Below, in pieces: positions 1-64,000 of a stretch of DNA of 64,000 nt (positions within the stretch are counted from its first letter, which is position 1; each line of letters opens with the position of its first letter). A model generated the notes under the pieces. The model did not search any database. It saw only the letters and a program-made list of their open reading frames with translations, and was not told the DNA's origin. Position numbers and translations under genes: made by a program. Where the stretch lies: contig NZ_CP109994.1 in NCBI RefSeq assembly GCF_025947065.1, positions 2,542,001 through 2,606,000 on the forward strand, written 5' to 3'. Origin of the DNA: Flavobacterium sp. N1736. Lineage in GTDB: Bacteria > Bacteroidota > Bacteroidia > Flavobacteriales > Flavobacteriaceae.

Positions 1-2014
1 CCGGAACCGCCGGCGGTTGGAAAAACTCGATATTAGCACCCGGAATATCTTTCGATTTCTCTTCCAGTTCAATCATAATCTCCTGTACAGATTCTTTACG
101 GTCGTTCCAGTCTTTTAAGTTGATCAAACAGGTACCGGCATTAGATCCTGTACCTTCCGTCAAAATTTCATAACCTGCCAATGAAGAAACTGATTTTACA
201 CCGTCAATTGTTTCCGCAATTTTTTGCAATTGTTCTGCAATATTATTTGTTCTTTCTAATGATGAACCCGGAGGTGTTTGAATAATGGCATAAAACATTC
301 CCTGATCCTCATTCGGAATAAATCCTGAAGGAACTGTGCTGCTGATTAACCATGTTCCTGCGCAAAATCCTAAAAGAGCAATAATAGTAACCCCTCGTCT
401 GTTTACAATTTTACCTAGTACATTTTGGTATTTACCTTGTGCAAGGTTAAACTTGTTATTAAAACCGTCGATAAATCTATTTATTGGCGTTCTCTTTTTA
501 GGCGTACCATGATTATTTTTTAACATCATCGCACAAAGTGCCGGCGTTAAAGTCAAAGCCACAATACCAGAAAGGATAATCGCTGTTGCCATCGTAATCG
601 AGAACTGTCTGTAGAAAACCCCCACCGGACCAGACATAAAAGCAACCGGAATAAATACCGCCGCCATTAAGAATGTAATCGCAACAATTGCTCCTGCAAT
701 CTCGTGCATTGCTTTTTTAGTTGCTTTAAATGGAGAAAGATGTTCTTCTTCCATCTTGGCGTGAACGGCTTCGATAACTACAATTGCATCATCGACGACG
801 ACCCCAATCGCTAATACTAAAGCAAATAGCGTAATTAAGTTCAATGAAATATCAAAGAATGTCATGAACACAAAAGTTCCAACCAACGAAACCGGAACCG
901 CAATTGCCGGAATAACCGTAGATCGCCAGTCTCCTAAGAAAAGAAATACAACCAAACCAACCAAAATAAATGCCTCGATCAAAGTATGAATTACTTTTTC
1001 GATAGAAGCATCAAGGAATTTAGAAACGTCATACGAAATTTCATAATCCATTCCTTTTGGAAATTTTTGCTTGATTTTTTCCAATTTCGCTTTAACATCT
1101 TCAATAACCTGATTTGCATTAGATCCAAAAGATTGTTTTAATACAATCGCCGCAGATGGTTTTCCATTCAAATTAGAATAAATATCATACATCGAACTTC
1201 CAAATTCTACTTTGGCAATATCTTTCAAACGCAACAATTCTCCGTTACTGCTTGATCTTACGACGATATTTTCGTATTGTTCTTTAGTTGTAAAACGTCC
1301 TGAATATTTTAATACATACTCAAAAGCCTGAGAACGTTTCCCTGAGCTTTCCCCTGTTTTACCAGGAGAAGCTTCCAAACTCTGACTAGATAATGCTTCC
1401 ATTACCTCATCGGCAGAAATTTTATACGCCAGCATACGATCAGGTTTTAACCAGATACGCATTGCATATTCACGTGTTCCCAAGATATCTCCTGATCCCA
1501 CACCATTTACCCTTTTTAATTCTGATAAAACGTTGATATCTGCATAGTTATATAAGAACTTCATGTCCGTATTTTTATCCGTACTGTAAAGATTCACATA
1601 CATCAACATACTCGGAACCTCACGGGTAATCTTAACACCTTCTCTAACTACCAACGGAGGTAATTTATTAGTTACCGAAGCCACACGGTTTTGAACGTTA
1701 ATTGCAGCCTGATTAGGATCTGTACCTAAATTAAATACAACCTGAATACTTGCTTCACCATCATTTCCGGCATCAGAAGTCATATATTTCATTCCCGGAA
1801 CTCCATTTAAGGCTCGTTCTAAAGGAATAACAACCGATTTGATCATCAATTCACCATTCGATCCAGGATAATCCGCCGTAACGTTTACCATTGGAGGAGA
1901 AATGGAAGGGAACTGGGTAATTGGTAAATTCATCACCGACAATACCCCTAAAAAGACAATTATAAGCGATATTACTATCGACAGTACAGGTCTTTGAATA
2001 AATTTATTAAACAT
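1..2014 (-). CDS. RND efflux pump inner-membrane transporter (HAE1/AcrB type), 3' end outside window
   Basis: Proton-driven drug exporter of the inner membrane, working with the adaptor encoded just upstream and an outer-membrane channel not seen here. The ATG is at 2014 (complement) and the frame is open to the window edge, so about 671 N-terminal residues of a family length near 1,050 are present. Residues 1-30 (MFNKFIQRPVLSIVISL) are the typical first membrane helix. The TM4 motif VVVDDAIVV carries the paired proton-relay aspartates at about 408 and 409, matching AcrB numbering closely. The periplasmic stretch NLGTDPNQAAINVQNRV is typical of the porter domain. It lies 125 bp downstream of the adaptor gene on the same strand, so the two are probably one operon despite a hairpin repeat between them. 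The substrate cannot be read from sequence. Confidence 0.95.
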   Translation of the reverse strand, partial: MFNKFIQRPVLSIVISLIIVFLGVLSVMNLPITQFPSISPPMVNVTADYPGSNGELMIKSVVIPLERALNGVPGMKYMTSDAGNDGEASIQVVFNLGTDPNQAAINVQNRVASVTNKLPPLVVREGVKITREVPSMLMYVNLYSTDKNTDMKFLYNYADINVLSELKRVNGVGSGDILGTREYAMRIWLKPDRMLAYKISADEVMEALSSQSLEASPGKTGESSGKRSQAFEYVLKYSGRFTTKEQYENIVVRSSSNGELLRLKDIAKVEFGSSMYDIYSNLNGKPSAAIVLKQSFGSNANQVIEDVKAKLEKIKQKFPKGMDYEISYDVSKFLDASIEKVIHTLIEAFILVGLVVFLFLGDWRSTVIPAIAVPVSLVGTFVFMTFFDISLNLITLFALVLAIGVVVDDAIVVIEAVHAKMEEEHLSPFKATKKAMHEIAGAIVAITFLMAAVFIPVAFMSGPVGVFYRQFSITMATAIILSGIVALTLTPALCAMMLKNNHGTPKKRTPINRFIDGFNNKFNLAQGKYQNVLGKIVNRRGVTIIALLGFCAGTWLISSTVPSGFIPNEDQGMFYAIIQTPPGSSLERTNNIAEQLQKIAETIDGVKSVSSLAGYEILTEGTGSNAGTCLINLKDWNDRKESVQEIMIELEEKSKDIPGANIEFFQPPAVP

Positions 2015-2062
2015 TTTTATATTTTTTTAATGATTAAAACAAACTGGAATTTAAAAGTGTTC

Positions 2063-2124
2063 CAAGTTTTAAGTTTCACGTTTCAGGTTCAGTGCGCAAC
2101 TTGAAACTTGAAACTTAAAACTTG
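2063..2124. repeat. Palindromic intergenic repeat, family A (GAAACTTGAAAC type)
   Basis: Two arms of about 27 nt (2063-2089 and 2098-2124) are nearly perfect reverse complements, built from the unit TTGAAACTTGAAAC, with an 8-nt loop. It lies inside the predicted efflux operon between the adaptor and pump genes. The same unit recurs at 25432-25490, 25971-26008, 27720-27778 and 45253-45276. Confidence 0.8.
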
Positions 2125-2139
2125 AAACAACTTAAAAAT

Positions 2140-3222
2140 CTATTCTGCTTTTACGCGTAAATGATTGATTACCGTTTGCGGAGCCAGGAATTCATATTTA
2201 ATCTTGTCATTTTCTTTTACTTTCTGAACTCCTTCAAGTAAGATTTTATCATTTTCAGTAAGTCCGGTGCTTACAACGTACAAATCTGGAATTTCGCCTG
2301 TAATCGTGATTTCTTTAGAAGTTACATGATTGCTTTTATCCACAACAAAAACATATTTTTTGTCCTGAATTTCGTAAGTCGCTTTTTGCGGAATTACAAT
2401 GGCATTTTTAAGCGGAACTAGCATTTGAACTTTTCCTGTTTCTCCGTTTCTAAGTAACTTTCCTGAATTAGGGAATCTTGCTCTGAAAGCGATATTTCCT
2501 GTTTCATTATCAAATTCACTTTCTATAACTTCAACGTTTCCTTTGTATTTGAAAAGTTCGCCATTTGCCAAAAGCAAATTCACATTATTTCCTGCGCGAT
2601 CTTTAATATCAGTTTGATATTGAAGATATTCCGGCTCAGAAACATTAAAATAAGCAAACATTTGACTGTTGTCTGAAAGGCTTGTCAGCAATTCACCTTC
2701 GTCAATAAGACTTCCTAATTTTAATGGAATTCTATCAATTGTTCCGTCAAACGGAGCTCTGATTTCGGTAAATGATAAATGAAGTTTTGCCAAAGCAACT
2801 TCAGCTTTTGCTGATTGTAATTTTGCCTGAGCTACACTTAATTCGTTTTTAGAAACGATATTTTTATCTGCTAATAATTTGGCATTTTGTACTTCAATTT
2901 CTGTTGATTTTTGTTCAGCCTGAGCTTTTAACAATTCTGCCTGATACATGTTTGGCATAATTTTAAACAAAAGCTGTCCTTTTTTAACAAACTGACCTTC
3001 ATCAACATAGATGTCTTGTAAAAACCCTTTTTCCTGGGCACGGATTTCGATGTTTCGAACAGATTTAATTTGAGAAACATACTCTTTAGTAAACGAAGTA
3101 TCGATTTTTACAGGATTGGTAACTGTAAATTTTTCTTCTTCTTCTTTTTCTTCTTTTTTTGATGTACAACTGGTAAGGCACAACACGGCAAGCATGCCCG
3201 TTAACACGATAATTCTTTTCAT
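2140..3222 (-). CDS. RND efflux periplasmic adaptor subunit (membrane fusion protein, lipoprotein)
   Basis: AcrA/MexA-type adaptor that links the RND pump to an outer-membrane channel. The 360-residue protein starts with a lipoprotein signal ending in the lipobox LTSC (Cys19). A lipoyl-like half-motif follows (VDEGQFVKKGQLLF, about residues 74-87), then an alpha-helical hairpin (about 95-145), the second lipoyl half with IRAPFDGTIDRIPL (about 154-167), and beta-barrel and membrane-proximal domains to the C terminus. Length and order fit the family. It precedes the pump gene on the same strand. No regulator of the TetR or AraC type adjoins it; the next upstream gene is a small exported protein of unknown function. 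Confidence 0.94.
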   Translation of the reverse strand: MKRIIVLTGMLAVLCLTSCTSKKEEKEEEEKFTVTNPVKIDTSFTKEYVSQIKSVRNIEIRAQEKGFLQDIYVDEGQFVKKGQLLFKIMPNMYQAELLKAQAEQKSTEIEVQNAKLLADKNIVSKNELSVAQAKLQSAKAEVALAKLHLSFTEIRAPFDGTIDRIPLKLGSLIDEGELLTSLSDNSQMFAYFNVSEPEYLQYQTDIKDRAGNNVNLLLANGELFKYKGNVEVIESEFDNETGNIAFRARFPNSGKLLRNGETGKVQMLVPLKNAIVIPQKATYEIQDKKYVFVVDKSNHVTSKEITITGEIPDLYVVSTGLTENDKILLEGVQKVKENDKIKYEFLAPQTVINHLRVKAE

Positions 3223-3392
3223 TGGTATTTAATTGGAAATTAAGCGATTAAATTAGGGACATAAGAATCCCTTAGATGTAAGTCATCAGTCGCCAGAATA
3301 ACGTGATTTTGTTGTAATTAGGAAGTACTTCTAAAAATTACCATCCATATTTATCCATGATCACGCTTTTGGTAACCGATGTATAAATAGAA

Positions 3393-3770
3393 TCAAATTC
3401 TTAAAACTCTCTGAGTAATGTAGATAGGATTTGACTGACCACAAGATGGTCCTAAAATTTCAAAAAGACTATATGAGTTTGCAACGCTTTGACGTGAGAT
3501 TGTCAAATATAAATCATTTAATAAACTATAGTTTGTTGCAAGAAACTTAGTCGAAAAATCTTTAAGATCATCGCTTCCAAGATATTCTTCATCCAAATCT
3601 ACATCAGCATCTTCGATTATCGAACTGCCCTGATCATTATTGGTGAATTTTACGCGATGTCTTTTCTCAAGATTGTGGTGAGAATTTAGGTGTGTTTCGG
3701 CATTAAGATATTGCCCTCCGCCTAACAGAAGGAAATTCATAAATGTTAAAAATACTACTAACTTTCTCAT
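3393..3770 (-). CDS. Small exported protein of unknown function
   Basis: I do not recognise this family. The ATG at 3770 gives 125 residues beginning MRKLVVFLTFMNFLLLGGG, a plausible signal peptide; a longer frame from 3833 adds 21 hydrophobic residues and is less convincing. After the signal comes a His-rich stretch (NSHHNLEKRH), an acidic patch (IIEDADVDLDEEYLG) and a hydrophobic C-terminal half with a single Cys. It is on the same strand as the efflux genes, 170 bp upstream of the adaptor, so it could share their transcript. Existence as a gene is supported by the signal peptide and ordinary composition only. Confidence 0.6.
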   Translation of the reverse strand: MRKLVVFLTFMNFLLLGGGQYLNAETHLNSHHNLEKRHRVKFTNNDQGSSIIEDADVDLDEEYLGSDDLKDFSTKFLATNYSLLNDLYLTISRQSVANSYSLFEILGPSCGQSNPIYITQRVLRI

Positions 3771-4028
3771 TTGAGTGCGAAAGTAATAAAAGATCGGAAT
3801 AAAAAAAATAAAATAAGAAAGTCTTAACAACATATAATATACGAAAACGTTTTCTTTTTATTTCTGCTTTTTATTTCACAATAAAAACATCTATTTTATA
3901 CAAAAACAATATTTTAGCTTAACATTTAAACAACATTGCTACAGTATTCAAAACGTATTAGCTCAAAATGAGTAAAAATCGTAAATATTTGAGGCTGTAT
4001 ATTTTATTTGATAATTCCTGCTCTTTTT

Positions 4029-4433
4029 TTATATTAAAATTTCCATTATAGTAAATTCCTGTTCCGCTTTTATAAAAGTTTTGTGCGTATCTTTCATTCC
4101 AAATTTCTCATAAAACGACTTTTTATTTGTTCGGGCATTACACCAGACTTTCTTTGCTTTTTTATCTTTTGCTAATTTTAAAATATACTTTAAAAGCTCA
4201 GATGCAATTCCTTGTCCCTGAAAATCTTCTAATGTTGCCAGCTTTCTAAACTGCATTTCCTGATCAACAAAAAAACAGGAAACTATGGAGACTAATTTTT
4301 CCTGAATAAAAACTCCAAAATGCATTCCTAAATCATCTTCTTTAAGCTGCACAAATTCAAAAGGCTGATCCGGCCACATTACTTCGTTCCTGATTTGCCA
4401 GGTTTGAGAAGCCTCAATTTCTTTAATAATCAT
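4029..4433 (-). CDS. GNAT family N-acetyltransferase
   Basis: Acetyl-CoA-dependent N-acetyltransferase of unknown substrate, 134 residues, the normal size of a single GNAT domain. The acetyl-CoA pyrophosphate-binding loop is visible as FQGQGIASELLKYI (about residues 76-89), preceded by the beta-strand FRKLATLEDF, and the C-terminal signature SFYEKFGM (about 106-113) is the usual end of the fold. The neighbours on both sides are unrelated, so it is probably a monocistronic gene. Cytoplasmic; no signal peptide. Confidence 0.85.
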   Translation of the reverse strand: MIIKEIEASQTWQIRNEVMWPDQPFEFVQLKEDDLGMHFGVFIQEKLVSIVSCFFVDQEMQFRKLATLEDFQGQGIASELLKYILKLAKDKKAKKVWCNARTNKKSFYEKFGMKDTHKTFIKAEQEFTIMEILI

Positions 4434-4608
4434 GGTTTAATTCTTTTCCATTCAAATTTAAACCAATTTACACAGCTATTCAAATTGAGGCAAAAAGAAA
4501 ACACATTATATTAACTATCAAACAGATACTAAAAATAAATAAGATAAATCTCTCTATTTCGATTAATAATAATTATTTTTATAGTATCTAAAAACGAAAA
4601 TATCCAAT

Positions 4609-5175
4609 ATGAAAAAATTTATTGTAACTGCATTATTATGTATTAGTGTAAACGGTTTTGCACAATTGATACAATTTGGACCACAATTTTCGGCCAATAT
4701 TACTTCGCCCATAAGCGATGATTTTAGTTCTAAAAGTTCAGGAACTGATATTGGTTTTGCAGGATTTGCAAGAGTTAATTTATTGCTTTTTTACGGTCAG
4801 GCCGAATTTGGTTACGCAAAAAATAAATTTACTGTTTCACAAACGGGAATAGTTGGCGAAACTGAATATGAATTAGCAGGAACAGACGCTACATTAATTG
4901 CCGGTTATAAAATACTCCCATTTGGTAAATTAGGAAATCTCCGCATTTTTGTTGGTTATAACTGGAAACATTACTCTGATATAAAAGCCAGTAATGATAT
5001 TAATTTAATTGCTTTTGAACAGGATAACAGCAGTATTCTTGGCGGCGTTGGTGTCGATTTATGGAAACTTACATTAGATTATCGTTATCTGGCCGGTTTG
5101 TCAGATCTTGATGCTTCAGGCAGAGAATTAAAAACCGGAATTTCTACTGTTACACTTGGGTTTAAATTTCTCTAA
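4609..5175 (+). CDS. Outer-membrane beta-barrel protein (porin-like, signal peptide)
   Basis: The 188-residue protein begins with a clear signal peptide (MKKFIVTALLCISVNGFA, cleavage before Q). The rest consists of alternating hydrophobic/aromatic strands and ends in VTLGFKFL, a terminal pattern typical of outer-membrane barrels recognised by the BAM machine. Size suggests an eight-stranded barrel of the OmpA/OmpX/opacity type. Nothing in the neighbourhood indicates a substrate. It is convergent with the ACT gene, with a palindromic repeat between them that could act as a terminator for both. Confidence 0.75.
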   Translation: MKKFIVTALLCISVNGFAQLIQFGPQFSANITSPISDDFSSKSSGTDIGFAGFARVNLLLFYGQAEFGYAKNKFTVSQTGIVGETEYELAGTDATLIAGYKILPFGKLGNLRIFVGYNWKHYSDIKASNDINLIAFEQDNSSILGGVGVDLWKLTLDYRYLAGLSDLDASGRELKTGISTVTLGFKFL

Positions 5176-5192
5176 TAGTAACAAAATAAAAA

Positions 5193-5249
5193 TGCCACAG
5201 ATTTACATATTCAGAGAATTAATCTTTTGAATCTGTAAAATCTGTGGCA
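5193..5249. repeat. Palindromic repeat, family D (CCACAGATT/AATCTGTGG)
   Basis: TGCCACAGATTTACA at 5193-5207 is matched by its near reverse complement at 5234-5249. It sits between two convergent genes. The same unit recurs at 30866-31027, 37880-37938 and 51046-51078, often as a nested palindrome. Confidence 0.75.
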
Positions 5250-5259
5250 AAAATAGTAT

Positions 5260-5652
5260 TTATTTAGAAAACGAATTCAGAATTTCCAAAGCTCGTTCTG
5301 CATCTTTTTTATTTACAAAAATATGATCGTGATAAAACGCAGCGACCACATTACAGCTAATTCCGTTTTGCGAAAGTGCTTTTGAAAACGCTGCCGTTAA
5401 ACCAACTGCTTCTAATGATGAATGAACCGTTAATGTTATCCAGGACATTACAACTGAATATTCAAGACTTAATTTATCTGCAATTTCTTTTTTAAGAATT
5501 AATGTAATGGCTTCTTTTTCTTTAAAGAACATTACAATATGATCTAAATCTATTTGCTCCTGTTTTTCTATTTTACAAAAAACATAATCACCTGAATTGA
5601 GTTCAGGTTTCATGCTTTTTAGTAATTGCTGTAAATCTTTTTCTCCTGACAT
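5260..5652 (-). CDS. ACT domain-containing protein
   Basis: A 130-residue cytoplasmic protein resembling the stand-alone ACT proteins of the ACT_3/ACT_7 type, small-molecule (often amino-acid) sensing folds. The N-terminal part (LNSGDYVFCKI) and the core (WITLTVHSSLEAVGLTAAFSKAL, written here as WITLTVHSSLEAVG then LTAAFSKAL) followed by ISCNVVAAFYHDHIFV fit the usual pattern of two tandem ACT folds. No enzyme domain is fused. It starts 12 bp after the stop of the gene at 5665-6279 on the same strand, so the two may be co-transcribed. The ligand is unknown. Confidence 0.75.
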   Translation of the reverse strand: MSGEKDLQQLLKSMKPELNSGDYVFCKIEKQEQIDLDHIVMFFKEKEAITLILKKEIADKLSLEYSVVMSWITLTVHSSLEAVGLTAAFSKALSQNGISCNVVAAFYHDHIFVNKKDAERALEILNSFSK

Positions 5653-5664
5653 AATCGTTAGTAA

Positions 5665-6279
5665 TTATACTTTCATATAGAAAAATTCCGGATTTTCATT
5701 TTCAATTTTTTCGACACCTTTTTCTGTTTGTTTCGCAATGTTTATTACGTGCAATATACTGGAGTTTTTATCAACAGTACAATTCCAGATTGTCCCGTCA
5801 GATAAGATAATGGCCGAGAATAAAGAATCTGATTTGTCTCTGTTAAAGTAAACTAAATCTTCTGTTTTAATATTTTTTTTAACTAACGTTTTTTTGTCCT
5901 GCTCATAAAAAATAATTTTGTTTTCAGATATTTCAATGAATTCTTCTACTTCTTTATTTTTAGAATCAGCTTCTGTTTTTACGGCCCAAACCGGTTTATC
6001 ACCTTTCATTCTCCAAATTCCCAAAGCTTTCTGCATTATTTCTTTTCTTAAAATAGCTTTCAGGGTATCTACTTTTTTACTTGATTCCTGACCTATCTCA
6101 TTTTCAGGTCTAATTTTAGACGCTACAGAAAACAAATCGAGTGCATTTTTAAAATCTGATTTTTTGTAACAGGAAACAGCTAATTCATATTTATTCTTTT
6201 GAAATTTTGCTTTTGCATCATTTTGGGCATAAATGCAAATTGTAAACAATAAAAAAACAATAATTAAATAATTTTTCAT
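5665..6279 (-). CDS. Exported protein of unknown function with a short TPR-like N-terminal region
   Basis: The 204-residue protein has a signal peptide (MKNYLIIVFLLFTICIYA). Residues about 25-75 look like one to two helical repeats (YELAVSCYKKSDFKNALDLF, with RPENEIGQE), resembling tetratricopeptide repeats. The rest is a beta-rich region with no motif I recognise (KTEDLVYFNRDKSD, LSDGTIWNCTVD). It is followed closely by the ACT gene. The function is not predictable from sequence. Confidence 0.65.
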   Translation of the reverse strand: MKNYLIIVFLLFTICIYAQNDAKAKFQKNKYELAVSCYKKSDFKNALDLFSVASKIRPENEIGQESSKKVDTLKAILRKEIMQKALGIWRMKGDKPVWAVKTEADSKNKEVEEFIEISENKIIFYEQDKKTLVKKNIKTEDLVYFNRDKSDSLFSAIILSDGTIWNCTVDKNSSILHVINIAKQTEKGVEKIENENPEFFYMKV

Positions 6280-6410
6280 TCTATGGGGGCTTTATTTTGA
6301 TGCAAACATACTTGTTAAATTTGTAACTTTTTGTGGTTTTCCGTAATATTTTTTCAACTCTAACACAAAAAATCATTCAAGTTACTAATAATCAGTATCT
6401 TAAAACAAAT

Positions 6411-6446
6411 AAATCCTCTTTTTCACTTGAAAAAGAGGATTTTTAT
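6411..6446 (-). terminator. Hairpin terminator after the M1 peptidase gene
   Basis: A 13-bp perfect stem (AATCCTCTTTTTC at 6412-6424 and its complement at 6429-6441) with a 4-nt loop and T-rich flanks on both sides. It lies 18 bp past the peptidase stop codon. Confidence 0.8.
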
Positions 6447-6463
6447 TAAATAAATTAAGGTAA

Positions 6464-8323
6464 TTATCTTACTAAAAAGACATTATTTTTTGGTGTTGCG
6501 TCCATAAAGATACCTCCGTCAACTGTAATTTGTTTTACTTGTTTCTTAGTTTTTAGAGCAATTAAAGCTGCTTTTTGATTGGTTTGCCAAATTGCCGGAG
6601 TTTGGTGTATTGTTTCTTTTGAATCATCAGCATAGACAATATTTACATCAAACGGAATTGCAAAACCTCCCACATTTTCGATCGTAACAGTATTCTTTTC
6701 TACCTTTTTAACGGAAAGATCAATATAATTGTTGGTAAAAAACCAGTTGTTAAAAAACCAATTCAAATTTTTTCCTGAAGCGGTATTCATAGAATTAAAA
6801 TAATCCCACGGAATTGGGTGTTTCCCATTCCAGTTTTCCATATACGCATGAAGCGACTTTTTAAACAAATCATCTCCAAGCAAATCTTTTAAAGCGATGT
6901 ATGAAAGAGACGCTTTTCCGTATGAATTATTTCCATATCCGGGACCTGAAACCTGTGTAGACATGGAGATAATAGGCTGATCTTCTTCTGTTGATGCATC
7001 GTTAATATAGCCTTCTACTCTAAATTCTTTATAAAATTTATCTGCCGCTTCTTTGCCGTGCTCTGCAATTCCAATTAAATATTCAAAAGTCGTTGCCCAG
7101 CCTTCATCCATAAAAGCATAACGCGTTTCGTTGATTCCCATATAAAAAGGAAAATACGTATGTGCTACTTCATGATCCTGAACTAATTGTGCAAAAACAG
7201 GATCATTCATTTGCGAATCGTTACACATCATTGGATATTCCATATCTGCAAAACCCTGAAAAGCTGTCATTTTAGAAAACGGATACGGAATTCCCGGCCA
7301 GTTATTCGAAAACCAATCTAATGCATACTGATTGTTTTTGATTGAATTTACAAAATCAGTTCCTTTTACATCATATGCCGCCTGAACACTCGCGCGACGA
7401 TTCGTTTTTTTATCAACAACAACGCTGCTCGCATCCCATAAATAATGATCACTTAAACCAAAACAAACATCCGAAATATGTTTGGCCTCAAATTTCCAAA
7501 CATTCCATTCGTTTTGTTTCGTAACTGCGCCGCTTTTCATTTCCTGTTCGTTTGCAATATGCAAAATCTCATCTGTTATGTATGATTTTTTTAAACGTGC
7601 TGCAAATTCAGGCTGCAAAACATCATCAGGATTTAATAAATCTCCGGTTCCATAAACCACATAATTTTTAGGTGCTTTTACAGAATACGTATAATCATTA
7701 AAATCATTGTAAAATTCCTGACGATCTGTGTGAGGCAATCTGTCCCATCTGTTATAATCATCAAAAACAGTAACACGAGGATAACTGTATGCGGCAAAGA
7801 AAGTCGTATTATCAATTTGACCTTCTCTTCCACTCTCTTTCGATAAAGGATAATTCCAATCGATATTAATTGTAATTTTTGAATGTGGCAGAATTGCTTT
7901 TTTCAACTTAACATTTCCAACCGTTCCCCAGCTTCTGGCATCTTCTTTATACACTTCGTCGCCAATTTTTAAAGCCGTAATGGTTAATCCGTCACTTAAA
8001 AAATCATCGCTAACCGTGCCGCTTCTTGGAGAAGATGGTTTATGAAGATTATTTACAAACCTGATAGGTAAGTTTTTCAAAGTATCGCTGCTATTGTTTT
8101 CATAGACAATAGTTTCAGTTCCGTTAATTACTTTTGTATCAGCATTTACCGTTAAAGCGATATCATATTTTCCGTGGTTTTGCCAGTAATTTTTTCCTGG
8201 TTTCCCGTCCATAGAACGAGTTCCTTTTGCGTAAGCATCTTTAATATTTCGCGGCATATAAAGATCCTGCGCAAAATTATTTTGTGCCAAAAACAAAAAG
8301 ACAATGAGTATAAATTTTTCCAT
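6464..8323 (-). CDS. M1 family zinc metallopeptidase (exported aminopeptidase-like)
   Basis: Zinc-dependent aminopeptidase-like enzyme, probably periplasmic or secreted. From the ATG at 8323 the protein has 619 residues and a signal peptide (MEKFILIVFLFLAQNNFA); a TTG four codons earlier would lengthen it without benefit. The zinc site HEVAH is at residues 384-388 with the third ligand Glu407 in DEGWATTF. Upstream, GFADMEYPMM is the M1 exopeptidase-motif variant (GxMEN-like). The N-terminal half contains the beta-sandwich typical of the family (YENNSSDTLKNLPIRF). A hairpin follows the stop codon and the upstream gene is 245 bp away, so it is likely transcribed alone. Confidence 0.92.
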   Translation of the reverse strand: MEKFILIVFLFLAQNNFAQDLYMPRNIKDAYAKGTRSMDGKPGKNYWQNHGKYDIALTVNADTKVINGTETIVYENNSSDTLKNLPIRFVNNLHKPSSPRSGTVSDDFLSDGLTITALKIGDEVYKEDARSWGTVGNVKLKKAILPHSKITINIDWNYPLSKESGREGQIDNTTFFAAYSYPRVTVFDDYNRWDRLPHTDRQEFYNDFNDYTYSVKAPKNYVVYGTGDLLNPDDVLQPEFAARLKKSYITDEILHIANEQEMKSGAVTKQNEWNVWKFEAKHISDVCFGLSDHYLWDASSVVVDKKTNRRASVQAAYDVKGTDFVNSIKNNQYALDWFSNNWPGIPYPFSKMTAFQGFADMEYPMMCNDSQMNDPVFAQLVQDHEVAHTYFPFYMGINETRYAFMDEGWATTFEYLIGIAEHGKEAADKFYKEFRVEGYINDASTEEDQPIISMSTQVSGPGYGNNSYGKASLSYIALKDLLGDDLFKKSLHAYMENWNGKHPIPWDYFNSMNTASGKNLNWFFNNWFFTNNYIDLSVKKVEKNTVTIENVGGFAIPFDVNIVYADDSKETIHQTPAIWQTNQKAALIALKTKKQVKQITVDGGIFMDATPKNNVFLVR

Positions 8324-8502
8324 AAGTGGTTTCAAGATTTGATGATTTAAGAGTTGTTATGAATATTAGTTGTAATTTTTTGACTAAAGTTACAATTATC
8401 TAACAAATTTTTAAATTTTTGTTTTGATTACCATGAAAATGCGAAAGTTTTTTAATGCGACAGATTAAATGATTAAAATGATTCACAACATTTGCAGTTT
8501 TC

Positions 8503-8538
8503 AAAAAAAACCGCCTAATTCTAAAAAGAAAAAGGCGG
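8503..8538 (-). terminator. Hairpin terminator after the GapN-like gene
   Basis: On the minus strand CCGCC at 8534-8538 and GGCGG at 8511-8515 bracket an A/T-rich region that extends the stem, followed by eight T. It is about 30 bp past the stop codon at 8568. Confidence 0.75.
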
Positions 8539-8567
8539 CATCTACAAATAATATATAACCTTGATAA

Positions 8568-10148
8568 CTACAAAATATAATCGGTATTAATAAAATTCGA
8601 TTCTTTGCTGTTTAGCAATTCCTGCAAAATTTCATTATTATAAGCAATATCTTTTGAAGCCACAAACGTACGAATGGAGAATGAACGCAATGCATCCGGA
8701 ATACTTAATGTTCCCACAGCCGAATCTTTACGACCTGTAAACGGGAATGCATCAGGTCCTCTTTGGCATGAACTGTTCAGGTTTACTCTACACACTAAAT
8801 TCACCAAAGAATCAATTAGTGGAGCCAACGTTTTAATATCTTTTCCAAACAAACTTACTTGCTGACCATAGTTAGATTCGGCCATGTCATCAAGAGGTTC
8901 GTCAATATGTTTAAAAGAAATAATAGGCACTACGGGTCCAAATTGTTCTTCGTGGTATACTCTCATATTTTTATTTACAGGAAATAAAACTGCCGGAAAA
9001 ATATAATTTTCAGTATGTTTTCCGCCTTTTTCATTCAGGATTTTTGCTCCTTTCGAAGTTGCATCGTCAATTAATCCCTGAATATAAGCCGGTTTATCCG
9101 TTTCCGGAAGTGGAGTTAACGAAGCACCTTTATCCCAAGGATTTCCAAAAACTAATTCGTCTACTTTTTGAGAAAAACGTCTGTTAAATTCTTCTGCGAT
9201 AGATTCATGAACATATAAAACTTTCAAGGCTGTACAACGTTGTCCGTTAAAAGACAAACTTCCTGCAATACATTCCTGAATTGCCAAATCTAAATCAGCG
9301 TCCGGTAAAACAATCGCCGGATTTTTAGCTTCTAAACCTAAAATCAAACGCAATCTGTTTTTATTTGGATGCTGATCCTGCAAAGCAATCGCTGATTTAC
9401 TATTTCCGATTAATGCCAAAACATCAATTTTTCCGGATTTCATAATCGGAGATGCAATTTCGCGGCCTCTGCCATAAACAATATTAATAACACCTTTAGG
9501 AAAACTGCTTCTAAAAGCATGCAATAATGGCGAAATACATAAAACACCATGTTTTGCCGGTTTAAAAATTACGGCGTTACCCATAATCAAAGCCGGAATC
9601 AATAAAGAGAAAGTTTCATTAAGCGGATAATTGTAAGGTCCAAGACATAAAACAACGCCAAGAGGTCCGCGGCGAATCATGGCATTTACACCCTGTACTT
9701 TCGAAAAGTAAGAACTGCGTCCGTTTAATTCTTTATAACTGTCAATTGTATCCTGAATATATTCTACCGTCCTGTCAAATTCTTTTTGCGAATCGCCAAG
9801 GTTTTTTCCAATTTCCCACATCAAAAGTTTTACTACTTCTTCGCGGGTTTCCTTCATTTGTCGCACGAAATTTTCCATGCATTTAATTCGGTCAGCAACT
9901 TTCATCGTTGGCCATAAGCCTTGTCCTTTATTGTAAGCTCCATTTGCAGCCTCAACAACTTCAGCAGCTTCTTTTTCTCCCATAAACGGGATCGATCCTA
10001 ATACTGTTGGTGCATATTTTTCTGTAGAAGAAATAGTCGAAAAAACGGGCGTCGTTTGACCTGTCCATTTTTTCAATTCTCCGTTTACAAGATAAGTATC
10101 TTGGTTTATAAGGGTTTTAATCTGATATTCTTCAGGAATTAAACTCAT
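8568..10148 (-). CDS. Aldehyde dehydrogenase, NADP-dependent glyceraldehyde-3-phosphate dehydrogenase (GapN) type
   Basis: Cytoplasmic aldehyde dehydrogenase. The catalytic Cys305 lies in [10 protein letters not shown], the general base Glu273 in [10 protein letters not shown], and the conserved oxyanion Asn173 in [10 protein letters not shown]. Its 526 residues are slightly longer than the usual 480-500 because of an N-terminal extension. The Arg/Tyr-containing segments ([19 protein letters not shown]) resemble non-phosphorylating glyceraldehyde-3-phosphate dehydrogenases, which would yield 3-phosphoglycerate and NADPH; this substrate assignment is inference from resemblance. Terminators on either side (8503-8538 and 10193-10221) make it a single-gene transcript. 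Confidence 0.85.
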
Positions 10149-10192
10149 AATCTGGTAATTTTATAGTTTGGTTATTAATAGTCATTGAAAAG

Positions 10193-10221
10193 AAAAAAGA
10201 GGCTTTTTTTGCCTCTTTTTT
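10193..10221 (-). terminator. Hairpin terminator after the rhodanese gene
   Basis: AAAAAAGAGGC (10193-10203) is complementary to GCCTCTTTTTT (10211-10221) with a seven-T loop. It lies directly past the rhodanese stop codon at 10226 and is close to symmetric. Confidence 0.8.
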
Positions 10222-10225
10222 ATCT

Positions 10226-10537
10226 TTATGGATTTACGGTTTCACCTTCCCAATCCAGGATTCCACCAAGCAGGTTGTAGGCATTATTAATACCTAACTC
10301 ATTCATAATCTGACATGCTTTGGCACTTCTGGCTCCAGAACGGCAATACACATAATAGTTTTTATTTTTATCAAGTTCTTCGATTTCATAAATAAAACCC
10401 TGACCTTTATTGATATCAATATTTACGGCATTTTCAATATAACCGTCATTAAATTCGTCTTCAGTTCTTACGTCCAGTATAACTGCATTCTCGTCAGCAG
10501 CAAGCTGATTAACCCAATCTTCTTGTGATAAATTCAT
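10226..10537 (-). CDS. Single-domain rhodanese-like sulfurtransferase
   Basis: A 103-residue cytoplasmic rhodanese domain, which moves sulfane sulfur as a cysteine persulfide. The active-site loop CRSGARS has the catalytic Cys65, six residues long as in GlpE-type thiosulfate sulfurtransferases, and the strand motif ILDVRTEDEF is standard. The length is that of GlpE/PspE proteins. It is divergent from the Crp/Fnr gene and near the persulfide dioxygenase and sulfur transporter genes, which suggests a role in the same sulfur network. The actual sulfur acceptor is unknown. Confidence 0.92.
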   Translation of the reverse strand: MNLSQEDWVNQLAADENAVILDVRTEDEFNDGYIENAVNIDINKGQGFIYEIEELDKNKNYYVYCRSGARSAKACQIMNELGINNAYNLLGGILDWEGETVNP

Positions 10538-10550
10538 AATAAATGTGTTT

Positions 10551-10564
10551 TTGTAAATTTACAA
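10551..10564. promoter_or_regulatory. 14-bp perfect palindrome upstream of the rhodanese gene
   Basis: TTGTAAATTTACAA is its own reverse complement and lies 14-27 bp before the rhodanese start codon (minus strand). It could be an operator in the 5' untranslated region. No TAnnTTTG box overlaps it. A/T-rich palindromes of this size can occur by chance in this genome. Confidence 0.35.
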
Positions 10565-10774
10565 TGTTTCTATTAATTAAAAACGTGCCAAATACGATTT
10601 CGATTATTATTCTCAGAAAACGTTTTAGCGAAACTATAATACTCAGTGAAATACAAATTTACTCACTATTTTTAAAAATATAGTCTATAAAATCGATCGA
10701 AAATAGGATTTTTTCATTTGAGTAAAATACATCTTAAAAATAGTTTTCTGACAATTAATACCGTTTCAATCTGC

Positions 10775-10782
10775 TATCTTTG
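10775..10782 (+). promoter_or_regulatory. Candidate -7 box (TATCTTTG) for the Crp/Fnr gene
   Basis: TATCTTTG matches the Bacteroidota -7 consensus TAnnTTTG. It is about 215 bp upstream of the Crp/Fnr start codon, so the transcript would have a long leader containing the repeat at 10876-10940. In the 459-bp gap 10538-10996 nothing else gene-like was seen. Confidence 0.5.
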
Positions 10783-10875
10783 TATAAAATTATGTGCTTT
10801 AATCTTAATTTGATAAAATTATTTATCATGGATTGTTTTTTTTGCCAAAGATTAAAAGATTAAAAAGATTAAAAA

Positions 10876-10940
10876 TTAACCATTAAAAGATTAAGAAAAA
10901 TTAAGATTTGCTGCTTAATGAACTTAATGTCTTAATGGCA
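10876..10940. repeat. Intergenic palindromic repeat, family H, copy 1
   Basis: CCATTAA at 10880-10886 and CTTAATGG at 10931-10938 bracket an A/T-rich core (ATTAAGATTTGCTGCTTAAT). A diverged copy is found on the other side of the Crp/Fnr gene at 11659-11752. Confidence 0.65.
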
Positions 10941-10996
10941 GAAAATTATTTTTATATTAAAACGTAACGCTCGATGTGACCAATTAAGAAAAACTA

Positions 10997-11638
10997 ATGC
11001 AAAATTCATTACAAACTATATTCCCTAATTTTTCCGAAGAACTTATTTCTACTATTGAAGAAAACGGAAGCTTGCAGGATTTTGAAGCCGGAACTATTTT
11101 AATGCGAACCGGACAATACATTAAAAACACGGTTTTAATTACCAAAGGAAAAATCAAAATTTATCGTGAAGGCGAAGACGGCGGCGAGTTTTTAATGTAC
11201 TATTTACAACCCGGACAAGCTTGTGCCATTTCGATGATTTGTACTTCTAAAAGCGAAAAAAGCCAGATTATGGCAAAAGTCGTCGAAGATGTTTCTGTTA
11301 TGATGATTCCACTGCAAATGATGGATAAATGGATGATGGAACACAGAACGTGGTTTGAGTTTGTAATCGAAACCTACCGAAGCCGTTTTGAAGAAGTACT
11401 CGAAGTTGTCGACAATATCGCATTTCGATCTATGGATGAACGCTTAGAATTTTATTTAAAAAGACATTCTGATGCTTGTGGCTGTACCGAAGTAAAACTA
11501 TCACATCAGGAAATTGCAACCGAATTAAATACCTCACGAGAAGTTGTTTCGAGATTACTCAAAAAAATGGAACAACGCGGTTTGGTAAAACTCAATCGAA
11601 ACCAGATTGAATTATTAAGCACAAATTTTACAAATTAA
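10997..11638 (+). CDS. Crp/Fnr family transcriptional regulator, candidate activator of the sulfur genes
   Basis: A 213-residue regulator. Residues about 15-130 form a cyclic-nucleotide-binding-like sensory domain (AGTILMRTGQYIKNTVLITKG in two parts: AGTILMRTGQ and VLITKGKIKIY), a long dimer helix follows, and a winged helix-turn-helix ends the protein (LSHQEIATELNTSREVVSRLL). Four cysteines are present, two in the sensory domain (QACAISMICTS) and two as CGC just before the helix-turn-helix. No Fnr-type cluster of four N-terminal cysteines is present, so iron-sulfur sensing is unlikely; a thiol or persulfide switch is possible but only inferred. It lies between rhodanese and TauE/SafE genes, and matching Crp-type palindromes lie in front of two sulfur promoters (11788-11801 and 17609-17622). 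Confidence 0.9.
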   Translation: MQNSLQTIFPNFSEELISTIEENGSLQDFEAGTILMRTGQYIKNTVLITKGKIKIYREGEDGGEFLMYYLQPGQACAISMICTSKSEKSQIMAKVVEDVSVMMIPLQMMDKWMMEHRTWFEFVIETYRSRFEEVLEVVDNIAFRSMDERLEFYLKRHSDACGCTEVKLSHQEIATELNTSREVVSRLLKKMEQRGLVKLNRNQIELLSTNFTN

Positions 11639-11658
11639 CACGAAGTGTTTTTGTTTTT

Positions 11659-11752
11659 TAACCATTAAGAGATTAAGTTTAATTAAGATTTACTGCTTAA
11701 TTAAGTAAGTTTTAAAAAAGCTAAACTTAACCTTCTTAATATCTAAATGGTA
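11659..11752. repeat. Intergenic palindromic repeat, family H, copy 2
   Basis: Shares the core ATTAAGATTT(A/G)CTGCTTAAT and the flanking CCATTAA with the copy at 10876-10940, and ends in AAATGG. The two copies flank the Crp/Fnr gene. Confidence 0.65.
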
Positions 11753-11787
11753 AAATATTTTTTTATGTTGACTTTTCACAGTCTTAT

Positions 11788-11801
11788 GTGATAAATGTTA
11801 C
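11788..11801 (+). promoter_or_regulatory. Crp/Fnr-type operator in front of the TauE/SafE gene
   Basis: GTGATAAATGTTAC is a GTnAC-N4-GTnAC-like palindrome. It matches the reverse complement of the site at 17609-17622 at 12 of 14 positions. Its centre is 33 bp upstream of the centre of the -7-like box at 11824-11831, placing it near -42, the usual position for a class II activator. Confidence 0.65.
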
Positions 11802-11823
11802 TGTACTTTTCTAATTATCGAAG

Positions 11824-11831
11824 CACCTTTG
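11824..11831 (+). promoter_or_regulatory. -7-like box (CACCTTTG) for the TauE/SafE gene
   Basis: One mismatch to TAnnTTTG, with the start codon 16 bp downstream. No good -33 TTG element is seen, which fits an activator-dependent promoter. Confidence 0.5.
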
Positions 11832-11847
11832 CCTAAAAACAAATGCA

Positions 11848-12633
11848 ATGGAATATTTAGGATATTTTGCTTCAATTATTATCGGGATTTCGCTTGGCTT
11901 AATTGGCGGAGGCGGATCTATACTTACGATTCCTATTTTAGTATATTTATTTAAAGTAAATCCTGAGCAAGCCACATCCTATTCTTTATTTATTGTTGGA
12001 TTAACGGCCATGTTTGGAAGTTACAACCATTATAAAATGGGAAATCTAAAACTGAAATCGGCATTGTATTTTGCGATTCCGTCAGTGATTTCGATTTTGA
12101 TTATTCGCGAAGTTATTTTTCCACAAATTGCCTCAACTTTATTTTCAATTGCTTCTTATTCAGTTTCCAAAGATTTCCTGATTATGATTATCTTTTCGGT
12201 ATTGATGATTACGGCGGCGATTTCAATGATTCGCAAAAACCAACCTGAAATAAAAAGTCAGGAAACAAATTATATCCAATTGAGTTTTATAGGTTTCATT
12301 GTCGGAATCATAACCGGATTTCTTGGCGCCGGCGGAGGATTTCTAATTATTCCCGCGCTGCTGTTTTTCGCCAAATTACCCATGAAACAAGCCGTTGGAA
12401 CTTCTTTATTAATAATAAGTATTAATTCTTCAATAGGTTTTGCAGGCGATTTATACATCGGAACTCCAATCAATTACCCATTTTTATTGGGCGTTTCAAC
12501 AATGGCACTTCTCGGAATGGTATTAGGAAGCCAACTTTCTAAAAAAATCGACGGAACTAAATTAAAACCAATATTTGGCTGGTTTGTTTTGATAATGGGG
12601 TTTTATATTATTACAAAAGAGGTTTTGTTTTAA
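11848..12633 (+). CDS. Sulfite/sulfur-anion exporter, TauE/SafE family
   Basis: An integral inner-membrane protein of 261 residues with about eight predicted membrane segments in two homologous halves. Each half starts with the family glycine-rich motif: IGGGGSILTIPILVYLF near residues 19-35 and FLGAGGGFLIIPALLFF near 157-173. The length is normal. TauE/SafE proteins export sulfite, sulfoacetate or other organosulfur anions; the substrate here is inferred from its position between the Crp/Fnr regulator and the persulfide dioxygenase region, where sulfite would be the product to remove. A hairpin shared with the convergent SDR gene follows the stop codon. Confidence 0.88.
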   Translation: MEYLGYFASIIIGISLGLIGGGGSILTIPILVYLFKVNPEQATSYSLFIVGLTAMFGSYNHYKMGNLKLKSALYFAIPSVISILIIREVIFPQIASTLFSIASYSVSKDFLIMIIFSVLMITAAISMIRKNQPEIKSQETNYIQLSFIGFIVGIITGFLGAGGGFLIIPALLFFAKLPMKQAVGTSLLIISINSSIGFAGDLYIGTPINYPFLLGVSTMALLGMVLGSQLSKKIDGTKLKPIFGWFVLIMGFYIITKEVLF

Positions 12634-12640
12634 AACGCCA

Positions 12641-12679
12641 AAAATTCAATGACAGGAATAATTCCCATCATTGAATTTT
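12641..12679. terminator. Bidirectional hairpin terminator between convergent genes
   Basis: AAAATTCAATGA (12641-12652) is complementary to TCATTGAATTTT (12668-12679), giving a 12-bp stem between the TauE/SafE gene (plus) and the SDR gene (minus). Confidence 0.75.
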
Positions 12680-12706
12680 GCAACCTTTATATCGGTAAAA
12701 GTTTAA

Positions 12707-13465
12707 TTAGCGTTGTCCGCCAGAAACAGCAATTGTTTCACCAGTAATCCAGTAAGAATCATCAGAGGCAAGAAATACAGCCACATTTGCAATATCTTCG
12801 GGTTTTCCTACACGACCAAGCGGCGTTTCTGAAACATGCCATTTTTCTGCATCTCCATTCATAACACCCGAACTGTGAGATCCTTCGGTTTCTATCAGAC
12901 CAGGATTAATAGAATTGACACGGATTTTTTTAGGTCCAAGTTCTTTGGCAAGAATACGCGTCATGGCATCAACAGCATATTTTGTTTGAGTATAAACCAA
13001 TGCCGTTGGCATATCAAGTGTTGATACTATCGAACCAGTATTAATAATAGCTCCGCCTTTATCACCAAACATCTTCACAGCTTGCTGAATCGTTAATATG
13101 CTACCCAACACATTAATGTTGAACATATTATGAAAAGATTCTTCTGTAATATCGTCAATACCCGCAAATTTGTAAACACCCGCGTTGTTAACCAATATAT
13201 CAAGTTTGCCAAATGTTTTGGCAATCTCTTCAAAAATACGTTTTACATCAGCTGCTTTTTCAACATTACCTTGTATTGCAATAGCTTTTCCACCATTACT
13301 TGTAATTTCTGCAACAACTTTATCGGCATCATTTTTACTGCTGGCGTAATTTACAACCACAGTTGCGCCCTGATTTGCGTATGCTTTTGCGATTCCTGCA
13401 CCAATACCTTTTGATGCACCAGTTATTAAGGCAACTTTACCGTTTAATTTTCCTAAATTTTCCAT
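12707..13465 (-). CDS. SDR family oxidoreductase (FabG-like)
   Basis: A 252-residue NAD(P)H-dependent short-chain dehydrogenase/reductase of the classical type. The cofactor loop is TGASKGIGAGIA (residues 16-27), followed by NNAG (about 92-95), the catalytic Ser in INTGSIVS and the catalytic pair in YTQTK (about 159-163). The C terminus ends in AVSGGQR, normal for the family. The substrate is unknown. It is 99 bp downstream of a Crp-like regulator gene on the same strand, suggesting that this regulator controls it. It resembles the other SDR at 54862-55614, which has a TetR neighbour instead. Confidence 0.9.
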   Translation of the reverse strand: MENLGKLNGKVALITGASKGIGAGIAKAYANQGATVVVNYASSKNDADKVVAEITSNGGKAIAIQGNVEKAADVKRIFEEIAKTFGKLDILVNNAGVYKFAGIDDITEESFHNMFNINVLGSILTIQQAVKMFGDKGGAIINTGSIVSTLDMPTALVYTQTKYAVDAMTRILAKELGPKKIRVNSINPGLIETEGSHSSGVMNGDAEKWHVSETPLGRVGKPEDIANVAVFLASDDSYWITGETIAVSGGQR

Positions 13466-13526
13466 CTTTTTTTATTAATTAAATTTTATTAATTGATAAG
13501 GCAAAGTTGGATATTAAGTCAGGCTA

Positions 13527-13573
13527 AAAAGTTGAAGTATCTTAGGAAAAAAGGTTGAACTACTTCAACTTTT
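13527..13573 (-). terminator. 13-bp inverted repeat overlapping the 3' end of the Crp-like gene
   Basis: AAAAGTTGAAGTA (13527-13539) and its exact complement (13561-13573) are separated by 21 bp. On the minus strand the hairpin begins at the regulator stop codon and is followed by T-rich sequence, as in a terminator. The unit GTTGAA also recurs inside the loop, so the sequence could instead be an operator for the downstream SDR promoter. Confidence 0.5.
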
Positions 13574-14155
13574 CTTCTTCACTTTTTCATTACGTATTTT
13601 CGATAAAAACTCTGTAGTCATATTAAGGTACGATGCAAGAGCGTATTGTGGCAGGCGTTGCGCCACTTTTGGAAACTTCTCAAGAAATTCATTATAACGT
13701 TGTTCTGCATTTTGTGTAAGCATCGCAATAATCCGACGCGAATAAAATGCGGCAGATTTCTCAGCCATTAAACGAAATAGCTTTTCAAGATTATGAGTAG
13801 AAGCTTTCAGTTTTTGTTCGGCTTCATAATTTATCTGTAAAATCATACTATCTTCCAGTGCAACTATAAACATCGTCGCTGGAGTTTGGTATATATAACT
13901 ATTATAATCAGCAATCCACCAGTCTTCAATCGCAAACTGAATCGTGTGTTCAGTACCTTTTTCATCAACCACATACGCGCGAAAAGCCCCTTCAAGCACA
14001 TAAGTTCTGTGTTTGTTTACAAACTCAGGCTGTACAATAAATTGTCTTTTTTTTACTTTTCGCACTTTAAACTCAGACAATAAAACATTCATTTCGTCTG
14101 GTAATAAGGCGACTTTTTGGTTAATATTTTCAATAAATAAGGTTAGATCTTCCAT
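13565..14155 (-). CDS. Crp/Fnr family transcriptional regulator
   Basis: A 196-residue regulator with an N-terminal cyclic-nucleotide-binding-like domain (VLEGAFRAYVVDEKG and TIQFAIEDWWIADYNSY split as TIQFAIEDWWIAD) and a short C-terminal helix-turn-helix (LPQYALASYLNMTTEFLSKIR, given in two parts: LPQYALASYL, NMTTEFLSKIR). This short, lysine-ended form is common in Bacteroidota. It precedes an SDR gene on the same strand, which is its likely target. The ligand is unknown, and the tryptophan pair replacing part of the cNMP phosphate loop argues against cAMP binding. Confidence 0.85.
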   Translation of the reverse strand: MEDLTLFIENINQKVALLPDEMNVLLSEFKVRKVKKRQFIVQPEFVNKHRTYVLEGAFRAYVVDEKGTEHTIQFAIEDWWIADYNSYIYQTPATMFIVALEDSMILQINYEAEQKLKASTHNLEKLFRLMAEKSAAFYSRRIIAMLTQNAEQRYNEFLEKFPKVAQRLPQYALASYLNMTTEFLSKIRNEKVKKKS

Positions 14156-14259
14156 GAAGTTTTAAGTTATTTAGCTATAACAAGGAGGTTTTATTTTATA
14201 GATTTCTGTTTCTCGCAGATTCTGCAGATCGAGCAGATTTCTTTTTAAACACACGCTAC

Positions 14260-14281
14260 GTCATTGCGAGGAACGAAGCAA
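14260..14281. repeat. Single arm of the family F repeat (GTCATTGCGAGGAACGAAGCAA)
   Basis: Starts TCATTGCGAGGAACGAAG and matches one arm of the complete palindrome at 51721-51811. It lies in the 189-bp gap between cydB and the Crp-like gene, next to a diverged family D unit (CGCAGATTCTGCAGAT at about 14214-14229). Confidence 0.7.
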
Positions 14282-14344
14282 CCACACTAGCAAGAATTAA
14301 GTATAATTCGAGAAAATTTGTGCAATTTGTGGCAAACAAAAAAA

Positions 14345-15421
14345 TCAATGTTCCCCATACCCAACCTCATCCATTTTCCCGCTAAAAACACGATATTGAA
14401 TAACAAAATAAACAATAACCAAAAACAAAGCAATGAAAAACCAACTCATTCCGGCGTTTAAACCGTATTCTCCGGCGGCGGTATTATAAATCGTTAATGA
14501 CGGATTTACATTATTAGTCGAAGGCAAAACATTCGGAAAAATAGAAACGGCTGTTGAAGCAAATCCGCCAACTAAAAACAAGGTCGAAAACAGAAATCCT
14601 AAACCATCTTTTTGGTACGAACGCACTTTGAATAATCCTAAAATACCAACAAAAGTCAGTAGTGGAAAAAACCAAAGAATAGGATTTTCGACAAAATTAT
14701 GAAACGGTTCCGGTTCAATAAAATGCCAGATTTGCAGCGAAATAATAACTAAAACCAATAAAACGATATTCAGTTTAAAAACAATATTTTTAAGCTGTGT
14801 ATTCAATGACGAATTGGTTTTAAAAATAATCCAGTTTGCGCCGTGAATTGTTAATGCCACAACGCTTACAATTCCCAGAAAAAGAGTAAACCAATCGATA
14901 ATTCCCAATTCATTTGCCTGCGGGCTAAAGGTTGGATTCCATAAAGGCAGAAAGAAAAAATGTGGTTCCTGCGTTGAAACTCCATTCGTTACCATTCCAA
15001 GATTTACACCGCGAACAATATTTCCCAAAGCAATTCCGAAGAAAAGCGCCAAAAGTAAACTCGCCATTCCAAAAGCTTTATCCCAAATCGTTTCCCACAT
15101 TGGATGATGTACTTGCCCGCGCATTTCTAAACCAATTGCACGGAAAATCAAAAGCCATAAAATCATAATCAAAGGCAAATAAAATCCGCTGAAAGAAGAA
15201 GCATATAACGTTGGAAAAGCAAAAAACAAAACACCTCCGGCAGCAATAATCCAAACTTCATTGGCATCCCAAAACGGACCAATTGCGCTTGTAATTGCTT
15301 TTTTATCTTTCTCGGTTTTGGCAAAAAATAAATGAATAATTCCTGCTCCAAAATCATAGCCGTCTAATACAATATAAACAGCCAGAATTCCCATTAAAAC
15401 GACGTACCAAAAAAATTCCAT
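14345..15421 (-). CDS. cydB: Cytochrome bd ubiquinol oxidase subunit II
   Basis: Inner-membrane subunit of the cytochrome bd quinol oxidase, which reduces oxygen to water with high affinity. The 358-residue protein opens with the family signature (VYIVLDGYDFGAGIIH, about residues 16-31), continues with FWDANEVWIIAAGGVLFFAFP in the second segment region (parts FWDANEVWII and AAGGVLFFAFP), and has about eight to nine membrane helices. It starts 2 bp after the cydA stop codon, so the two are translated from one message. No cydX-like small ORF or cydCD genes are seen nearby. Confidence 0.96.
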   Translation of the reverse strand: MEFFWYVVLMGILAVYIVLDGYDFGAGIIHLFFAKTEKDKKAITSAIGPFWDANEVWIIAAGGVLFFAFPTLYASSFSGFYLPLIMILWLLIFRAIGLEMRGQVHHPMWETIWDKAFGMASLLLALFFGIALGNIVRGVNLGMVTNGVSTQEPHFFFLPLWNPTFSPQANELGIIDWFTLFLGIVSVVALTIHGANWIIFKTNSSLNTQLKNIVFKLNIVLLVLVIISLQIWHFIEPEPFHNFVENPILWFFPLLTFVGILGLFKVRSYQKDGLGFLFSTLFLVGGFASTAVSIFPNVLPSTNNVNPSLTIYNTAAGEYGLNAGMSWFFIALFLVIVYFVIQYRVFSGKMDEVGYGEH

Positions 15422-15423
15422 AC

Positions 15424-16770
15424 TTATATTTTTTCTGTTGAAAGTTCCACATGACGAGGTCCTTTATTGATAATTTTTCCAACCAAAAGCAAAAACAACA
15501 TTCCTAACAAAAGATACAATCCTATAAAACCCAGTAAAGTAAACAAGGTATTTCCGGATGAAACAGTTGGCGATGCACCTTCGGCAGTTCGCAATAAATT
15601 ATAAACCAGCCAGGGTTGTCTTCCTAATTCTGCTGTATACCAACCGGTTGTATTGGCAATATACGGAAACGGCATCATAAACATGAGCGACCATAAAATC
15701 CATTTTGTTTCGAATAATTTCCCTCTTATTAATTGAAAAAGTGCAAAAGCCATTAATCCAATAAAAAGCGTTCCAAGTCCTACCATAATATGATACGCAT
15801 AATACAATCCTGAAATATTAGTGGGATGCAGATCTTCTTCAAACTGATCTAATCCCTTAATTTCCTGATGCCAGCTTCCGTAAGTCAGGAAACTCAAAAT
15901 ATTGGGAACGGCGATTTTATTATCCAGTTTTTTATCTTTTACATCGGGCTGACCAATTAAAACAATTTCAGATCCTTCTTTTTCGGTATGAAAAATTCCT
16001 TCCATTGCAGCAAAAGTTACGGGTTGGTATTTCACGACATTTTTTGCCAGTAAATCTCCCGTTGGAACTGCGACAATAAGGCTCGAAATCAATCCGAAAA
16101 TCACACCTGTTTTAAGAAATAGTCTTCCGAAAGAAACATTCTTCTGACTCAAAATATAGAAAGCGCCAATTCCGGCTACAACAAATGAACTCGTAACCAA
16201 AGATGCTGCCTGATTGTGCAAATACGAAGGCCACAACCACGGATTTAAGAATAAAGCTTTGAAATTCGTCAGTACAAATTTTCCGTTTTCGAGAATTTCA
16301 TAACCAACCGGATTCTGCATCCAGGAATGTGTGGCAATAATTAAATAACCACTTGCCCACGAACCAATCATGATTAATAATCCGGTTACAAAATGCCATT
16401 TATGCCCGAGGATTTTTTCTCCAAATAAAAAGATACCCAAAAATGAAGATTCTAAGAAGAAAGAAAACATGCCTTCCATCGCTAATGTCTGACCGATAAT
16501 TCCACCGGTTAATTCAGAGAATTTTGCCCAATTGGTTCCAAACTGAAACTCCATTGGGATTCCTGTTACAACGCCCATCGCAAAATTGAGAGCGAAGATT
16601 TTCATCCAGAAATGCGTGGCGTGATTGTATTGTTCATCTTTAGTTTTGAGGTATTTCCACTTAAAATAAACAATGATCAGCGAAAGACCCATTGTAAGTT
16701 GCGGAAAAAGATAGTGAAAAGTAATTGTGAAGGCGAATTGCATTCGGTCATAAAAAAGCATTTCTTCCAT
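15424..16770 (-). CDS. cydA: Cytochrome bd ubiquinol oxidase subunit I
   Basis: Heme-bearing catalytic subunit of cytochrome bd oxidase. His19 (FTITFHYLFPQ) matches the low-spin/high-spin heme axial ligand position of the E. coli protein exactly, and GIPMEFQFG is the usual conserved segment of the third helix region. The C-terminal part holds NTTGWYTAELGRQPW, a quinol-site signature. With 448 residues it belongs to the short Q-loop group. A -7 box (TAAATTTG) lies upstream at 16797-16804. Cytochrome bd is also tolerant to sulfide, which may explain why it sits inside a sulfur-gene block; that link is inference. Confidence 0.96.
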   Translation of the reverse strand: MEEMLFYDRMQFAFTITFHYLFPQLTMGLSLIIVYFKWKYLKTKDEQYNHATHFWMKIFALNFAMGVVTGIPMEFQFGTNWAKFSELTGGIIGQTLAMEGMFSFFLESSFLGIFLFGEKILGHKWHFVTGLLIMIGSWASGYLIIATHSWMQNPVGYEILENGKFVLTNFKALFLNPWLWPSYLHNQAASLVTSSFVVAGIGAFYILSQKNVSFGRLFLKTGVIFGLISSLIVAVPTGDLLAKNVVKYQPVTFAAMEGIFHTEKEGSEIVLIGQPDVKDKKLDNKIAVPNILSFLTYGSWHQEIKGLDQFEEDLHPTNISGLYYAYHIMVGLGTLFIGLMAFALFQLIRGKLFETKWILWSLMFMMPFPYIANTTGWYTAELGRQPWLVYNLLRTAEGASPTVSSGNTLFTLLGFIGLYLLLGMLFLLLVGKIINKGPRHVELSTEKI

Positions 16771-16796
16771 AGTGGTATTTTATTTATGAAGTCCCA

Positions 16797-16804
16797 CAAA
16801 TTTA
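16797..16804 (-). promoter_or_regulatory. -7 box (TAAATTTG) of the cydAB promoter
   Basis: Minus-strand TAAATTTG matches TAnnTTTG, 27 bp before the cydA start codon. A TTG is found about 24 bp further upstream, roughly where a -33 element is expected. Confidence 0.6.
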
Positions 16805-16948
16805 CCCATTAAAACCCGAAATTCCGACCAATAAAAAAAGTTTATCGCCTGATATTTGTTAAACTTTTCAACAATTTCGCCAAAGTTTGTAATTAGAATT
16901 CCTTTTCTAAAGGTAAAAAAAAGTTATTTATACATGATGCCTACAAAA

Positions 16949-17542
16949 CTATTCCTTCTTCAAAATTCCTTTTTCTAAACTTTCATTTATTAATCCTTCA
17001 GCATAATTCCATATTGTTTTTGAACCTTCTTTTATAACGCTCTTTTTTTCGTGCACTTTATTATAATTCACGCCAAATTCTTTCCAGGTTCCTCCATCGT
17101 TAGACGTATTTTGCAATAACGGTTCTAGTCTGTCCATAGATTTTGCAAACTTTGCTTCGTTGGTTTCACCTGCTTCAAATTCTTCCCAAATGACAATCAA
17201 TTCATTGGCTTGGTTTTTAGGCAATAATCCAAAAATGCGATTTGCCGCCAATCGTTCTTCATCAGTATTATCGTGACTTTTTTGCGTATCATATATAAAG
17301 GTATCTCCGGCGTCGATTTCTACAATATCATGTATCAAAACCATTTTTACGACTTTTAAAACATCAATTGGCTCATTTGAATGTTCTGCTAAAACAATTG
17401 CCATCAAAGCCAAATGCCAGCTGTGTTCTGCATCATTTTCGTTTCGGTCGCTATTAAACAGTTTGGTTTTGCGCTGAATGTATTTTACTTTATCAATTTC
17501 TTTTATAAAAGCAATTTGATGTAACAAATCTTCTGTGTTCAT
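16949..17542 (-). CDS. HD domain-containing hydrolase (YfbR/HDDC2-like nucleotidase type)
   Basis: A 197-residue cytoplasmic metal-dependent phosphohydrolase. The HD-domain ligands are visible: His in NDAEHSWHLALMA (about residues 37-49), the HD pair in VLIHDIVEIDAGD (about 68-80) and a later Asp in KSMDRLEPLL. This pattern is that of YfbR/HDDC2-type 5'-deoxynucleotidases, so a nucleotide monophosphate substrate is plausible. The promoter is divergent from, and overlaps, that of the persulfide dioxygenase gene (17638-17653). Confidence 0.85.
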   Translation of the reverse strand: MNTEDLLHQIAFIKEIDKVKYIQRKTKLFNSDRNENDAEHSWHLALMAIVLAEHSNEPIDVLKVVKMVLIHDIVEIDAGDTFIYDTQKSHDNTDEERLAANRIFGLLPKNQANELIVIWEEFEAGETNEAKFAKSMDRLEPLLQNTSNDGGTWKEFGVNYNKVHEKKSVIKEGSKTIWNYAEGLINESLEKGILKKE

Positions 17543-17608
17543 ATGGATGATTTTTCGTAGTGTTGTAAAATTACGTCAATTTTTTTTTTACACAAAAATC
17601 AATTTTCT

Positions 17609-17622
17609 GTAACATTAGTCAC
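17609..17622 (+). promoter_or_regulatory. Crp/Fnr-type operator in front of the persulfide dioxygenase operon
   Basis: GTAACATTAGTCAC is a GTnAC-N4-GTnAC palindrome. Its reverse complement matches the site before the TauE/SafE gene (11788-11801) at 12 of 14 bases. Its centre is 33 bp upstream of the centre of the -7 box at 17645-17652, the same distance as at the other promoter. Confidence 0.7.
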
Positions 17623-17637
17623 CTATTTTAATAAAAA

Positions 17638-17653
17638 ACAAAGTTATCTTTGT
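17638..17653. promoter_or_regulatory. Overlapping divergent -7 boxes in a 16-bp palindrome
   Basis: ACAAAGTTATCTTTGT contains TATCTTTG on the plus strand (17645-17652, toward the persulfide dioxygenase at 17679) and TAACTTTG on the minus strand (17639-17646, toward the HD hydrolase at 17542). Two polymerases could not use the site together. Confidence 0.6.
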
Positions 17654-17678
17654 AACCCATCATTTTTCAATTCATATC

Positions 17679-19094
17679 ATGAAAATAGAACAAATCTACA
17701 CCGGATGTCTTGCTCAAGGTGCATATTATATAACTTCAAACGGAGAAGCTGCGATTATAGATCCGTTAAGAGAAATTCAGCCTTATCTGGATCGTTTAGA
17801 ACGCGATCAGGTAAAATTAAAATACATTTTTGAAACGCATTTTCACGCTGATTTCGTTTCGGGTCACATTGATTTAAGCAAAGAAACTCAGGCACCAATT
17901 GTTTACGGACCAAATGCTGCCTGCGAATTTGATTGCATTTCTGCCAAAGACGGACAGGAATTTAAAATTGGAAAAATTACCATTAAAGCGTTGCATACTC
18001 CGGGTCATACTATGGAAAGTACAACGTATTTATTGATTGACGAAAACGGAAAAGATCATGCCATTTTTTCCGGAGATACTTTGTTTATAGGCGATGTTGG
18101 TCGTCCGGATTTAGCCCAAAAAGCAGCCGGAATGACTCAGGATCAATTGGCGGGAATTTTATATCATTCTTTAAGAGATAAAATCATGACGCTTGCTGAT
18201 GACGTTATCGTTTATCCGGCGCATGGTGCGGGAAGCGCGTGCGGAAAAAATATGAGTAAGGAAACAGTTTCTACTATTGGAAATCAAAAAGCGACTAATT
18301 ATGCGTTGCGTGCCAATATGACGGAAGCTGAATTTATTACTGAAGTTACGGATGGATTATTGCCTCCGCCAGCTTATTTTAGTATGAATGTAGCGATGAA
18401 TAAAGGCGGCTACGAAAGTTTCGAATCGGTTTTAAATAACGGAATGAAAGCTATTAAAGTAGACGAATTTGAGGCTGTTGCCGAAGAAACCGGGGCATTG
18501 ATTTTAGATACCAGAAAAAGTGGCGATTTTTATAAAGGATTTATTCCGCAATCTATTAATATAGGCATCAACGGAGATTTTGCGCCGTGGGTTGGAACTT
18601 TAGTTGCCGATGTAAAACAGCCAATTATATTGGTTACAGAAACCGGTCTTGAAGAAGAAACCGTAACACGTTTAAGCCGTGTAGGTTTTGATTCGATTAT
18701 TGGTCATCTTGAAGGGGGTTTTGAAGCCTGGAAAAATGCAGGTTTTGAAGTTGATACGGTAAACCGAATTTCGGCAGAGCAATTTGCAGGCGAATTTAAA
18801 ATTGAAAAAGATAAAGTAATCGATATTCGCAAAGAAACGGAATACGAAGCAGAACATATCGATGATGCTTACAGTAAACCGCTTGCTTATATTAATGACT
18901 GGGTGAAAGATATTAACCCAAATGAGCATTTTTATCTGCATTGCGCCGGCGGATATCGCAGTATGATTGCAGCTTCGATTTTACAAGCTCGTGGTTTCAG
19001 AAATTTTACCGAAATTGACGGCGGTTTTGGAGCGATTGCAAAAACGAATATTCCAAAATCTGATTTTGTTTGTCAGAGTAAAGTATTAAAGTAA
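17679..19094 (+). CDS. Persulfide dioxygenase (metallo-beta-lactamase fold) with two C-terminal rhodanese domains
   Basis: ETHE1/Blh-type enzyme oxidising glutathione-like persulfide to sulfite. The metallo-beta-lactamase domain (about residues 1-230) carries THFHADFVSGH with His54, His56, Asp58 and His63, and later TPGHTMESTTY, SGDTLFIGDVGRPDL and YPAHGAGSACG. Two rhodanese domains follow. The first (about 255-355) lacks a catalytic cysteine (ILVTETGLEEE at the loop); the second (about 365-460) has Cys422 in HCAGGYRS. The 471-residue length is the usual three-domain form. It is followed, 86 bp later, by two YeeE/YedE transporter halves, probably one operon behind the promoter and operator at 17609-17652. 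Confidence 0.93.
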   Translation: MKIEQIYTGCLAQGAYYITSNGEAAIIDPLREIQPYLDRLERDQVKLKYIFETHFHADFVSGHIDLSKETQAPIVYGPNAACEFDCISAKDGQEFKIGKITIKALHTPGHTMESTTYLLIDENGKDHAIFSGDTLFIGDVGRPDLAQKAAGMTQDQLAGILYHSLRDKIMTLADDVIVYPAHGAGSACGKNMSKETVSTIGNQKATNYALRANMTEAEFITEVTDGLLPPPAYFSMNVAMNKGGYESFESVLNNGMKAIKVDEFEAVAEETGALILDTRKSGDFYKGFIPQSINIGINGDFAPWVGTLVADVKQPIILVTETGLEEETVTRLSRVGFDSIIGHLEGGFEAWKNAGFEVDTVNRISAEQFAGEFKIEKDKVIDIRKETEYEAEHIDDAYSKPLAYINDWVKDINPNEHFYLHCAGGYRSMIAASILQARGFRNFTEIDGGFGAIAKTNIPKSDFVCQSKVLK

Positions 19095-19097
19095 ATA

Positions 19098-19175
19098 AGT
19101 AACAAAGGTACAGAGGTACAAAGCGACAAAGGTTTTTAGCCTTTGAACCTTTGAGCCTTTGTACCTCAGAACCTA
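19098..19175. repeat. Palindromic repeat, family B (AAAGGTTCAAAGG / CCTTTGAACCTTTG)
   Basis: The left part (AACAAAGGTACAGAGGTAC) and right part (CCTTTGTACCTCAGAACC) are diverged reverse complements around a TTTTTAG loop. It fills the gap between the persulfide dioxygenase and the first YeeE/YedE gene. Other copies are at 36903-36956, 45487-45651, 49392-49437 and 63340-63400. Confidence 0.7.
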
Positions 19176-19180
19176 AAAAA

Positions 19181-19750
19181 ATGAATCTATTAGAAATTTT
19201 GAGAGAACCTTGGCCTTGGTACGTTGCCGGACCTTTAATTGGATTAACAGTTCCTATTTTGTTGATTATCGGAAATAAATCTTTCGGGATTAGTTCTTCG
19301 CTTCGTCATATTTGCGCGGCTTGTATTCCGGCAAATATTTCTTTCTTTAAATACGATTGGAAAAAAGAAAGCTGGAATTTATTTTTCGTTTTCGGAATTT
19401 TCCTTGGCGGAATTATCGCAGCTTATTTTTTGGCAAATCCAAATCCGGTTGAAATTACGCCGCAGCTTTCAGAACAATTAGCTTCTTATGGAATCACGGA
19501 TCATTCCGGATTATTACCAAAAGAACTTTTTTCATGGGAAAGTTTATTGACACTTCGTGGTTTTATTATGATTGTTGTTGGTGGTTTTCTCGTTGGTTTT
19601 GGAACACGTTATGCCGGCGGATGCACGAGCGGACATGCAATTATGGGAATTTCGAATTTACAATGGCCATCATTGGTAGCGACAATCTGTTTTATGATTG
19701 GCGGTTTTATTATGGCTAATTTGATTTTGCCTTATATTCTTTCACTTTAA
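19181..19750 (+). CDS. YeeE/YedE family sulfur transporter, first half (PmpA-like)
   Basis: Inner-membrane protein of 189 residues counted from the ATG at 19181; a TTG at 19151 lies inside a repeat and would add ten unlikely residues. It has about five membrane helices. The signature YAGGCTSGHAIMG near residues 145-157 contains the conserved Cys and GH of YeeE/YedE proteins, which move thiosulfate or other sulfur compounds in relay between cysteines. A second conserved Cys pair region is HICAACIPANI (about 43-53). With the next gene it forms a split transporter, as in PmpA/PmpB pairs found beside persulfide dioxygenases. Confidence 0.88.
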   Translation: MNLLEILREPWPWYVAGPLIGLTVPILLIIGNKSFGISSSLRHICAACIPANISFFKYDWKKESWNLFFVFGIFLGGIIAAYFLANPNPVEITPQLSEQLASYGITDHSGLLPKELFSWESLLTLRGFIMIVVGGFLVGFGTRYAGGCTSGHAIMGISNLQWPSLVATICFMIGGFIMANLILPYILSL

Positions 19751-19760
19751 AATTTCAAAA

Positions 19761-20240
19761 ATGAATAATTTAGAAAATACAAATACCGATACTGAAGGAA
19801 TCAACGGAAGTCAATTGAAAGATTCTGGTTTCTCAAACGTGAAATATCTTTTGGTTGGAATCTTTTTTGGAATTGTATTCGTAAAAGCCGAAATCATAAG
19901 CTGGTTTCGTATTCAGGAAATGTTTCAATTGCAATCTTTCTTTATGTATGGCGTAATTGGAAGCGCTGTTGTTGTAGGGATAATTTCGATTCAGATCATT
20001 AAAAAATTCAATATCAAAACCATTCAGGGCGAAAAAATCGAAATTCAGGCTAAAGTTTTCAGTAAAGGTCAAATTTACGGCGGATTACTTTTTGGTTTCG
20101 GCTGGGCAATAACCGGAGCTTGTCCCGGACCTTTATTTGCTCAAATTGGTACTGGAGTTACTGTAATTGTGGTTACTTTACTAAGTGCTATTTTTGGAAC
20201 CTGGGTTTATGGTTTAATAAAAGACAAACTGCCTCATTAA
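19761..20240 (+). CDS. YeeE/YedE family sulfur transporter, second half (PmpB-like)
   Basis: A 159-residue inner-membrane protein with about four helices, encoded 10 bp after the first half. The conserved cysteine signature ITGACPGPLFAQIG (about residues 118-131) is the second of the two half-transporter motifs. Residues 1-25 are polar and cytoplasmic. Together with the preceding gene it rebuilds a full YeeE-like pore. The operon ends with a hairpin at 20270-20302. Confidence 0.88.
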   Translation: MNNLENTNTDTEGINGSQLKDSGFSNVKYLLVGIFFGIVFVKAEIISWFRIQEMFQLQSFFMYGVIGSAVVVGIISIQIIKKFNIKTIQGEKIEIQAKVFSKGQIYGGLLFGFGWAITGACPGPLFAQIGTGVTVIVVTLLSAIFGTWVYGLIKDKLPH

Positions 20241-20269
20241 GATTTTTTGCTTTTCAGTTATAATATATC

Positions 20270-20302
20270 AAACCCGACTGGTTTTTAAAACTTGTCGGGT
20301 TT
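20270..20302 (+). terminator. Hairpin terminator of the persulfide dioxygenase operon
   Basis: AAACCCGAC (20270-20278) pairs with GTCGGGTTT (20294-20302); the loop is T/A-rich. It lies 30 bp past the last stop codon. Confidence 0.8.
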
Positions 20303-20456
20303 AATTATATAAGTCTAACTTTAGTTAAATATCCAAACGTAAGTATTTTAATTCAAAAATTTTATACTACTTTTATACTACTTTTATACTAATTATATAG
20401 GGTTTGTATAACTATAAAATCAGTGTTAATTTTATTAACAAAGAATTAACACGACA

Positions 20457-20500
20457 TTTGTATATACAACTATTAAAAACTTCTACATTTGTATATACAA
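20457..20500 (+). promoter_or_regulatory. MarR promoter with two TTGTATATACAA operators
   Basis: Two identical 12-bp perfect palindromes, TTGTATATACAA, lie at 20458-20469 and 20489-20500, 31 bp apart (about three helical turns). The -7 box TACATTTG (20484-20491) runs into the second, and the TTG at 20458-20460 in the first is 23 bp upstream, at -33. A regulator bound to both would cover both promoter elements, as expected for autorepression by the MarR protein encoded 18 bp downstream. Confidence 0.7.
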
Positions 20501-20517
20501 ATTATACACTTACGACT

Positions 20518-20979
20518 ATGACAATTGAAGAGGTTATAAAAAGTACAGTTAAGATGGATAATGCGAAAAAAGTTATTCTGAATATCATGTACACGCAAAA
20601 CGTAATTCAGGATCATTTCAGCGAGTTGATGAAACCGTATGATTTATCCGGAGAACAATATAATGTACTGCGTATATTAAGAGGACAAAAAGGAAAGCCT
20701 GCAAATATGTGTGTGATTCAGGAACGAATGCTGGCTAAAACCAGTAATACAACCCGATTAGTAGACAAATTATTGTTGAAAGATTATGTTACAAGAAAGG
20801 TTTGTGAAGGCAACCGAAGAAAAATTGAAGTTTTGATCACGCAAAAAGGATTGGATATTTTAAAAGAATTAGACCCTAAGGTAGATGCACACGAACGTTT
20901 GTTTGCCGGGAATATAAGCACTGAAGAATTAGAATTATTAAATAAATTATTAGAAAAATACAGAACCCAAGAAAATTAA
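20518..20979 (+). CDS. MarR family transcriptional regulator
   Basis: A 153-residue winged-helix regulator starting at the ATG at 20518 (MTIEEVIKSTVKMDNA); the longer frame from a TTG at 20404 runs through the promoter and is rejected. The DNA-binding part includes LSGEQYNVLRILRGQKG (about residues 45-61), the recognition-helix region ERMLAKTSNTTRLVDKLL (about 74-91) and the wing VTRKVCEGNRRKIEVLI. One cysteine lies in the wing and one before the recognition helix, so redox sensing is possible. It heads an operon with a nitroreductase and a YceI protein, 5 bp from the next gene, which suggests a response to electrophiles, quinones or peroxides. Confidence 0.88.
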   Translation: MTIEEVIKSTVKMDNAKKVILNIMYTQNVIQDHFSELMKPYDLSGEQYNVLRILRGQKGKPANMCVIQERMLAKTSNTTRLVDKLLLKDYVTRKVCEGNRRKIEVLITQKGLDILKELDPKVDAHERLFAGNISTEELELLNKLLEKYRTQEN

Positions 20980-20984
20980 TATTT

Positions 20985-21617
20985 ATGAGTACATTATTAG
21001 ACAAGTTAAATTGGAGATATGCAACTAAAAAATTTGATGCAGCCAAAAAAATAAGTGCCGCTGATTTAAACACTTTAAAAGAAGCTGTTAGATTGAGTGC
21101 TTCTTCATACGGATTACAACCTTATAAAGTTGTTATTGTAGAAAATCCGGAAATAAGAGAGCAATTAAAAGCTGCTGCTTACGGACAAACTCAAATTACA
21201 GATGCTTCTCAATTGTTTATTTTTGCAAACGACTTAAATACCGGAGCTGAATCTGTAGATGCATATATTCAAAATATTAGCGAAACAAGAGGCGTTCCTG
21301 CTGATGCTTTAGCCGGATTTGGCGATATGATGAAAGGTACTATTGCTAACTTATCTGACGATGCTAAAAATATCTGGACAGCAAAACAAACGTATATCGC
21401 TTTAGGATTTTTATTAAATGCTGCTTCTGAATTACATATAGATGCAACTCCAATGGAAGGTTTTAATGCTTCCGAATTTAATAGAATACTAGGTTTTGAC
21501 AAACTAGGTTTAAACGCTTCAGTAATTGCAACTGTAGGTTACAGACATGGTGAAGACGATGCACAACATTACAAAAAAGTTAGAAAATCTCACGAAGAAT
21601 TATTTATCACTATATAA
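20985..21617 (+). CDS. NAD(P)H-dependent nitroreductase family oxidoreductase
   Basis: A 210-residue flavin (FMN) reductase of the nitroreductase family. The N-terminal RYATKKFDAAKK and LSASSYGLQPYKVVIVE (about residues 36-52) form the FMN-binding start, and TAKQTYIALGFLLNAASEL with MEGFN (about 125-158) is the second half typical of NfsB/YfkO-type enzymes. The C terminus RKSHEELF contains the usual basic residue near the flavin phosphate. It follows a MarR gene by 5 bp. In family terms it reduces quinones or nitro-compounds; the real substrate is unknown. Confidence 0.9.
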   Translation: MSTLLDKLNWRYATKKFDAAKKISAADLNTLKEAVRLSASSYGLQPYKVVIVENPEIREQLKAAAYGQTQITDASQLFIFANDLNTGAESVDAYIQNISETRGVPADALAGFGDMMKGTIANLSDDAKNIWTAKQTYIALGFLLNAASELHIDATPMEGFNASEFNRILGFDKLGLNASVIATVGYRHGEDDAQHYKKVRKSHEELFITI

Positions 21618-21648
21618 TTATTATTAATCCAAAATCAATTTTAACAAC

Positions 21649-22215
21649 ATGAAAAATTTAAAAACAATTGCAATAGCATTATTCGTAGCAGTGGCTAGCG
21701 TTTCAGTAAACGCACAAACTAAAAAAATCGACGTAAAAGCAAGTACTATCAAATGGGTAGGTAAAAAAGTAACCGGAGAACACTCTGGAACTGTAAACTT
21801 TAAAGATGGTGCTTTAGTTTTCAAAGCAAAAAAATTAGTTGGCGGTAGCTTTACAGTTGACATGACTTCTTTAACTTCTACAGATTTAACTGGAGAATAC
21901 CAAGGAAAATTAAACGGTCACTTGAAATCACCAGATTTCTTTGGAACTGATAAATTTCCAACTGCAAAATTAGTTTTCAAAACTATTGCAGCTAAAGCAA
22001 CTGACGTTTATACTGTAACTGCTGATTTAACTATCAAAGGAATCACTAAACCTGTAACTTTTGATATCACTGTGGCTGGAAATACTGCTACAACTGCATT
22101 TAAAGTTGACAGAACTAAATACGATATCAAATACAACTCTGGTAACTTCTTCGAAAACTTAGGAGACAAAACTATCAATGACGATTTCGAATTGACTGTA
22201 GCTTTAAAATTCTAA
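21649..22215 (+). CDS. YceI family lipid-binding protein, exported
   Basis: A 188-residue exported protein with signal peptide MKNLKTIAIALFVAVASVSVNA. The YceI fold, an extended lipocalin-like barrel that binds polyisoprenoid or other long lipids, is shown by VKASTIKWVGKKVTGEHSG, LKSPDFFGTDKFPTAKLVF (written in parts LKSPDFFGTD and KFPTAKLVF) and TVTADLTIKGITKPVTF. It follows the nitroreductase by 31 bp. A ubiquinone- or menaquinone-related lipid would fit the context but is inference. A strong terminator follows. Confidence 0.93.
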   Translation: MKNLKTIAIALFVAVASVSVNAQTKKIDVKASTIKWVGKKVTGEHSGTVNFKDGALVFKAKKLVGGSFTVDMTSLTSTDLTGEYQGKLNGHLKSPDFFGTDKFPTAKLVFKTIAAKATDVYTVTADLTIKGITKPVTFDITVAGNTATTAFKVDRTKYDIKYNSGNFFENLGDKTINDDFELTVALKF

Positions 22216-22252
22216 TATTACATATAGAATATTAAATTCTCAATATTATAAG

Positions 22253-22287
22253 AAATGCCTCAATAATTCAAAATTATTGGGGCATTT
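22253..22287 (+). terminator. Hairpin terminator after the yceI-like gene
   Basis: AATGCCTCAATAATT pairs with AATTATTGGGGCATT around a CAA loop and is followed by seven T. Confidence 0.9.
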
Positions 22288-22376
22288 TTTTGTTTTGTTT
22301 TCAAAATAATAACGTTCATAATACTTAGATAACCCTTTGATAACAATGCTTGATGTTTTGATTAACATATGGCTTC

Positions 22377-22384
22377 TAATTTTG
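22377..22384 (+). promoter_or_regulatory. -7 box (TAATTTTG) of the beta-helix gene
   Basis: TAATTTTG fits TAnnTTTG, with a TTG 16 bp upstream (22358-22360) and the start codon 42 bp downstream. Confidence 0.55.
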
Positions 22385-22426
22385 GGGTAATTAAAAAATC
22401 ACAAACTAGAAATCAAAATTATAGTT

Positions 22427-23704
22427 ATGAAAACAAAAACATGTATTGCAATTCTAAGTATTCTAAGCTGTTTTTTTCTACAGGCACAACAGCAACAAAG
22501 AGGAATTATTGGAACGACCAACTGGATGAATAACTGGACTAATTTTAAACCAGCAATTATAGAATATAGTGAAGCCAGCAATATTATTGCGGGAACAATA
22601 GATAAAGATACCAAATTATACAAACGTAATACATATCAATTGGTTGGTACTGTTTATGTAACCAATAACGCCGTTTTAACCATTGAACCGGGAACTGTTA
22701 TTCGTGGAGATGATAAAACCTGCGGAACCTTAATAATTACGAATGGTTCTAAAATAATGGCCGAAGGTTTAGAAACAGATCCTATCGTTTTTACTTCAAA
22801 CAAAGATGTTAACGACAGAAAACCAGGTGACTGGGGCGGAATAGTAATTATGGGAAAAGCACCAATAAACAGTTTGGGCGGATTGCATACTTTGCCTTTT
22901 GATCTTGACCCGTTATTAAATCATTACGGTGGTCAGGATGCCGATGATAATTCAGGAATTTTGAAATATGTGAGAATTGAATATTCAGGAAGAAAACTAA
23001 GCGCTTTGAAAGAACTTAACGGACTTTCATTAGCCGGTGTTGGACGAAAAACGGTTTTAAATTATATTCAAATTAGTTACTCGAACGATGATTCATTCGA
23101 ATGTTATGGTGGAGGTTTTGATTTGAACAACCTTGTTTCTTACAGAACAACTGATGATGATTTTGATTTTACACAAGGAGCTCAAATTAATATTAGTAAC
23201 AGTATTGCTATTCGTCACCCCTATTCATCAGACATTTCAGGATCAAGATGTTTTGAAGTGGATTCATACGATAAAATTGAAAATACTGATATCAATAAAT
23301 TGACAAAAATAAACGCCAATAACATTACTCTTGTCAATCTTGAAGAAAATAATCAGGGATTGGTTAGAGAATCTATTCACATTAGAGAAAACACCTTTTT
23401 TACTTTAACAAATAGTATTGTATCAGGTTTTACCCCATTTGTTATATTAGAAGATAATATTGGAACCACAGATGCCAATCTATCTAAAATTAACTTTAAA
23501 AACATAGTAGTTAATAATTGTGTTGGCGAAATTACAAGTGAATCATCAGGTAATGATCCGGCAATTAAAAGTTTTTACAGCAAACCTGAATTATTATTAA
23601 ATTATACTAAAATTAGAAATAGTGATTTATTTACAATGCCTAATATCAAAGGAAGCCCTGATTTTAGAGTAAATCAAAATAACACTATCGCGATTGGAAA
23701 TTAA
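22427..23704 (+). CDS. Secreted protein predicted to form a right-handed beta-helix
   Basis: A 425-residue exported protein with signal peptide MKTKTCIAILSILSCFFLQA. Most of the chain is short beta repeats with regular aliphatic positions: TVYVTNNAVLTIEPGTVIRG, GTLIITNGSKIMAEG, then WGGIVIMGKAPIN, LKYVRIEYSGRK, LNYIQISYSNDDSFECYGG. This pattern is typical of beta-helix proteins found in Bacteroidota cell envelopes, some of them next to TonB receptors. No type IX C-terminal sorting domain is evident, and no partner gene is adjacent. Its role is unknown; a calcium- or carbohydrate-binding surface function is possible but unproven. Confidence 0.7.
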   Translation: MKTKTCIAILSILSCFFLQAQQQQRGIIGTTNWMNNWTNFKPAIIEYSEASNIIAGTIDKDTKLYKRNTYQLVGTVYVTNNAVLTIEPGTVIRGDDKTCGTLIITNGSKIMAEGLETDPIVFTSNKDVNDRKPGDWGGIVIMGKAPINSLGGLHTLPFDLDPLLNHYGGQDADDNSGILKYVRIEYSGRKLSALKELNGLSLAGVGRKTVLNYIQISYSNDDSFECYGGGFDLNNLVSYRTTDDDFDFTQGAQINISNSIAIRHPYSSDISGSRCFEVDSYDKIENTDINKLTKINANNITLVNLEENNQGLVRESIHIRENTFFTLTNSIVSGFTPFVILEDNIGTTDANLSKINFKNIVVNNCVGEITSESSGNDPAIKSFYSKPELLLNYTKIRNSDLFTMPNIKGSPDFRVNQNNTIAIGN

Positions 23705-23801
23705 GGCTTTTAAATGATCTTATCTTGTGAAATTTAACAAATTTTCAGATTTAGAAAAGTTTTTTTTGAACTTTTATGTATTCTAATTCAAATTACATTT
23801 A

Positions 23802-23809
23802 TATATTTG
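23802..23809 (+). promoter_or_regulatory. -7 box (TATATTTG) of the trp operon
   Basis: TATATTTG matches TAnnTTTG, 17 bp before the leader-peptide start codon, so the message would start just before the leader. A clear -33 TTG at the right distance was not found. Confidence 0.6.
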
Positions 23810-23826
23810 TGACATCAAAATAAGAT

Positions 23827-23883
23827 ATGAAAACAATAATGAACAATACTTGGTGGTGGAAGAATTTACGTCAAACGTCGTGA
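23827..23883 (+). CDS. trpL: trp operon leader peptide with three consecutive Trp codons
   Basis: An 18-residue open frame, MKTIMNNTWWWKNLRQTS, with TGG TGG TGG at 23851-23859 and stop TGA at 23881-23883. It follows a -7 box and precedes a terminator and trpE, the arrangement of a translational attenuator: ribosomes stall at the Trp codons when charged tRNA-Trp is scarce. The peptide itself is not expected to have a function. It is too short for routine gene calling. Three adjacent Trp codons in a random 18-codon frame would be very unlikely. Confidence 0.9.
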   Translation: MKTIMNNTWWWKNLRQTS

Positions 23884-23954
23884 ACAAAGCTTCCTATGGT
23901 ATTGTAAAACTATAAAATATAAAAGGCTTGTCATCACGACAAGCCTTTTTTTTT
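23858..23954 (+). promoter_or_regulatory. trp attenuator: alternative hairpins ending in a U-run terminator
   Basis: Terminator: AGGCTTGTC (23924-23932) pairs with GACAAGCCT (23938-23946), followed by nine T. Antiterminator: GTCGTGA (23877-23883, overlapping the leader stop codon) pairs exactly with TCACGAC (23934-23940), extended by ACAA-A-GC with GCTTGT (23926-23931), which would block the terminator. A third pairing, GGAAG (23858-23862, next to the Trp codons) with CTTCC (23890-23894), can compete. A ribosome stalled on Trp codons leaves 23877 onward free, favouring read-through; one that reaches the stop codon covers it, favouring termination. Confidence 0.85.
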
Positions 23955-24004
23955 GGTCAAAACTCAAGTGAAAATAATATACAAATTAAAAAAACGAAAT
24001 AACA

Positions 24005-25405
24005 TTGAAACCTTTTATACTCAACACACATTACAAACAAATTCTGGCAGACACGATCACGCCGGTAAGTATTTATTTTAAAATCAGAGATAAATTCCCA
24101 AACAGTTTATTACTTGAAAGTAGTGATTATCACGGAAATGACAATAGTTTCTCCTACATCTGCTGTAATCCGATTGCGACGATTAAAATCGAAAACGAAA
24201 CTATCTCAAAAACTTTTCCTGACGGATCAACAGAACAAATTGCAATCGACGCTGCAACCAATATTCCCGAAGTAATTCAGGAGTTTTCAAGTCAGTTTCA
24301 ATCAGAGAAAAATGATTTTAAATTCATTAATAACGGTTTATTCGGATATATTTCTTACGATGCCGTTCGTTATTTTGAGAAAGTTTCGATTGCAAAAAAA
24401 GACAATGCCACTTCAATTCCGGATGTATTTTATGCCGTTTATCAAAACATAATCGCCATTAATCATTTTAAAAATGAAGCATATATTTTTTGTCATAGTG
24501 TAGACGGAAGAAACAATATTTCGGAAATCGAGCAATTATTACAATCCAGAAATATTGCATCTTATAAATTTACCAAAGAAGGCGAAGGTTTTTCTAATTT
24601 AACCGATGAAGAATTCAAGCACAATGTGGCTTTAGCCAAAAAACACTGTTTTCGCGGCGATGTATTTCAATTGGTATTATCGCGTCGTTTTACACAAGGT
24701 TTTAAAGGCGACGAATTCAATGTTTACAGAGCTTTACGCAGTATAAATCCGTCTCCGTATTTGTTCTTTTTTGATTATGGAGATTTCAAAATATTTGGGT
24801 CTTCGCCCGAAGCACAAATTATCGTAAAAAACAGAAAAGCCGAAATTCACCCAATCGCAGGAACTTTTAAAAGAACCGGAAATGACGAACGCGATGCACT
24901 TTTAGCCAAAGAACTTTCTGAAGATAAAAAAGAAAACAGTGAGCACGTCATGCTTGTTGATTTGGCAAGAAACGATTTAAGTAGAAACGGACATGATGTA
25001 AACGTAGAAAAATACAGAGAAGTTCAGTTTTTCTCGCATGTAATTCACTTGGTTTCGAAAGTTACAGGTCATTTACATGAAAAAGCAACCACGATGCAAG
25101 TTGTTGCAGATACTTTTCCGGCAGGAACTTTAAGCGGTGCGCCAAAACACAGAGCGATGCAATTGATTGAAGATTATGAAAAAACAAATCGTAATTTTTA
25201 CGGAGGCGCAATTGGTTTCATGGATTTTAATGGAAACTTTAATCATGCGATTATGATTCGAACTTTCCTAAGTAAAAATCATCAATTACATTGTCAGGCG
25301 GGAGCAGGAATCGTAGCAAGTTCTGATGAAGAAAGCGAAATGCAGGAGGTTTATAATAAATTAAGAGCTTTGAATACAGCGCTGGAAATGGCGGAAAAAA
25401 TTTAG
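24005..25405 (+). CDS. trpE: Anthranilate synthase component I
   Basis: Makes anthranilate from chorismate with ammonia supplied by TrpG, the first step of tryptophan synthesis. The 466-residue protein has the chorismate-binding domain in its C-terminal 260 residues: IHPIAGTFKRTG, ARNDLSRNG, TFPAGTLSGAPKHRAM and GAGIVASSDEESEMQEVYNK. The N-terminal region (about 14-60) includes LLLESSDYHG, close to the LLES tryptophan feedback site. The start codon appears to be TTG (24005); there is no ATG that would leave the N-terminal domain intact. It is the first structural gene after the attenuator. Confidence 0.95.
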   Translation: MKPFILNTHYKQILADTITPVSIYFKIRDKFPNSLLLESSDYHGNDNSFSYICCNPIATIKIENETISKTFPDGSTEQIAIDAATNIPEVIQEFSSQFQSEKNDFKFINNGLFGYISYDAVRYFEKVSIAKKDNATSIPDVFYAVYQNIIAINHFKNEAYIFCHSVDGRNNISEIEQLLQSRNIASYKFTKEGEGFSNLTDEEFKHNVALAKKHCFRGDVFQLVLSRRFTQGFKGDEFNVYRALRSINPSPYLFFFDYGDFKIFGSSPEAQIIVKNRKAEIHPIAGTFKRTGNDERDALLAKELSEDKKENSEHVMLVDLARNDLSRNGHDVNVEKYREVQFFSHVIHLVSKVTGHLHEKATTMQVVADTFPAGTLSGAPKHRAMQLIEDYEKTNRNFYGGAIGFMDFNGNFNHAIMIRTFLSKNHQLHCQAGAGIVASSDEESEMQEVYNKLRALNTALEMAEKI

Positions 25406-25431
25406 TTTTTAGTCACAGTTACAGTCACAGA

Positions 25432-25490
25432 ACCTGAAACTTGAAACTTGAAACAAAAAAAACCTGAAACCTTGAAACCTGAAACTAAAA
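25432..25490. repeat. Family A repeat units between trpE and the lipocalin-like gene
   Basis: Tandem CTGAAACTTGAAAC and CCTGAAACCTTGAAACC units all in one orientation, followed at once by the ATG at 25497. No complementary arm is present here. Confidence 0.65.
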
Positions 25491-25496
25491 ATATAC

Positions 25497-25946
25497 ATGA
25501 AAAACATTATTCCCTTTTTGATTTCAATTATGCTTTTTGCCGCTTGCGAATCTAAGAAAGAATCAAATGCAAATCCGTTAGCGGGAACCTGGCGTCTTAT
25601 ATCAGCAGAAACGACAGAAAAAGATTCGACATTCTCGACTTTCAATCCAAAAACAAAAATGATAAAGATTATAAATGAGACACATTTTGCATTTTTCAAT
25701 CATGATTTAAACAATGGAAAAGACAGTACAGCAGCCGTATTTTTTGGCGGAGGCGGAAAATATACTTTGAAAGATAGTATTTATACTGAAAATCTGGAAT
25801 ATTTTAATAACCGTCAATGGGAAAATGGCAAGTTTGAGTTTACAGTAAAAATTAAAAATGACACGTTGACTCAAAAAGGAATCGAAAAAGTAGAAAAATT
25901 AGGAATCGACCGCATTATTACTGAAAAGTACGTTCGAGAGAAATAA
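25497..25946 (+). CDS. Lipocalin-like lipoprotein inserted within the trp operon
   Basis: A 149-residue lipoprotein. The signal peptide ends in the lipobox FAAC (MKNIIPFLISIMLFAAC, Cys17). The mature part begins with NPLAGTWRLISAE, the common start of lipocalin-like proteins, and has eight or so short beta strands. It lies between trpE and trpG on the same strand with repeats in both gaps. No link to tryptophan synthesis is known, so it is probably a passenger gene expressed with the operon. Confidence 0.7.
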   Translation: MKNIIPFLISIMLFAACESKKESNANPLAGTWRLISAETTEKDSTFSTFNPKTKMIKIINETHFAFFNHDLNNGKDSTAAVFFGGGGKYTLKDSIYTENLEYFNNRQWENGKFEFTVKIKNDTLTQKGIEKVEKLGIDRIITEKYVREK

Positions 25947-25970
25947 AAATTTAGTTTCAAGTGTTCTTTG

Positions 25971-26008
25971 TTTCAAGTTTCAAGTTATTGGAACTTGAAA
26001 CTTGAAAC
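25971..26008. repeat. Palindromic repeat, family A, between the lipocalin-like gene and trpG
   Basis: TTTCAAGTTTCAAGTT and AACTTGAAACTTGAAA form a perfect 16-bp stem with a short loop (ATTGG). The remainder of the gap holds a GAGGCTTTAGCCGAATTGGC segment. Confidence 0.75.
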
Positions 26009-26061
26009 TTGACACGAGGCTTTAGCCGAATTGGCGAAGCAAACCTGAAACAAAAAAAGAC

Positions 26062-26628
26062 ATGAAAAAAATATTAGTTATAGACAATTACGATAGTTTC
26101 ACGTATAATTTAGTGCACTATTTAGAAGATTTAAACTGCGAAGTTACCGTTTACAGAAACGATGAATTTGATATTGACGAAATCGCAACTTTTGATAAAA
26201 TTTTACTTTCGCCGGGACCGGGAATTCCGGATGAAGCTGGCTTATTAAAAGCGGTAATTGAGAAATATGCGCCAACAAAAAGTATTTTAGGCGTTTGTTT
26301 AGGACAACAGGCGATTGGAGAAGTTTTTGGCGGAACACTTTCTAACCTTGATAAAGTATATCACGGCGTTGCCACAAACGTAAAAACCGTAGTTTCAGAT
26401 GAAATTCTATTTGAAGGTTTAGGAAATGAATTTGAAGTTGGCAGATACCATTCATGGGTCGTTGACGCAAATTTACCTGACGTTCTTGAAGCCACTTCAA
26501 TCGACGAAAACGGGCAAATTATGTCATTAAGACACAAAACGTTTGACGTAAGAGGCGTTCAGTTTCACCCGGAAAGTGTTTTGACTCCAAAAGGAAAATT
26601 GATTTTAGAAAATTGGATTAATAGCTAG
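26062..26628 (+). CDS. trpG: Anthranilate synthase component II (glutamine amidotransferase)
   Basis: Class I glutamine amidotransferase of 188 residues that hydrolyses glutamine and passes ammonia to TrpE. The start VIDNYDSFTYNLVHYL is the family signature. The catalytic Cys79 is in GVCLGQQAIGE, and His169 and Glu171 are in QFHPESVLTP. The oxyanion loop LSPGPGIPDEAG is present. As in many Bacteroidota it may also serve 4-amino-4-deoxychorismate synthase (PabA); no pabB is seen here. It follows a lipocalin-like gene in the trp operon. Confidence 0.95.
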   Translation: MKKILVIDNYDSFTYNLVHYLEDLNCEVTVYRNDEFDIDEIATFDKILLSPGPGIPDEAGLLKAVIEKYAPTKSILGVCLGQQAIGEVFGGTLSNLDKVYHGVATNVKTVVSDEILFEGLGNEFEVGRYHSWVVDANLPDVLEATSIDENGQIMSLRHKTFDVRGVQFHPESVLTPKGKLILENWINS

Positions 26629-26639
26629 TATTCAGTCAC

Positions 26640-26705
26640 AGTTTACAGTAAAAAAACTTAGTCCCGAAGTCTCGGGATAGTTTCTCAGAACCTTAGCAAC
26701 TTAAA
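26640..26705. repeat. Family C repeat (CTTAG..AGAACCTTAGCAACTTA) between trpG and trpD
   Basis: Contains AACTTAGTCCCGAAGTCTCG and AGAACCTTAGCAACTTA; the central CCCGAAGTCTCGGG is a short hairpin. Similar units lie at 45305-45400, 52459-52500, 52903-52944 and 53015-53055. Confidence 0.6.
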
Positions 26706-26712
26706 AGAAAAA

Positions 26713-27705
26713 ATGAAAACAATATTAAATAAATTAATCAATCACGAAGTGCTTTCAAAAGAAGAAGCTAAAAATGTATTGATTAATATTTCAAGCGGAA
26801 GTTATAATCCAAGTCAGATTTCGGCATTTTTGACCGTATTTATGATGCGAAGTATTACGATTGATGAGCTTTCGGGATTTCGTGAAGCTTTATTAGAATT
26901 ATGTGTTCGTGTTGATTTATCAGCTTACAATACAATCGATTTATGCGGAACGGGCGGTGACGGAAAAGATACTTTCAACATCTCGACTTTGGCATCATTT
27001 ATAGCAGCCGGAGCGGGAATAAAAGTCGCCAAACACGGAAATTATGGTGTTTCATCGATTTCAGGATCAAGCAACGTAATGGAAAAAATGGGAATTAAAT
27101 TCAGTAATGATTCTTCGTTTTTAGAAAAATGTATCGATCAGTCCGGAATTTGTGTTTTACACGCTCCCCTATTTCACCCTGCAATGAAAAATGTTGGGCC
27201 AATCCGTAAAGAATTAGCCGTAAAAACCTTCTTTAATATGTTGGGACCAATGGTGAATCCGTCATTTCCTAAAAATCAATTGGTTGGTGTTTTCAATTTA
27301 GAATTGGCAAGAATCTACGCTTATTTATACCAAAGTACAGATGTGAATTTTACGATTTTACATTCGCTTGACGGTTATGATGAAATTTCTTTAACCGGAC
27401 CAACCAAAACAATTTCAAATCATATGGAAGGCATGCTAAAACCGGAAGATTTTGGTGTTCGCCTTTTATCGCAAAGCGAAATCGAAGGTGGAAAAACCAT
27501 TGAAGAATCTGCAGATATGTTTATAAACATTCTTTCAGGAAAAGGAACCGAAGCGCAGAATAATGTTGTTTGTGCAAACGCTGCAATGGCAATTTCGACT
27601 GTAACAAAATGCTCTCCGTTAGAAGGTTTTGAATTAGCAAAGGAAAGTCTATTCTCCGGAAAAGGGATTCAGGCATTGAAAACATTACAAGAACTAAGCA
27701 GGTAA
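26713..27705 (+). CDS. trpD: Anthranilate phosphoribosyltransferase
   Basis: Transfers phosphoribose from PRPP to anthranilate. The 330-residue protein has the PRPP-binding loop CGTGGDGKDTFNIST (about residues 78-92), the anthranilate-site segment KHGNYGVSSISGSSNVME (about 107-124) and HPAMKNVGPIRKEL (about 155-168). Length and N-terminal helical domain are normal for the family. It lies between trpG and trpC with repeats in both gaps. Confidence 0.96.
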   Translation: MKTILNKLINHEVLSKEEAKNVLINISSGSYNPSQISAFLTVFMMRSITIDELSGFREALLELCVRVDLSAYNTIDLCGTGGDGKDTFNISTLASFIAAGAGIKVAKHGNYGVSSISGSSNVMEKMGIKFSNDSSFLEKCIDQSGICVLHAPLFHPAMKNVGPIRKELAVKTFFNMLGPMVNPSFPKNQLVGVFNLELARIYAYLYQSTDVNFTILHSLDGYDEISLTGPTKTISNHMEGMLKPEDFGVRLLSQSEIEGGKTIEESADMFINILSGKGTEAQNNVVCANAAMAISTVTKCSPLEGFELAKESLFSGKGIQALKTLQELSR

Positions 27706-27719
27706 AAATATAGTTTCAG

Positions 27720-27778
27720 GTTTGTTGTTTCAGGTTTCAAGTTGTTGGAGCGTGAAACTTGAAACCTGAAACCTGAAA
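27720..27778. repeat. Palindromic repeat, family A, between trpD and trpC
   Basis: TTTCAGGTTTCAAGTT pairs with AACTTGAAACCTGAAA (with a GTTGGAGCGTGA loop region), then one more CCTGAAAC unit. It ends 12 bp before the trpC start. Confidence 0.75.
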
Positions 27779-27790
27779 CAAACAAAACTC

Positions 27791-28573
27791 ATGAATATAC
27801 TCGATAAAATAATATTTGATAAACAGCGAGAAGTCGTTTTAAAAAAATCCATCATTCCGGTTTCGCAATTGGAAAGTTCTGTATTTTTTGGAAGAGAAAC
27901 GATTTCTTTAAGTCAAAAACTTAGAACAAGTTCTACAGGAATTATAGCAGAACACAAACGTCGTTCGCCTTCAAAATCAGTAATTAACCATAGTTTTACG
28001 GTTGAAGAAGTAGTAAAAGGTTATGAAAATGCCGGCGCTTGCGGAATTTCGGTTTTAACAGATGGAAAATATTTTGGAGGTTCTCTAGACGATTTACTTT
28101 TAGCAAGAGCGAGCGTAAATATTCCGCTATTGCGAAAAGAATTTATTGTTGATGAATACCAAATTTTGGAAGCCAAAGCTTTTGGAGCCGATTTGATTTT
28201 ATTGATTGCAGCAGTTTTAACTCGTGAAGAAATCAAATCATTATCTGAATTTGCTAAGAAATTAGGCTTAGAAGTTCTACTGGAAGTTCATAATCAGGAA
28301 GAACTGGAAAAATCGATTATGCCTAGTTTAGATATGATTGGCGTGAACAATAGAAATTTAAAAACGTTTGAGGTTAGCCTGGATTTCAGCAAACAACTGG
28401 CATCACAAATTCCGAATGATTTTGTAAAGGTTTCAGAAAGCGGCATTTCATCCATCGAAGCTATTTCAGAACTTAAACCTTACGGTTACAGCGGTTTCTT
28501 AATTGGAGAAAACTTCATGAAAACTGATAACGCCGGTCAAGCAGCAACAAAATTTATAAAAAGCTTACAATAA
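27791..28573 (+). CDS. trpC: Indole-3-glycerol phosphate synthase
   Basis: A 260-residue TIM-barrel enzyme that closes the indole ring. The phosphate/substrate signature AEHKRRSPSKS (about residues 54-64) contains the catalytic Lys, ACGISVLTDGKYFGGSLDDL (about 83-102) holds the second active-site segment, and GVNNRNLKTFEVS with VSESGISS follows near residues 179-220. It is the separate single-function form, not fused to trpF, which follows it 87 bp later. Confidence 0.95.
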   Translation: MNILDKIIFDKQREVVLKKSIIPVSQLESSVFFGRETISLSQKLRTSSTGIIAEHKRRSPSKSVINHSFTVEEVVKGYENAGACGISVLTDGKYFGGSLDDLLLARASVNIPLLRKEFIVDEYQILEAKAFGADLILLIAAVLTREEIKSLSEFAKKLGLEVLLEVHNQEELEKSIMPSLDMIGVNNRNLKTFEVSLDFSKQLASQIPNDFVKVSESGISSIEAISELKPYGYSGFLIGENFMKTDNAGQAATKFIKSLQ

Positions 28574-28642
28574 ACACGAATTTCACGAATTAGCACGAAG
28601 AAAAATTAAAAAAAACTTTGTGTCTTAGTGCCTTCGTAGCAA
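28574..28642. repeat. Family E repeat (CACGAATTTCACGAATTAGCAC) between trpC and trpF
   Basis: CACGAATTTCACGAATT and AGCACGAAG at the left and GTGCCTTCGTAGC at the right give a weak palindrome. Complete copies of this family are at 37825-37968 and 63401-63448. Confidence 0.6.
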
Positions 28643-28660
28643 AAAAATAAACACAATACA

Positions 28661-29293
28661 ATGAAACTCAAAATATGCGGTATGAAATATCCCGAAAACA
28701 TTCTCGAAGTAGGTGCACTCCTACCCGATTATATGGGATTTATTTTCTGGGAAAAATCCGCTCGATATTTTAACGGAACAATTCCGGAACTAATAGGAAC
28801 GATTAAAAAAGTGGGCGTTTTTGTCAATCAGACTCAGGAAGAAATTCTGGAAAAAGTTGTAAAATACAATTTGCAAGCCATTCAGCTTCACGGAAATGAA
28901 TCTGTTGAATTTTTATTGGAACTAAAAACAAAATTGAATAAAAAAATAGAACTTATAAAAGTATTTTCGGCTGATAATGATTTCGATTTCGAAATTACAA
29001 AACCATTCGAATCTGTTTGCGATTACTTTTTATTCGATACAAAAGGAAAATTACCCGGCGGAAACGGAACCACTTTTGACTGGACAATATTAAAAAAATA
29101 CAAATCTGATAAACCCTTCTTTTTGAGTGGCGGAATCGGAATAAACGAATTAAAAGCCATAGAAGAAATTTCAAAAACCAATTTACCTATTTACGGTATT
29201 GATGTAAATAGTAAATTTGAAATTGAACCCGGGCTGAAAAACAAAAATCTATTTAGCAATTTCAAACGAAAATTTGATGTTGCCAACTTTTAA
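28661..29293 (+). CDS. trpF: Phosphoribosylanthranilate isomerase
   Basis: A 210-residue TIM-barrel isomerase. The N-terminal LKICGMKYPENI contains the catalytic Cys (residue 5), FIFWEKSARYF and IQLHGNESVEFL follow, and the C-terminal phosphate-binding region includes LSGGIGINEL and GIDVNSKFEIEPGLKN with the catalytic Asp. It ends 12 bp before trpB, the usual pairing for sequential steps. Confidence 0.95.
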   Translation: MKLKICGMKYPENILEVGALLPDYMGFIFWEKSARYFNGTIPELIGTIKKVGVFVNQTQEEILEKVVKYNLQAIQLHGNESVEFLLELKTKLNKKIELIKVFSADNDFDFEITKPFESVCDYFLFDTKGKLPGGNGTTFDWTILKKYKSDKPFFLSGGIGINELKAIEEISKTNLPIYGIDVNSKFEIEPGLKNKNLFSNFKRKFDVANF

Positions 29294-29305
29294 AATTGGA
29301 ATAAA

Positions 29306-30487
29306 ATGAATTTTAATGTCAACGAAAAAGGCTATTATGGAGAATTTGGAGGTGCTTACATTCCTGAAATGCTGTATCCAAATGTGGAAGAATTACGCCA
29401 AAACTATTTAAAAATAACAAGCGAGCCAGATTTTAAAGCCGAGTTCGACCAATTGCTAAAAGATTACGTTGGGCGTCCAAGTCCGCTTTATTTTGCCAAG
29501 CGATTATCTGAAAAATACAATACAAAAGTCTACTTAAAAAGAGAAGACTTAAACCATACCGGAGCTCATAAAGTTAATAATACAATTGGGCAAATATTAG
29601 TTGCCAGACGCTTGGGCAAAAAAAGAATTATTGCCGAAACCGGAGCTGGTCAACACGGAGTTGCAACTGCAACAGTTTGCGCGTTAATGGGCATGGAATG
29701 CATCGTGTATATGGGCGAAATTGACATTGCGCGTCAGGCACCAAATGTTGCCCGTATGAAAATGTTAGGCGCAGAAGTTCGTCCGGCACTTTCAGGTTCA
29801 AGAACGTTAAAAGATGCTACAAACGAAGCCATTCGCGACTGGATTAATAATCCCGTTGACACGCATTATATTATTGGTTCTGCGATTGGGCCACATCCTT
29901 ATCCGGATATGGTGACGCGTTTTCAAAGTGTTATTTCAGAAGAAATAAAATGGCAGTTGAAAGAAAAAGAAGGACGTGAAAATCCTGATTATGTTGTTGC
30001 TTGTATTGGTGGCGGAAGTAACGCAGCCGGAACTTATTATCACTTTTTGCACGAACCACAAGTTGGCATTATTGCCGTTGAAGCAGCAGGAAAAGGCGTT
30101 GACAGCGGTCATAGTGCCGCAACAAGTAAACTGGGAAAAGTAGGCGTTATTCACGGTTGTAAAACGCTTTTAATGCAAACTCCAGACGGACAAATTACGG
30201 AACCTTATTCGATTTCGGCAGGTTTGGATTATCCGGGAGTTGGACCAATGCACGCGCATTTAGCACAAACAGGTCGTGGAGAATTTTTCTCGGTAACGGA
30301 TGACGATGCGATGAATGCCGGTTTGCAGCTTACAAAATTAGAAGGGATTATTCCGGCGATCGAGAGCGCGCATGCATTTGCAGTTTTAGATCAAAAGAAA
30401 TTTAAACCAACAGATATTGTCGTGATAAGCCTTTCTGGTCGCGGCGATAAAGATTTAGACAATTATATCGATTATTTTAAGTTGTAA
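29306..30487 (+). CDS. trpB: Tryptophan synthase beta subunit
   Basis: A 393-residue pyridoxal-phosphate enzyme that condenses indole and serine. The PLP-binding lysine is Lys89 in LNHTGAHKVNN. AETGAGQHGVATAT, GGGSNAAGTYY (phosphate loop) and SGRGDKDLDNY are all present. The start MNFNVNEKGYYGEFGGAYIP is typical of TrpB1. It is separated from trpA by a small unrelated gene and a repeat, whereas the two are usually adjacent. Confidence 0.97.
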   Translation: MNFNVNEKGYYGEFGGAYIPEMLYPNVEELRQNYLKITSEPDFKAEFDQLLKDYVGRPSPLYFAKRLSEKYNTKVYLKREDLNHTGAHKVNNTIGQILVARRLGKKRIIAETGAGQHGVATATVCALMGMECIVYMGEIDIARQAPNVARMKMLGAEVRPALSGSRTLKDATNEAIRDWINNPVDTHYIIGSAIGPHPYPDMVTRFQSVISEEIKWQLKEKEGRENPDYVVACIGGGSNAAGTYYHFLHEPQVGIIAVEAAGKGVDSGHSAATSKLGKVGVIHGCKTLLMQTPDGQITEPYSISAGLDYPGVGPMHAHLAQTGRGEFFSVTDDDAMNAGLQLTKLEGIIPAIESAHAFAVLDQKKFKPTDIVVISLSGRGDKDLDNYIDYFKL

Positions 30488-30514
30488 ATAAATAACTGGA
30501 AAAATAAATAATTT

Positions 30515-30832
30515 ATGGAAAAGTTATTCTCATACGGAACATTACGGTCGAAAGAAATTCAAATGCGACTTTTTAATAAAGTATTAACCGGAAGCCCGGA
30601 TTCTCTTTTGGGGCACAAACTAAAAAGCCTGCAAATTGAAGAAGAATTTGGAATGGCAGATTATGTCGTGGTTGTTCCCAGTGACGATCTTTCGGACATT
30701 ATACATGGTGTTGTTTTCACTATTTCAAATACAGATTTGTCTAAAGTAGATGTATTCGAATCGAATGCTTATAAAAGGGTTCGCGTAACGTTAAGATCCG
30801 GAATTGAAGCCTGGATTTATATGGAAAATTAA
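30515..30832 (+). CDS. Gamma-glutamylcyclotransferase-like (AIG2/GGCT fold) protein
   Basis: A 105-residue cytoplasmic protein. It opens with LFSYGTLRSKEIQMRLF, the conserved YGTLR motif, and has the catalytic-glutamate region VDVFESNAYKRVRVTL (about residues 76-91). This fold includes enzymes that cleave gamma-glutamyl amines or peptides, with loss of glutamyl as 5-oxoproline. It lies between trpB and trpA. A role in tryptophan synthesis is not known; it is probably a passenger in the operon. Confidence 0.8.
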   Translation: MEKLFSYGTLRSKEIQMRLFNKVLTGSPDSLLGHKLKSLQIEEEFGMADYVVVVPSDDLSDIIHGVVFTISNTDLSKVDVFESNAYKRVRVTLRSGIEAWIYMEN

Positions 30833-30865
30833 TAAAGGTGAACTTGTTGAGCAAATGAATGATAG

Positions 30866-31027
30866 TGCCACAGATTTTACTGATTCTCACTGATTTTGTT
30901 TCACGCAGATTCGGCAGATTAAAACAGATTTAATTAAAAAAATCTGCGCGAATCGGCTTAAATCTTTTTGAAATCTGCGTGAAATAAATTTAAAGTTAAT
31001 CAGTTAAAACCCTTTTAATCTGTGGCA
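30866..31027. repeat. Nested palindromic repeat (family D) between the GGCT-like gene and trpA
   Basis: GCCACAGATT (30867-30876) pairs with AATCTGTGGC (31017-31026) as the outer stem. Inside it, TTTCACGCAGATT (30900-30912) pairs with AAATCTGCGTGAAA (30971-30984). The gap 30833-31092 (260 bp) contains nothing else recognisable. Confidence 0.75.
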
Positions 31028-31092
31028 AAAACTTAATAATATATATCTGCAAGGTTTTGAAAAGCTTGCAGGAGTAAATAAAAAATATTAAA

Positions 31093-31854
31093 ATGAACAG
31101 AATAACTCAAAAATTACAAGAAGACAAAAAGATACTTTCTATCTATTTTTCTGCCGGATATCCGAACTTAAACGATACGGTTCAGATTATTGAGGATTTA
31201 GAGAAAAATGGAGTTGATTTAATCGAAATAGGTTTGCCTTTTAGTGATCCTTTGGCCGATGGACCAACAATTCAGGCAAGTTCTACAAAGGCACTTCATA
31301 ACGGAATGACAACTCAAATTCTTTTCGACCAGCTGAAAAACATCCGTGAAAGCGTAAAAATTCCGTTGATTATTATGGGATATTTTAATCCGATGTTACA
31401 ATACGGAGTGGAAGAATTTTGTAAAAAATGTGCCGAAATTGGTATCGACGGATTGATTATTCCGGATTTGCCGGTTGATGTTTATGCGGATGAATACAAG
31501 GCAATTTTTGAAAAATACGGTTTAATAAATGTGTTTTTGATTACGCCACAAACTTCAGACGAACGTATTCGTTTCATCGACAGTGTTTCAAATGGCTTTA
31601 TTTATATGGTAAGTTCTGCAAGTGTTACGGGTTCTCAATCTGGTTTTGGCAACACACAGGAAAGTTATTTCGAAAGAATCGGAAATATGAATTTGAAAAA
31701 TCCTCAGATTGTTGGTTTTGGAATTTCAAATAAAGAAACTTTTAATCAAGCAACAAAATTTGCAAAAGGCGCTATTATTGGAAGTGCTTTTATTAAACAT
31801 TTGAGTGAAAATGGAAGCGGGAAAATTAGTGAATTTGTTGGGGAGATTAGGTAA
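31093..31854 (+). CDS. trpA: Tryptophan synthase alpha subunit
   Basis: A 253-residue TIM-barrel enzyme that splits indole-glycerol phosphate to indole. The catalytic Glu and Asp lie in VDLIEIGLPFSDPLADGP (about residues 44-61), and GLIIPDLPVD, YMVSSASVTGSQSGF and VGFGISNKE are also present. It is the last trp gene, 605 bp after trpB, and is followed by a terminator at 31986-32019. Confidence 0.96.
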   Translation: MNRITQKLQEDKKILSIYFSAGYPNLNDTVQIIEDLEKNGVDLIEIGLPFSDPLADGPTIQASSTKALHNGMTTQILFDQLKNIRESVKIPLIIMGYFNPMLQYGVEEFCKKCAEIGIDGLIIPDLPVDVYADEYKAIFEKYGLINVFLITPQTSDERIRFIDSVSNGFIYMVSSASVTGSQSGFGNTQESYFERIGNMNLKNPQIVGFGISNKETFNQATKFAKGAIIGSAFIKHLSENGSGKISEFVGEIR

Positions 31855-31892
31855 AAAAGTATTGAATTAAACGAATAAACGTTTAGTTTATC

Positions 31893-31977
31893 ATTTCGAT
31901 CCCGAGGCTTCGGGAGAGAATCGCACTCGTAATCGACAAAGATTGGCGACTTTCCTTACGTCCCGAAGCTTCACAAA
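31893..31977. repeat. Family G-like repeat after trpA
   Basis: TCATTTCGATCCCGAGGC then GGGAGAGAATCGCACTCG and TAATCGACAAAGATTGGCGA resemble the fuller element at 49449-49543, with an inverted CCCGAAGCTTC at the right. Confidence 0.5.
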
Positions 31978-31985
31978 AACATAGG

Positions 31986-32019
31986 AAAAAAGCTGAAATT
32001 TATGTTTTCAGCTTTTTTT
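31986..32019 (+). terminator. Hairpin terminator at the end of the trp operon
   Basis: AAAAAAGCTGAAA pairs with TTTCAGCTTTTTT around an ATTTATGT loop, about 130 bp after the trpA stop codon. Confidence 0.8.
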
Positions 32020-32091
32020 ATTGGTATATAAAGCATAATTTATACATAAAACGACTAAACCGTTTTCTGTTAAAATTGTGTTAAAATAAAA

Positions 32092-32129
32092 TTAAACAAC
32101 TGTTTAAATTAAACGCTTGTTTAATTTTG
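32092..32129 (+). promoter_or_regulatory. TetR promoter with two tandem palindromic operators
   Basis: TTAAACAACTGTTTAA (32092-32107) and TTAAACGCTTGTTTAA (32109-32124) share the form TTAAACnnnTGTTTAA and are 17 bp apart centre to centre. The -7 box TAATTTTG (32122-32129) overlaps the second. The start codon of the TetR gene is 22 bp downstream, so binding would block its own efflux operon. Confidence 0.7.
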
Positions 32130-32150
32130 TACCCGATTAGAAACAATACC

Positions 32151-32780
32151 ATGTCAGACATCGAATTAAACGATAAAAAAATTCAAATTTTGGAGGTAGC
32201 CGAAAAGCTATTTTCTGAAAAAGGATTTGAGGGTACATCAATACGGGATATCTCAAAACATGCCAAAATTAACATTGCCATGGTTTCGTATTATTTTGGT
32301 TCAAAAGAAAGACTTCTGGAAGCTTTAATTTTTTACAAAACTTCTGATATTAAGTTACAACTCGAAAATTTATTGCAGGAAAAACTGGAACCGCTTGAAA
32401 AAGTCAATAAATTAATCGAAATTTACATTAACAGAATCAATTGTAACAGAGGAATTTACAGAATTTTACATTTTGAACTTACTTCAAAAAAGAGAGAACA
32501 AAACTTACTGGCTTTTACTGAACTTAAAAAAGGGAACTTAAAATCTCTTGAAACTATAATTCAGGAAGGACAATCTAAAGGGGTTTTTAGAAAAGATGTA
32601 ATTATTCCGCTTATAACACCAACTATAATGGGTACATTTTTTCACTTTCATATGAATAAACCTTTTTTTGAGGAACTTCTTAATTTAAATACAGAAACGT
32701 TATACAACGATTACATTAAAAACAGTCTTACAAAGCACATTCAACAAACTATAAAAGCTCTACTTGTTTATGAAAATTAA
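32151..32780 (+). CDS. TetR/AcrR family transcriptional regulator of the adjacent efflux system
   Basis: A 209-residue repressor-type protein. The start codon is the ATG at 32151, giving MSDIELNDKKIQILEVAEKL; a TTG at 32127 falls inside the promoter. The helix-turn-helix is FEGTSIRDISKHAKINIAM followed by VSYYFGSKERLLEAL (residues about 28-62). The C-terminal ligand domain is helical and not classifiable by eye. Its 3' end overlaps the start of the efflux outer-membrane gene by 11 bp, indicating one transcript. Confidence 0.92.
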   Translation: MSDIELNDKKIQILEVAEKLFSEKGFEGTSIRDISKHAKINIAMVSYYFGSKERLLEALIFYKTSDIKLQLENLLQEKLEPLEKVNKLIEIYINRINCNRGIYRILHFELTSKKREQNLLAFTELKKGNLKSLETIIQEGQSKGVFRKDVIIPLITPTIMGTFFHFHMNKPFFEELLNLNTETLYNDYIKNSLTKHIQQTIKALLVYEN

Positions 32781-34089
32781 TCAATTAATGCTCTTTGGGA
32801 TTTTCTTCATTGGAATTTCATCAATAGAGGCACAAGAAAAAACAAGTTTAACCTTAGACGAGGCCGTAAAAATGGCTTGGGAAAAGAGTAACGAAGTTAC
32901 GCTTGCCAACACTAAGGTAAACTCAAAAAAGTACGAATTACAAACGGTTAAAAATAACCAATATCCGGATCTTAAAATTTCAGGACAATATCAGCGTTTG
33001 ACAAAAGCTTCGATCGATATGCCAAATCAAGGTGAAAGTGCTTCTTTGGCTTCTCCTGATCGTGCAATGATTGGTATGGCAAATTTAAGCTTACCGCTTT
33101 TTGCAGGATTTAAAATTCAGAATAGTATTGACGCATACGAAAGCTTATATGAGGCTGAAAGTGTTACTGCTCTTAAAACAAAAGAGGATGTCGCTTTAAG
33201 GGTAATTACTTATTATACTGCTTTATACAAGGCACAAAAAACGCTTGATGTTTTAAATGAGAATCAAAAAAGCGCTAAACAGCGTGTTACTGATTTTACA
33301 GAATTAGAGAAAAACGGAATTATTCCGAGAAATGATTTATTGAAAGCGCAATTATTGGTTTCAAAAACTCAATTATCTATTGATGAAGCGAATAATAATA
33401 TCAATAACATTAATTTTTATTTAACGACATTACTTAAATTAGAGCCATCTGTAAAAATTCAGGTTAATGAAGATGACTTTTTCAGCTTAAAAACAACCAA
33501 TGCACCAACAACTGATGCTTTGGCTCTTGAAAGCAGAAAAGATTTAGAGGCTATTCGCTTGCAGCAAAAAGCTTCTGAAGCTAATGTTAAAATAGCAAAA
33601 GCCGGATATTATCCAACAATCTCTTTGCTTGGTGGTTATACTGCTTTAGATCTTAAAGATATTATAACTGTAAAATATGCCATGAATTTTGGTTTAGGTT
33701 TATCTTATGATTTATCGGGTATTCTTAAAAACAGCGCTCACGTAAAAGAAGCTGAAAGCAGAGCTATGGAGGTAAAAAATACCGAAGCTATCATGACAGA
33801 CCGTATTAAAGTTGAAGTTCAAAAATCTATTGAAGATTATGATCTGGCTATTAATCAAAGTGTGGTTTATGATGAAGCGCTTCAACAGGCATCTGAAAAT
33901 TACAGACTTGTAAAAGATAAATTCGACAACGGTTTAGCTGACACCAATGATTTGGTTGAAGCCGATGTTGAGCAATTAAGTGCCAAAATTAATACCGCTG
34001 TATCTAAAGCAACTATTATTCAAAAATATTACGAATTACTTTCAGTATCAGGACAATTATCACAATCATTCAATCTTTCTAAAATATAA
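32770..34089 (+). CDS. Outer-membrane efflux channel (TolC family)
   Basis: A 439-residue outer-membrane factor. From the ATG at 32770 it has a signal peptide (MKINQLMLFGIFFIGISSIEA). Two homologous halves carry long helices with repeats typical of TolC: LDEAVKMAWEKSNEVTLANTKV near the start and LESRKDLEAIRLQQKASEAN in the middle (about 250-270). Coiled helices span about 35-80, 130-195, 255-285 and 335-400. It starts within the last codons of the TetR gene and precedes adaptor and MFS pump genes, forming a tripartite system. Confidence 0.92.
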   Translation: MKINQLMLFGIFFIGISSIEAQEKTSLTLDEAVKMAWEKSNEVTLANTKVNSKKYELQTVKNNQYPDLKISGQYQRLTKASIDMPNQGESASLASPDRAMIGMANLSLPLFAGFKIQNSIDAYESLYEAESVTALKTKEDVALRVITYYTALYKAQKTLDVLNENQKSAKQRVTDFTELEKNGIIPRNDLLKAQLLVSKTQLSIDEANNNINNINFYLTTLLKLEPSVKIQVNEDDFFSLKTTNAPTTDALALESRKDLEAIRLQQKASEANVKIAKAGYYPTISLLGGYTALDLKDIITVKYAMNFGLGLSYDLSGILKNSAHVKEAESRAMEVKNTEAIMTDRIKVEVQKSIEDYDLAINQSVVYDEALQQASENYRLVKDKFDNGLADTNDLVEADVEQLSAKINTAVSKATIIQKYYELLSVSGQLSQSFNLSKI

Positions 34090-34101
34090 TCGATAGCTCT
34101 C

Positions 34102-35181
34102 ATGGAAAAGAAAAAAACAAATACTAAATTCATCATTATACTAACCGTTTTGGTTTTAGTGGGCGGAACTTACGGAATAACAAAATATATGCACTCATTG
34201 GCTCACGAGGAAACGGATGATGCTCAAATCGAGAAAAAAATGAATCCGATTATCCCGAGAGTATCCGGATATATTAGCAAAGTGTATGTAAAAGATAATG
34301 ATTTTGTAAAAAAAGGAGATACTTTATTTACTATCGATAAAAGAGATTATCAATTAAAAATCGATGAAGCCAACGCTGCTTTATTAGGTGCTGAAGGTCA
34401 ATACGAAGCTGCAAAAGCAGATATTGGAAGTGCATATGCAAGCATCTCCGTTTCTGATGCTCAAATGAGATCTGCCGGCGGTTCTATCGAAAGTGCAAAA
34501 ATTAGATTGAGACAGCTTACAAACGATTTTAATCGTTACAATAACTTGTATAAAACACATACAATTACAAAACAACAATTTGAGCAGGCTCAGACTGCAA
34601 AAGACGAAGCCGAAAATCAAGTTCGTGTTTTAGAACAACAACAAAGAGCAAGTTCTTTCCAGAAATCTGTTATTCAATCGAAATCTAAAGTTTCTGATAA
34701 ACAAACGGAAGTTGCTTCTGCAAACATCAAAAAAGCGAGAACTATGCTTGATGTTGCCAAATTAAATCTTACTTATACTGTTGTTACTGCAGCAATTGAC
34801 GGTCAGGTTTCTAAAGTTGATATTCAACCGGGACAATTGGTTCAGCCAGGACAATCTTTATTTTATATCATCAATAATACTGAAGCCTGGGTTGTGGCTA
34901 ACTTTAAAGAAACACAATTAAACAAAATGGTTGTTGGTCAAAAAGTAAGCTTAAAAGTTGATGCTTATCCTAACTATGAGTTTAAAGGTATTGTAACGTC
35001 ATTTTCTCCGGCTACAGGATCACGTTTTTCATTATTACCTCCTGATAATGCTACAGGAAACTTTGTTAAAACAATTCAGAGATTACCGGTAAAAATTAGT
35101 TTAGATGAATCAAACGATCCTGAGAAAGTAAAATTATTACGTCCGGGAATGAATGTTGACGTAGACGTACATTTAAAATAA
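34102..35181 (+). CDS. HlyD/EmrA family periplasmic adaptor of the MFS efflux system
   Basis: A 359-residue membrane fusion protein with one N-terminal membrane helix (FIIILTVLVLVGGTYGITKY, about residues 10-29). The lipoyl half-motif is IPRVSGYISKVYVKDNDFVKKGD (in parts IPRVSGYISKV and DNDFVKKGD), then a long helical coiled hairpin (about 85-215), then the second half LTYTVVTAAIDGQVSKVDIQ and PGQLVQPGQSLF. EmrA-type adaptors pair with 14-TM MFS pumps, and the EmrB-like gene follows 3 bp later. Confidence 0.93.
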   Translation: MEKKKTNTKFIIILTVLVLVGGTYGITKYMHSLAHEETDDAQIEKKMNPIIPRVSGYISKVYVKDNDFVKKGDTLFTIDKRDYQLKIDEANAALLGAEGQYEAAKADIGSAYASISVSDAQMRSAGGSIESAKIRLRQLTNDFNRYNNLYKTHTITKQQFEQAQTAKDEAENQVRVLEQQQRASSFQKSVIQSKSKVSDKQTEVASANIKKARTMLDVAKLNLTYTVVTAAIDGQVSKVDIQPGQLVQPGQSLFYIINNTEAWVVANFKETQLNKMVVGQKVSLKVDAYPNYEFKGIVTSFSPATGSRFSLLPPDNATGNFVKTIQRLPVKISLDESNDPEKVKLLRPGMNVDVDVHLK

Positions 35182-35184
35182 AAT

Positions 35185-36774
35185 ATGGCAACAGCAGTAC
35201 AAGCAGACGACGATTTAGTAGAATACGGTTATAGACGTGTGATCATTACGATTACTGCAGTACTTTGTGCACTGTTAGAAATTGTTGATACAACGATTGT
35301 AAACGTAGCGCTAACAGACATGCGAGGCAGCCTTGGTGCTACTTTGACAGATGTGGCTTGGGTTATTACAGCATACGCAATTGCGAATGTTATCGTAATT
35401 CCAATGACGAGCTGGCTATCGCAGCAATTTGGAAGACGTAATTATTTTGTGGCTTCTATCATAATATTTACAGTCTGCTCCTTTTTGTGTGGTAACGCCA
35501 GTAATATTTGGGAATTGGTTGCTTTCAGGTTTGTACAGGGTATGGGTGGTGGAGCACTGCTTGTAACAGCACAAACTATTATTACCGAAAGTTATCCGGT
35601 TGCAAAACGTGGAATGGCACAGGCAATATACGGAATGGGTGTAATTGTTGGTCCAACTTTAGGTCCGCCTTTGGGAGGATATTTAGTAGATAATTATTCA
35701 TGGCCGTATATATTTTATATCAATATTCCGTTAGGAATTATTGCAACTATTTTGGCTCTTACTTTCGTAAGAAGTCCGAAATATGGAGAAAAATTAAAAG
35801 CAAATCAAGTTGACTGGTGGGGAATTTTTCTATTGGCTTCTTTCATCGGATCTTTGCAATTCGTGTTAGAACACGGTCAGCAAGATGACTGGTTTAATGA
35901 CTCGCTAATTGTAACATTAAGTGTTGTAACCGTTATGGGACTTATCCTTTTTATCTGGAGGGAGCTAACGTACAAACACCCAATTGTAAATCTAAGTGTT
36001 CTAAAGGACGGAAATTTAAGAATTGGAACTATAATGTGTTTTATTCTTGGTTTCGGATTATACGGTTCTACTTTAATTATTCCAATTTACACGCAATCTA
36101 TTTTAGGATGGACAGCAACTGATGCCGGAATGTTATTGATTCCGGGTTCGATTACAACAGCCATCATGATGCCATTTGTTGGTAATATGATTCAGAAAGG
36201 TGTTCCGCAAGGTTATATGGTGGGAGTTGGATTTTTAGTTTTCTTCTTCTTTACTTTTATGATGCAAACTCGCATGACGCCTGACACTGGTGTTGAGCAT
36301 ATGTATTGGCCTTTGATTTTAAGAGGAATTGGTCTTGGATTACTTTTTGTACCTATTACCACACTTTCGCTTTCAACATTAAAAGGAAAACAAATTGGGG
36401 AAGGAGCAGCTTTTACCGGAATGATGCGTCAATTAGGAGGTTCGTTTGGTATTGCAATTATTACCACTTTTATCACTCGTTTTAGTCAGGAACACCGAGT
36501 AAATTTAATAAACAATTTAGATCCTGCAAAATACGATGTACAACAACGTATTGCAGGAATGCAAAGAGCTTTTATGTCTAAAGGCTATAGTGCAGATGTT
36601 GCTCTTAAAAAAGCATATCAGGCATTAGATTTTGCTGTGATGAAACAAAGTACTGTAATGTCATATATGGACATTTTTATGTACTTAGGAATTATGTTCT
36701 TATGTTGTATTCCAATTATCCTTTTTATTAAAAAAGGCAAAAACAAGATTAATCCTGCTGATGCAATGCATTAA
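35185..36774 (+). CDS. MFS multidrug transporter, DHA2/EmrB type (14 TM)
   Basis: A 529-residue inner-membrane antiporter with about 14 helices. Motifs of the DHA2 family are visible: LLEIVDTTIVNVALTDM (about residues 30-46), WVITAYAIANVIVIPMTSWL, and MGVIVGPTLGPPLGGYLVD (motif C, about 149-167). The acidic motif in TM1 (EIVDTTIVN) is normal. It is the last gene of the tetR-omf-adaptor-pump operon, probably exporting hydrophobic drugs or endogenous metabolites. A terminator follows at 36803-36838. Confidence 0.95.
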   Translation: MATAVQADDDLVEYGYRRVIITITAVLCALLEIVDTTIVNVALTDMRGSLGATLTDVAWVITAYAIANVIVIPMTSWLSQQFGRRNYFVASIIIFTVCSFLCGNASNIWELVAFRFVQGMGGGALLVTAQTIITESYPVAKRGMAQAIYGMGVIVGPTLGPPLGGYLVDNYSWPYIFYINIPLGIIATILALTFVRSPKYGEKLKANQVDWWGIFLLASFIGSLQFVLEHGQQDDWFNDSLIVTLSVVTVMGLILFIWRELTYKHPIVNLSVLKDGNLRIGTIMCFILGFGLYGSTLIIPIYTQSILGWTATDAGMLLIPGSITTAIMMPFVGNMIQKGVPQGYMVGVGFLVFFFFTFMMQTRMTPDTGVEHMYWPLILRGIGLGLLFVPITTLSLSTLKGKQIGEGAAFTGMMRQLGGSFGIAIITTFITRFSQEHRVNLINNLDPAKYDVQQRIAGMQRAFMSKGYSADVALKKAYQALDFAVMKQSTVMSYMDIFMYLGIMFLCCIPIILFIKKGKNKINPADAMH

Positions 36775-36802
36775 TAATAATTGATTTATAATTTATAATA
36801 CG

Positions 36803-36838
36803 AAAAAGCCGGGCTATTAATTTAACCCGGCTTTTTTA
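36803..36838 (+). terminator. Hairpin terminator after the MFS efflux operon
   Basis: AAAAAGCCGGG (36803-36813) pairs with CCCGGCTTTTTT (36826-36837), and the loop TATTAATTTAA can extend the stem. Confidence 0.9.
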
Positions 36839-36902
36839 TTTTTATATTTTTTGACATTATTTGAAGGGATTGAAATCCCTACCTACAATATAAACCGAGA
36901 CT

Positions 36903-36956
36903 CCGACTCTCTCTTTAAAACCTTAGAACCTTTGAACCTTTGCCACTTTGAACCTT
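36903..36956. repeat. Family B repeat units near the 3' end of yaaA
   Basis: Contains CTCTCTTTAAAACCTTAGAA and CCTTTGAACCTTTGCCACTT units in one orientation only. It ends 14 bp before the yaaA stop codon region. Confidence 0.6.
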
Positions 36957-36969
36957 CAAAAAAAAAAAC

Positions 36970-37728
36970 CTATCTTGTAAAAACCAAATGATTTCCTTTT
37001 GAAAGATTGGCATCAAAATGATAACCTTCATAATCGAAACCTTTTAAGTCATCAATCGTTTCGGCATTTGTATCGATTATATAACGCACCATCATACCTC
37101 TCGCCTTTTTTGCGAAGAAGCTGATCATTTTTAATTTTCCGTCTTTGTAATCTTTAAAATCCGGTGTGATCACAGGAACTTTTAAGGCTTTTACATCAAC
37201 TGCAGAAAAGTATTCATTACTGGCTAAATTCACAAATAATTCACCTTTTGTCAATTCTTTATTTAAAGCTTTCGTAACGGTTGGTTTCCAGAATTCATGT
37301 AGATTTTTGTATTCACCAACAGGCAATTTCGTCCCCATTTCTAATCGGTAAGCCTGCATTAAATCAAGTGGTTTTAAAACTCCGTAAAGACCTGATAAAA
37401 TTCTTAGTTTACTTTGAAGTGCGTCTAATTTTTCCAGCGGAAGTGAATAAGCATCTAAACCCGTATAAACATCTCCGTCAAAAGTATAAACTGCAGGTCG
37501 TGCATTTTCAGGTGAAAAAGGTGTTTTCCATTTCTGGTTTCTTTCCCAGTTTAAATCAGATAATTTATCTGAAATTGACATTAATTCCGATAATTCAGCT
37601 GGCTTTTTAGGTTTTAAAACTTTATGAACCTGACGCGCTTCTTTTAAAAAAGATGGTTCTGTATATTGAGTAGTTGGTAATTCTTTTTCGAAATTTAAAG
37701 ATTTCGCCGGCGATATAACAATTTTCAT
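36970..37728 (-). CDS. yaaA: Peroxide stress protein YaaA (DUF328 family)
   Basis: A 252-residue cytoplasmic protein. The ATG at 37728 gives MKIVISPAKSLNFEKELP, the family N terminus; the frame from 37782 adds an unlikely 18 residues. FSPENARPAVYTFDGDVYTG (about residues 68-87), LSGLYGVLKPLDLMQAYRLEMG (in parts LSGLYGVLKPLD and LMQAYRLEMG) and FFAKKARGMMVRYIID are conserved blocks. YaaA proteins lower damage from hydrogen peroxide by limiting free iron. A -7 box is present at 37749-37756. Confidence 0.95.
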   Translation of the reverse strand: MKIVISPAKSLNFEKELPTTQYTEPSFLKEARQVHKVLKPKKPAELSELMSISDKLSDLNWERNQKWKTPFSPENARPAVYTFDGDVYTGLDAYSLPLEKLDALQSKLRILSGLYGVLKPLDLMQAYRLEMGTKLPVGEYKNLHEFWKPTVTKALNKELTKGELFVNLASNEYFSAVDVKALKVPVITPDFKDYKDGKLKMISFFAKKARGMMVRYIIDTNAETIDDLKGFDYEGYHFDANLSKGNHLVFTR

Positions 37729-37748
37729 TTGTGCGTTTTTATAGAATT

Positions 37749-37756
37749 CAAAAATA
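37749..37756 (-). promoter_or_regulatory. -7 box (TATTTTTG) of yaaA
   Basis: TATTTTTG on the minus strand, 20 bp before the start codon, with a TTG 23 bp further upstream, matching the spacing of this promoter class. Confidence 0.6.
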
Positions 37757-37824
37757 CAAATTGAATTTCTAAAAAATAGCAATCCGAATTGATTTGTTTG
37801 ATAGCGTTATAAATGTTTTTTTTT

Positions 37825-37968
37825 ACGAATTGCACGAATTAGCACTAATTTTTTTACACCGTTTGCGAAGATTTTTTGTCACAGATTTAAAAGATTTATA
37901 CAAATTTTTTTAATCCTTTTAATCCTTTAATCTGTGGCTAAAAAAAAATCAATTCGTGAAATTCGTGG
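37825..37968. repeat. Nested palindrome: family E arms around a family D core
   Basis: Outer arms ACGAATTGCACGAATT (37825-37840) and AATTCGTGAAATTCGT (37951-37966) enclose inner arms CACAGATTTAAAAGATT (37880-37896) and AATCCTTTAATCTGTGG (37922-37938). The 395-bp gap between yaaA and the CCA gene contains this and the two promoter boxes, nothing else. Confidence 0.75.
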
Positions 37969-38061
37969 CAACCCTTTTTAATTTGATAAAATTCTAGCCG
38001 CTAAACTGTGAATTTCTATAAAAAAGTACCCTTTACATTATAAAAGGCATTTTCTATGTTG

Positions 38062-38069
38062 TAAATTTG
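38062..38069 (+). promoter_or_regulatory. -7 box (TAAATTTG) of the CCA/ctaA operon
   Basis: TAAATTTG fits TAnnTTTG and shows that an in-frame TTG at 38067 is promoter sequence rather than a start codon. Confidence 0.55.
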
Positions 38070-38123
38070 CACACGTTTCATTCTCTTCAAGAAAGAAATG
38101 TAATATTTAAAATTACTGAATTC

Positions 38124-39554
38124 GTGGCTATACAAACAAACTACAAAACAGCTTTACAACATAAAATCTTCGAAATCATTTCGAAAGCATCTCAGGAACT
38201 AAACGTTGACAGTTACGTAATTGGCGGTTTTGTCAGAGATTTGCTTTTAAATCGAGGTTCTAAAAAAGACATTGATGTTGTTGCTGTTGGCAGCGGAATA
38301 GAATTGGCTTTGAAAGTTTCTGAATTACTTCCCAAAAAACCAAAAGTACAGGTTTTTAAAACGTACGGAACAGCAATGTTGCGTTTTGAAGATACTGATA
38401 TTGAATTTGTTGGCGCCCGAAAAGAATCTTATAATTTTGACAGCAGAAATCCGCTTGTTGAAAACGGATCGCTGGAAGATGACCAAAACCGTCGTGATTT
38501 TACCATCAATGCTTTGGCTTTATCCTTAAACGAAAAAACTTTCGGAGATCTTTCAGATCCTTTTAACGGATTGGCAGATTTGGAAAATAAGACAATCAAA
38601 ACGCCTTTAGATCCAAGTATTACCTATTCTGACGATCCTTTGCGAATGCTTCGTGCCATTCGTTTTGCGAATCAGTTGGGTTTTGAAATCGAGAAAAATT
38701 CTCTTGAAGCAATTACTAAAAATGCAGAAAGAATTAAGATTATTTCAGGTGAACGAATTGTTGATGAATTGAACAAAATTCTTTCGACAGATAAACCTTC
38801 TGTTGGTTTTTTACTTTTATATCAAACGGGACTTTTAGATATTATTCTTCCTGAATTAACGGCGTTGAATCAGGTAGAAGAAATTGAAGGTCATACCCAT
38901 AAAAATAACTTTTATCATACGCTTGAAGTTGTCGATAATATTTGTCCAAATACAGATGATGTTTGGTTGCGATGGTCGGCTTTATTGCATGATATTGGAA
39001 AAGCGCCAACAAAACGTTTCAACAAAAAACAAGGCTGGACTTTTCACGGTCATGAATTTCTGGGCGGAAAAATGGCTAAAAGAATATTCGAACGTTTACA
39101 CATGCCGTTGAATCACAAAATGAAATTTGTGCAAAAAATGGTTATCATGAGTTCCCGTCCAATTGTTTTGGCGCAGGAGATTGTAACAGACAGCGCCGTT
39201 CGCCGTTTGGTTTTTGATGCCGGAGAAGATGTTGAAGATTTAATGACGTTGTGTGAAGCCGATATTACAACCAAAAATCCGGCTAAGTTTAAAAAATATC
39301 ATAAAAACTTTGATATCGTTCGCAAGAAAATTGTTGAAGTTGAAGAACGCGATCATGTTCGTAATTTTCAACCGCCAATTTCAGGAGAAGAAATTATGGA
39401 AATGTTCGATTTGAAACCTTCACGCGAAATTGGAGTTTTAAAAGAAGCCGTAAAAGAAGCTATTCTAGAAGGTGATATTCCAAATGAATATCAGGCTGCT
39501 TACGATTTTATAATTACAAGAGCTGCAAAGTTAAATCTAACGCCTAAAAAATAA
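38124..39554 (+). CDS. CCA tRNA nucleotidyltransferase with HD domain
   Basis: Adds or repairs the CCA end of tRNA (or one part of it). I start it at the GTG at 38124 (VAIQTNYKTALQHKIF), giving 476 residues, because a TTG at 38067 lies in the promoter; this start is uncertain. The nucleotidyltransferase motif is VIGGFVRDLLLNRGSKKDIDVV with GG and the DxD metal pair (about residues 32-53), and RRDFTINALAL follows. An HD phosphohydrolase domain is in the C-terminal half (LLHDIGKAPTKRF, about 307-319). It ends inside the start codon of the next gene. Confidence 0.9.
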   Translation: MAIQTNYKTALQHKIFEIISKASQELNVDSYVIGGFVRDLLLNRGSKKDIDVVAVGSGIELALKVSELLPKKPKVQVFKTYGTAMLRFEDTDIEFVGARKESYNFDSRNPLVENGSLEDDQNRRDFTINALALSLNEKTFGDLSDPFNGLADLENKTIKTPLDPSITYSDDPLRMLRAIRFANQLGFEIEKNSLEAITKNAERIKIISGERIVDELNKILSTDKPSVGFLLLYQTGLLDIILPELTALNQVEEIEGHTHKNNFYHTLEVVDNICPNTDDVWLRWSALLHDIGKAPTKRFNKKQGWTFHGHEFLGGKMAKRIFERLHMPLNHKMKFVQKMVIMSSRPIVLAQEIVTDSAVRRLVFDAGEDVEDLMTLCEADITTKNPAKFKKYHKNFDIVRKKIVEVEERDHVRNFQPPISGEEIMEMFDLKPSREIGVLKEAVKEAILEGDIPNEYQAAYDFIITRAAKLNLTPKK

Positions 39555-39904
39555 TGGATTTTTCAGTTACAATTTTTAGGATTTTACTTTTATTAGTAGT
39601 TGTATTACCCAACTATTTATTTTATAAAAAGCTTAAAAAAATTAAAAAAAGGCATTTTAGACATCAATTAATTTTCTTCTTCATTAGTCTTGTAATATCT
39701 TTTTTAGTTTTGCTTTCCTTGGCAATATTAAAAGAAATAATATCTGATTTATTGAAGATTAAAATTAAAGAAAACATTACTTATATGTTGTTTTTTGCCA
39801 CCATACTGCTACCTATCAGCGTTTTAGCAAATATGTTTTTCCTGAATTTTTATTCAAGAAAGATCCATAAAATAAATGAAATCGAATTAATTGGAAAAGA
39901 ATGA
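39554..39904 (+). CDS. Small membrane protein of unknown function, coupled to ctaA
   Basis: A 116-residue protein with three strongly hydrophobic segments (about residues 5-22, 40-65 and 78-98) and Lys-rich loops between them. No motif is recognised. Its ATG overlaps the stop codon of the CCA gene (TAATG) and its stop overlaps the heme A synthase start (ATGA), so translation is coupled at both ends. This suggests a partner or assembly role for heme A synthase, but that is inference. Confidence 0.75.
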   Translation: MDFSVTIFRILLLLVVVLPNYLFYKKLKKIKKRHFRHQLIFFFISLVISFLVLLSLAILKEIISDLLKIKIKENITYMLFFATILLPISVLANMFFLNFYSRKIHKINEIELIGKE

Positions 39905-40926
39905 AAAAAGAGAATAAATCAGTAATCATTTGGTTACTATCAGGTTGTGTTTTATTGTTTTTAATGGTTGTTGTTGGCGGAATTACCCGTTTAACAAATT
40001 CAGGTTTATCAATGACCGACTGGCATTTGGTAACGGATACTTTCCCGCCTTTAACGGATGCAAAATGGAATGAAGCCTTCGAACAATACAAGAAGTTTCC
40101 TGAATATCAAAAAATCAATATCCATAATGATTTTCAACTTTCAGATTATAAATTTATTTATTTCTGGGAATGGTTTCACCGCTTTATTGGCAGAATCATT
40201 GGCTTGGTTTTCTTTGTTCCTTTTGTTTATTTTTTAATTAGAAAAAAACTGGATCGCGAAACCATAAAAAAATGTATTGTTCTTTTGGCAATGGGCGCTT
40301 TTCAGGGTTTTCTGGGCTGGTTTATGGTTCGCAGCGGATTAATTGACAATCCGGATGTTAGCCATTTCAGACTTTCGCTTCACTTAACTTTTGCTTTTAT
40401 CACTTTTGCTTATACTTTGTGGGTGGCGCTGGATTTAATTTATCCGGAAAGAGCAATAACGAAAGTAATTCCGCTTCGAAATATCGCGCGATTTGCTTTG
40501 GTGGCTTTATTGATTCAAATTATTTATGGTGGTTTTGTTGCCGGATTAAATGCCGGATTAATTCACAATCACTGGCCATTAATGAGCGACGGACAATTTA
40601 TACATGATTCTGTTTTTATTGAACAGCCAACTTTGGTTAAGAATTTAATTGAAGGAAAAAGCGGCGTTCAGTTTGTACATAGAACTTTTGCTTATGTTGT
40701 AGTGGCTCTTATTCTGTTTTTATATTACAAAAGCACGAAATTTTCTCTTAGCAGAACACAAAACAACGGAATCAAAACTTTGGTTGTTTTTGTTTTCATT
40801 CAATTTTTACTTGGTGTATTTACATTATTATACAGCGTTCCGTTGGCTTTAGGATTAATTCATCAAATTATGGCATTTTTCCTTTTAAGTGCAATGACTT
40901 TTACGTTGCATAGATTGAGCAAATAA
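39901..40926 (+). CDS. ctaA: Heme A synthase (COX15/CtaA family)
   Basis: Inner-membrane enzyme of 341 residues that oxidises the C8 methyl of heme O to make heme A for cytochrome c oxidase. About eight membrane helices are present in two four-helix bundles. Conserved blocks include VVGGITRLTNSGLSMTDW (about residues 21-38) with the WHL segment, FIYFWEWFHRFIGRIIG (parts FIYFWEWFHRF and IGRIIG) with a heme-ligand His, GAFQGFLGWFMVRSGL, and QFVHRTFAYVVVAL near residue 260. It follows a small membrane protein by translational coupling. A hairpin terminates it. Confidence 0.95.
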   Translation: MKKENKSVIIWLLSGCVLLFLMVVVGGITRLTNSGLSMTDWHLVTDTFPPLTDAKWNEAFEQYKKFPEYQKINIHNDFQLSDYKFIYFWEWFHRFIGRIIGLVFFVPFVYFLIRKKLDRETIKKCIVLLAMGAFQGFLGWFMVRSGLIDNPDVSHFRLSLHLTFAFITFAYTLWVALDLIYPERAITKVIPLRNIARFALVALLIQIIYGGFVAGLNAGLIHNHWPLMSDGQFIHDSVFIEQPTLVKNLIEGKSGVQFVHRTFAYVVVALILFLYYKSTKFSLSRTQNNGIKTLVVFVFIQFLLGVFTLLYSVPLALGLIHQIMAFFLLSAMTFTLHRLSK

Positions 40927-40960
40927 AAAAAAGATCCTTCAAATGAAGGATCTTTTTTTT
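40925..40960. terminator. Bidirectional hairpin terminator between ctaA and the LytTR regulator
   Basis: AAAAAAAAGATCCTTC pairs perfectly with GAAGGATCTTTTTTTT around AAAT; it lies between convergent genes. Confidence 0.95.
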
Positions 40961-40965
40961 TCATT

Positions 40966-41733
40966 TTATCCCAGCCAATTTTTAAAATCCTGCACTTTTT
41001 CGCGGCTTACAATAACCTCATCTTCTTTATAAGTTGGCAAAATTACTTTCAATCTGGAATTGGTGTAAACCTGAATTTCTTTGATTGCCGGAAGTGGAAT
41101 AATAAATTTTCTGCTTACGCGAAAGAAGTTTTTCATGTCTAAATCCTGTTCCAGAATTTCTAATGTCGAATCGATCAGATAATTTCGATTGTCGAATGTA
41201 TGAATATAGGTTCCTTTGTTTTCACTAAAAAAACATTCGATTTCATCTGTTGTAATGACTTTTAAATGCTGACCAATTTTAACCGTAAATCGCTTTTTAA
41301 AATTCTTCTCAAAAGGATTTGACAACATTTGGCGTATTTGCTCAAAATCAACCTGAAGGTTTTTTGTTCCTGATTCTGCTTTAGGCAAACGAGCTTTGAA
41401 TTTATTAACCGCAACATCCAAATCATCTTCGTCAATAGGTTTTAAAAGATAATCGATACTGTTGAGTTTAAACGCTTTTAGAGCATATTCATCATAAGCG
41501 GTTGTAAAAATAATGGCGCTTTTAATATCTATTTTTTCAAAAATTTCAAACGACAAACCATCTGACAGCTGAATATCCAAAAAAATCAAATCCGGATGTT
41601 CATTATTTTTAAACCAATGAACAGATTCTTCTACAGAATGCAGCATGGTTTCTACAGCAATGTTAAGTTTCTCTAACTTTCGTTGCAATAACCTTGCAGC
41701 TGGTTTTTCGTCTTCTATTATTAATGTTGTCAT
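40966..41733 (-). CDS. LytTR family response regulator
   Basis: A 255-residue two-component regulator. The receiver domain (residues 1-120) has the acidic pocket LIIEDE, the phosphorylation site Asp53 in LIFLDIQLSDG, the switch Thr region FTTAYDEYALKAF, and the conserved Lys in YLLKPIDEDDL. A LytTR DNA-binding domain fills about 145-250 (FTVKIGQHLKVITTDEI, FFRVSRKFIIPL). The cognate kinase is probably the LytS-like protein at 42789, four genes upstream on the same strand. Targets are unknown. Confidence 0.94.
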   Translation of the reverse strand: MTTLIIEDEKPAARLLQRKLEKLNIAVETMLHSVEESVHWFKNNEHPDLIFLDIQLSDGLSFEIFEKIDIKSAIIFTTAYDEYALKAFKLNSIDYLLKPIDEDDLDVAVNKFKARLPKAESGTKNLQVDFEQIRQMLSNPFEKNFKKRFTVKIGQHLKVITTDEIECFFSENKGTYIHTFDNRNYLIDSTLEILEQDLDMKNFFRVSRKFIIPLPAIKEIQVYTNSRLKVILPTYKEDEVIVSREKVQDFKNWLG

Positions 41734-41770
41734 TTATTACAAAGCAAAGTTTAAAAAAGTAAAATTACAA

Positions 41771-42136
41771 TTATTCCCATTTATTACTGGCAGCTTCCTT
41801 TTTCATATATTCCTCAATTTTTCTTTGCTCCCAATCGGCACTAAAAAATATATCTCTTCCAAAAACAGATAATCCGTGAGCCAGTAAACCAATTCCCCAA
41901 AACAAAGCTGTCGAATAAGTTTGCCAGTCTAATAGTCCATTTTCATGAATTCCTTTTGAGAAAAAGTCGTCATTTACGCTGGCAACAATTATTAGGATAT
42001 TTATAATGATATAAATTCTTAAATGCGAATAAAATCCTCTTATTCTTTTTACTTTTCTGTACGCTACATTAAAGCGCTCATCTGTTGAAAATTCTTGCGA
42101 ATATTCTTCGTACATGCGTCTTCTAAATCTTCCCAT
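41771..42136 (-). CDS. 2TM domain-containing protein (copy 4)
   Basis: A 121-residue protein made of a single 2TM domain: charged helix (FNVAYRKVKRIRGFYSHLRI), two membrane helices (IIINILIIVASVND, ALFWGIGLLAHGLSVF) and a charged C-terminal signature DWEQRKIEEYMKKEA. The N terminus carries an extra basic stretch (MGRFRRRMYEEY). It is the last of four 2TM copies in the run 41771-44126 and directly precedes the LytTR gene. A signal-input or membrane-tethering role with the kinase is plausible, unproven. Confidence 0.85.
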   Translation of the reverse strand: MGRFRRRMYEEYSQEFSTDERFNVAYRKVKRIRGFYSHLRIYIIINILIIVASVNDDFFSKGIHENGLLDWQTYSTALFWGIGLLAHGLSVFGRDIFFSADWEQRKIEEYMKKEAASNKWE

Positions 42137-42151
42137 TATATTAAAATTAAA

Positions 42152-42469
42152 TTATTTCCATTGGTTTTCATTCTTTTTTTCTTTTTCCATAAATTCCTTA
42201 ATTTTTCTTTCTTCCCAGTCTTTTCCTAAAACCGGAAATACTTCAAAAACCTTTAATCCGTGAAAAATTACGCCTATTCCCCACCACATTAGCGGCCAGT
42301 AAAACCACAAATGATCTGGTGATGTATATAAATTAATAAAAATTAAAATGATATTAACACCAATAAAAGAGGTAAGATTTGCGTAAAATCCTTTTATACT
42401 TTCTACTTTCTTTCTTGCAAGATAGTATTTGTCGTCTTCATTAAAATCCATTTCCATAATTACTCCCAT
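42152..42469 (-). CDS. 2TM domain-containing protein (copy 3)
   Basis: A 105-residue protein with the 2TM pattern: YLARKKVESIKGFYANLTSFI, two membrane helices with YWPLMWWGIGVIFHGLKVFEV (parts YWPLMWWGIGVI and FHGLKVFEV), and DWEERKIKEFMEKEKK at the C terminus. It shares the junction sequence TGG(G/A)A(G/A)TAAT(T/C)ATGG with the copy upstream, so the two starts may be the first ATG (42469) or the second (42457). It lies between two other 2TM genes on the same strand. Confidence 0.85.
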   Translation of the reverse strand: MGVIMEMDFNEDDKYYLARKKVESIKGFYANLTSFIGVNIILIFINLYTSPDHLWFYWPLMWWGIGVIFHGLKVFEVFPVLGKDWEERKIKEFMEKEKKNENQWK

Positions 42470-42798
42470 TTTTGTTTTTTTTGTTTTTTATCTAAAATAT
42501 TTTTCAGTTTGCGTTCTTCCCATTCTTTACCAAAAATTTTGAAAGAAACTAATATCTCCAGTGCAGAAATCACATAAACACATGTCCATATTATCAATAT
42601 ATAGCCCGTTAAAAAATTGAACGGAAAGAAGTGTAACGGAAATCCATAATAATTTTTTAAAACATACGCAACCAATCCGATAATGTAAACAATGGTGTGA
42701 ATGTAAAATGATTTTAGTTTAATCACTTTTTTGCTGGCTATTTGAATATCAAACTTTTCACGATCATTACTAGCATTTGTTTCCATGATTATTTCCAT
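42460..42798 (-). CDS. 2TM domain-containing protein (copy 2)
   Basis: A 112-residue protein, the most diverged of the small 2TM copies: FDIQIASKKVIKLKSFYIHT at the start, two membrane helices with ILIIWTCVYVISALEILVSF, and EWEERKLKNILDKKQKK at the end. Its first ATG (42798) overlaps the kinase stop codon; an ATG 12 bp later gives METNAS, preserving the TAATCATGG junction seen also in copy 3. Between the two membrane helices it lacks the W-W-GIG motif of the other copies. Confidence 0.8.
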   Translation of the reverse strand: MEIIMETNASNDREKFDIQIASKKVIKLKSFYIHTIVYIIGLVAYVLKNYYGFPLHFFPFNFLTGYILIIWTCVYVISALEILVSFKIFGKEWEERKLKNILDKKQKKQKWE

Positions 42799-44126
42799 GT
42801 TTTTTTGTTATTCTCTTTTTCCAGAATCTCTCTGATTTTTCGTTCTTCCCAGTCAGAGCTGTAGCCAAAAACTTTAAAGGCGTGCATTACAAGTCCGAAT
42901 CCCCAACCTAAAGCCGAAAACCAAAACCATTGAAATCCAGGAGAATACCTCAAATTTATAAAAACTAAAAAAGGAATTACACAACAATACGAAATTATAT
43001 TTCCGTAAAAACCTTTTAATTCTTCAACTCTTTTTTTAGCTCTGAAATAGGCTTTATTTTCATCATTATAATCTGCACTTGTTTCCATAACTGTAATTTG
43101 TTTGGTTAAAATTGGAATTTTAACCGTGAAAGTTTCTTTGTTTTGTTCAATTAAAACCTTTCTATTGGTTATGATTCCGTAACGATTAACAATATTTTGC
43201 AAACCAACCCCTTGCCTGTCCTGCAAAACTTCTTTCTTTTGAAAATCATTTTGAATCGCAAGATATTCCCCATCAACAAAAATTCTGATATGTAACGGTT
43301 TTTGTTCACTTACAACATTGTGTTTTACCGTATTTTCAAGTAAAAGCTGTAACGATAACGGAACCACTTTTGCATCGGGATTTATATTGGTTGTAGGCAA
43401 TTCATAAAACAAACTATTCTCAAAACGCATTTTAAGCAAATTCATGTAGGTTTTTGCAAACGACAATTCATCTTCAACAGAAACTAATTCTTTATCTTTT
43501 TGCTCTAAAACGTAGCGGTATATTTTAGATAAAGAAGTAGTAAACCGTTGTGCATTATCAGGATTTTCTTCGATCAAAGAACTTAATACATTCAAACTAT
43601 TAAAAAGAAAATGCGGATCTATCTGATTTTTTAAACTTTCGAATTTTGCATTTGCTGTTCCTGCAATAATTTTTTGCTGGGTTACTTTATTTTCCTGATA
43701 TATTTTGTAGAAATGCAACGCGTGGAATATCAACAAAATGATAAAAGTAGTAACAGACGATTCTATATAATTTGCTGCTTTTTCATTTGCCAGAAAACTT
43801 ATTATCGGTCTTCTTTCGATCACAACCTCCGTAAAAATTCGAAGTATTAGAATAACGAACAGCGAAAGAAAAAATGAACTTATAAACCCGACTAAAATTC
43901 TTCTTGGCGAAAATCTGTTTCCTTCAAAAACCTTATCCAAATACACAAATAAAGATGCATTAACCACATACAGAACAACGCTGTACAACATGCAATACAA
44001 AAAATAAATATATAATTGGTTGTTAAAAACTTCAATTCCTACCGAAGCAAACCGAATTAAAAAGGAGAAAACAAAAACTATCCCGCCAATTAAAAAAGCT
44101 TTTAACAAATTTGGTTTTAAAGACAT
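42789..44126 (-). CDS. LytS-like sensor histidine kinase with a C-terminal 2TM domain
   Basis: A 445-residue membrane kinase. Four membrane helices (about residues 10-30, 38-60, 78-100 and 122-140) form the sensor region. The His_kinase motif LKNQIDPHFLFNSLNVLSSL follows with the phosphorylated His172, and the ATP-binding domain has LLLENTVKHNVV and GVGLQNIVNRYG (about 290-325). A separate 2TM domain (RAKKRVEELKGFYG through DWEERKIREILEKEN, about 365-440) is fused at the C terminus, so this kinase is the first of four 2TM copies. The probable partner is the LytTR regulator at 40966. Confidence 0.92.
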   Translation of the reverse strand: MSLKPNLLKAFLIGGIVFVFSFLIRFASVGIEVFNNQLYIYFLYCMLYSVVLYVVNASLFVYLDKVFEGNRFSPRRILVGFISSFFLSLFVILILRIFTEVVIERRPIISFLANEKAANYIESSVTTFIILLIFHALHFYKIYQENKVTQQKIIAGTANAKFESLKNQIDPHFLFNSLNVLSSLIEENPDNAQRFTTSLSKIYRYVLEQKDKELVSVEDELSFAKTYMNLLKMRFENSLFYELPTTNINPDAKVVPLSLQLLLENTVKHNVVSEQKPLHIRIFVDGEYLAIQNDFQKKEVLQDRQGVGLQNIVNRYGIITNRKVLIEQNKETFTVKIPILTKQITVMETSADYNDENKAYFRAKKRVEELKGFYGNIISYCCVIPFLVFINLRYSPGFQWFWFSALGWGFGLVMHAFKVFGYSSDWEERKIREILEKENNKKTWK

Positions 44127-44146
44127 TCTATTATTATTTTTTAAAT

Positions 44147-44770
44147 TTATTTTTTACAAGATTTTTGCGTTTCCAGCGCTCTTTCTAATCCCCATTTTGG
44201 AGAAAAAGGAGTTTCTGGTTTAAAAGTACCAAAAAGTTCAACAGCTTTATCAACCTGAGCACATAATGGTTTTGTATCAACACCTGTCCATTTTGCACCT
44301 CCTAATTGGTAATCAGCTTCACCAAAAACGGCTCTTGGATTATTTGGATTCAATGTTTTTGCTTTTGCATAAGCTTCCATAATTTTAGAAGAATATTTAG
44401 GCGCATTTGTCATTGGGTCCGCAACTACATAAGCGGTATAAATTAAAGCCTGAATAACGTATAATTCTGAATTACTCTGGTCTTTTATCATTTCAACATC
44501 AACTGCATCTTGTGCTTTTGTCAACATCAAATCAATTTTAGTTGGGTCTTTTTCACTAAATGCTGCAGTCGTGTTTACCATTGCCACATAATAATTAGGA
44601 AGCCAGCTTGTTTTCTCTGCCGAAGCAATTCTTTCAAACATTGCCGAAGCTTCTGTATTTTTTCCTTCTTTCCAAAGTCCGAAGGCTTTTCCCATTCCTT
44701 GTTCAAATTGTGTTTGTGCAGAGCTTATTACTACTACAAATAATGCGATCAAAGTGATAATTTTTTTCAT
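44147..44770 (-). CDS. Exported TPR-like protein of unknown function
   Basis: A 207-residue exported protein with signal peptide MKKIITLIALFVVVISSAQ. The mature chain is mostly helical, with repeats reminiscent of TPRs (FGLWKEGKNTEASAMFERIA, MEAYAKAKTLNPNNPRAVFG), and the single Cys pair lies near the C terminus. It lies between the histidine kinase and DUF2141 genes on the same strand. It could bind peptides or envelope components for the kinase, but this is only context. Confidence 0.75.
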   Translation of the reverse strand: MKKIITLIALFVVVISSAQTQFEQGMGKAFGLWKEGKNTEASAMFERIASAEKTSWLPNYYVAMVNTTAAFSEKDPTKIDLMLTKAQDAVDVEMIKDQSNSELYVIQALIYTAYVVADPMTNAPKYSSKIMEAYAKAKTLNPNNPRAVFGEADYQLGGAKWTGVDTKPLCAQVDKAVELFGTFKPETPFSPKWGLERALETQKSCKK

Positions 44771-44816
44771 TTTTAAGTAATTTTAATGGTTATTTTAATT
44801 TTTGTTAGTTACTATA

Positions 44817-45224
44817 TTATAGGGCAATTTCAATTTTTGAATCTTTATCAATAACAAATTTAGCATCTTTATAAGAAGGAGGTCCCATAAATCCTTTAGC
44901 ATTGTTTGATGCTGCATAATCTTCAGAAGGAATTCCCATTGCGTTTTTATCCAGTTTTCCGTTGTTGTTTTCATCGTGATACGTTGAAATCGCATATTCA
45001 CCAGCCGGAAGATTGTCAAATGTTACAACTGCTTTTTCATCTTTAATTTCAGAAGTAAGGCTTTTGTATGCTGTTTTCAAAAATGTACCTTCTGAGTTGT
45101 ACAAACCTACTTTCACAATTCCTGTACTGGTTTTTAAACCTGAAACAGAAACGGTTAGTTTTACATTTTGAGCAGACATTAAACTGCAGATAAACAACAT
45201 TGTCATTGTAATAATTTTGGTCAT
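44817..45224 (-). CDS. DUF2141 domain-containing exported protein
   Basis: A 135-residue protein with signal peptide MTKIITMTMLFICSLMSAQ. The mature part matches the DUF2141 pattern: TGIVKVGLYNSEGTF, YHDENNNGKLDKNAMGIPSE with an acidic calcium-loop-like sequence, and GFMGPPSYKDAKF. Such proteins often sit next to TonB receptors or histidine kinases in flavobacteria. It starts a run ending in the LytTR gene. The function is unknown; the DxNxNGxxD segment may bind calcium. Confidence 0.88.
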   Translation of the reverse strand: MTKIITMTMLFICSLMSAQNVKLTVSVSGLKTSTGIVKVGLYNSEGTFLKTAYKSLTSEIKDEKAVVTFDNLPAGEYAISTYHDENNNGKLDKNAMGIPSEDYAASNNAKGFMGPPSYKDAKFVIDKDSKIEIAL

Positions 45225-45252
45225 GAGTTTGTTTTTTAAGGTTATTTTATTT

Positions 45253-45276
45253 GTTTCAAGTTTCAGGTTTCAAGTT
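45253..45276. repeat. Family A repeat unit between DUF2141 and the TonB receptor
   Basis: TTTCAAGTTTCAGGTTTCAAG in one orientation. The 426-bp gap 45225-45650 is filled by this plus family C (45305-45400) and family B (45487-45651) elements; I see no gene in it. Confidence 0.6.
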
Positions 45277-45304
45277 TTGTTGATTGATGATTAAAACTCT
45301 TTTT

Positions 45305-45400
45305 TTTAAGATTCTAAGTTTCTGAGTAACTATCCCGAGGCTTCGGGACTAAGTTTTTTCTTAGTGTCTTAGAATCTTAGTAACTTAGTGCCTTCTAATT
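45305..45400. repeat. Palindromic repeat, family C
   Basis: AAGATTCTAAGTTTCTGAG at the left and CTTAGAATCTTAGTAACTTAG at the right (written in parts: CTTAGAATCTTAG, TAACTTAG) are diverged complements around the hairpin CCCGAGGCTTCGGG. Confidence 0.7.
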
Positions 45401-45486
45401 TTATACTTCAAAAGTATGCTGGTTTTTATTCTTTTAAAATTAAATAATACTGAGTTGTTGATTTTTGCGACTGAATTGTTTTTTTG

Positions 45487-45651
45487 AGGTTCAAAGGTTC
45501 AGAGTGGCAAAGGTTCAAAGGTTTTCTAGATTCTTCGAATCTTATAATCTATAAAATATTTTATCTTTTGCTAAGAAACCTCTGTCCCTTCAAACCTTTG
45601 CAACTCTGAACCTTTGCAACTCTGAACCTTTGCCCCTTTGAACCTCCTTCT
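45487..45651. repeat. Long palindromic repeat, family B, before the TonB receptor stop
   Basis: Left arm GAGGTTCAAAGGTTCAGAG with GGCAAAGGTTCAAAGG, right arm units CCTTTGCAACTCTGAACC (three times, degenerate) and CCTTTGAACCTCC. The centre is A/T-rich. The three tandem 16-nt units in the right arm look like a short array. Confidence 0.75.
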
Positions 45652-47810
45652 TAAAGATTCTTCAACTGATTCTCATTTTTATTATCACTAATTGTCCAGA
45701 AGAAACCAACGAAGAAAAATCGGTCTGCGGTTGGCGTTACGGCTTGTCTGTTATAGATTCCGGTTGCGTCTGGGGTTTTAGCATAATCATATCCAAAAAC
45801 GTTTTGTGATCCTAACACATTTGAAACTGAGAAATACAGGATTTTTTGTGTTGTTAATAAATACGCCCAGTTAAAACTCAAACTATTATATGATTTTGTT
45901 TTTCCGTTCATGAATTGTGTTTGATTTGGATCATTATACGGACGTCCTGAACTATAACTGTTTGTAAACCCAATTTGCGATTTCCAATCTGTAATAAAAT
46001 ATTTTGTTACAATTGATAAACTGTGATTTGCTATGAAACTAGGAGTTGCCATCGTTGGAAAATTCTTGTATTGTCTTTCAGAATCGATATAAGAATAGGA
46101 AATCCAATATTCAAGATGTTTGATCAAATTGCTGTCTCTCCAAAATAAATCTAATCCTTTTGCATATCCTGAACCATTATTATTGAAAACCGAATTGTAA
46201 GCAATATCTTTTGTGTCATATTGAACTAAATTGCTGTAATCTTTATAATATGCTTCGGCTCTAAAAGTTTGTCCCGGTTTTGTAAATTGATAGTTTAAAA
46301 TATAATGCTGCGCTTTTTCACTCTCAAACTGATGGTATTTTGAATATTTGATATAATCGACAACCGGTGTTTGAGAAAAATCTCCGTAAGCAAATGAAAA
46401 CTGACTTGTTTTAGAAACTTTATAAGCAATAGAAGCTCTTGGCGCAATATTGGTTTCATTTAATAAACTATTGTTCGAAAGCCTTGCTCCTACTTTTAAA
46501 GCCAGATTTTTAGAGAATAAAATATCTCCTTCGGTATAAAAAGCAGCAATATTTGAATCGTAACCGTTTGCAACATCAATAGAAATATTATCCTTGAAAT
46601 TTTCATTGAATTTTGTGATAAAATAATCAGCTCCAAAAGATAATTTAAAGTAATTCGAAATATTTTTTCTCAGCTTTAATTTCAACTGCGCTGCATTTTC
46701 ATTAGAATCTACATCGTTAATATCATACTTAACTTTGTTTTTGCTGTACCCGTAACTAATTCCGGATGTAAGCTGCCAGCCTGTTCCAAAATCACCTTTG
46801 TAAGAACCATTTAAGTAAAAATTATTATTATTTAAGTCCGTTCTTATAGGATCAACAAAATTTACATTTTTTTGATTTAAATCAAATTTCTCCGAATCGA
46901 AAGCAGCATATAATTTTAAAATTCCTCTTTCAAAATGATAACGGTACACGGCTTCACCACCCAAAGATTGATATGGATTATTCCAGTCTACATTTTGAGG
47001 AATCACAGCCTGATAAGGCGCTAAATTGATATAATTGGTATTGATACTAAAAGAGCTTTTTTTCCATTTTTGAGTATTTCCAACTCCCAAACCAACAGTC
47101 ATTAAAGCAATATCTGTTTTATTCTGGTCTGGTTCATCTTGCGTATTCAACAATAAAACACTTGATAAAGCTTCGCCGTATTCTGCAGAATAACCTCCGG
47201 TAGAAAATGCAATTCCGCTAAACAAGAAAGGTGAAAAACGGCTTCGGGTTGGTAAATTATTCGTCGTTGCGCCATAAGGCTGCGCTACACGAAGTCCGTC
47301 AACAAAAGTTTGAGTTTCACTGGCTTCACCTCCACGAACAAACAAACGCCCGTCTTCGCCAACAGTTTGCGTTCCCGGCAATGTTTGCAGAGCCGCAACA
47401 ATATTTCCGGCAGAACCCGCAGTCGTTACAATATCTAAAGGTTTTAAAACCGAAACTCTTGCTTTATCGCCGGATTCTAATGTTCCGGCAGTAATAACAA
47501 CGGCATCCAGCGCGTTTACGTTTTCTCTTAGTTTTACCGTTTGATCTTTAAAATTTGCAACATCAATTTCTTTTTTGAATGTTTCATAAAGTAAAAAACT
47601 TACTACTATAAATTGATTTCCTGTGGCTGTGGTTTCAAAAGAAAAATCTCCCGTTTCAGAACTTGTTGCACCATCATAAGTGCCGTCGATATAAACATTT
47701 GCTCCCGGAACTGGTTTTCCTTTATCATCAACCACTTTTCCTGAAATGGTATTTTGAGCAAAAATAAAAGACGTAAGTAATAATAAAATAATTGTAAAAT
47801 TGGTTTTCAT
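45651..47810 (-). CDS. TonB-dependent outer-membrane receptor with N-terminal carboxypeptidase-like domain
   Basis: A 719-residue TonB-dependent receptor. The ATG at 47810 gives a signal peptide (MKTNFTIILLLLTSFIFA); a frame from 47849 adds 13 residues. After it lies a carboxypeptidase-D regulatory-like domain (NTISGKVVDDKGKPVPGANV, about residues 20-95), the plug (VTTAGSAGNIVAALQTLPGT and LFVRGGEASETQTFVDGLR, about 125-180) and a 22-stranded barrel ending in FFVGFFWTISDNKN. Its cargo is unknown. It precedes DUF2141 and the TPR-like, kinase, 2TM and LytTR genes on the same strand, suggesting a sensed-nutrient module. Confidence 0.92.
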   Translation of the reverse strand: MKTNFTIILLLLTSFIFAQNTISGKVVDDKGKPVPGANVYIDGTYDGATSSETGDFSFETTATGNQFIVVSFLLYETFKKEIDVANFKDQTVKLRENVNALDAVVITAGTLESGDKARVSVLKPLDIVTTAGSAGNIVAALQTLPGTQTVGEDGRLFVRGGEASETQTFVDGLRVAQPYGATTNNLPTRSRFSPFLFSGIAFSTGGYSAEYGEALSSVLLLNTQDEPDQNKTDIALMTVGLGVGNTQKWKKSSFSINTNYINLAPYQAVIPQNVDWNNPYQSLGGEAVYRYHFERGILKLYAAFDSEKFDLNQKNVNFVDPIRTDLNNNNFYLNGSYKGDFGTGWQLTSGISYGYSKNKVKYDINDVDSNENAAQLKLKLRKNISNYFKLSFGADYFITKFNENFKDNISIDVANGYDSNIAAFYTEGDILFSKNLALKVGARLSNNSLLNETNIAPRASIAYKVSKTSQFSFAYGDFSQTPVVDYIKYSKYHQFESEKAQHYILNYQFTKPGQTFRAEAYYKDYSNLVQYDTKDIAYNSVFNNNGSGYAKGLDLFWRDSNLIKHLEYWISYSYIDSERQYKNFPTMATPSFIANHSLSIVTKYFITDWKSQIGFTNSYSSGRPYNDPNQTQFMNGKTKSYNSLSFNWAYLLTTQKILYFSVSNVLGSQNVFGYDYAKTPDATGIYNRQAVTPTADRFFFVGFFWTISDNKNENQLKNL

Positions 47811-47950
47811 GTCATCTTGGTTTTTGATGAAGCAAATATATTTTAACAATCGAAGGTATAAAATAATAAATAACCCAATTGTAGAATTTTGTGGATGAGT
47901 TGTAAATTACTTATTCGTATCTTAGCTTTCACGTTTAAAAACTATTAATC

Positions 47951-48409
47951 ATGTCAGAAAGTAAAAGAGTTTCAAATTTATACCAATCCATTTATAATGG
48001 AAATCCGTGGCTTGAGGTCACATTAGCAGATACTTTAAAAGATGTTACCGCAGCGCAGGCTTACAAAAAAGCAAATCCTAATTTGAATACAATTTGGGAA
48101 ATTGTCAACCATTTAATTCAATGGAGAAGAAATATTTTAAGACGTGTTCAGGGAGAAATAATTACAACGCCCGATCATAATTATTTTGTACCTATTTTAG
48201 ATTCATCTGAACCGGCCTGGGAACAATCTCTGCAAAGTCTTGCAAAATCTCAGGAATTATGGACTGCCTTTTTGAGTGATTTTGATGATGCCGGTTTTGA
48301 TAAAATAGATCCAAATAACAATCATAATTTTTATGAAGATATTCACGGAATTATTCAGCATGACGTTTATCATTTAGGACAAATTGTTATTTTGAAGAAA
48401 TTGGTTTAA
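47951..48409 (+). CDS. DinB family protein
   Basis: A 152-residue cytoplasmic protein with a four-helix DinB fold and a probable metal site: His in IVNHLIQWRRNILRR (about residues 52-66) and the pair in IQHDVYHLGQIVILKK (about 137-152). Members are stress-inducible metal-dependent enzymes, including thiol-S-transferases, but many have no known substrate. It lies in front of an acetyltransferase and a VOC protein, 12 bp from the next gene. Confidence 0.85.
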   Translation: MSESKRVSNLYQSIYNGNPWLEVTLADTLKDVTAAQAYKKANPNLNTIWEIVNHLIQWRRNILRRVQGEIITTPDHNYFVPILDSSEPAWEQSLQSLAKSQELWTAFLSDFDDAGFDKIDPNNNHNFYEDIHGIIQHDVYHLGQIVILKKLV

Positions 48410-48420
48410 AGTCTTTTATA

Positions 48421-48993
48421 ATGACAGAAAAAGAAAAAATGATTGCCGGAGAATATTACATTGCCGGAGACCCTGTTTTGGTAAAAGAACGCAGAAAGGC
48501 TAAAATTTTATTGCATCGCTTGAATGTTATCGAATATCGCCTGACAAAAAAAGCAAAGGAAATTTTAGCAGAATTAATTCCGAATTCAGGCAAGAGTTTT
48601 TATATAGAACCTCCGTTTCATTGCGATTACGGATACAATATTACTTGTGGCGACAACGTTTATTTTAACGTGAATTGCGTTGTTTTAGATTGTGCGCCGG
48701 TAAATATTGGATCGAATGTGTTTTTTGCACCAAATGTTCAAATTTATACGGCAACGCATCCGCTTGACGCCGAATTAAGAAAAACACTCGAAAACGCTTT
48801 GCCTGTTTCTATTGGCGACGATTGCTGGATTGGCGGAAACGCTGTAATTTGTCCGGGCGTAACTATTGGAAAAGGCTGCGTTATTGGCGCAGGATCTGTA
48901 GTAACAAAAGACATTCCGGACAATTCATTAGCGGTTGGAAATCCGGCGAAAATTATTAGAAAATTAAATCAGGAACCTGAATCAAATTCATAA
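48421..48993 (+). CDS. Hexapeptide-repeat O-acetyltransferase (maltose/galactoside/NodL type)
   Basis: A 190-residue acetyl-CoA-dependent sugar O-acetyltransferase with left-handed beta-helix hexapeptide repeats (VNIGSNVFFAPNVQIYTATHPLDAELR in parts NIGSNVFFAPNVQI and YTATHPLDAELR; IGDDCWIGGNAVICPGVTIG; GCVIGAGSVVTKDIPDNSLAVG). The catalytic His is in YTATHPLD (about residue 116), and GNPAKIIRKL is the normal end. The start MTEKEKMIAGEYYIAGDPVL is the family N terminus. Its stop overlaps the next gene by one base. Confidence 0.9.
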   Translation: MTEKEKMIAGEYYIAGDPVLVKERRKAKILLHRLNVIEYRLTKKAKEILAELIPNSGKSFYIEPPFHCDYGYNITCGDNVYFNVNCVVLDCAPVNIGSNVFFAPNVQIYTATHPLDAELRKTLENALPVSIGDDCWIGGNAVICPGVTIGKGCVIGAGSVVTKDIPDNSLAVGNPAKIIRKLNQEPESNS

Positions 48994-49382
48994 TGCTTAC
49001 CTTAAATAAAGTTCATCATATTGCCATTTTATGCTCTGATTATCAAAAATCTAAAACTTTTTATACCGAGGTTTTAGGGCTGACTACTATTAGAGAAATT
49101 TATCGCGAAGAACGCCAATCCTATAAACTTGATTTGGCATTAAACGGTATTTATGTTGTCGAATTATTTTCATTCCCAAATCCGCCACAACGTCCTTCAA
49201 GACCTGAAGCTGTTGGTTTGCGTCATTTGGCATTTGAAGTTATCAACTTAGATGAAACAGTCGATTTTTTAAACTCGAAAAATATAGAATCAGAACCTAT
49301 TCGAATTGATGAAACAACCGAAAAGCGATTTACGTTTATTGCTGATCCAGATTTGTTGCCAATTGAATTTTATGAGCGATAA
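48993..49382 (+). CDS. VOC family metalloprotein (glyoxalase I-like, GloA2/YaeR type)
   Basis: A 129-residue VOC protein. The four metal-ligand positions are visible: His in VHHIAILCSDYQKS (near residue 8), Glu in VVELFSFP (about 55), His in GLRHLAFEV (about 75) and Glu in LLPIEFYER (about 124). The arrangement matches the GloA2 branch, whose exact substrate is unsettled. Its start overlaps the acetyltransferase stop codon, indicating co-transcription. Confidence 0.88.
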   Translation: MLTLNKVHHIAILCSDYQKSKTFYTEVLGLTTIREIYREERQSYKLDLALNGIYVVELFSFPNPPQRPSRPEAVGLRHLAFEVINLDETVDFLNSKNIESEPIRIDETTEKRFTFIADPDLLPIEFYER

Positions 49383-49391
49383 GAACTAAGA

Positions 49392-49437
49392 TTCAGAGGT
49401 TCAGAGTTGCAAAGGTTCAAAGAGACAAAGGTTTTCT
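49392..49437. repeat. Family B repeat unit
   Basis: TCAGAGGTTCAGAGTTGCAA and AGGTTCAAAGAGACAAAGG in one orientation, next to the family G palindrome. Confidence 0.55.
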
Positions 49438-49448
49438 CATTTTATGTC

Positions 49449-49543
49449 ATTTCGACTAAAGGGAGAAATCACACTAGTAGATCGACAAAGATTGTCGACA
49501 TTTCTTTACCGAGTTTCTAGTGTGATTTCTCCTTCGTCGAAAA
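49449..49543. repeat. Palindromic repeat, family G (AGAAATCACACTAG / CTAGTGTGATTTCT)
   Basis: A perfect 14-bp arm pair at 49464-49477 and 49517-49530, extended outward by TTTCGACTAAAGGG and CCTTCGTCGAAA. The gap 49383-49731 holds this, a family B unit and the promoter box at 49684-49691; a long open frame through it is only the repeat. Confidence 0.75.
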
Positions 49544-49683
49544 GACAAACAGTGCGTTTCATCATAATTGTAAAAAAAACTTCCCTTTATACGACATCAT
49601 TACTTAATGAGAGAATTTTCCTCTTTAATTGCGTTTTAACACATTATATTGATTCTTTTCTACAAAAAACCGAATTTGATTCT

Positions 49684-49691
49684 TAATTTTG
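49684..49691 (+). promoter_or_regulatory. -7 box (TAATTTTG) of the ClC gene
   Basis: TAATTTTG fits TAnnTTTG and lies 40 bp upstream of the ClC start codon. Confidence 0.5.
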
Positions 49692-49731
49692 TAATCCGCG
49701 TAAAAAAACGCGATCTACAAATTTACTTCTG

Positions 49732-51012
49732 ATGAACAAAACGGCTCAAATCAAAAAAAATCATCAATTTATAAAGTTCCGAAAATTAGTTATTGTCTCC
49801 ATTTTAATCGGTTTTCTTTCGGCTTTTTTAGGAATTTCACTTAAAAAAATAACTGAATATTACGAAGAAATCTTCTTTCATGAAGTTTCAGTAAATCCAC
49901 TTTTTTATATTTTGTTTCCCGTTTTCGGATTGTCTGTAATTTATTTTTTACGTCAATATCTTTTTAAGAAAAAAGAAAATAAAGGAATCAAAGAAGTATT
50001 TGAAAGTACACAGTCAAAATCAAAAAACTTACCTTCTTATAAAATTCCATCTCATTTTATCAACGGATTAATTACGGTTATTTTTGGCGGTTCAACGGGA
50101 ATCGAAGTTTCAACCGTTGTCGCAACAGCGACAATTGGTTCTGTAGCGCAGCAAAAAGAAAATGTATTTCGCCAATACAAAACCGAATTAATTTGTGCGG
50201 GTGTTGCAGCCGGAGTTACCGCTTTATTTAGTTCTCCAATTGCCGGAATTTTATTTGCTCTCGAAGTTATTTCGCGAAAAGTAACCCGTGCTTTTATCAT
50301 TTCAAATATAATTGCGGTTTCAGTTGCTTTTGGATTGCTTTCTATTTTAAACGAAGAACCTTTATTTAATGTTGCCATTACAACCTGGCATTTAAGGGCG
50401 ATTCCGTACTTTGTACTTTTAGGAATTTTAGCCGGAATAAATTCGGTTTATTTAACGCGCTGCGTTTTGTTTTTTAAATCTCAATTTGGAAAAATTGGAA
50501 CTCATTATTATAAAATATTAATTGGATCAACGGTTTTAAGTATTTCTCTTTTTATTTTTCCACAGTTATATGGCGAAGGTTATCATGCCATAAAAGGAAT
50601 ATTTGCTAATACATCAGAAATTCCGCTAACGCTAACTTTAGCTTTTACTTTCATCGGAATTCTGCTTTTAAAACCTATTGTAACTTCTATAACATTAGCT
50701 TCCGGAGGCGACGGCGGTGTTTTTGCTCCGAGTCTTTTTATTGGTGCTTTTTTAGGATTGTTACTGGCATCTGTTTTAAATACATTTTTTCATATAAATG
50801 TAATTCCCGTTAATTTCATGATTATCGGAATGGCTGCTGTTTTAAGCGCCAGTATTCATGCGCCTTTTACGGCAATATTTTTAGTTTGCGGGTTAACAAA
50901 TGACTACACTTTATTTTTACCGATTTTGGTAGTTTGCCTAATTTCAAAATACACTGCAAAAATGATTTATCCTTTTACCGTTTATTCCTATTCACCAAGT
51001 TTAATAAAGTAA
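49732..51012 (+). CDS. ClC family chloride channel/transporter
   Basis: A 426-residue inner-membrane protein with about 11 to 12 helices of the ClC fold. The segment FGGSTGIEVSTV carries the gating glutamate (Glu125) at the position of E148 in ClC-ec1, although the usual GREGP is altered to GIEVS. ASGGDGGVFAPSLFIG contains the GxFxP selectivity motif. No C-terminal CBS domains are present, so the protein ends near the last helix. It is followed after a family D repeat by an HPP membrane protein; a role in anion balance for the pair is plausible but unproven. Confidence 0.92.
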   Translation: MNKTAQIKKNHQFIKFRKLVIVSILIGFLSAFLGISLKKITEYYEEIFFHEVSVNPLFYILFPVFGLSVIYFLRQYLFKKKENKGIKEVFESTQSKSKNLPSYKIPSHFINGLITVIFGGSTGIEVSTVVATATIGSVAQQKENVFRQYKTELICAGVAAGVTALFSSPIAGILFALEVISRKVTRAFIISNIIAVSVAFGLLSILNEEPLFNVAITTWHLRAIPYFVLLGILAGINSVYLTRCVLFFKSQFGKIGTHYYKILIGSTVLSISLFIFPQLYGEGYHAIKGIFANTSEIPLTLTLAFTFIGILLLKPIVTSITLASGGDGGVFAPSLFIGAFLGLLLASVLNTFFHINVIPVNFMIIGMAAVLSASIHAPFTAIFLVCGLTNDYTLFLPILVVCLISKYTAKMIYPFTVYSYSPSLIK

Positions 51013-51045
51013 AAAAATATTTTTTCTTCAAAATATTACACAAGT

Positions 51046-51078
51046 TGTCACAGATAATTAATCTTTAAATCTGTGGCA
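51046..51078. repeat. Short palindromic repeat, family D
   Basis: TGTCACAGAT (51046-51055) pairs with ATCTGTGGCA (51069-51078) between the ClC and HPP genes. Confidence 0.7.
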
Positions 51079-51104
51079 GAAAATAATTAAAATAATACCA
51101 CATA

Positions 51105-51704
51105 ATGCCTACTCAAAAAATAAAAAGAAGCTACAGAAAAACGCGCTACATTCTTTACAAAGAAACTTTAATCGATTTTAAAGAACACTTTTGGTCTTTT
51201 ATAGGATCGTTTGTTGGTATCGGAATTTTGGCTTATGTGCAATCGATTCATTTTTCAGGAAATGATGCTGTTTATTTAATTGGTTCGTTTGGTGCTTCGA
51301 GTGTTTTGGTTTACGGAATTATTCAAAGTCCGTTTTCTCAGCCTCGAAATTTGGTTGGCGGACATGTTATCTCTGCTTTTATTGGTGTAACAGTTCAAAA
51401 ACTGGCTCCGGATATTATCTGGATTTCTGCTCCCCTAGCCGTTTCATTGGCCATTATTTTAATGCAAATTACAAAAACACTACATCCGCCAGGAGGCGCA
51501 ACGGCTCTTATTGCGGTTATTGGTTCTGAAAAAGTAAAAGCTTTGGGGTATCAATATGTTTTTTCTCCGGTATTAGTGGGCGTTTTGATTTTACTTTTAA
51601 CGGCTTTGGTTTTTAATAATATGACTTCCGGCAGAAGTTATCCAAGTCATAGTTCTTACCACAAACGTTATCATAAAATTAGAAAAAGACTGGTTGGGAA
51701 GTAA
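51105..51704 (+). CDS. HPP family integral membrane protein
   Basis: A 199-residue protein with four to five membrane helices and the family motif LHPPGGATALIAVIG (about residues 125-139), from which the name comes. IGSFGASSVLVYG and QPRNLVGGHVISAFIG are the other conserved segments. Plant and cyanobacterial members have been linked to nitrite transport, but bacterial members of this length are mostly uncharacterised. It follows the ClC gene by 92 bp. Confidence 0.88.
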   Translation: MPTQKIKRSYRKTRYILYKETLIDFKEHFWSFIGSFVGIGILAYVQSIHFSGNDAVYLIGSFGASSVLVYGIIQSPFSQPRNLVGGHVISAFIGVTVQKLAPDIIWISAPLAVSLAIILMQITKTLHPPGGATALIAVIGSEKVKALGYQYVFSPVLVGVLILLLTALVFNNMTSGRSYPSHSSYHKRYHKIRKRLVGK

Positions 51705-51720
51705 AATAATCAGCGTTTCG

Positions 51721-51811
51721 TTTGTCATTGCGAGGAACGAAGCAATCTCACTAACAATTACACAAAGCTTGACTTTATAAATGCGGTTGCTTCTTTCCTC
51801 GCAATGACAAA
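51721..51811. repeat. Long palindromic repeat, family F (TTGTCATTGCGAGGAACGAA)
   Basis: Two arms of about 27 nt (51721-51747 and 51785-51811) are near reverse complements, each starting with TTTGTCATTGCGAGGAACGA or its complement. The 37-nt centre is unrelated. A single arm is at 14260-14281. This class of element is common between genes in Bacteroidota; no transposase is associated. Confidence 0.8.
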
Positions 51812-51885
51812 CCGGATAAAACTTTTTTAAAAAAAATCTTTTCAACAAATCGCAATTCGTAATTCGGATTTCGTTTTTTATATTT

Positions 51886-51893
51886 TACCTTTG
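51886..51893 (+). promoter_or_regulatory. -7 box (TACCTTTG) of the IS1096-passenger-like gene
   Basis: TACCTTTG, 22 bp before the start codon; matches TAnnTTTG. Confidence 0.55.
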
Positions 51894-51915
51894 ACTTTTC
51901 AAAAAAACAAAGATT

Positions 51916-52455
51916 ATGGTTTATAAATTTAGAGTAATTCTAGACGCCGAAGAAGACATTTTTAGAGACATTGCAATTCTTGAAGACGATACGCTTGAGG
52001 ATTTACACAATGCGATCTTCAACGCTTTTGGTTTTGACGGAATGGAAGTAGCTTCGTTTTATACTTGCGATGAAACTTGGAATCAGGAAGATGAAATTGC
52101 ACTCTTTGATACCGGCGACGTTCCCGGCGAACAACGAACTATGGGCGATTATAAATTATCTGATCTATTAGATGAACAAAATACTAAAATAATCTACGTA
52201 TATGATTTCATCAATATGTGGACTTTCTTAGTGGAGTTGGCTGCTATTGAAGATCAAATTGCCGGAGTTCCGTATCCTGAAACTTTATTTTCTCACGGTG
52301 AAATGCCGGACGAAGCCATCGAAAAAAACTTTGAAGCAGATATGCACGACGATATCTACGGAGAATTTGAAGATGATCTCGACGAAGACGATCTTGATAT
52401 GTTTGAAGGCGATGACAGCTTTGAAGATTATGGGTTTGAGGAGAATTGGAATTAG
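51916..52455 (+). CDS. PRiA4_ORF3 (IS1096-passenger TnpR-like) family protein with acidic tail
   Basis: A 179-residue cytoplasmic protein of the plasmid pRiA4b ORF-3 family, also annotated as the IS1096 passenger protein. YKFRVILDAEEDIFRDIAI, DLHNAIFNAFGFD and YDFINMWTFLVEL are the recognisable blocks. The last about 45 residues are very acidic (EFEDDLDEDDLDMFEGDD). No transposase, inverted terminal repeat or recombinase is near, so despite the name this looks like a chromosomal gene with its own promoter. Function unknown. Confidence 0.8.
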   Translation: MVYKFRVILDAEEDIFRDIAILEDDTLEDLHNAIFNAFGFDGMEVASFYTCDETWNQEDEIALFDTGDVPGEQRTMGDYKLSDLLDEQNTKIIYVYDFINMWTFLVELAAIEDQIAGVPYPETLFSHGEMPDEAIEKNFEADMHDDIYGEFEDDLDEDDLDMFEGDDSFEDYGFEENWN

Positions 52456-52458
52456 TCT

Positions 52459-52500
52459 AAGTTGCTAAGATTCTGAGATACTAAGATTCTAAGTTTTTAA
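52459..52500 (+). repeat. Family C repeat, left arm flanking the S23 gene
   Basis: The 42-nt stretch is the near reverse complement of 52903-52944, so the S23 gene sits between inverted copies. The two differ at about six positions. Confidence 0.75.
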
Positions 52501-52546
52501 ACTGAAAGATTTTTCTTATTTTTATAAATAATTTAAAAATAAGATA

Positions 52547-52906
52547 ATGAGTCATTTTAAAAAAATCTTAGTTTGGCAGAAATCAATTTCCCTCGTTACT
52601 AAAATTTACAAAGCAACAAAAACGTTTCCGAAAGAAGAAATCTTTGGATTAACCTCACAAATACGCCGAAGTTCAGTTTCAATTCCAAGTAATATTGCAG
52701 AAGGATCAGGCAGAGGAAGCAATAAAGATTTTTTGCGATTTTTATACATTTCACTTGGTTCAATATTTGAAATGCAGACTCAACTTGAAATTGCAAAAAA
52801 TATAATTTACATAAACGAAGAAGAATTTAACAATTTATATGAGGACAGTCGAGAGATTGAAAGAATGTTAGCGTCATTAATTAGAAAATTGAAAGACAAT
52901 AATTAA
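52547..52906 (+). CDS. Four-helix-bundle protein (S23 / 23S rRNA intervening-sequence family)
   Basis: A 119-residue helical protein. KILVWQKSISLVTKIYKATK, FGLTSQIRRSSVSIPSNIAEGSGRG (parts FGLTSQIRRSSVSIPSNIAE and GSGRG) and NKDFLRFLYISLGSIFEMQT are the conserved blocks of the S23 family. Such proteins are often encoded inside 23S rRNA intervening sequences, but here it is a free-standing gene with no rRNA nearby. It is bracketed by 42-bp inverted repeats, and a decayed copy of its last 21 codons follows at 52952-53017. Its function is unknown. Confidence 0.85.
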   Translation: MSHFKKILVWQKSISLVTKIYKATKTFPKEEIFGLTSQIRRSSVSIPSNIAEGSGRGSNKDFLRFLYISLGSIFEMQTQLEIAKNIIYINEEEFNNLYEDSREIERMLASLIRKLKDNN

Positions 52907-52944
52907 AAACTTAGAATCTTAGAGACTTAGAATCTCAGTAACTC
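52903..52944 (-). repeat. Family C repeat, right arm flanking the S23 gene
   Basis: Overlaps the S23 stop codon (52904-52906) and matches the left arm at 52459-52500 in the opposite orientation. Confidence 0.75.
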
Positions 52945-52951
52945 AAAACAT

Positions 52952-53017
52952 GAGAATAGTCGCGAAGTAGAAAGAATGCTGGTTTCATTTATTAAGAAAT
53001 TAAAAAATAGAAACTAA
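52952..53017 (+). pseudogene. Remnant of a second S23 gene (last 21 codons and stop)
   Basis: Read from GAG at 52952 the sequence gives ENSREVERMLVSFIKKLKNRN then stop, compared with EDSREIERMLASLIRKLKDNN at the end of the intact gene: 14 of 21 residues are the same. There is no start and no upstream part, and it is followed by a third family C repeat (53015-53055). This looks like a leftover of a tandem copy after recombination, with about one third of the residues already different. Confidence 0.7.
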
Positions 53018-53055
53018 AAAACTTAGAACCTTAGCAACTTAGAATCTCAGTACCT
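53015..53055. repeat. Family C repeat, third copy, before the nucleoid-associated gene
   Basis: Same orientation and sequence type as 52903-52944 (AACTTAGAACCTTAGCAACT), directly after the S23 remnant. Confidence 0.7.
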
Positions 53056-53063
53056 AAATAAAT

Positions 53064-54122
53064 ATGATCAACTTATTCAACACACACATCGAGACGCTTG
53101 CGATACACCGCGTGGGAAACAAGAGCCGAAACGAAGCCATTTTTTTATCGGAACAGCCTTTTAACTTAAATGACGAAATTGTGCCTTTGATAAAAGAGTA
53201 CTTTTTTAAGCCTTTTAGAGAGAAAGAAGAAAACTATTATCAGTTTGCGCACGAAGTCGATTTGGATTATAACGACATGTTTAAATATGCTACGGAGATT
53301 TTTAATAATCCGGCTAATTTACAGGAGATTTCGAAAAAAATCACAACGCATTTATTCGAGCAGTCCAATCATCCGCATATTAAAAACGGAGAGGTTTATG
53401 TTACTTATTTAACAAATTTGAGTATTGACAATAATGTTGTTGACGCTATCGGAATTTTTAAAAGTGAGCTGCAAGCAGACTTTTTGCAATTTGAGGAAAA
53501 AGACAGTAATCTTGAAATGATTTTACAGCAAGGAATCAACCTTAGTAAACTTGACAAAGGCTGTTTGATTTTTAATTATAAAAAAGACGAAGGATATAAA
53601 ATTCTAACTGTAGACAGTAACCGTTATGATGCGCGTTATTGGTTGGAGCACTTTTTATCTGTTGATGCTTTTGAAGATGAAAACTTCATCACAAAAAAAT
53701 ACTTGAAATTCTGTCAAAGCTTCGCAAAAGATGTTGTTTTACCGGCAGAAGACAAAAAAGAAGAAGTGATGTTTATGAACCGTTCTGTGAATTATTTCGC
53801 TAAAAATGACCAGTTTGAAGAACAAAATTTCTTAAATGAAGTATTAGACAATCCGGACTTAATTCCTGAATTCAAAAACTATAAGGTTGATAAAGGAGAA
53901 AAATACAGCATCGAAGATGTAACCTCATTCCCAATTGCGAACGCAGCAGTTTCTGACGCCAGAAAATCGATTAAAAACGTAATTAACCTGGATACTCATA
54001 TTCAGATTAAAATGGATTTTATCAACCCTGAAAGCGCGGAAAAATTTGTTGAAAAAGGCTGGGATGAAGAAAAACAAATGTATTACTATTTAGTTTATTT
54101 CAATAAAGAAGAAAAAAGCTAG
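53064..54122 (+). CDS. Nucleoid-associated protein (NdpA/YejK family)
   Basis: A 352-residue cytoplasmic protein of the 37-kDa nucleoid-associated family. The N terminus MINLFNTHIETLAIHRVGN is the usual start, LTNLSIDNNVVDAIGIFKSE (about residues 112-131) and NPESAEKFVEKGWDEEKQM near the C terminus are typical blocks. Length fits YejK of E. coli (335). It is thought to bind nucleoid DNA; its role is not well defined. A hairpin terminator follows. Confidence 0.85.
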   Translation: MINLFNTHIETLAIHRVGNKSRNEAIFLSEQPFNLNDEIVPLIKEYFFKPFREKEENYYQFAHEVDLDYNDMFKYATEIFNNPANLQEISKKITTHLFEQSNHPHIKNGEVYVTYLTNLSIDNNVVDAIGIFKSELQADFLQFEEKDSNLEMILQQGINLSKLDKGCLIFNYKKDEGYKILTVDSNRYDARYWLEHFLSVDAFEDENFITKKYLKFCQSFAKDVVLPAEDKKEEVMFMNRSVNYFAKNDQFEEQNFLNEVLDNPDLIPEFKNYKVDKGEKYSIEDVTSFPIANAAVSDARKSIKNVINLDTHIQIKMDFINPESAEKFVEKGWDEEKQMYYYLVYFNKEEKS

Positions 54123-54154
54123 TAGTTTATTCATTTTCTATTACTTACTTAAAC

Positions 54155-54190
54155 AAAAAACGGCAATTACAAATGTAATTGCCGTTTTTT
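54155..54190. terminator. Bidirectional hairpin terminator
   Basis: AAAAAACGGCAATTAC pairs perfectly with GTAATTGCCGTTTTTT around AAAT, between convergent genes. Confidence 0.95.
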
Positions 54191-54207
54191 AATTTCAGCT
54201 GTTTCCT

Positions 54208-54789
54208 TTATAAAATAGAAAACATCGCTTTTATAATATCATCGTAAACTTGTTTGTCTCTTTCACCGGTTCTCGCCAAAACACGAATTCCTGAATAATT
54301 ATTAAAAATAAATCGGGCTAATACTCGTGCATCGGCAGTTTTTGAAATATGTCCTGCGTCTTGTCCTTTTTGAACCGCTTTTGTAAAAACATCTTGCATA
54401 ACCTGAGTGTTGTTTTTTACAATCTTTGCAATCTCTTCATCATGCATTGCAAGTTCTACAGAAGAATTCACCATAAAACAGCCTTTCGTAATCCTGTCTT
54501 CCAAACTTTCTATAACGGCTTGTTTAAAAAGATCATGCAGTGTTTCTTTTATGTTTTCAGATTCGTCTAAGAGTTTGATTACCTGATTTTCCGATTGTTT
54601 TTGATAGCGCTGCAAAGATTGGGAAAACAGCTTCTGTTTGTCTCCAAAAGTATCATACAAACTGGATCGGCTCAAGCCTAAATGCGTTACTAAATCCTGT
54701 GCCGAAGTTCCGTTGTAACCTTTGTGCCAAAAAATTTCTATCGCTTTATCTAAAGCCTGATCTTCATTAAATTCTTTTGTTCTAGCCAT
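54208..54789 (-). CDS. TetR/AcrR family transcriptional regulator of the adjacent SDR
   Basis: A 193-residue TetR-type repressor. The start MARTKEFNEDQALDKAIEIF and the helix-turn-helix LVTHLGLSRSSLYDTFGDKQKLF (about residues 28-50) are those of the AcrR/YcdC-like branch. The C-terminal domain is helical with a single Cys (TKGCFMVNSS). A CGGAACAATCGTTCCT palindrome lies at 54830-54845, 9 bp from its own -7 box, and a longer version precedes the neighbouring SDR gene, so it likely controls both. The inducer is unknown; electrophilic aldehydes or quinones are possible. Confidence 0.9.
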   Translation of the reverse strand: MARTKEFNEDQALDKAIEIFWHKGYNGTSAQDLVTHLGLSRSSLYDTFGDKQKLFSQSLQRYQKQSENQVIKLLDESENIKETLHDLFKQAVIESLEDRITKGCFMVNSSVELAMHDEEIAKIVKNNTQVMQDVFTKAVQKGQDAGHISKTADARVLARFIFNNYSGIRVLARTGERDKQVYDDIIKAMFSIL

Positions 54790-54813
54790 GATTTCCTAAA
54801 TTGAAATGTTCTA

Positions 54814-54845
54814 CAAAGATACAAAAATACGGAACAATCGTTCCT
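54814..54845 (-). promoter_or_regulatory. TetR promoter: TATCTTTG box with a CGGAACnATCGTTCC operator
   Basis: Minus-strand TATCTTTG (54814-54821) is the -7 box. The palindrome CGGAACAATCGTTCCT (54830-54845) matches the SDR operator core CGGAACGATCGTTCCG at 14 of 16 positions, and its centre is 20 bp from the box centre, compared with 18 bp for the SDR gene. Confidence 0.7.
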
Positions 54846-54861
54846 GAATTAAAGAAAAAAA

Positions 54862-55614
54862 TTATACTACTGCATTTACAGTAAGTCCGCCATCAACAAC
54901 AATTTCTGTTCCTGTAATAAACGAAGCATCATCTGAAGCAAGGAATCCAACTGTTTTAGCAATTTCAGAAGCTTGTCCAAAACGTTTCAATAAGATTTTG
55001 TCAGCCAAAACTGCTCCAAAACCATCTACTTCTGCTTTCTCTAAACCTAATTTTCCGTAAAGCGGAGTTTCAACAGGACCAGGAGAAACGGCGTTTACTC
55101 TGATTTTTCTTGGTGCTAATTCTGTTGCAAAAACTTTGTTTAAAGATAAAACGGCTGCTTTACTTGATGCATAAACACTAGAGTTTGGCATACCAACATG
55201 TGCGTTAATTGAAGTATTAAATATGATTGAACCTCCGTCATTTAAAATTGGCAATACTTTTTGAACTGTAAAATAAACTCCTTTTACATTTACATTCATA
55301 ATACTGTCGTAATGCTCTTCTGAAGCTGATTCTACGGGAGCAAATGAAGCAATTCCGGCGTTTAAGAATAAGATATCCACTTTTCCAAATTGTGCTTTTA
55401 CTTGTTCAACCAAACTGTCAATTGATTTTAAATCAGATTGATCTGAAACAATTCCGGTTACATTCAATTCCTTTTCGGTTTTTGTCACAGCTTCTTTATT
55501 TCTTCCTGTTATAATTACTTTTGCACCTTTTGCTATTAATTCAGCAGCAGTTGCGTACCCAATTCCGCTATTTCCACCAGTTACAATAGCTACTTTGTTT
55601 TCTAAATTTTTCAT
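54862..55614 (-). CDS. SDR family oxidoreductase
   Basis: A 250-residue NAD(P)-dependent short-chain dehydrogenase. Cofactor loop TGGNSGIGYATA (about residues 12-23), NAGI (about 87-90), catalytic Ser in INTSINAHVGMPNSS region and YASSKAAV (about 148-155) with the Tyr-Lys pair; the C terminus ends in TEIVVDGGLTVNAVV. It has the same size and layout as the SDR at 12707-13465 but a different adjacent regulator. Its promoter carries the 30-bp TetR palindrome. Substrate unknown. Confidence 0.92.
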   Translation of the reverse strand: MKNLENKVAIVTGGNSGIGYATAAELIAKGAKVIITGRNKEAVTKTEKELNVTGIVSDQSDLKSIDSLVEQVKAQFGKVDILFLNAGIASFAPVESASEEHYDSIMNVNVKGVYFTVQKVLPILNDGGSIIFNTSINAHVGMPNSSVYASSKAAVLSLNKVFATELAPRKIRVNAVSPGPVETPLYGKLGLEKAEVDGFGAVLADKILLKRFGQASEIAKTVGFLASDDASFITGTEIVVDGGLTVNAVV

Positions 55615-55656
55615 TTTTATTTGCTTTAAATTATTGATTATTCAATTATTATGTTA

Positions 55657-55693
55657 CAAAGATATAATAACGGAACGATCGTTCCGTTATTAT
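55657..55693 (-). promoter_or_regulatory. SDR promoter with a 30-bp perfect palindrome operator
   Basis: A perfect 30-bp palindrome (55664-55693, core CGGAACGATCGTTCCG) directly abuts the minus-strand -7 box TATCTTTG (55657-55664), sharing one base. A regulator bound there would occupy the -33 region. The same core with two changes lies before the tetR gene. Confidence 0.75.
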
Positions 55694-55813
55694 TAATGTT
55701 AATTTTTAGTTAAAATAATTAACATCGCTAAAAACGCTGATTATCAGCAGTTAAAATTTATAGAAGTATAAATGAAATAGATAATAAATTAGTGTTGATT
55801 CTTAATATTTGCT

Positions 55814-55821
55814 TAATTTTG
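55814..55821 (+). promoter_or_regulatory. -7 box (TAATTTTG) of the GAF-protein gene
   Basis: TAATTTTG, 19 bp before the start codon, with a TTG 16 bp upstream (55795-55797). Confidence 0.55.
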
Positions 55822-55840
55822 TAGCCTAAATAAAACCCAC

Positions 55841-58210
55841 ATGGATATTCATTTATATAAAGAAAGTCCTTTCCAAACTATAATCTCATTTCATAAATTA
55901 ATAGAGTCTTTTGAAGAAATAGCTTTATCAAATGTTGATTATCGTTCTAATTATGCCAAGGCAATACTACAAGAAATAGCACTTATTCCTGAATTAAGAA
56001 CCGGAATTACGGAATATTCTATTATAAAAGACAACGAAGCTTTAATTAAAAATATACTGGCAGATTTATTTCCAACGGCTCTTACCAATAACGAAATAAA
56101 AGCTGTTACGGTTCCGTTTCAAAATGTTTCATTTAATTATACAGAACGTTTTAAGAAAATTTTACGCAACGCAGGCGACGAATTTTATATGGAAATTCGT
56201 GATTTCGATGATCACCAATTCTATATTAATAACTGCTGTTTGATTTTAGGTATTTATTATAAGCAGAAAATTGACTTTAATAAACCGTTTTTTTATGATA
56301 TTCCGGATGAAGACGGCGTAGAAAAACATTACCGAATTTTGTATAATGGAGATTTTATGGAGATTATTCCAACAGAAAATGCCATACACTTAACTCAGGA
56401 CGATATCGATTTGTTAATGGATAATTATAGCGATATCGAACTCTGGAAATCAAAATTCCCAAAAGGAAGCTGGATTTTAAAAGGTTTTGGAATTGTTTCT
56501 TTATTTGACGCTACAACTGAAAGTGCGATATCAAACTTAAAAAGTAATTTACTGAAACCGGACACAAAAACGGTTGCATCAAATGATATTATAGAAAATA
56601 TTTTTAAATCTATATTTAAGGTTCCGCACTTAAAAGTTGGTTTTATTATTTATAATCCTGAAGAAGAAAAATTCATCAGACCTATTAAGTTTGATAATCA
56701 GCTGCAGAGTTTTTTACTTTCTTCAGATCAGGAAGTGGATTGCAAGAATGCTTTTTTTGGATGTTCTTTTGAGAATTTATTAGATAAAAAAGAGCCTTTG
56801 GTCATTTCTAATGTGAAGAAATTTATTGAAGAATCGACTAATAAAACGCTTGGCGAACATTTATTGAGACAAGGTATTCAAAGTTGTGTTTTTGCGCCTG
56901 TTATTAAAGATGGTCATTTATTGGGTGTTGTAGAACTGGTTTCAGAAAATGCACGTGATTTAAATAGTATAAACGCTACTAAACTTGAACTGGTTTTACC
57001 TTATTTAACGGATACAATTGATCGTTATAATACGGATATGCAACATCAGATCGAGGCAATTATTCAACGTGAGTATACCACGATTCACCCAAGTGTGTAT
57101 TGGAAATTTAGAAAAGAGTCTCAAAATTATTTCCAAAATACGAATCATACAAAAGATTATATTTTTAAGGAAATTGTTTTTAAAAATGTATTCCCTTTAT
57201 ACGGACAAATCGATATTAAAGGTTCGTCTGAGCATAGAAATGAAACGGTAAAAAGGGATTTAAAAAATCAATTGACCACGATTTTGGAAATTTTTGAAAA
57301 TCAGAAACCAAATAGTAATTTGGTACTTCTTGAGCAGCGAAAATTTGAGTTGGAATCGATGCGCGCTGAGTTAGAAAATCCGCTAAAGGCAGATACTGAA
57401 CAGCATATTCAGCGTTATATTGAAGAAGAAATTCATCCTATTTTAAAAAACACAAAGGACACGGCAAAAAATCAAAAGCTGGAAGAATTATATTTTGAAA
57501 GTCTTGATGAAAAAACAGGCATGTTTTATCAGGAAAGAAAGAAGTTTGATAATGCAATGTCTATTATAAATAAAAGGCTGGCTACTGTTCTGGACAAAAA
57601 ACAGCTTGAGGCGCAGCAAATTTATCCGCATTATTATGAGCGTTTTAAAACGGATGGTGTTGAGCACAATTTATATATTGGTGCTTCAATTTCGCCAACA
57701 AAACCTTTTGATATTATGTATTTGCACAACTTGCGTTTGTGGCAGTTGCAAACTTTGTGCGAAATGGAATTAGAACATCACCAGCTTAAAGAATCTTTGC
57801 CTTATGAGCTTGATGTAACTTCGTTGATTTTGGTGTTTAGCGCACCGCTTTCTATTCGTTTTAGAATGGATGAAAAACGTTTTGATGTTGACGGAACTTA
57901 TAATGCAAGATATGAAGTGGTAAAAAAACGTATTGACAAGGCAAATATCAAGGGAACAAAGGAACGAATTACTGAGAAAGAAAAAATTACAATTGTCTAT
58001 TCTCAGAACAATGAGGAAACTGAGTATTTGAAATATATCAAATATCTACAGCACAAAAAGATTCTGGAGCCTTCGATCGAACAATTTGAAGTTGAAGATC
58101 TTCAGGGCGTTTCAGGTTTAAGAGCAATTCGTGTTAAAGTGATTAATAACGTAAGTAATTCAGCTATTAAAAAAATAACATATCAGGATTTATTAGATGA
58201 GCTCAACTAA
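55841..58210 (+). CDS. Large cytoplasmic protein with a GAF domain, function unknown
   Basis: A 789-residue protein with no signal peptide and no membrane helix. A GAF domain lies at about residues 245-400 (GIQSCVFAPVIKDGHLLGVVELVSE, in parts IQSCVFAPVIKDGH and LLGVVELVSE). The region after it (about 440-640) is helical and rich in Glu/Lys, with a coiled-coil look. No HisKA, GGDEF, PAS or helix-turn-helix is evident, so it is not a standard signalling output. Proteins of this layout appear in related flavobacteria with no known role. A hairpin overlapping its stop codon follows. Confidence 0.7.
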   Translation: MDIHLYKESPFQTIISFHKLIESFEEIALSNVDYRSNYAKAILQEIALIPELRTGITEYSIIKDNEALIKNILADLFPTALTNNEIKAVTVPFQNVSFNYTERFKKILRNAGDEFYMEIRDFDDHQFYINNCCLILGIYYKQKIDFNKPFFYDIPDEDGVEKHYRILYNGDFMEIIPTENAIHLTQDDIDLLMDNYSDIELWKSKFPKGSWILKGFGIVSLFDATTESAISNLKSNLLKPDTKTVASNDIIENIFKSIFKVPHLKVGFIIYNPEEEKFIRPIKFDNQLQSFLLSSDQEVDCKNAFFGCSFENLLDKKEPLVISNVKKFIEESTNKTLGEHLLRQGIQSCVFAPVIKDGHLLGVVELVSENARDLNSINATKLELVLPYLTDTIDRYNTDMQHQIEAIIQREYTTIHPSVYWKFRKESQNYFQNTNHTKDYIFKEIVFKNVFPLYGQIDIKGSSEHRNETVKRDLKNQLTTILEIFENQKPNSNLVLLEQRKFELESMRAELENPLKADTEQHIQRYIEEEIHPILKNTKDTAKNQKLEELYFESLDEKTGMFYQERKKFDNAMSIINKRLATVLDKKQLEAQQIYPHYYERFKTDGVEHNLYIGASISPTKPFDIMYLHNLRLWQLQTLCEMELEHHQLKESLPYELDVTSLILVFSAPLSIRFRMDEKRFDVDGTYNARYEVVKKRIDKANIKGTKERITEKEKITIVYSQNNEETEYLKYIKYLQHKKILEPSIEQFEVEDLQGVSGLRAIRVKVINNVSNSAIKKITYQDLLDELN

Positions 58211-58224
58211 ATAGTTGAGCTTTT
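58200..58224 (+). terminator. Hairpin terminator overlapping the GAF gene stop codon
   Basis: GCTCAACT (58201-58208) pairs with AGTTGAGC (58213-58220), followed by TTTT; the stop codon TAA (58208-58210) lies at the loop. Confidence 0.75.
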
Positions 58225-58226
58225 AA

Positions 58227-58362
58227 TTAACACATAGAAACATAGCTTTTGAAACTTCTAAAGGCGTTTCACTTATTTAAACACACAGAGGCTATGTGTT
58301 AGAAACTTGTTTCTTTTTTGCATTTTTTTTACAGAAACAAAACCTATGTTTCTATGTGTTAA
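58227..58362. repeat. Palindromic intergenic repeat, family I
   Basis: TTAACACATAGAAACATAG (58227-58245) is an exact reverse complement of 58344-58362, a 19-bp arm pair separated by 98 bp. It lies between the convergent GAF and HD-PycTM genes. Confidence 0.8.
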
Positions 58363-58380
58363 ATCTTTAAATCAGGAATA

Positions 58381-59559
58381 TCAAATCGATTTAAAAGCAA
58401 TTACAAACGCAATAACCGTCACGATAATTCCGGCCATAAAAAGGTTGTAGGCAATTCGCAGTAAATTGTATTTACGCTGTAAAACCAAGCCAAGGTAATA
58501 TAAATCTTTGATCATGGTTGAGTACAAATAATCACGATCTTTCATCATTTCGTTCATTGCCCAGTCATATTCTTCTAAAGGCATTTTATAGAAATTTCCA
58601 AAAAACAATAAGTTGATTTTTTTATTCTCTATATCTTCTCGGGTAAAAGTACCGGTTGTTACTTTTGGTCGTGTCGAAAGTATGGCAAAAATAATTGTCG
58701 TTACGCTGGACATTAACATGATGAATGTTGGAATTACCAGGTGTGCATTTTTTGGACTGTCTAATTTTGGAATTATCGATGATAGTGCAATCGAAATAAT
58801 AATAGCGTTTACAGATAATAAGATATTGGCTTTACTATCTGCAATGCCGCTTAAACGCGTGTGATTTCCTAATGTAACGCGAAATAATGTATCGACACCA
58901 CGATCCGGTTTTTCAATTTTGTCTTTCTTTTTATTCTCGTCTTCCAATTTATCAGCTGCTTTTTTTTCTTGTTTTTCGATTTTCTTTTGAACCAAAAGTA
59001 AGTTTTTTTCTTTTAAAGGCTGCCATTTTTTTAAGGCATAATCTGTATAAAAGCGATGTTTATTTAAAAGAAAACTCAAATTTTCCTTTGCCCATTCTGC
59101 ATTAGAAAAAGAAACATTATAAGCGTTTTTCAATTCAAGACGCAATAATTCGCAGGTTGTTTCATATTGATTTCCCATTAGATGCGCAAAATCGGCATCT
59201 TTTATAATTTTTTCTAAATGGGTTTTCGGTACGTATTCTTTTACGGTTGCCAAAATTAAAGAGGATACTTTTGCAATAAATGCATCAGACTGATCTTTTT
59301 CTTTCAAAAATTTAGTTGCAATTCTTACACTTTCTTCTTCATGCTTTTCATAACCTATTATATAACCTGTGTCATGAAACCAGGCGGCAACCAAAAGCAT
59401 TTCTTTTTCATCTCCTCCAACATCTTCTTTTTTGCACAGCTCTTTTACTGCATTTACAACAGTTAAAGTATGGTTAAAATTATGATAAGAATATAAATTA
59501 GAAAGTTTATCTTTGAGTAAATTACTGACGAAATCTTCAGATTGTTCTATTAGATTCAT
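58381..59559 (-). CDS. HD domain fused to a Pycsar-type transmembrane effector domain (PycTM, formerly DUF5706)
   Basis: A 392-residue protein. Residues 1-190 form an HD phosphohydrolase domain with His30 (YHNFNHT), the His62-Asp63 pair (WFHDTGY) and Asp121 (IKDADFAHL), so a complete metal site. A charged helical linker (about 190-220) follows. The C-terminal domain (about 228-392) has RLSGIADSKANILLSVNAI and three membrane helices, the hallmark of Pycsar membrane effectors, which in defence systems respond to cCMP or cUMP and damage the membrane. No cyclase gene is nearby, so this is probably not a complete Pycsar system. It is divergent from the fusion gene 28 bp away. Confidence 0.85.
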   Translation of the reverse strand: MNLIEQSEDFVSNLLKDKLSNLYSYHNFNHTLTVVNAVKELCKKEDVGGDEKEMLLVAAWFHDTGYIIGYEKHEEESVRIATKFLKEKDQSDAFIAKVSSLILATVKEYVPKTHLEKIIKDADFAHLMGNQYETTCELLRLELKNAYNVSFSNAEWAKENLSFLLNKHRFYTDYALKKWQPLKEKNLLLVQKKIEKQEKKAADKLEDENKKKDKIEKPDRGVDTLFRVTLGNHTRLSGIADSKANILLSVNAIIISIALSSIIPKLDSPKNAHLVIPTFIMLMSSVTTIIFAILSTRPKVTTGTFTREDIENKKINLLFFGNFYKMPLEEYDWAMNEMMKDRDYLYSTMIKDLYYLGLVLQRKYNLLRIAYNLFMAGIIVTVIAFVIAFKSI

Positions 59560-59587
59560 GGCGAATATTTTTATATACCACTAAATT

Positions 59588-62500
59588 ATGAAATTGTTTT
59601 TGGATAATCATTTTATTACTAAGATTAAAAATTATTCTTTAGTAATCACTATATCATTTTTACTGTATTCGTGTGCCACACACAAGGCACAATACGGTAA
59701 AAATGTGAGCGCTAACGAAACGGATAACGCAACAGATACTATAAAAATTGCACATACTTTATTTTTAGTTGGAGATGCAGGAAATGCTGATGAAGAACAG
59801 GCACAACAGACATTGGAATTATTGCATCAGAAATTAAAAAGGGCGAATAAAAAATCGACTTTAGTTTTTTTGGGAGATAATATTTACCCAAAAGGTTTTC
59901 CTGACGGCAACAACGATTCTGAAAAGGCTTTGGCAGAAACAAAACTGAATAATCAGTTAAAATTAACGAAGGGATTTAAAGGAAAAACAATATTTATTCC
60001 CGGAAATCATGATTGGTATAGCGGTATCAAAGGTCTGGAACTTCAGGCTGATTTTGTAACTAAATATTTAAACGATAAAAAAGCATTTCTTCCAAGAAAA
60101 AGCTGTCCTATCGAAGATGTAAAAATTGATAGTACTTCCACTTTGGTTACGATTGACAGTGAATGGTTTCTGGAAGATTGGGATAATCATCCAACAATAA
60201 ACGATAATTGCGACATTAAAACCAGAGAAGATTTTTTTGATGAATTAGAAAACATTCTGAATAAAAATCAGGAAAAAACAGTGGTTATTGCGATTCATCA
60301 TCCTTTGCTAAGCAACGGAACGCACGGAGGTCAGTTTTCGTTAGAGAAACAATTATTTCCTTTAGAGAACAAAATTCCGCTTCCGGTAATTGGTTCTTTT
60401 ATTAATTTGCTGCGAAAGACGTCCGGCGCAAGTCCGCAGGACATTCAAAATAAACAATATACTATTTATGCAAAGCGAATTAAAACGTTATTGCAAGGTC
60501 AAAAAAATGTAATTGTAGTTTCAGGGCACGATCATAATCTTCAATATATTAATAAGGAAAACATCAAACAAATTATTAGCGGCGCCGGTTCTAAATCTGA
60601 GGCAGCAAGGGCAATTAATGAAAATGATTTTTCGTACGGAGGAAATGGTTATGCAACGCTGACTTTATTTAAAAGCGGTGATGCAAAAGTGGCTTACTTT
60701 GGAAATGAAAATCAAAAGGAAAAATTACTTTTTGAACGTGAGATTATAAAAGCTAAAGAAATTAACTGGGCAGCAGATGTTTCAAATAAATTTCCTGCAA
60801 CTATTACAACATCTATTTATTCTAAAAAGATGACGGATAAAAGTTTGTTTCACAAGTTTTTATTTGGTCAGCATTACCGTAAATACTACAGTTTGCCAAT
60901 CGAAGCCAGAACGGCAACGATTGATACTTTAATGGGCGGTTTAAAACCTATTCGCGAAGGCGGCGGGCATCAATCTGTATCGTTAAGAATGTCTGATCCC
61001 AAGGGAAGAGAATATGTAATGCGTGCCATGAAAAAAAGTGCTACTGCATTTTTACAGTCGGTTGCGTTTAAAGATCAATATATTGTAAATGAATTCGATG
61101 ACACATATACTGAAAATTTTCTTTTAGATTTTTATACGACTGCTCATCCTTACGCCCCTTTTGCAATTGGCAGTATGGCATATCAGTTAGGTATTTCTCA
61201 CACAAATCCTGTTTTATATTATATTCCGAAACAAGAAGGTTTAAAAGAATTCAATTCGAATTTTGGAGATGAATTATATATGGTCGAAGAAAGACCTGCG
61301 GATAATCATCTGGATGGTAAAAATTTTGGTAATCCAACCAATATTATCAGTACAGAAGATATGATGGCGAATCTTCATAAAGATGAAAAATATTCTGTTG
61401 ATGAAAAAGAATATATGAAGGCGCGTTTATTTGATATGTTAATTGGTGATTGGGACAGACACAGCGATCAATGGCGTTGGGGAGAATACAAAAAAGGGGA
61501 TAAAGTTATCTACAAACCTATTCCGCGCGATCGCGATCAGGCATTTGCAAAATACGACGGAACGTTACTTTCGATATTAATGAATATTCCGGCACTTCGC
61601 CACATGCGTACTTTCAAGAACAAAATTGATAATGTAAAATGGCTTTCCAGAGAACCTTATCCTATGGATTTGGCTTTCTTAAAAACTTCTGAAGAGAAGG
61701 ACTGGCTTGAACAGGCTAAGTTTATTCAGGAAAATTTATCAGACAGTGATATTGATAATGCTTTTAAAAATATGCCGAAAGAAGTTCAGGATGGAACTGT
61801 TGAGGATATTAAACGCAAGCTGAAAAACAGGAAAAAAGAGTTGCAAAAATATGCTGCAGAATATTCAGATGTTCTGGCTAAAACGGTAATGATTGCGGGA
61901 ACTGATAAAAAAGACAAATTTGTTATAAACCATAATGCCAAAAAAAGCATTGAAATTCAGGTGTACCGAATTAAAAAAGAAGGCGATGAACTGGTTTATA
62001 CAAAAACGGTAAATGATGCAAAAACTAAAAATCTTTGGATTTATGGTTTAGACGATACGGATGTCTTTGAGGTTGTTGGCGATAAGAAATCGAACATAAA
62101 AATTCGTTTAATTGGCGGACAAAACAATGACACTTACAATATTGAAAACGGAAAAAAAGTGATTGTTTACGATTTTAAATCAAAAAACAATACTTATAAT
62201 TTCTCCCAAGGTCTCGGGACGAAAACCAAAACACAGCTTACAGATGATTATGATGTAAACTTATACAATTACGAAAAACCAAAATATAATGTTATTTCAG
62301 GACTTCCAAATATTGGTTTTAATCCTGATGATGGCGTAAAAGTGGGTATTAATCTTAATTATACGGTTAACAATTTTAAACAGAATCCGTATACGCAAAG
62401 GCACGTTATAAATGCTTTTTACTATTTTGCTACGGGCGGTTTAGAATTTAATTATGTAGCTCACTTTCCGGGATTATTGGGTAAATGGGTTATTGATGTA

Positions 62501-63334
62501 GAATCGCTTTATACGACTCCAAATTTTGCCATGAATTATTTTGGATACGGAAATGAAACGACGTATGATGATAAAGAGGTGGGAATGGATTATAATCGTG
62601 TTCGTATTCGCAAATTTAATGTTTCGGGCGCTATAAGACACGTTGGGCGTTATGGAAGTGAATTTAGTATGCAGCCAATTTTTCAAAGAATGACGGTTGA
62701 AGAAACGGAAGACAGATTTATTGACACGCCAAATATTGTAAATCCGAATGTTTTTGACAGTCAGAATTATGGTGGTTTAAAAATGAAATATCTTTTTAAA
62801 AATTCTGATTTTGCAGCAAAACCTACTTTGGGAGTTGCATTTATGTTTTCGGCAACATGGCTGACTAATTTAGATGAAAGCAAACAAAACTTTCCAACTC
62901 TTGAAAGTCTTTTAGGTTTTACTCATAAAATCGATCATAACGGAAAATTAGTTTTAGCGACTCTTTTAAAAGGAAAAGCTGTTTTAAATAATAATTATGA
63001 TTTTTATCACGGTGCGTCTTTGGGCGGAGATACTGATTTAAGAGGGTATAGAAACGAGCGCTTTTTAGGAAGTTCTTATTTTTCTCAAAGTAGTGATTTA
63101 CGTTTTACTATTGGTAAAATTCAAAAAACAATCGCGCCATTAACGTACGGAATTCTGGGAGGTTTTGATTATGGAAGGGTTTGGCTTGACGGCGAAGATT
63201 CTAAAAAATGGCATCAGGATTATGGCGGCGGACTTTGGTTAAACGCTATTAATGTGCTTACTGCCCGAATTTCTTATTTTAAATCTCCTGATGAAGTAGG
63301 TAGAGTTATTTTTGGAGCGGCGTATAGCTTTTAG
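59588..63334 (+). CDS. Exported ACP5-like phosphatase / FAM20C-like kinase-region / outer-membrane-barrel fusion
   Basis: A 1,248-residue protein. A signal peptide ends in a lipobox-like FLLYSC (Cys29). Residues about 55-345 form a metallophosphoesterase resembling tartrate-resistant acid phosphatase: VGDAGNAD (Asp63), FLGDNIYPKG (Asp97), PGNHDWYSG (139-142), IHHPLLSNG, and GHDHNLQY with ISGAG (313-330). Residues about 440-760 resemble FAM20C/HipA/CotH kinases: VMRAMKKS (Lys482/483), LFDMLIGDWDRHSDQW (Asp623) and PRDRDQAFAKYDG (Asp648/650). About 905-1248 is a 16-strand-like beta barrel ending in FGAAYSF, typical of outer-membrane proteins. The phosphatase call is strong; the kinase call is inference from motifs. 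Confidence 0.8.
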   Translation: MKLFLDNHFITKIKNYSLVITISFLLYSCATHKAQYGKNVSANETDNATDTIKIAHTLFLVGDAGNADEEQAQQTLELLHQKLKRANKKSTLVFLGDNIYPKGFPDGNNDSEKALAETKLNNQLKLTKGFKGKTIFIPGNHDWYSGIKGLELQADFVTKYLNDKKAFLPRKSCPIEDVKIDSTSTLVTIDSEWFLEDWDNHPTINDNCDIKTREDFFDELENILNKNQEKTVVIAIHHPLLSNGTHGGQFSLEKQLFPLENKIPLPVIGSFINLLRKTSGASPQDIQNKQYTIYAKRIKTLLQGQKNVIVVSGHDHNLQYINKENIKQIISGAGSKSEAARAINENDFSYGGNGYATLTLFKSGDAKVAYFGNENQKEKLLFEREIIKAKEINWAADVSNKFPATITTSIYSKKMTDKSLFHKFLFGQHYRKYYSLPIEARTATIDTLMGGLKPIREGGGHQSVSLRMSDPKGREYVMRAMKKSATAFLQSVAFKDQYIVNEFDDTYTENFLLDFYTTAHPYAPFAIGSMAYQLGISHTNPVLYYIPKQEGLKEFNSNFGDELYMVEERPADNHLDGKNFGNPTNIISTEDMMANLHKDEKYSVDEKEYMKARLFDMLIGDWDRHSDQWRWGEYKKGDKVIYKPIPRDRDQAFAKYDGTLLSILMNIPALRHMRTFKNKIDNVKWLSREPYPMDLAFLKTSEEKDWLEQAKFIQENLSDSDIDNAFKNMPKEVQDGTVEDIKRKLKNRKKELQKYAAEYSDVLAKTVMIAGTDKKDKFVINHNAKKSIEIQVYRIKKEGDELVYTKTVNDAKTKNLWIYGLDDTDVFEVVGDKKSNIKIRLIGGQNNDTYNIENGKKVIVYDFKSKNNTYNFSQGLGTKTKTQLTDDYDVNLYNYEKPKYNVISGLPNIGFNPDDGVKVGINLNYTVNNFKQNPYTQRHVINAFYYFATGGLEFNYVAHFPGLLGKWVIDVESLYTTPNFAMNYFGYGNETTYDDKEVGMDYNRVRIRKFNVSGAIRHVGRYGSEFSMQPIFQRMTVEETEDRFIDTPNIVNPNVFDSQNYGGLKMKYLFKNSDFAAKPTLGVAFMFSATWLTNLDESKQNFPTLESLLGFTHKIDHNGKLVLATLLKGKAVLNNNYDFYHGASLGGDTDLRGYRNERFLGSSYFSQSSDLRFTIGKIQKTIAPLTYGILGGFDYGRVWLDGEDSKKWHQDYGGGLWLNAINVLTARISYFKSPDEVGRVIFGAAYSF

Positions 63335-63339
63335 TCTAA

Positions 63340-63400
63340 GGTTCAAAGTTTTTTTTCTTAGGTTCAAAGCGGCAAAGGCTTAGAGTTACAAAGGTTTTTT
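63340..63400. repeat. Family B repeat units after the fusion gene
   Basis: AAGGTTCAAAG, TTAGGTTCAAAGCGGCAAAGG and GTTACAAAGG units in one orientation. Confidence 0.55.
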
Positions 63401-63448
63401 GCCACGAATTCACGAATTATTTGTAATAGAAATTCGTGAATTCTTGGC
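63401..63448. repeat. Palindromic repeat, family E
   Basis: GCCACGAATTCACGAATT (63401-63418) pairs with AATTCGTGAATTCTTGGC (63431-63448), 17 of 18 positions complementary, loop of 12 nt. Located between convergent genes. Confidence 0.8.
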
Positions 63449-63482
63449 TAGCTTTTTTTTTAAAATCTTAGCAACTCAGTAA

Positions 63483-64000
63483 CTATTTTAACTTAAACTC
63501 ATAAACATTCCCTCCTATTTTGTTTGTTTTTTCGTCGGCGATTAGTAAGGTGTTGTTGTCTTTAAAAACGATGGCTTCTTTTTGTGAAAAGTGATTTAGT
63601 TTTATTTCTGTCTGGGTTCCTTTGTGAAATAAATCTCCTTTAAAGTCTGTAAACAAAACGATTTTATCATGACTTAAAACCACAACTTTTTTTCCGTCTG
63701 GGCTTATTGTTGCGCTGGTTAAAACGCAATGGTTGTAATTAGCACAGGTTTTAAACTCTCCTATTTTTGTTGCTTTTTGAGTTCCGGGTGCATTTAATAT
63801 CTTGTAGATAAAAGCGGTTCCGTCAAAGTTTTTGCTTCGGTTTTTTGTAAAGAGATAAAAGTAGTTTTGATATTCAAAAAAACCTTCTACATCATAAAAC
63901 ATTTCTTTTTTCTTTGGAGGAAATTCTGTCTGTTCCGGATAGGAAAATGAAACTTTATATTCGGCGACAGCCATTTCTTTATTGAGTTCATTTTTGGCTA
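63483..64000 (-). CDS. Beta-propeller-like protein of unknown function, 5' end outside window
   Basis: The frame is open from the stop at 63483 to the window edge. An internal ATG at 63974 would give MAVAEYKVSFSYPEQTEF, but the codons before it (AKNELNKE) continue in frame, so the true start is probably beyond 64000. Visible blocks are MFYDVEGFFEYQNYFYLFTK, ATISPDGKKVVVLSHDKIVLF (parts ATISPDGKKVVV and LSHDKIVLF), and DNNTLLIADEKTNKIGGNVY. The SPDGKKV motif and beta pattern resemble propeller blades. No function can be assigned. Confidence 0.6.
   Translation of the reverse strand, partial: AKNELNKEMAVAEYKVSFSYPEQTEFPPKKKEMFYDVEGFFEYQNYFYLFTKNRSKNFDGTAFIYKILNAPGTQKATKIGEFKTCANYNHCVLTSATISPDGKKVVVLSHDKIVLFTDFKGDLFHKGTQTEIKLNHFSQKEAIVFKDNNTLLIADEKTNKIGGNVYEFKLK

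Follow-up and report, generated by a model that had tools for sequence, protein, structure and literature searches.

Does one exported polypeptide of a Flavobacterium join a kinase to an opposing phosphatase at the outer membrane, and what might such a protein do? The question is raised by a gene on the forward strand (59588..63334, +) of the 64,000-nucleotide stretch of Flavobacterium sp. N1736 DNA analysed here (the window), which gives a stop-free translation of 1248 amino acids. A first-pass annotation had read it as a lipoprotein-like signal, an acid phosphatase, a FAM20C-like kinase region and a C-terminal barrel, and the motifs on which it relied were all found in the translation: GHDHNLQY at residue 313, ISGAG at 330, LFDMLIGDWDRH at 614 (holding D616 and D623), PRDRDQAFAKYDG at 646 (holding D648 and D650) and the lysine pair K482/K483. 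The modules follow in the order lipoprotein signal, purple acid phosphatase, kinase-like domain, beta-rich linker and Omp85 barrel, and the presence of phosphatase, kinase-like fold and barrel in one polypeptide is confirmed as an observation. The signal peptide (59588..59674, +) carries the lipobox LYSC with Cys29, and 48 of the 53 sequences in the alignment share a cysteine at that position (a stricter lipobox pattern matches 33 of 51), which upholds the lipoprotein-like signal; from this cysteine the protein is predicted to be cleaved and to be an outer-membrane lipoprotein.

The N-terminal enzyme is a metallophosphoesterase of the purple acid phosphatase type (residues ~57–395; 59756..60772, +). 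Pfam PF00149 spans residues 60–316 (E 5.6e-11), a profile comparison with human ACP5 gave E 7.1e-19, and D63, D97, Y100, N140, H238, H314 and H316 are invariant in 16 aligned sequences. The protein holds the residues of all five metal motifs of purple acid phosphatases and ACP5, which we take to be DxG, GDxxY, GNHD, H and GHxH. The proposed closeness to ACP5 (tartrate-resistant acid phosphatase) is borne out by the profile and these residues, which are common to both proteins and include Tyr100, whereas the window phosphatase differs in being fused to a kinase-like domain and a barrel. In a wider set of 51 fusions the seven scored phosphatase residues were kept in 47 and the phosphatase was broken in four, one of them a paralogue from the window's own genome.

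No usable Pfam or NCBIfam family covers the middle domain (residues ~416–772; 60833..61903, +), and the weak Pfam matches of 54 family members, spread over 33 families that each drew one or two of them, were dismissed as chance. Folded alone, the domain gave a model with pLDDT 92 and pTM 0.90 in which a bilobal kinase fold is present, and the structure search that the first-pass annotation had proposed for this region returned protein-kinase-like folds, namely CtkA, PI4K-II, CotH, Fam20 and HipA. On the predicted structure, the middle domain is a protein-kinase-like (PKL) fold with putative phosphotransfer activity. CtkA was the best PDB match by sequence profile (E 0.062 in one search and 0.0016 in another) and the best Foldseek match (E 1.6e-5, with a modest query-normalised TM-score of 0.40), and the top structural-alignment score, Z = 14.7 over 254 residues, was shared by CotH and PI4K-II. 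Fam20 followed CtkA, PI4K-II and Rio2 in the Foldseek ranking (E 1.0e-3 at rank 9 and 1.8e-3 at rank 14), and hhalign matches to HipA (E 0.0028, probability 10.9%) and CotH (E 0.0032, probability 10.0%) were weak. HipA_C (PF07804) was absent among the matches listed, which cover 25 of the 33 Pfam families for the 54 members; CotH (PF08757) matched one of the 54 (E 0.025, below the 23.8-bit gathering score to judge from the E-value) and did not match the window protein. The likeness to FAM20C, HipA and CotH held at the level of a kinase-like fold, with CtkA and CotH/PI4K-II as the nearest solved relatives and Fam20 lower. PADLOC assigned PDC-M03A to one stand-alone member (L032; E 1.9e-4), a match to which we gave no weight.

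The Helicobacter pylori kinase CtkA (PDB 3akj, 3akk and 3akl) aligns its DTLLGNFDRH with DMLIGDWDRH here, but its solved chains of 275–296 residues lack phosphatase and barrel and are 11–15% identical. The Fam20 secretory kinases among the Foldseek matches were the Golgi casein kinase 4kqb and the Fam20C/Fam20A structure 5yh2. If, as we presume, D458 is the cation-binding Asp of FAM20C, the spacing of seven between D451 and D458 equals that between D616 and D623. D451 and R459 of human FAM20C lie within the catalytic segment, and R459 adjoins the cation-binding Asp (PMC7948968). For the spore-coat kinase CotH (PF08757; PDB 5jd9 and 5jda), hhalign paired IPWDFDKCF with IPRDRDQAF of the window protein; the D228Q and D251A mutants of CotH are inactive, and these residues are 23 apart, compared with 25 for D623 and D648 (PMC7821199). 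The window protein differs from the HipA/HipT toxin kinases (PF07804) in being exported.

The candidate catalytic residues fall where such a fold would place them. According to DSSP, the glycine-rich loop G458–G460 (60959..60967, +) lies between the first two kinase strands (453–458 and 463–469), and K483, the candidate nucleotide-binding lysine (61034..61036, +), ends strand 3 (475–483). The catalytic-loop motif DMLIGDWDRH (61433..61462, +), with D616 and the candidate catalytic D623, brings D623 after helix 606–619, while PRDRD (61523..61537, +) puts the candidate metal-binding D648 and D650 at the DFG position, directly after the hairpin 629–636/639–646 that follows the catalytic loop. The candidate aspartates are in register with CtkA, D648 being one column off CtkA D179, and the order of these elements in the model suggests that D623 and D648/D650 would share one pocket. 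Among 95 aligned sequences, counting the window's own and after one further weak match (L071) had been dropped, K483 is kept in 90, D616 in 94, D623 in 87, D648 in 87, D650 in 85 and R748 in all 95, and G458, G459 and G460 in 86, 87 and 80, respectively. Because of this conservation the motifs are not chance readings, and the poor conservation that would have told against the first-pass reading of the aspartates was not found. Its placing of D623 and D648/D650 at the catalytic-loop and DFG positions stands; of the two lysines offered, K483 is the conserved one, K482 being kept in only 25/95. D514 (89/95) is by position a candidate partner of K483 in a helix C salt bridge.

The domain belongs to a large family: 5073 proteins scored E ≤ 0.001 among 7994 scored candidates (query residues 380–900), and 111 of the 296 genomes sampled from the phylum have members, as does Flavobacterium johnsoniae; source annotations call the carriers metallophosphoesterase or BamA/TamA family protein. 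The domain also occurs by itself, joined to a barrel but no phosphatase, and in a three-gene operon (L039/L040) in which kinase, phosphatase and barrel are separate genes; five proteins of ~423 aa and eight of 498–570 aa are too short for a barrel. Of 65 representatives at <60% identity, 11 were excluded for a degenerate motif, giving a profile alignment of 54 sequences (A1), and a second alignment (A4) held 47, being 50 kinase-only pieces, with seven degenerate proteins already out, minus three more; both were built from motif-intact members only, and therefore the profiles favour a kinase reading. Among viral contigs, 31 stretches matched the search patterns and none encoded a relative.

Beyond a beta-rich linker (residues ~766–884 by DSSP; 61883..62239, +), a 16-strand Omp85-type barrel (residues ~902–1248; 62291..63331, +) ends the protein in F. 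NCBIfam Omp85_fam matched the C-terminus (E 4.9e-18; 65.8 bits, below the 200-bit cut-off), and two features of the superfamily, the 16-strand barrel and the RG(F/Y) motif, are present, so that the predicted C-terminal barrel could be specified as Omp85 by both fold and profile. Full-length structural searches were uninformative on the other domains because the best 50 matches listed were all barrels. Neither Pfam nor NCBIfam matched a POTRA domain, and where the classical Omp85 proteins BamA and TamA have N-terminal POTRA, this protein has a phosphatase and a kinase-like domain. The N-terminal domains of Omp85 proteins normally face the periplasm, which leaves the earlier placement of the enzymes at the cell surface unsupported. 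An Omp85 'Metallo' subfamily with PF00149, there called a metalloprotease, ahead of the barrel was described by Heinz and Lithgow in 2014 (PMC4104836), in whose main text the word kinase is absent; set beside the 'Metallo' and 'noNterm' subfamilies of that paper, the window architecture is probably included in 'Metallo'. The claim of a new arrangement has to be narrowed accordingly: the phosphatase–Omp85 group was already known (PMC4104836), and what would be new is the previously unlabelled kinase-like domain, of which we found no description in open-licence full-text literature. OMP76 of Riemerella was rejected as a relative, being a 710-aa TonB-type barrel.

The gene neighbourhood offers a hint of function. 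The start codon of the fusion gene lies 28 bp from that of a divergent gene (58381..59559, −) encoding a membrane protein with HD (Pfam E 1.7e-9) and PycTM (7.9e-38) domains. PycTM genes occurred within 10 kb of family members in 51 of 80 genomes, compared with ~0.6 expected by random placement, with none within 20 kb in 25 and none at all in 10 of these 80, which were drawn from the 111 positive genomes. Polyphosphate kinase (PPK1) lies within 10 kb in at least 18 of 111 genomes, at least 11 of 24 family labels and at least 21 of 138 rows, and within 20 kb in at least 38 rows versus ~1.9 expected, all lower bounds since low-scoring second copies in 33 genomes may be missing; among the matches listed, 76 of 111 genomes had none within 20 kb, and the window's own genome carries no PPK1 close to the fusion gene. 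The HD-PycTM and polyphosphate kinase genes found near family members suggest a role in phosphate physiology. The convergent neighbour (63483..64000, −), cut by the window edge, encodes an SdiA-regulated/phytase-like propeller; the piece inside the window had no Pfam match, and the whole gene (286 aa; L092:9484-10344) matched PF06977 (E 2e-6). A downstream gene of the window's genome (L092:10454-11575) looked kinase-like by eye and was set aside, as the family profile missed it and Pfam gave nothing. The main text of a phosphate-starvation study of F. johnsoniae contains none of the words metallophosphoesterase, calcineurin and Omp85. One PF00149 protein, Fjoh_4172, was induced in that study.

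Starting from the observed domain identities, predicted fold, conservation and gene neighbourhood, we favour, at a probability of roughly 0.55, an envelope kinase–phosphatase fusion on an Omp85 barrel whose middle domain is a functional PKL kinase with a part in phosphate/polyphosphate physiology. Two phosphoryl-transfer enzymes would be fixed in the periplasm, namely a purple-acid-type phosphatase with an N-terminal lipid anchor and an active kinase, of a new family within the PKL superfamily, held at the membrane by the 16-strand barrel. The kinase would put phosphate on some envelope component, be it protein, glycan, lipid or small molecule, and the phosphatase would take phosphate off that substrate or one linked to it. 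The system would take part in phosphate/polyphosphate physiology along with HD-PycTM, the phytase-like propeller and, in some members of the phylum, PPK1. Activity, periplasmic side, shared substrate and phosphate link are what we infer here. Counted against this reading are the lack of any periplasmic ATP pool known to us, the weak HipA/CotH profile matches, the modest TM-score, the motif-intact profiles, the kinase-barrel proteins with only 20 of 31 motif-intact, the PPK1/PycTM-free genomes and the F. johnsoniae starvation study.

That the domain is instead a pseudokinase, serving the barrel in binding or assembly and leaving the phosphatase as the sole enzyme, we regard as unlikely. At least one of K483, D623, D648 and D650 is missing in 11 of the 31 kinase-barrel proteins without a phosphatase and in 2/8 of the 498–570 aa class, and one would not expect ATP in the periplasm, all of which favours such a loss; however, the four residues are kept in 51/51 fusions, including the four with a broken phosphatase, and in 5/5 stand-alone proteins, and the window's paralogue lost its phosphatase site and kept its kinase site. 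The Omp85 identity of the barrel would also suit an assembly or secretion factor (BamA/TamA/PlpD-like) whose two soluble domains stand in for POTRA and help to assemble or export proteins, a reading that resembles an idea of Heinz and Lithgow (PMC4104836) for unknown Omp85 groups. The barrel-less proteins and the separate kinase, phosphatase and barrel genes argue that neither enzyme depends on sharing a chain with the barrel, and we give this reading very little credence. Scarcely more credible is a kinase acting on a small molecule or lipid (compare PI4K-II and FAM20B) while the phosphatase and the phytase-like neighbour scavenge phosphate: a kinase that uses up a phosphate-rich donor fits scavenging poorly, and no substrate-binding feature was identified.

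A bolder form of the kinase–phosphatase fusion, speculative and at long odds, is a widespread, undescribed reversible phosphorylation switch at the outer membrane, in which kinase and opposing phosphatase, both part of one anchored chain, would act on one envelope substrate. The cell's phosphate/polyphosphate state would tune this switch via PPK1 and HD-PycTM, and the donor would possibly be polyphosphate or another non-ATP compound. If the kinase works, the outer membrane of these bacteria may itself contain a system for reversible phosphorylation, which would bear on the mode and donor of extracytoplasmic phosphorylation in bacteria. The family is large and occurs in culturable bacteria such as F. 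johnsoniae, with named residues to mutate, and its PPK1 and HD-PycTM neighbourhood makes a link from envelope phosphorylation to both polyphosphate and nucleotide-type signalling testable.

The reading frame at 59588-63334 (+) translates as 1248 codons without interruption and lies in a source genome of 5.1 Mb assembled as a single contig (completeness 99.97%). Its sole above-cut-off Pfam match was a metallophosphoesterase at residues 60-316; the C-terminus gave a sub-threshold Omp85 match in NCBIfam, and the middle domain had no match in Pfam or NCBIfam. The closest relative among the matches listed was a protein of Flavobacterium chryseum (91% over residues 380-900). We consider both the domain composition of the protein and the predicted kinase-like (PKL) fold of the middle domain secure, the fold with a probability of about 0.93.

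Seven residues of the phosphatase (D63, D97, Y100, N140, H238, H314 and H316), which we assign to the metal motifs characteristic of purple acid phosphatases, were invariant in 16/16 aligned N-terminal domains. A profile from 16 phosphatase domains matched human ACP5 at E 7.1e-19, bearing out the likeness to ACP5 proposed in the first-pass annotation, and the seven sequences with E < 0.01 comprised six acid phosphatases and one glideosome protein (5.5e-7). At the other end of the protein, a 1200-residue predicted model (pLDDT 81.5, pTM 0.73) contained 16 C-terminal strands that matched Sam50, TamA and BamA in a structural search. The lipobox cysteine column was occupied in 48 of 53 sequences, and lipid-anchored Omp85 proteins (TamL) are described in Flavobacterium in an earlier report (PMC12045153). 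By analogy with Omp85 topology both enzyme domains should face the periplasm; the cell-surface placement initially suggested found no support in any test run, and exposure of the enzyme domains as in PlpD is possible.

Conservation was assessed in an alignment of 95 sequences from 90 loci, including the window's own protein and excluding a weak match at L071. Residues were kept at K483 (90), E567 (90), D616 (94), D621 (92), D623 (87), R624 (92), D648 (87), D650 (85), G658 (95) and R748 (95). Four architecture classes were drawn by ORF length and content: proteins of 423-425 aa whose N-terminus bears a hydrophobic segment, proteins of 498-570 aa, kinase-barrel proteins of 818-1028 aa, and phosphatase-kinase-barrel fusions of 1201-1384 aa. 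All four catalytic residues (K483, D623, D648 and D650) were present in 51/51 fusions (≥1150 aa), 5/5 stand-alone proteins of ~423 aa, 6/8 of the 498-570 aa class and 20/31 kinase-barrel proteins. The predicted kinase is probably active. Both sites were intact in 47 of the 51 fusions, many of which are closely related to one another, and the phosphatase was broken beside an intact kinase in four; the converse was found in 0/51, a set collected via the kinase region, so that any fusion whose kinase is badly decayed may have escaped it. Among the four is a paralogue in the window's own genome (L093:6130-9816), in which GENE replaces GNHD and SAHEG replaces SGHDH. Kinase-barrel proteins at L063, L065, L067 and L069 keep the lysine and D623 and carry an IRHY-type sequence in place of RDRD, and from their sequences may form a pseudokinase branch; each has an HD/PycTM-cluster neighbour, and for L063 alone Pfam confirmed the HD domain. 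Kinase-barrel genes stand in tandem at L091:2976-8190, the first degenerate and the second intact.

At two loci, L039 and L040, three adjacent genes on one strand (L039:1838-5793) encode a kinase of 518 and 545 aa, a phosphatase of 403 aa and a barrel of 394 and 395 aa, respectively; in L039 one junction is a 6-base gap and the other a 4-base overlap. Pfam identified the L039 phosphatase (PF00149, 1.6e-6) and barrel (Omp85, 2e-11). The separate phosphatase is a lipoprotein at both loci. That these three parts are separate genes in one lineage yet joined in a single protein in another argues for a functional unit; that kinase and phosphatase act oppositely on one substrate is doubtful.

The kinase domain was present in 111 of 296 sampled genomes and 60 of 139 genera of the phylum, and matches listed in the protein search include Ignavibacteria, Calditrichaeota and KSB1 records. 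At least 587 of 595 pattern-matched stretches listed were relatives, F. johnsoniae being among the 80 retained; 31 pattern-matched stretches from viral contigs yielded none. The Omp85 survey of Heinz and Lithgow (PMC4104836) set up a 'Metallo' group, which carries PF00149, and a 'noNterm' group; PF00149 is a calcineurin-like phosphoesterase according to Pfam, as against the metalloprotease label in that survey. A word search of its main text, which already has the 'Metallo' group, did not return 'kinase', and thus the kinase domain appears to be the new part, the phosphatase-Omp85 group being already known. We found no description of the domain in the open-licence full-text literature.

An HD-PycTM gene (58381-59559) is divergent from the window gene, their start codons 28 bp apart, and a phytase-like/SdiA-regulated propeller lies 3′. 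Further 3′ in the same genome, a 373-aa protein (L092:10454-11575) resembled kinase motifs by eye (RLLGDMRAYNYVIV...IRPIDFDQQCYEG) and was set aside, no profile confirming it. A 789-aa GAF protein at 55841-58210 has relatives in four fetched loci (L073, L086, L088 and L089). When neighbours were clustered across L001-L091 (long flanks for L032-L091 only; Pfam on one example per cluster), HD/PycTM was commonest (26 loci), followed by the SdiA-regulated type (16, plus 8 at sub-threshold Pfam score), PPK1 (8), histidine phosphatase, presumably SixA-like (8), cyclase-TPR (6), PAP2 (5), CotH (3) and a phosphate-selective-porin type (3). In L045, L051 and L053 a CotH kinase, a phosphate-selective-porin-like protein and a PAP2-cluster protein are grouped as a block close to the kinase-barrel gene. 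Immediately after the fusion gene, at L081:7277-9957 and L082:6921-9542, come first a nucleotide cyclase carrying TPRs and then a gene with PycTM alone, an arrangement reminiscent of the two components of a Pycsar pair.

In 51 of the 80 genomes queried, a PycTM gene lay no more than 10 kb from the kinase gene (~0.6 expected), and in at least 35 genomes (at least 38 rows; ~1.9 rows expected) PPK1 lay no more than 20 kb away; the expectations are for random placement, and shared descent makes all the neighbourhood counts given here non-independent. A PycTM gene was present somewhere in 70 of these 80 genomes and missing from the 20 kb around the kinase gene in 25; at that distance, 19 of the 24 family labels had at least one case. 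PPK1 positions came from 104 of the 111 genomes, making its counts lower bounds, and within 10 kb it was found in at least 18 of 111 genomes (at least 21 of 138 rows; at least 11 of 24 family labels); it is not close to the window gene in its own genome. In all 13 two-PPK1 genomes with exactly one copy within 10 kb (G261, G070, G239, G294, G140, G214, G224, G280, G080, G253, G138, G254 and G118), that copy was the lower-scoring one. Fjoh_3851, a PPK1-like gene of F. johnsoniae, is induced under phosphate starvation (PMC8115612). On balance we favour a link of this protein family to phosphate or polyphosphate.
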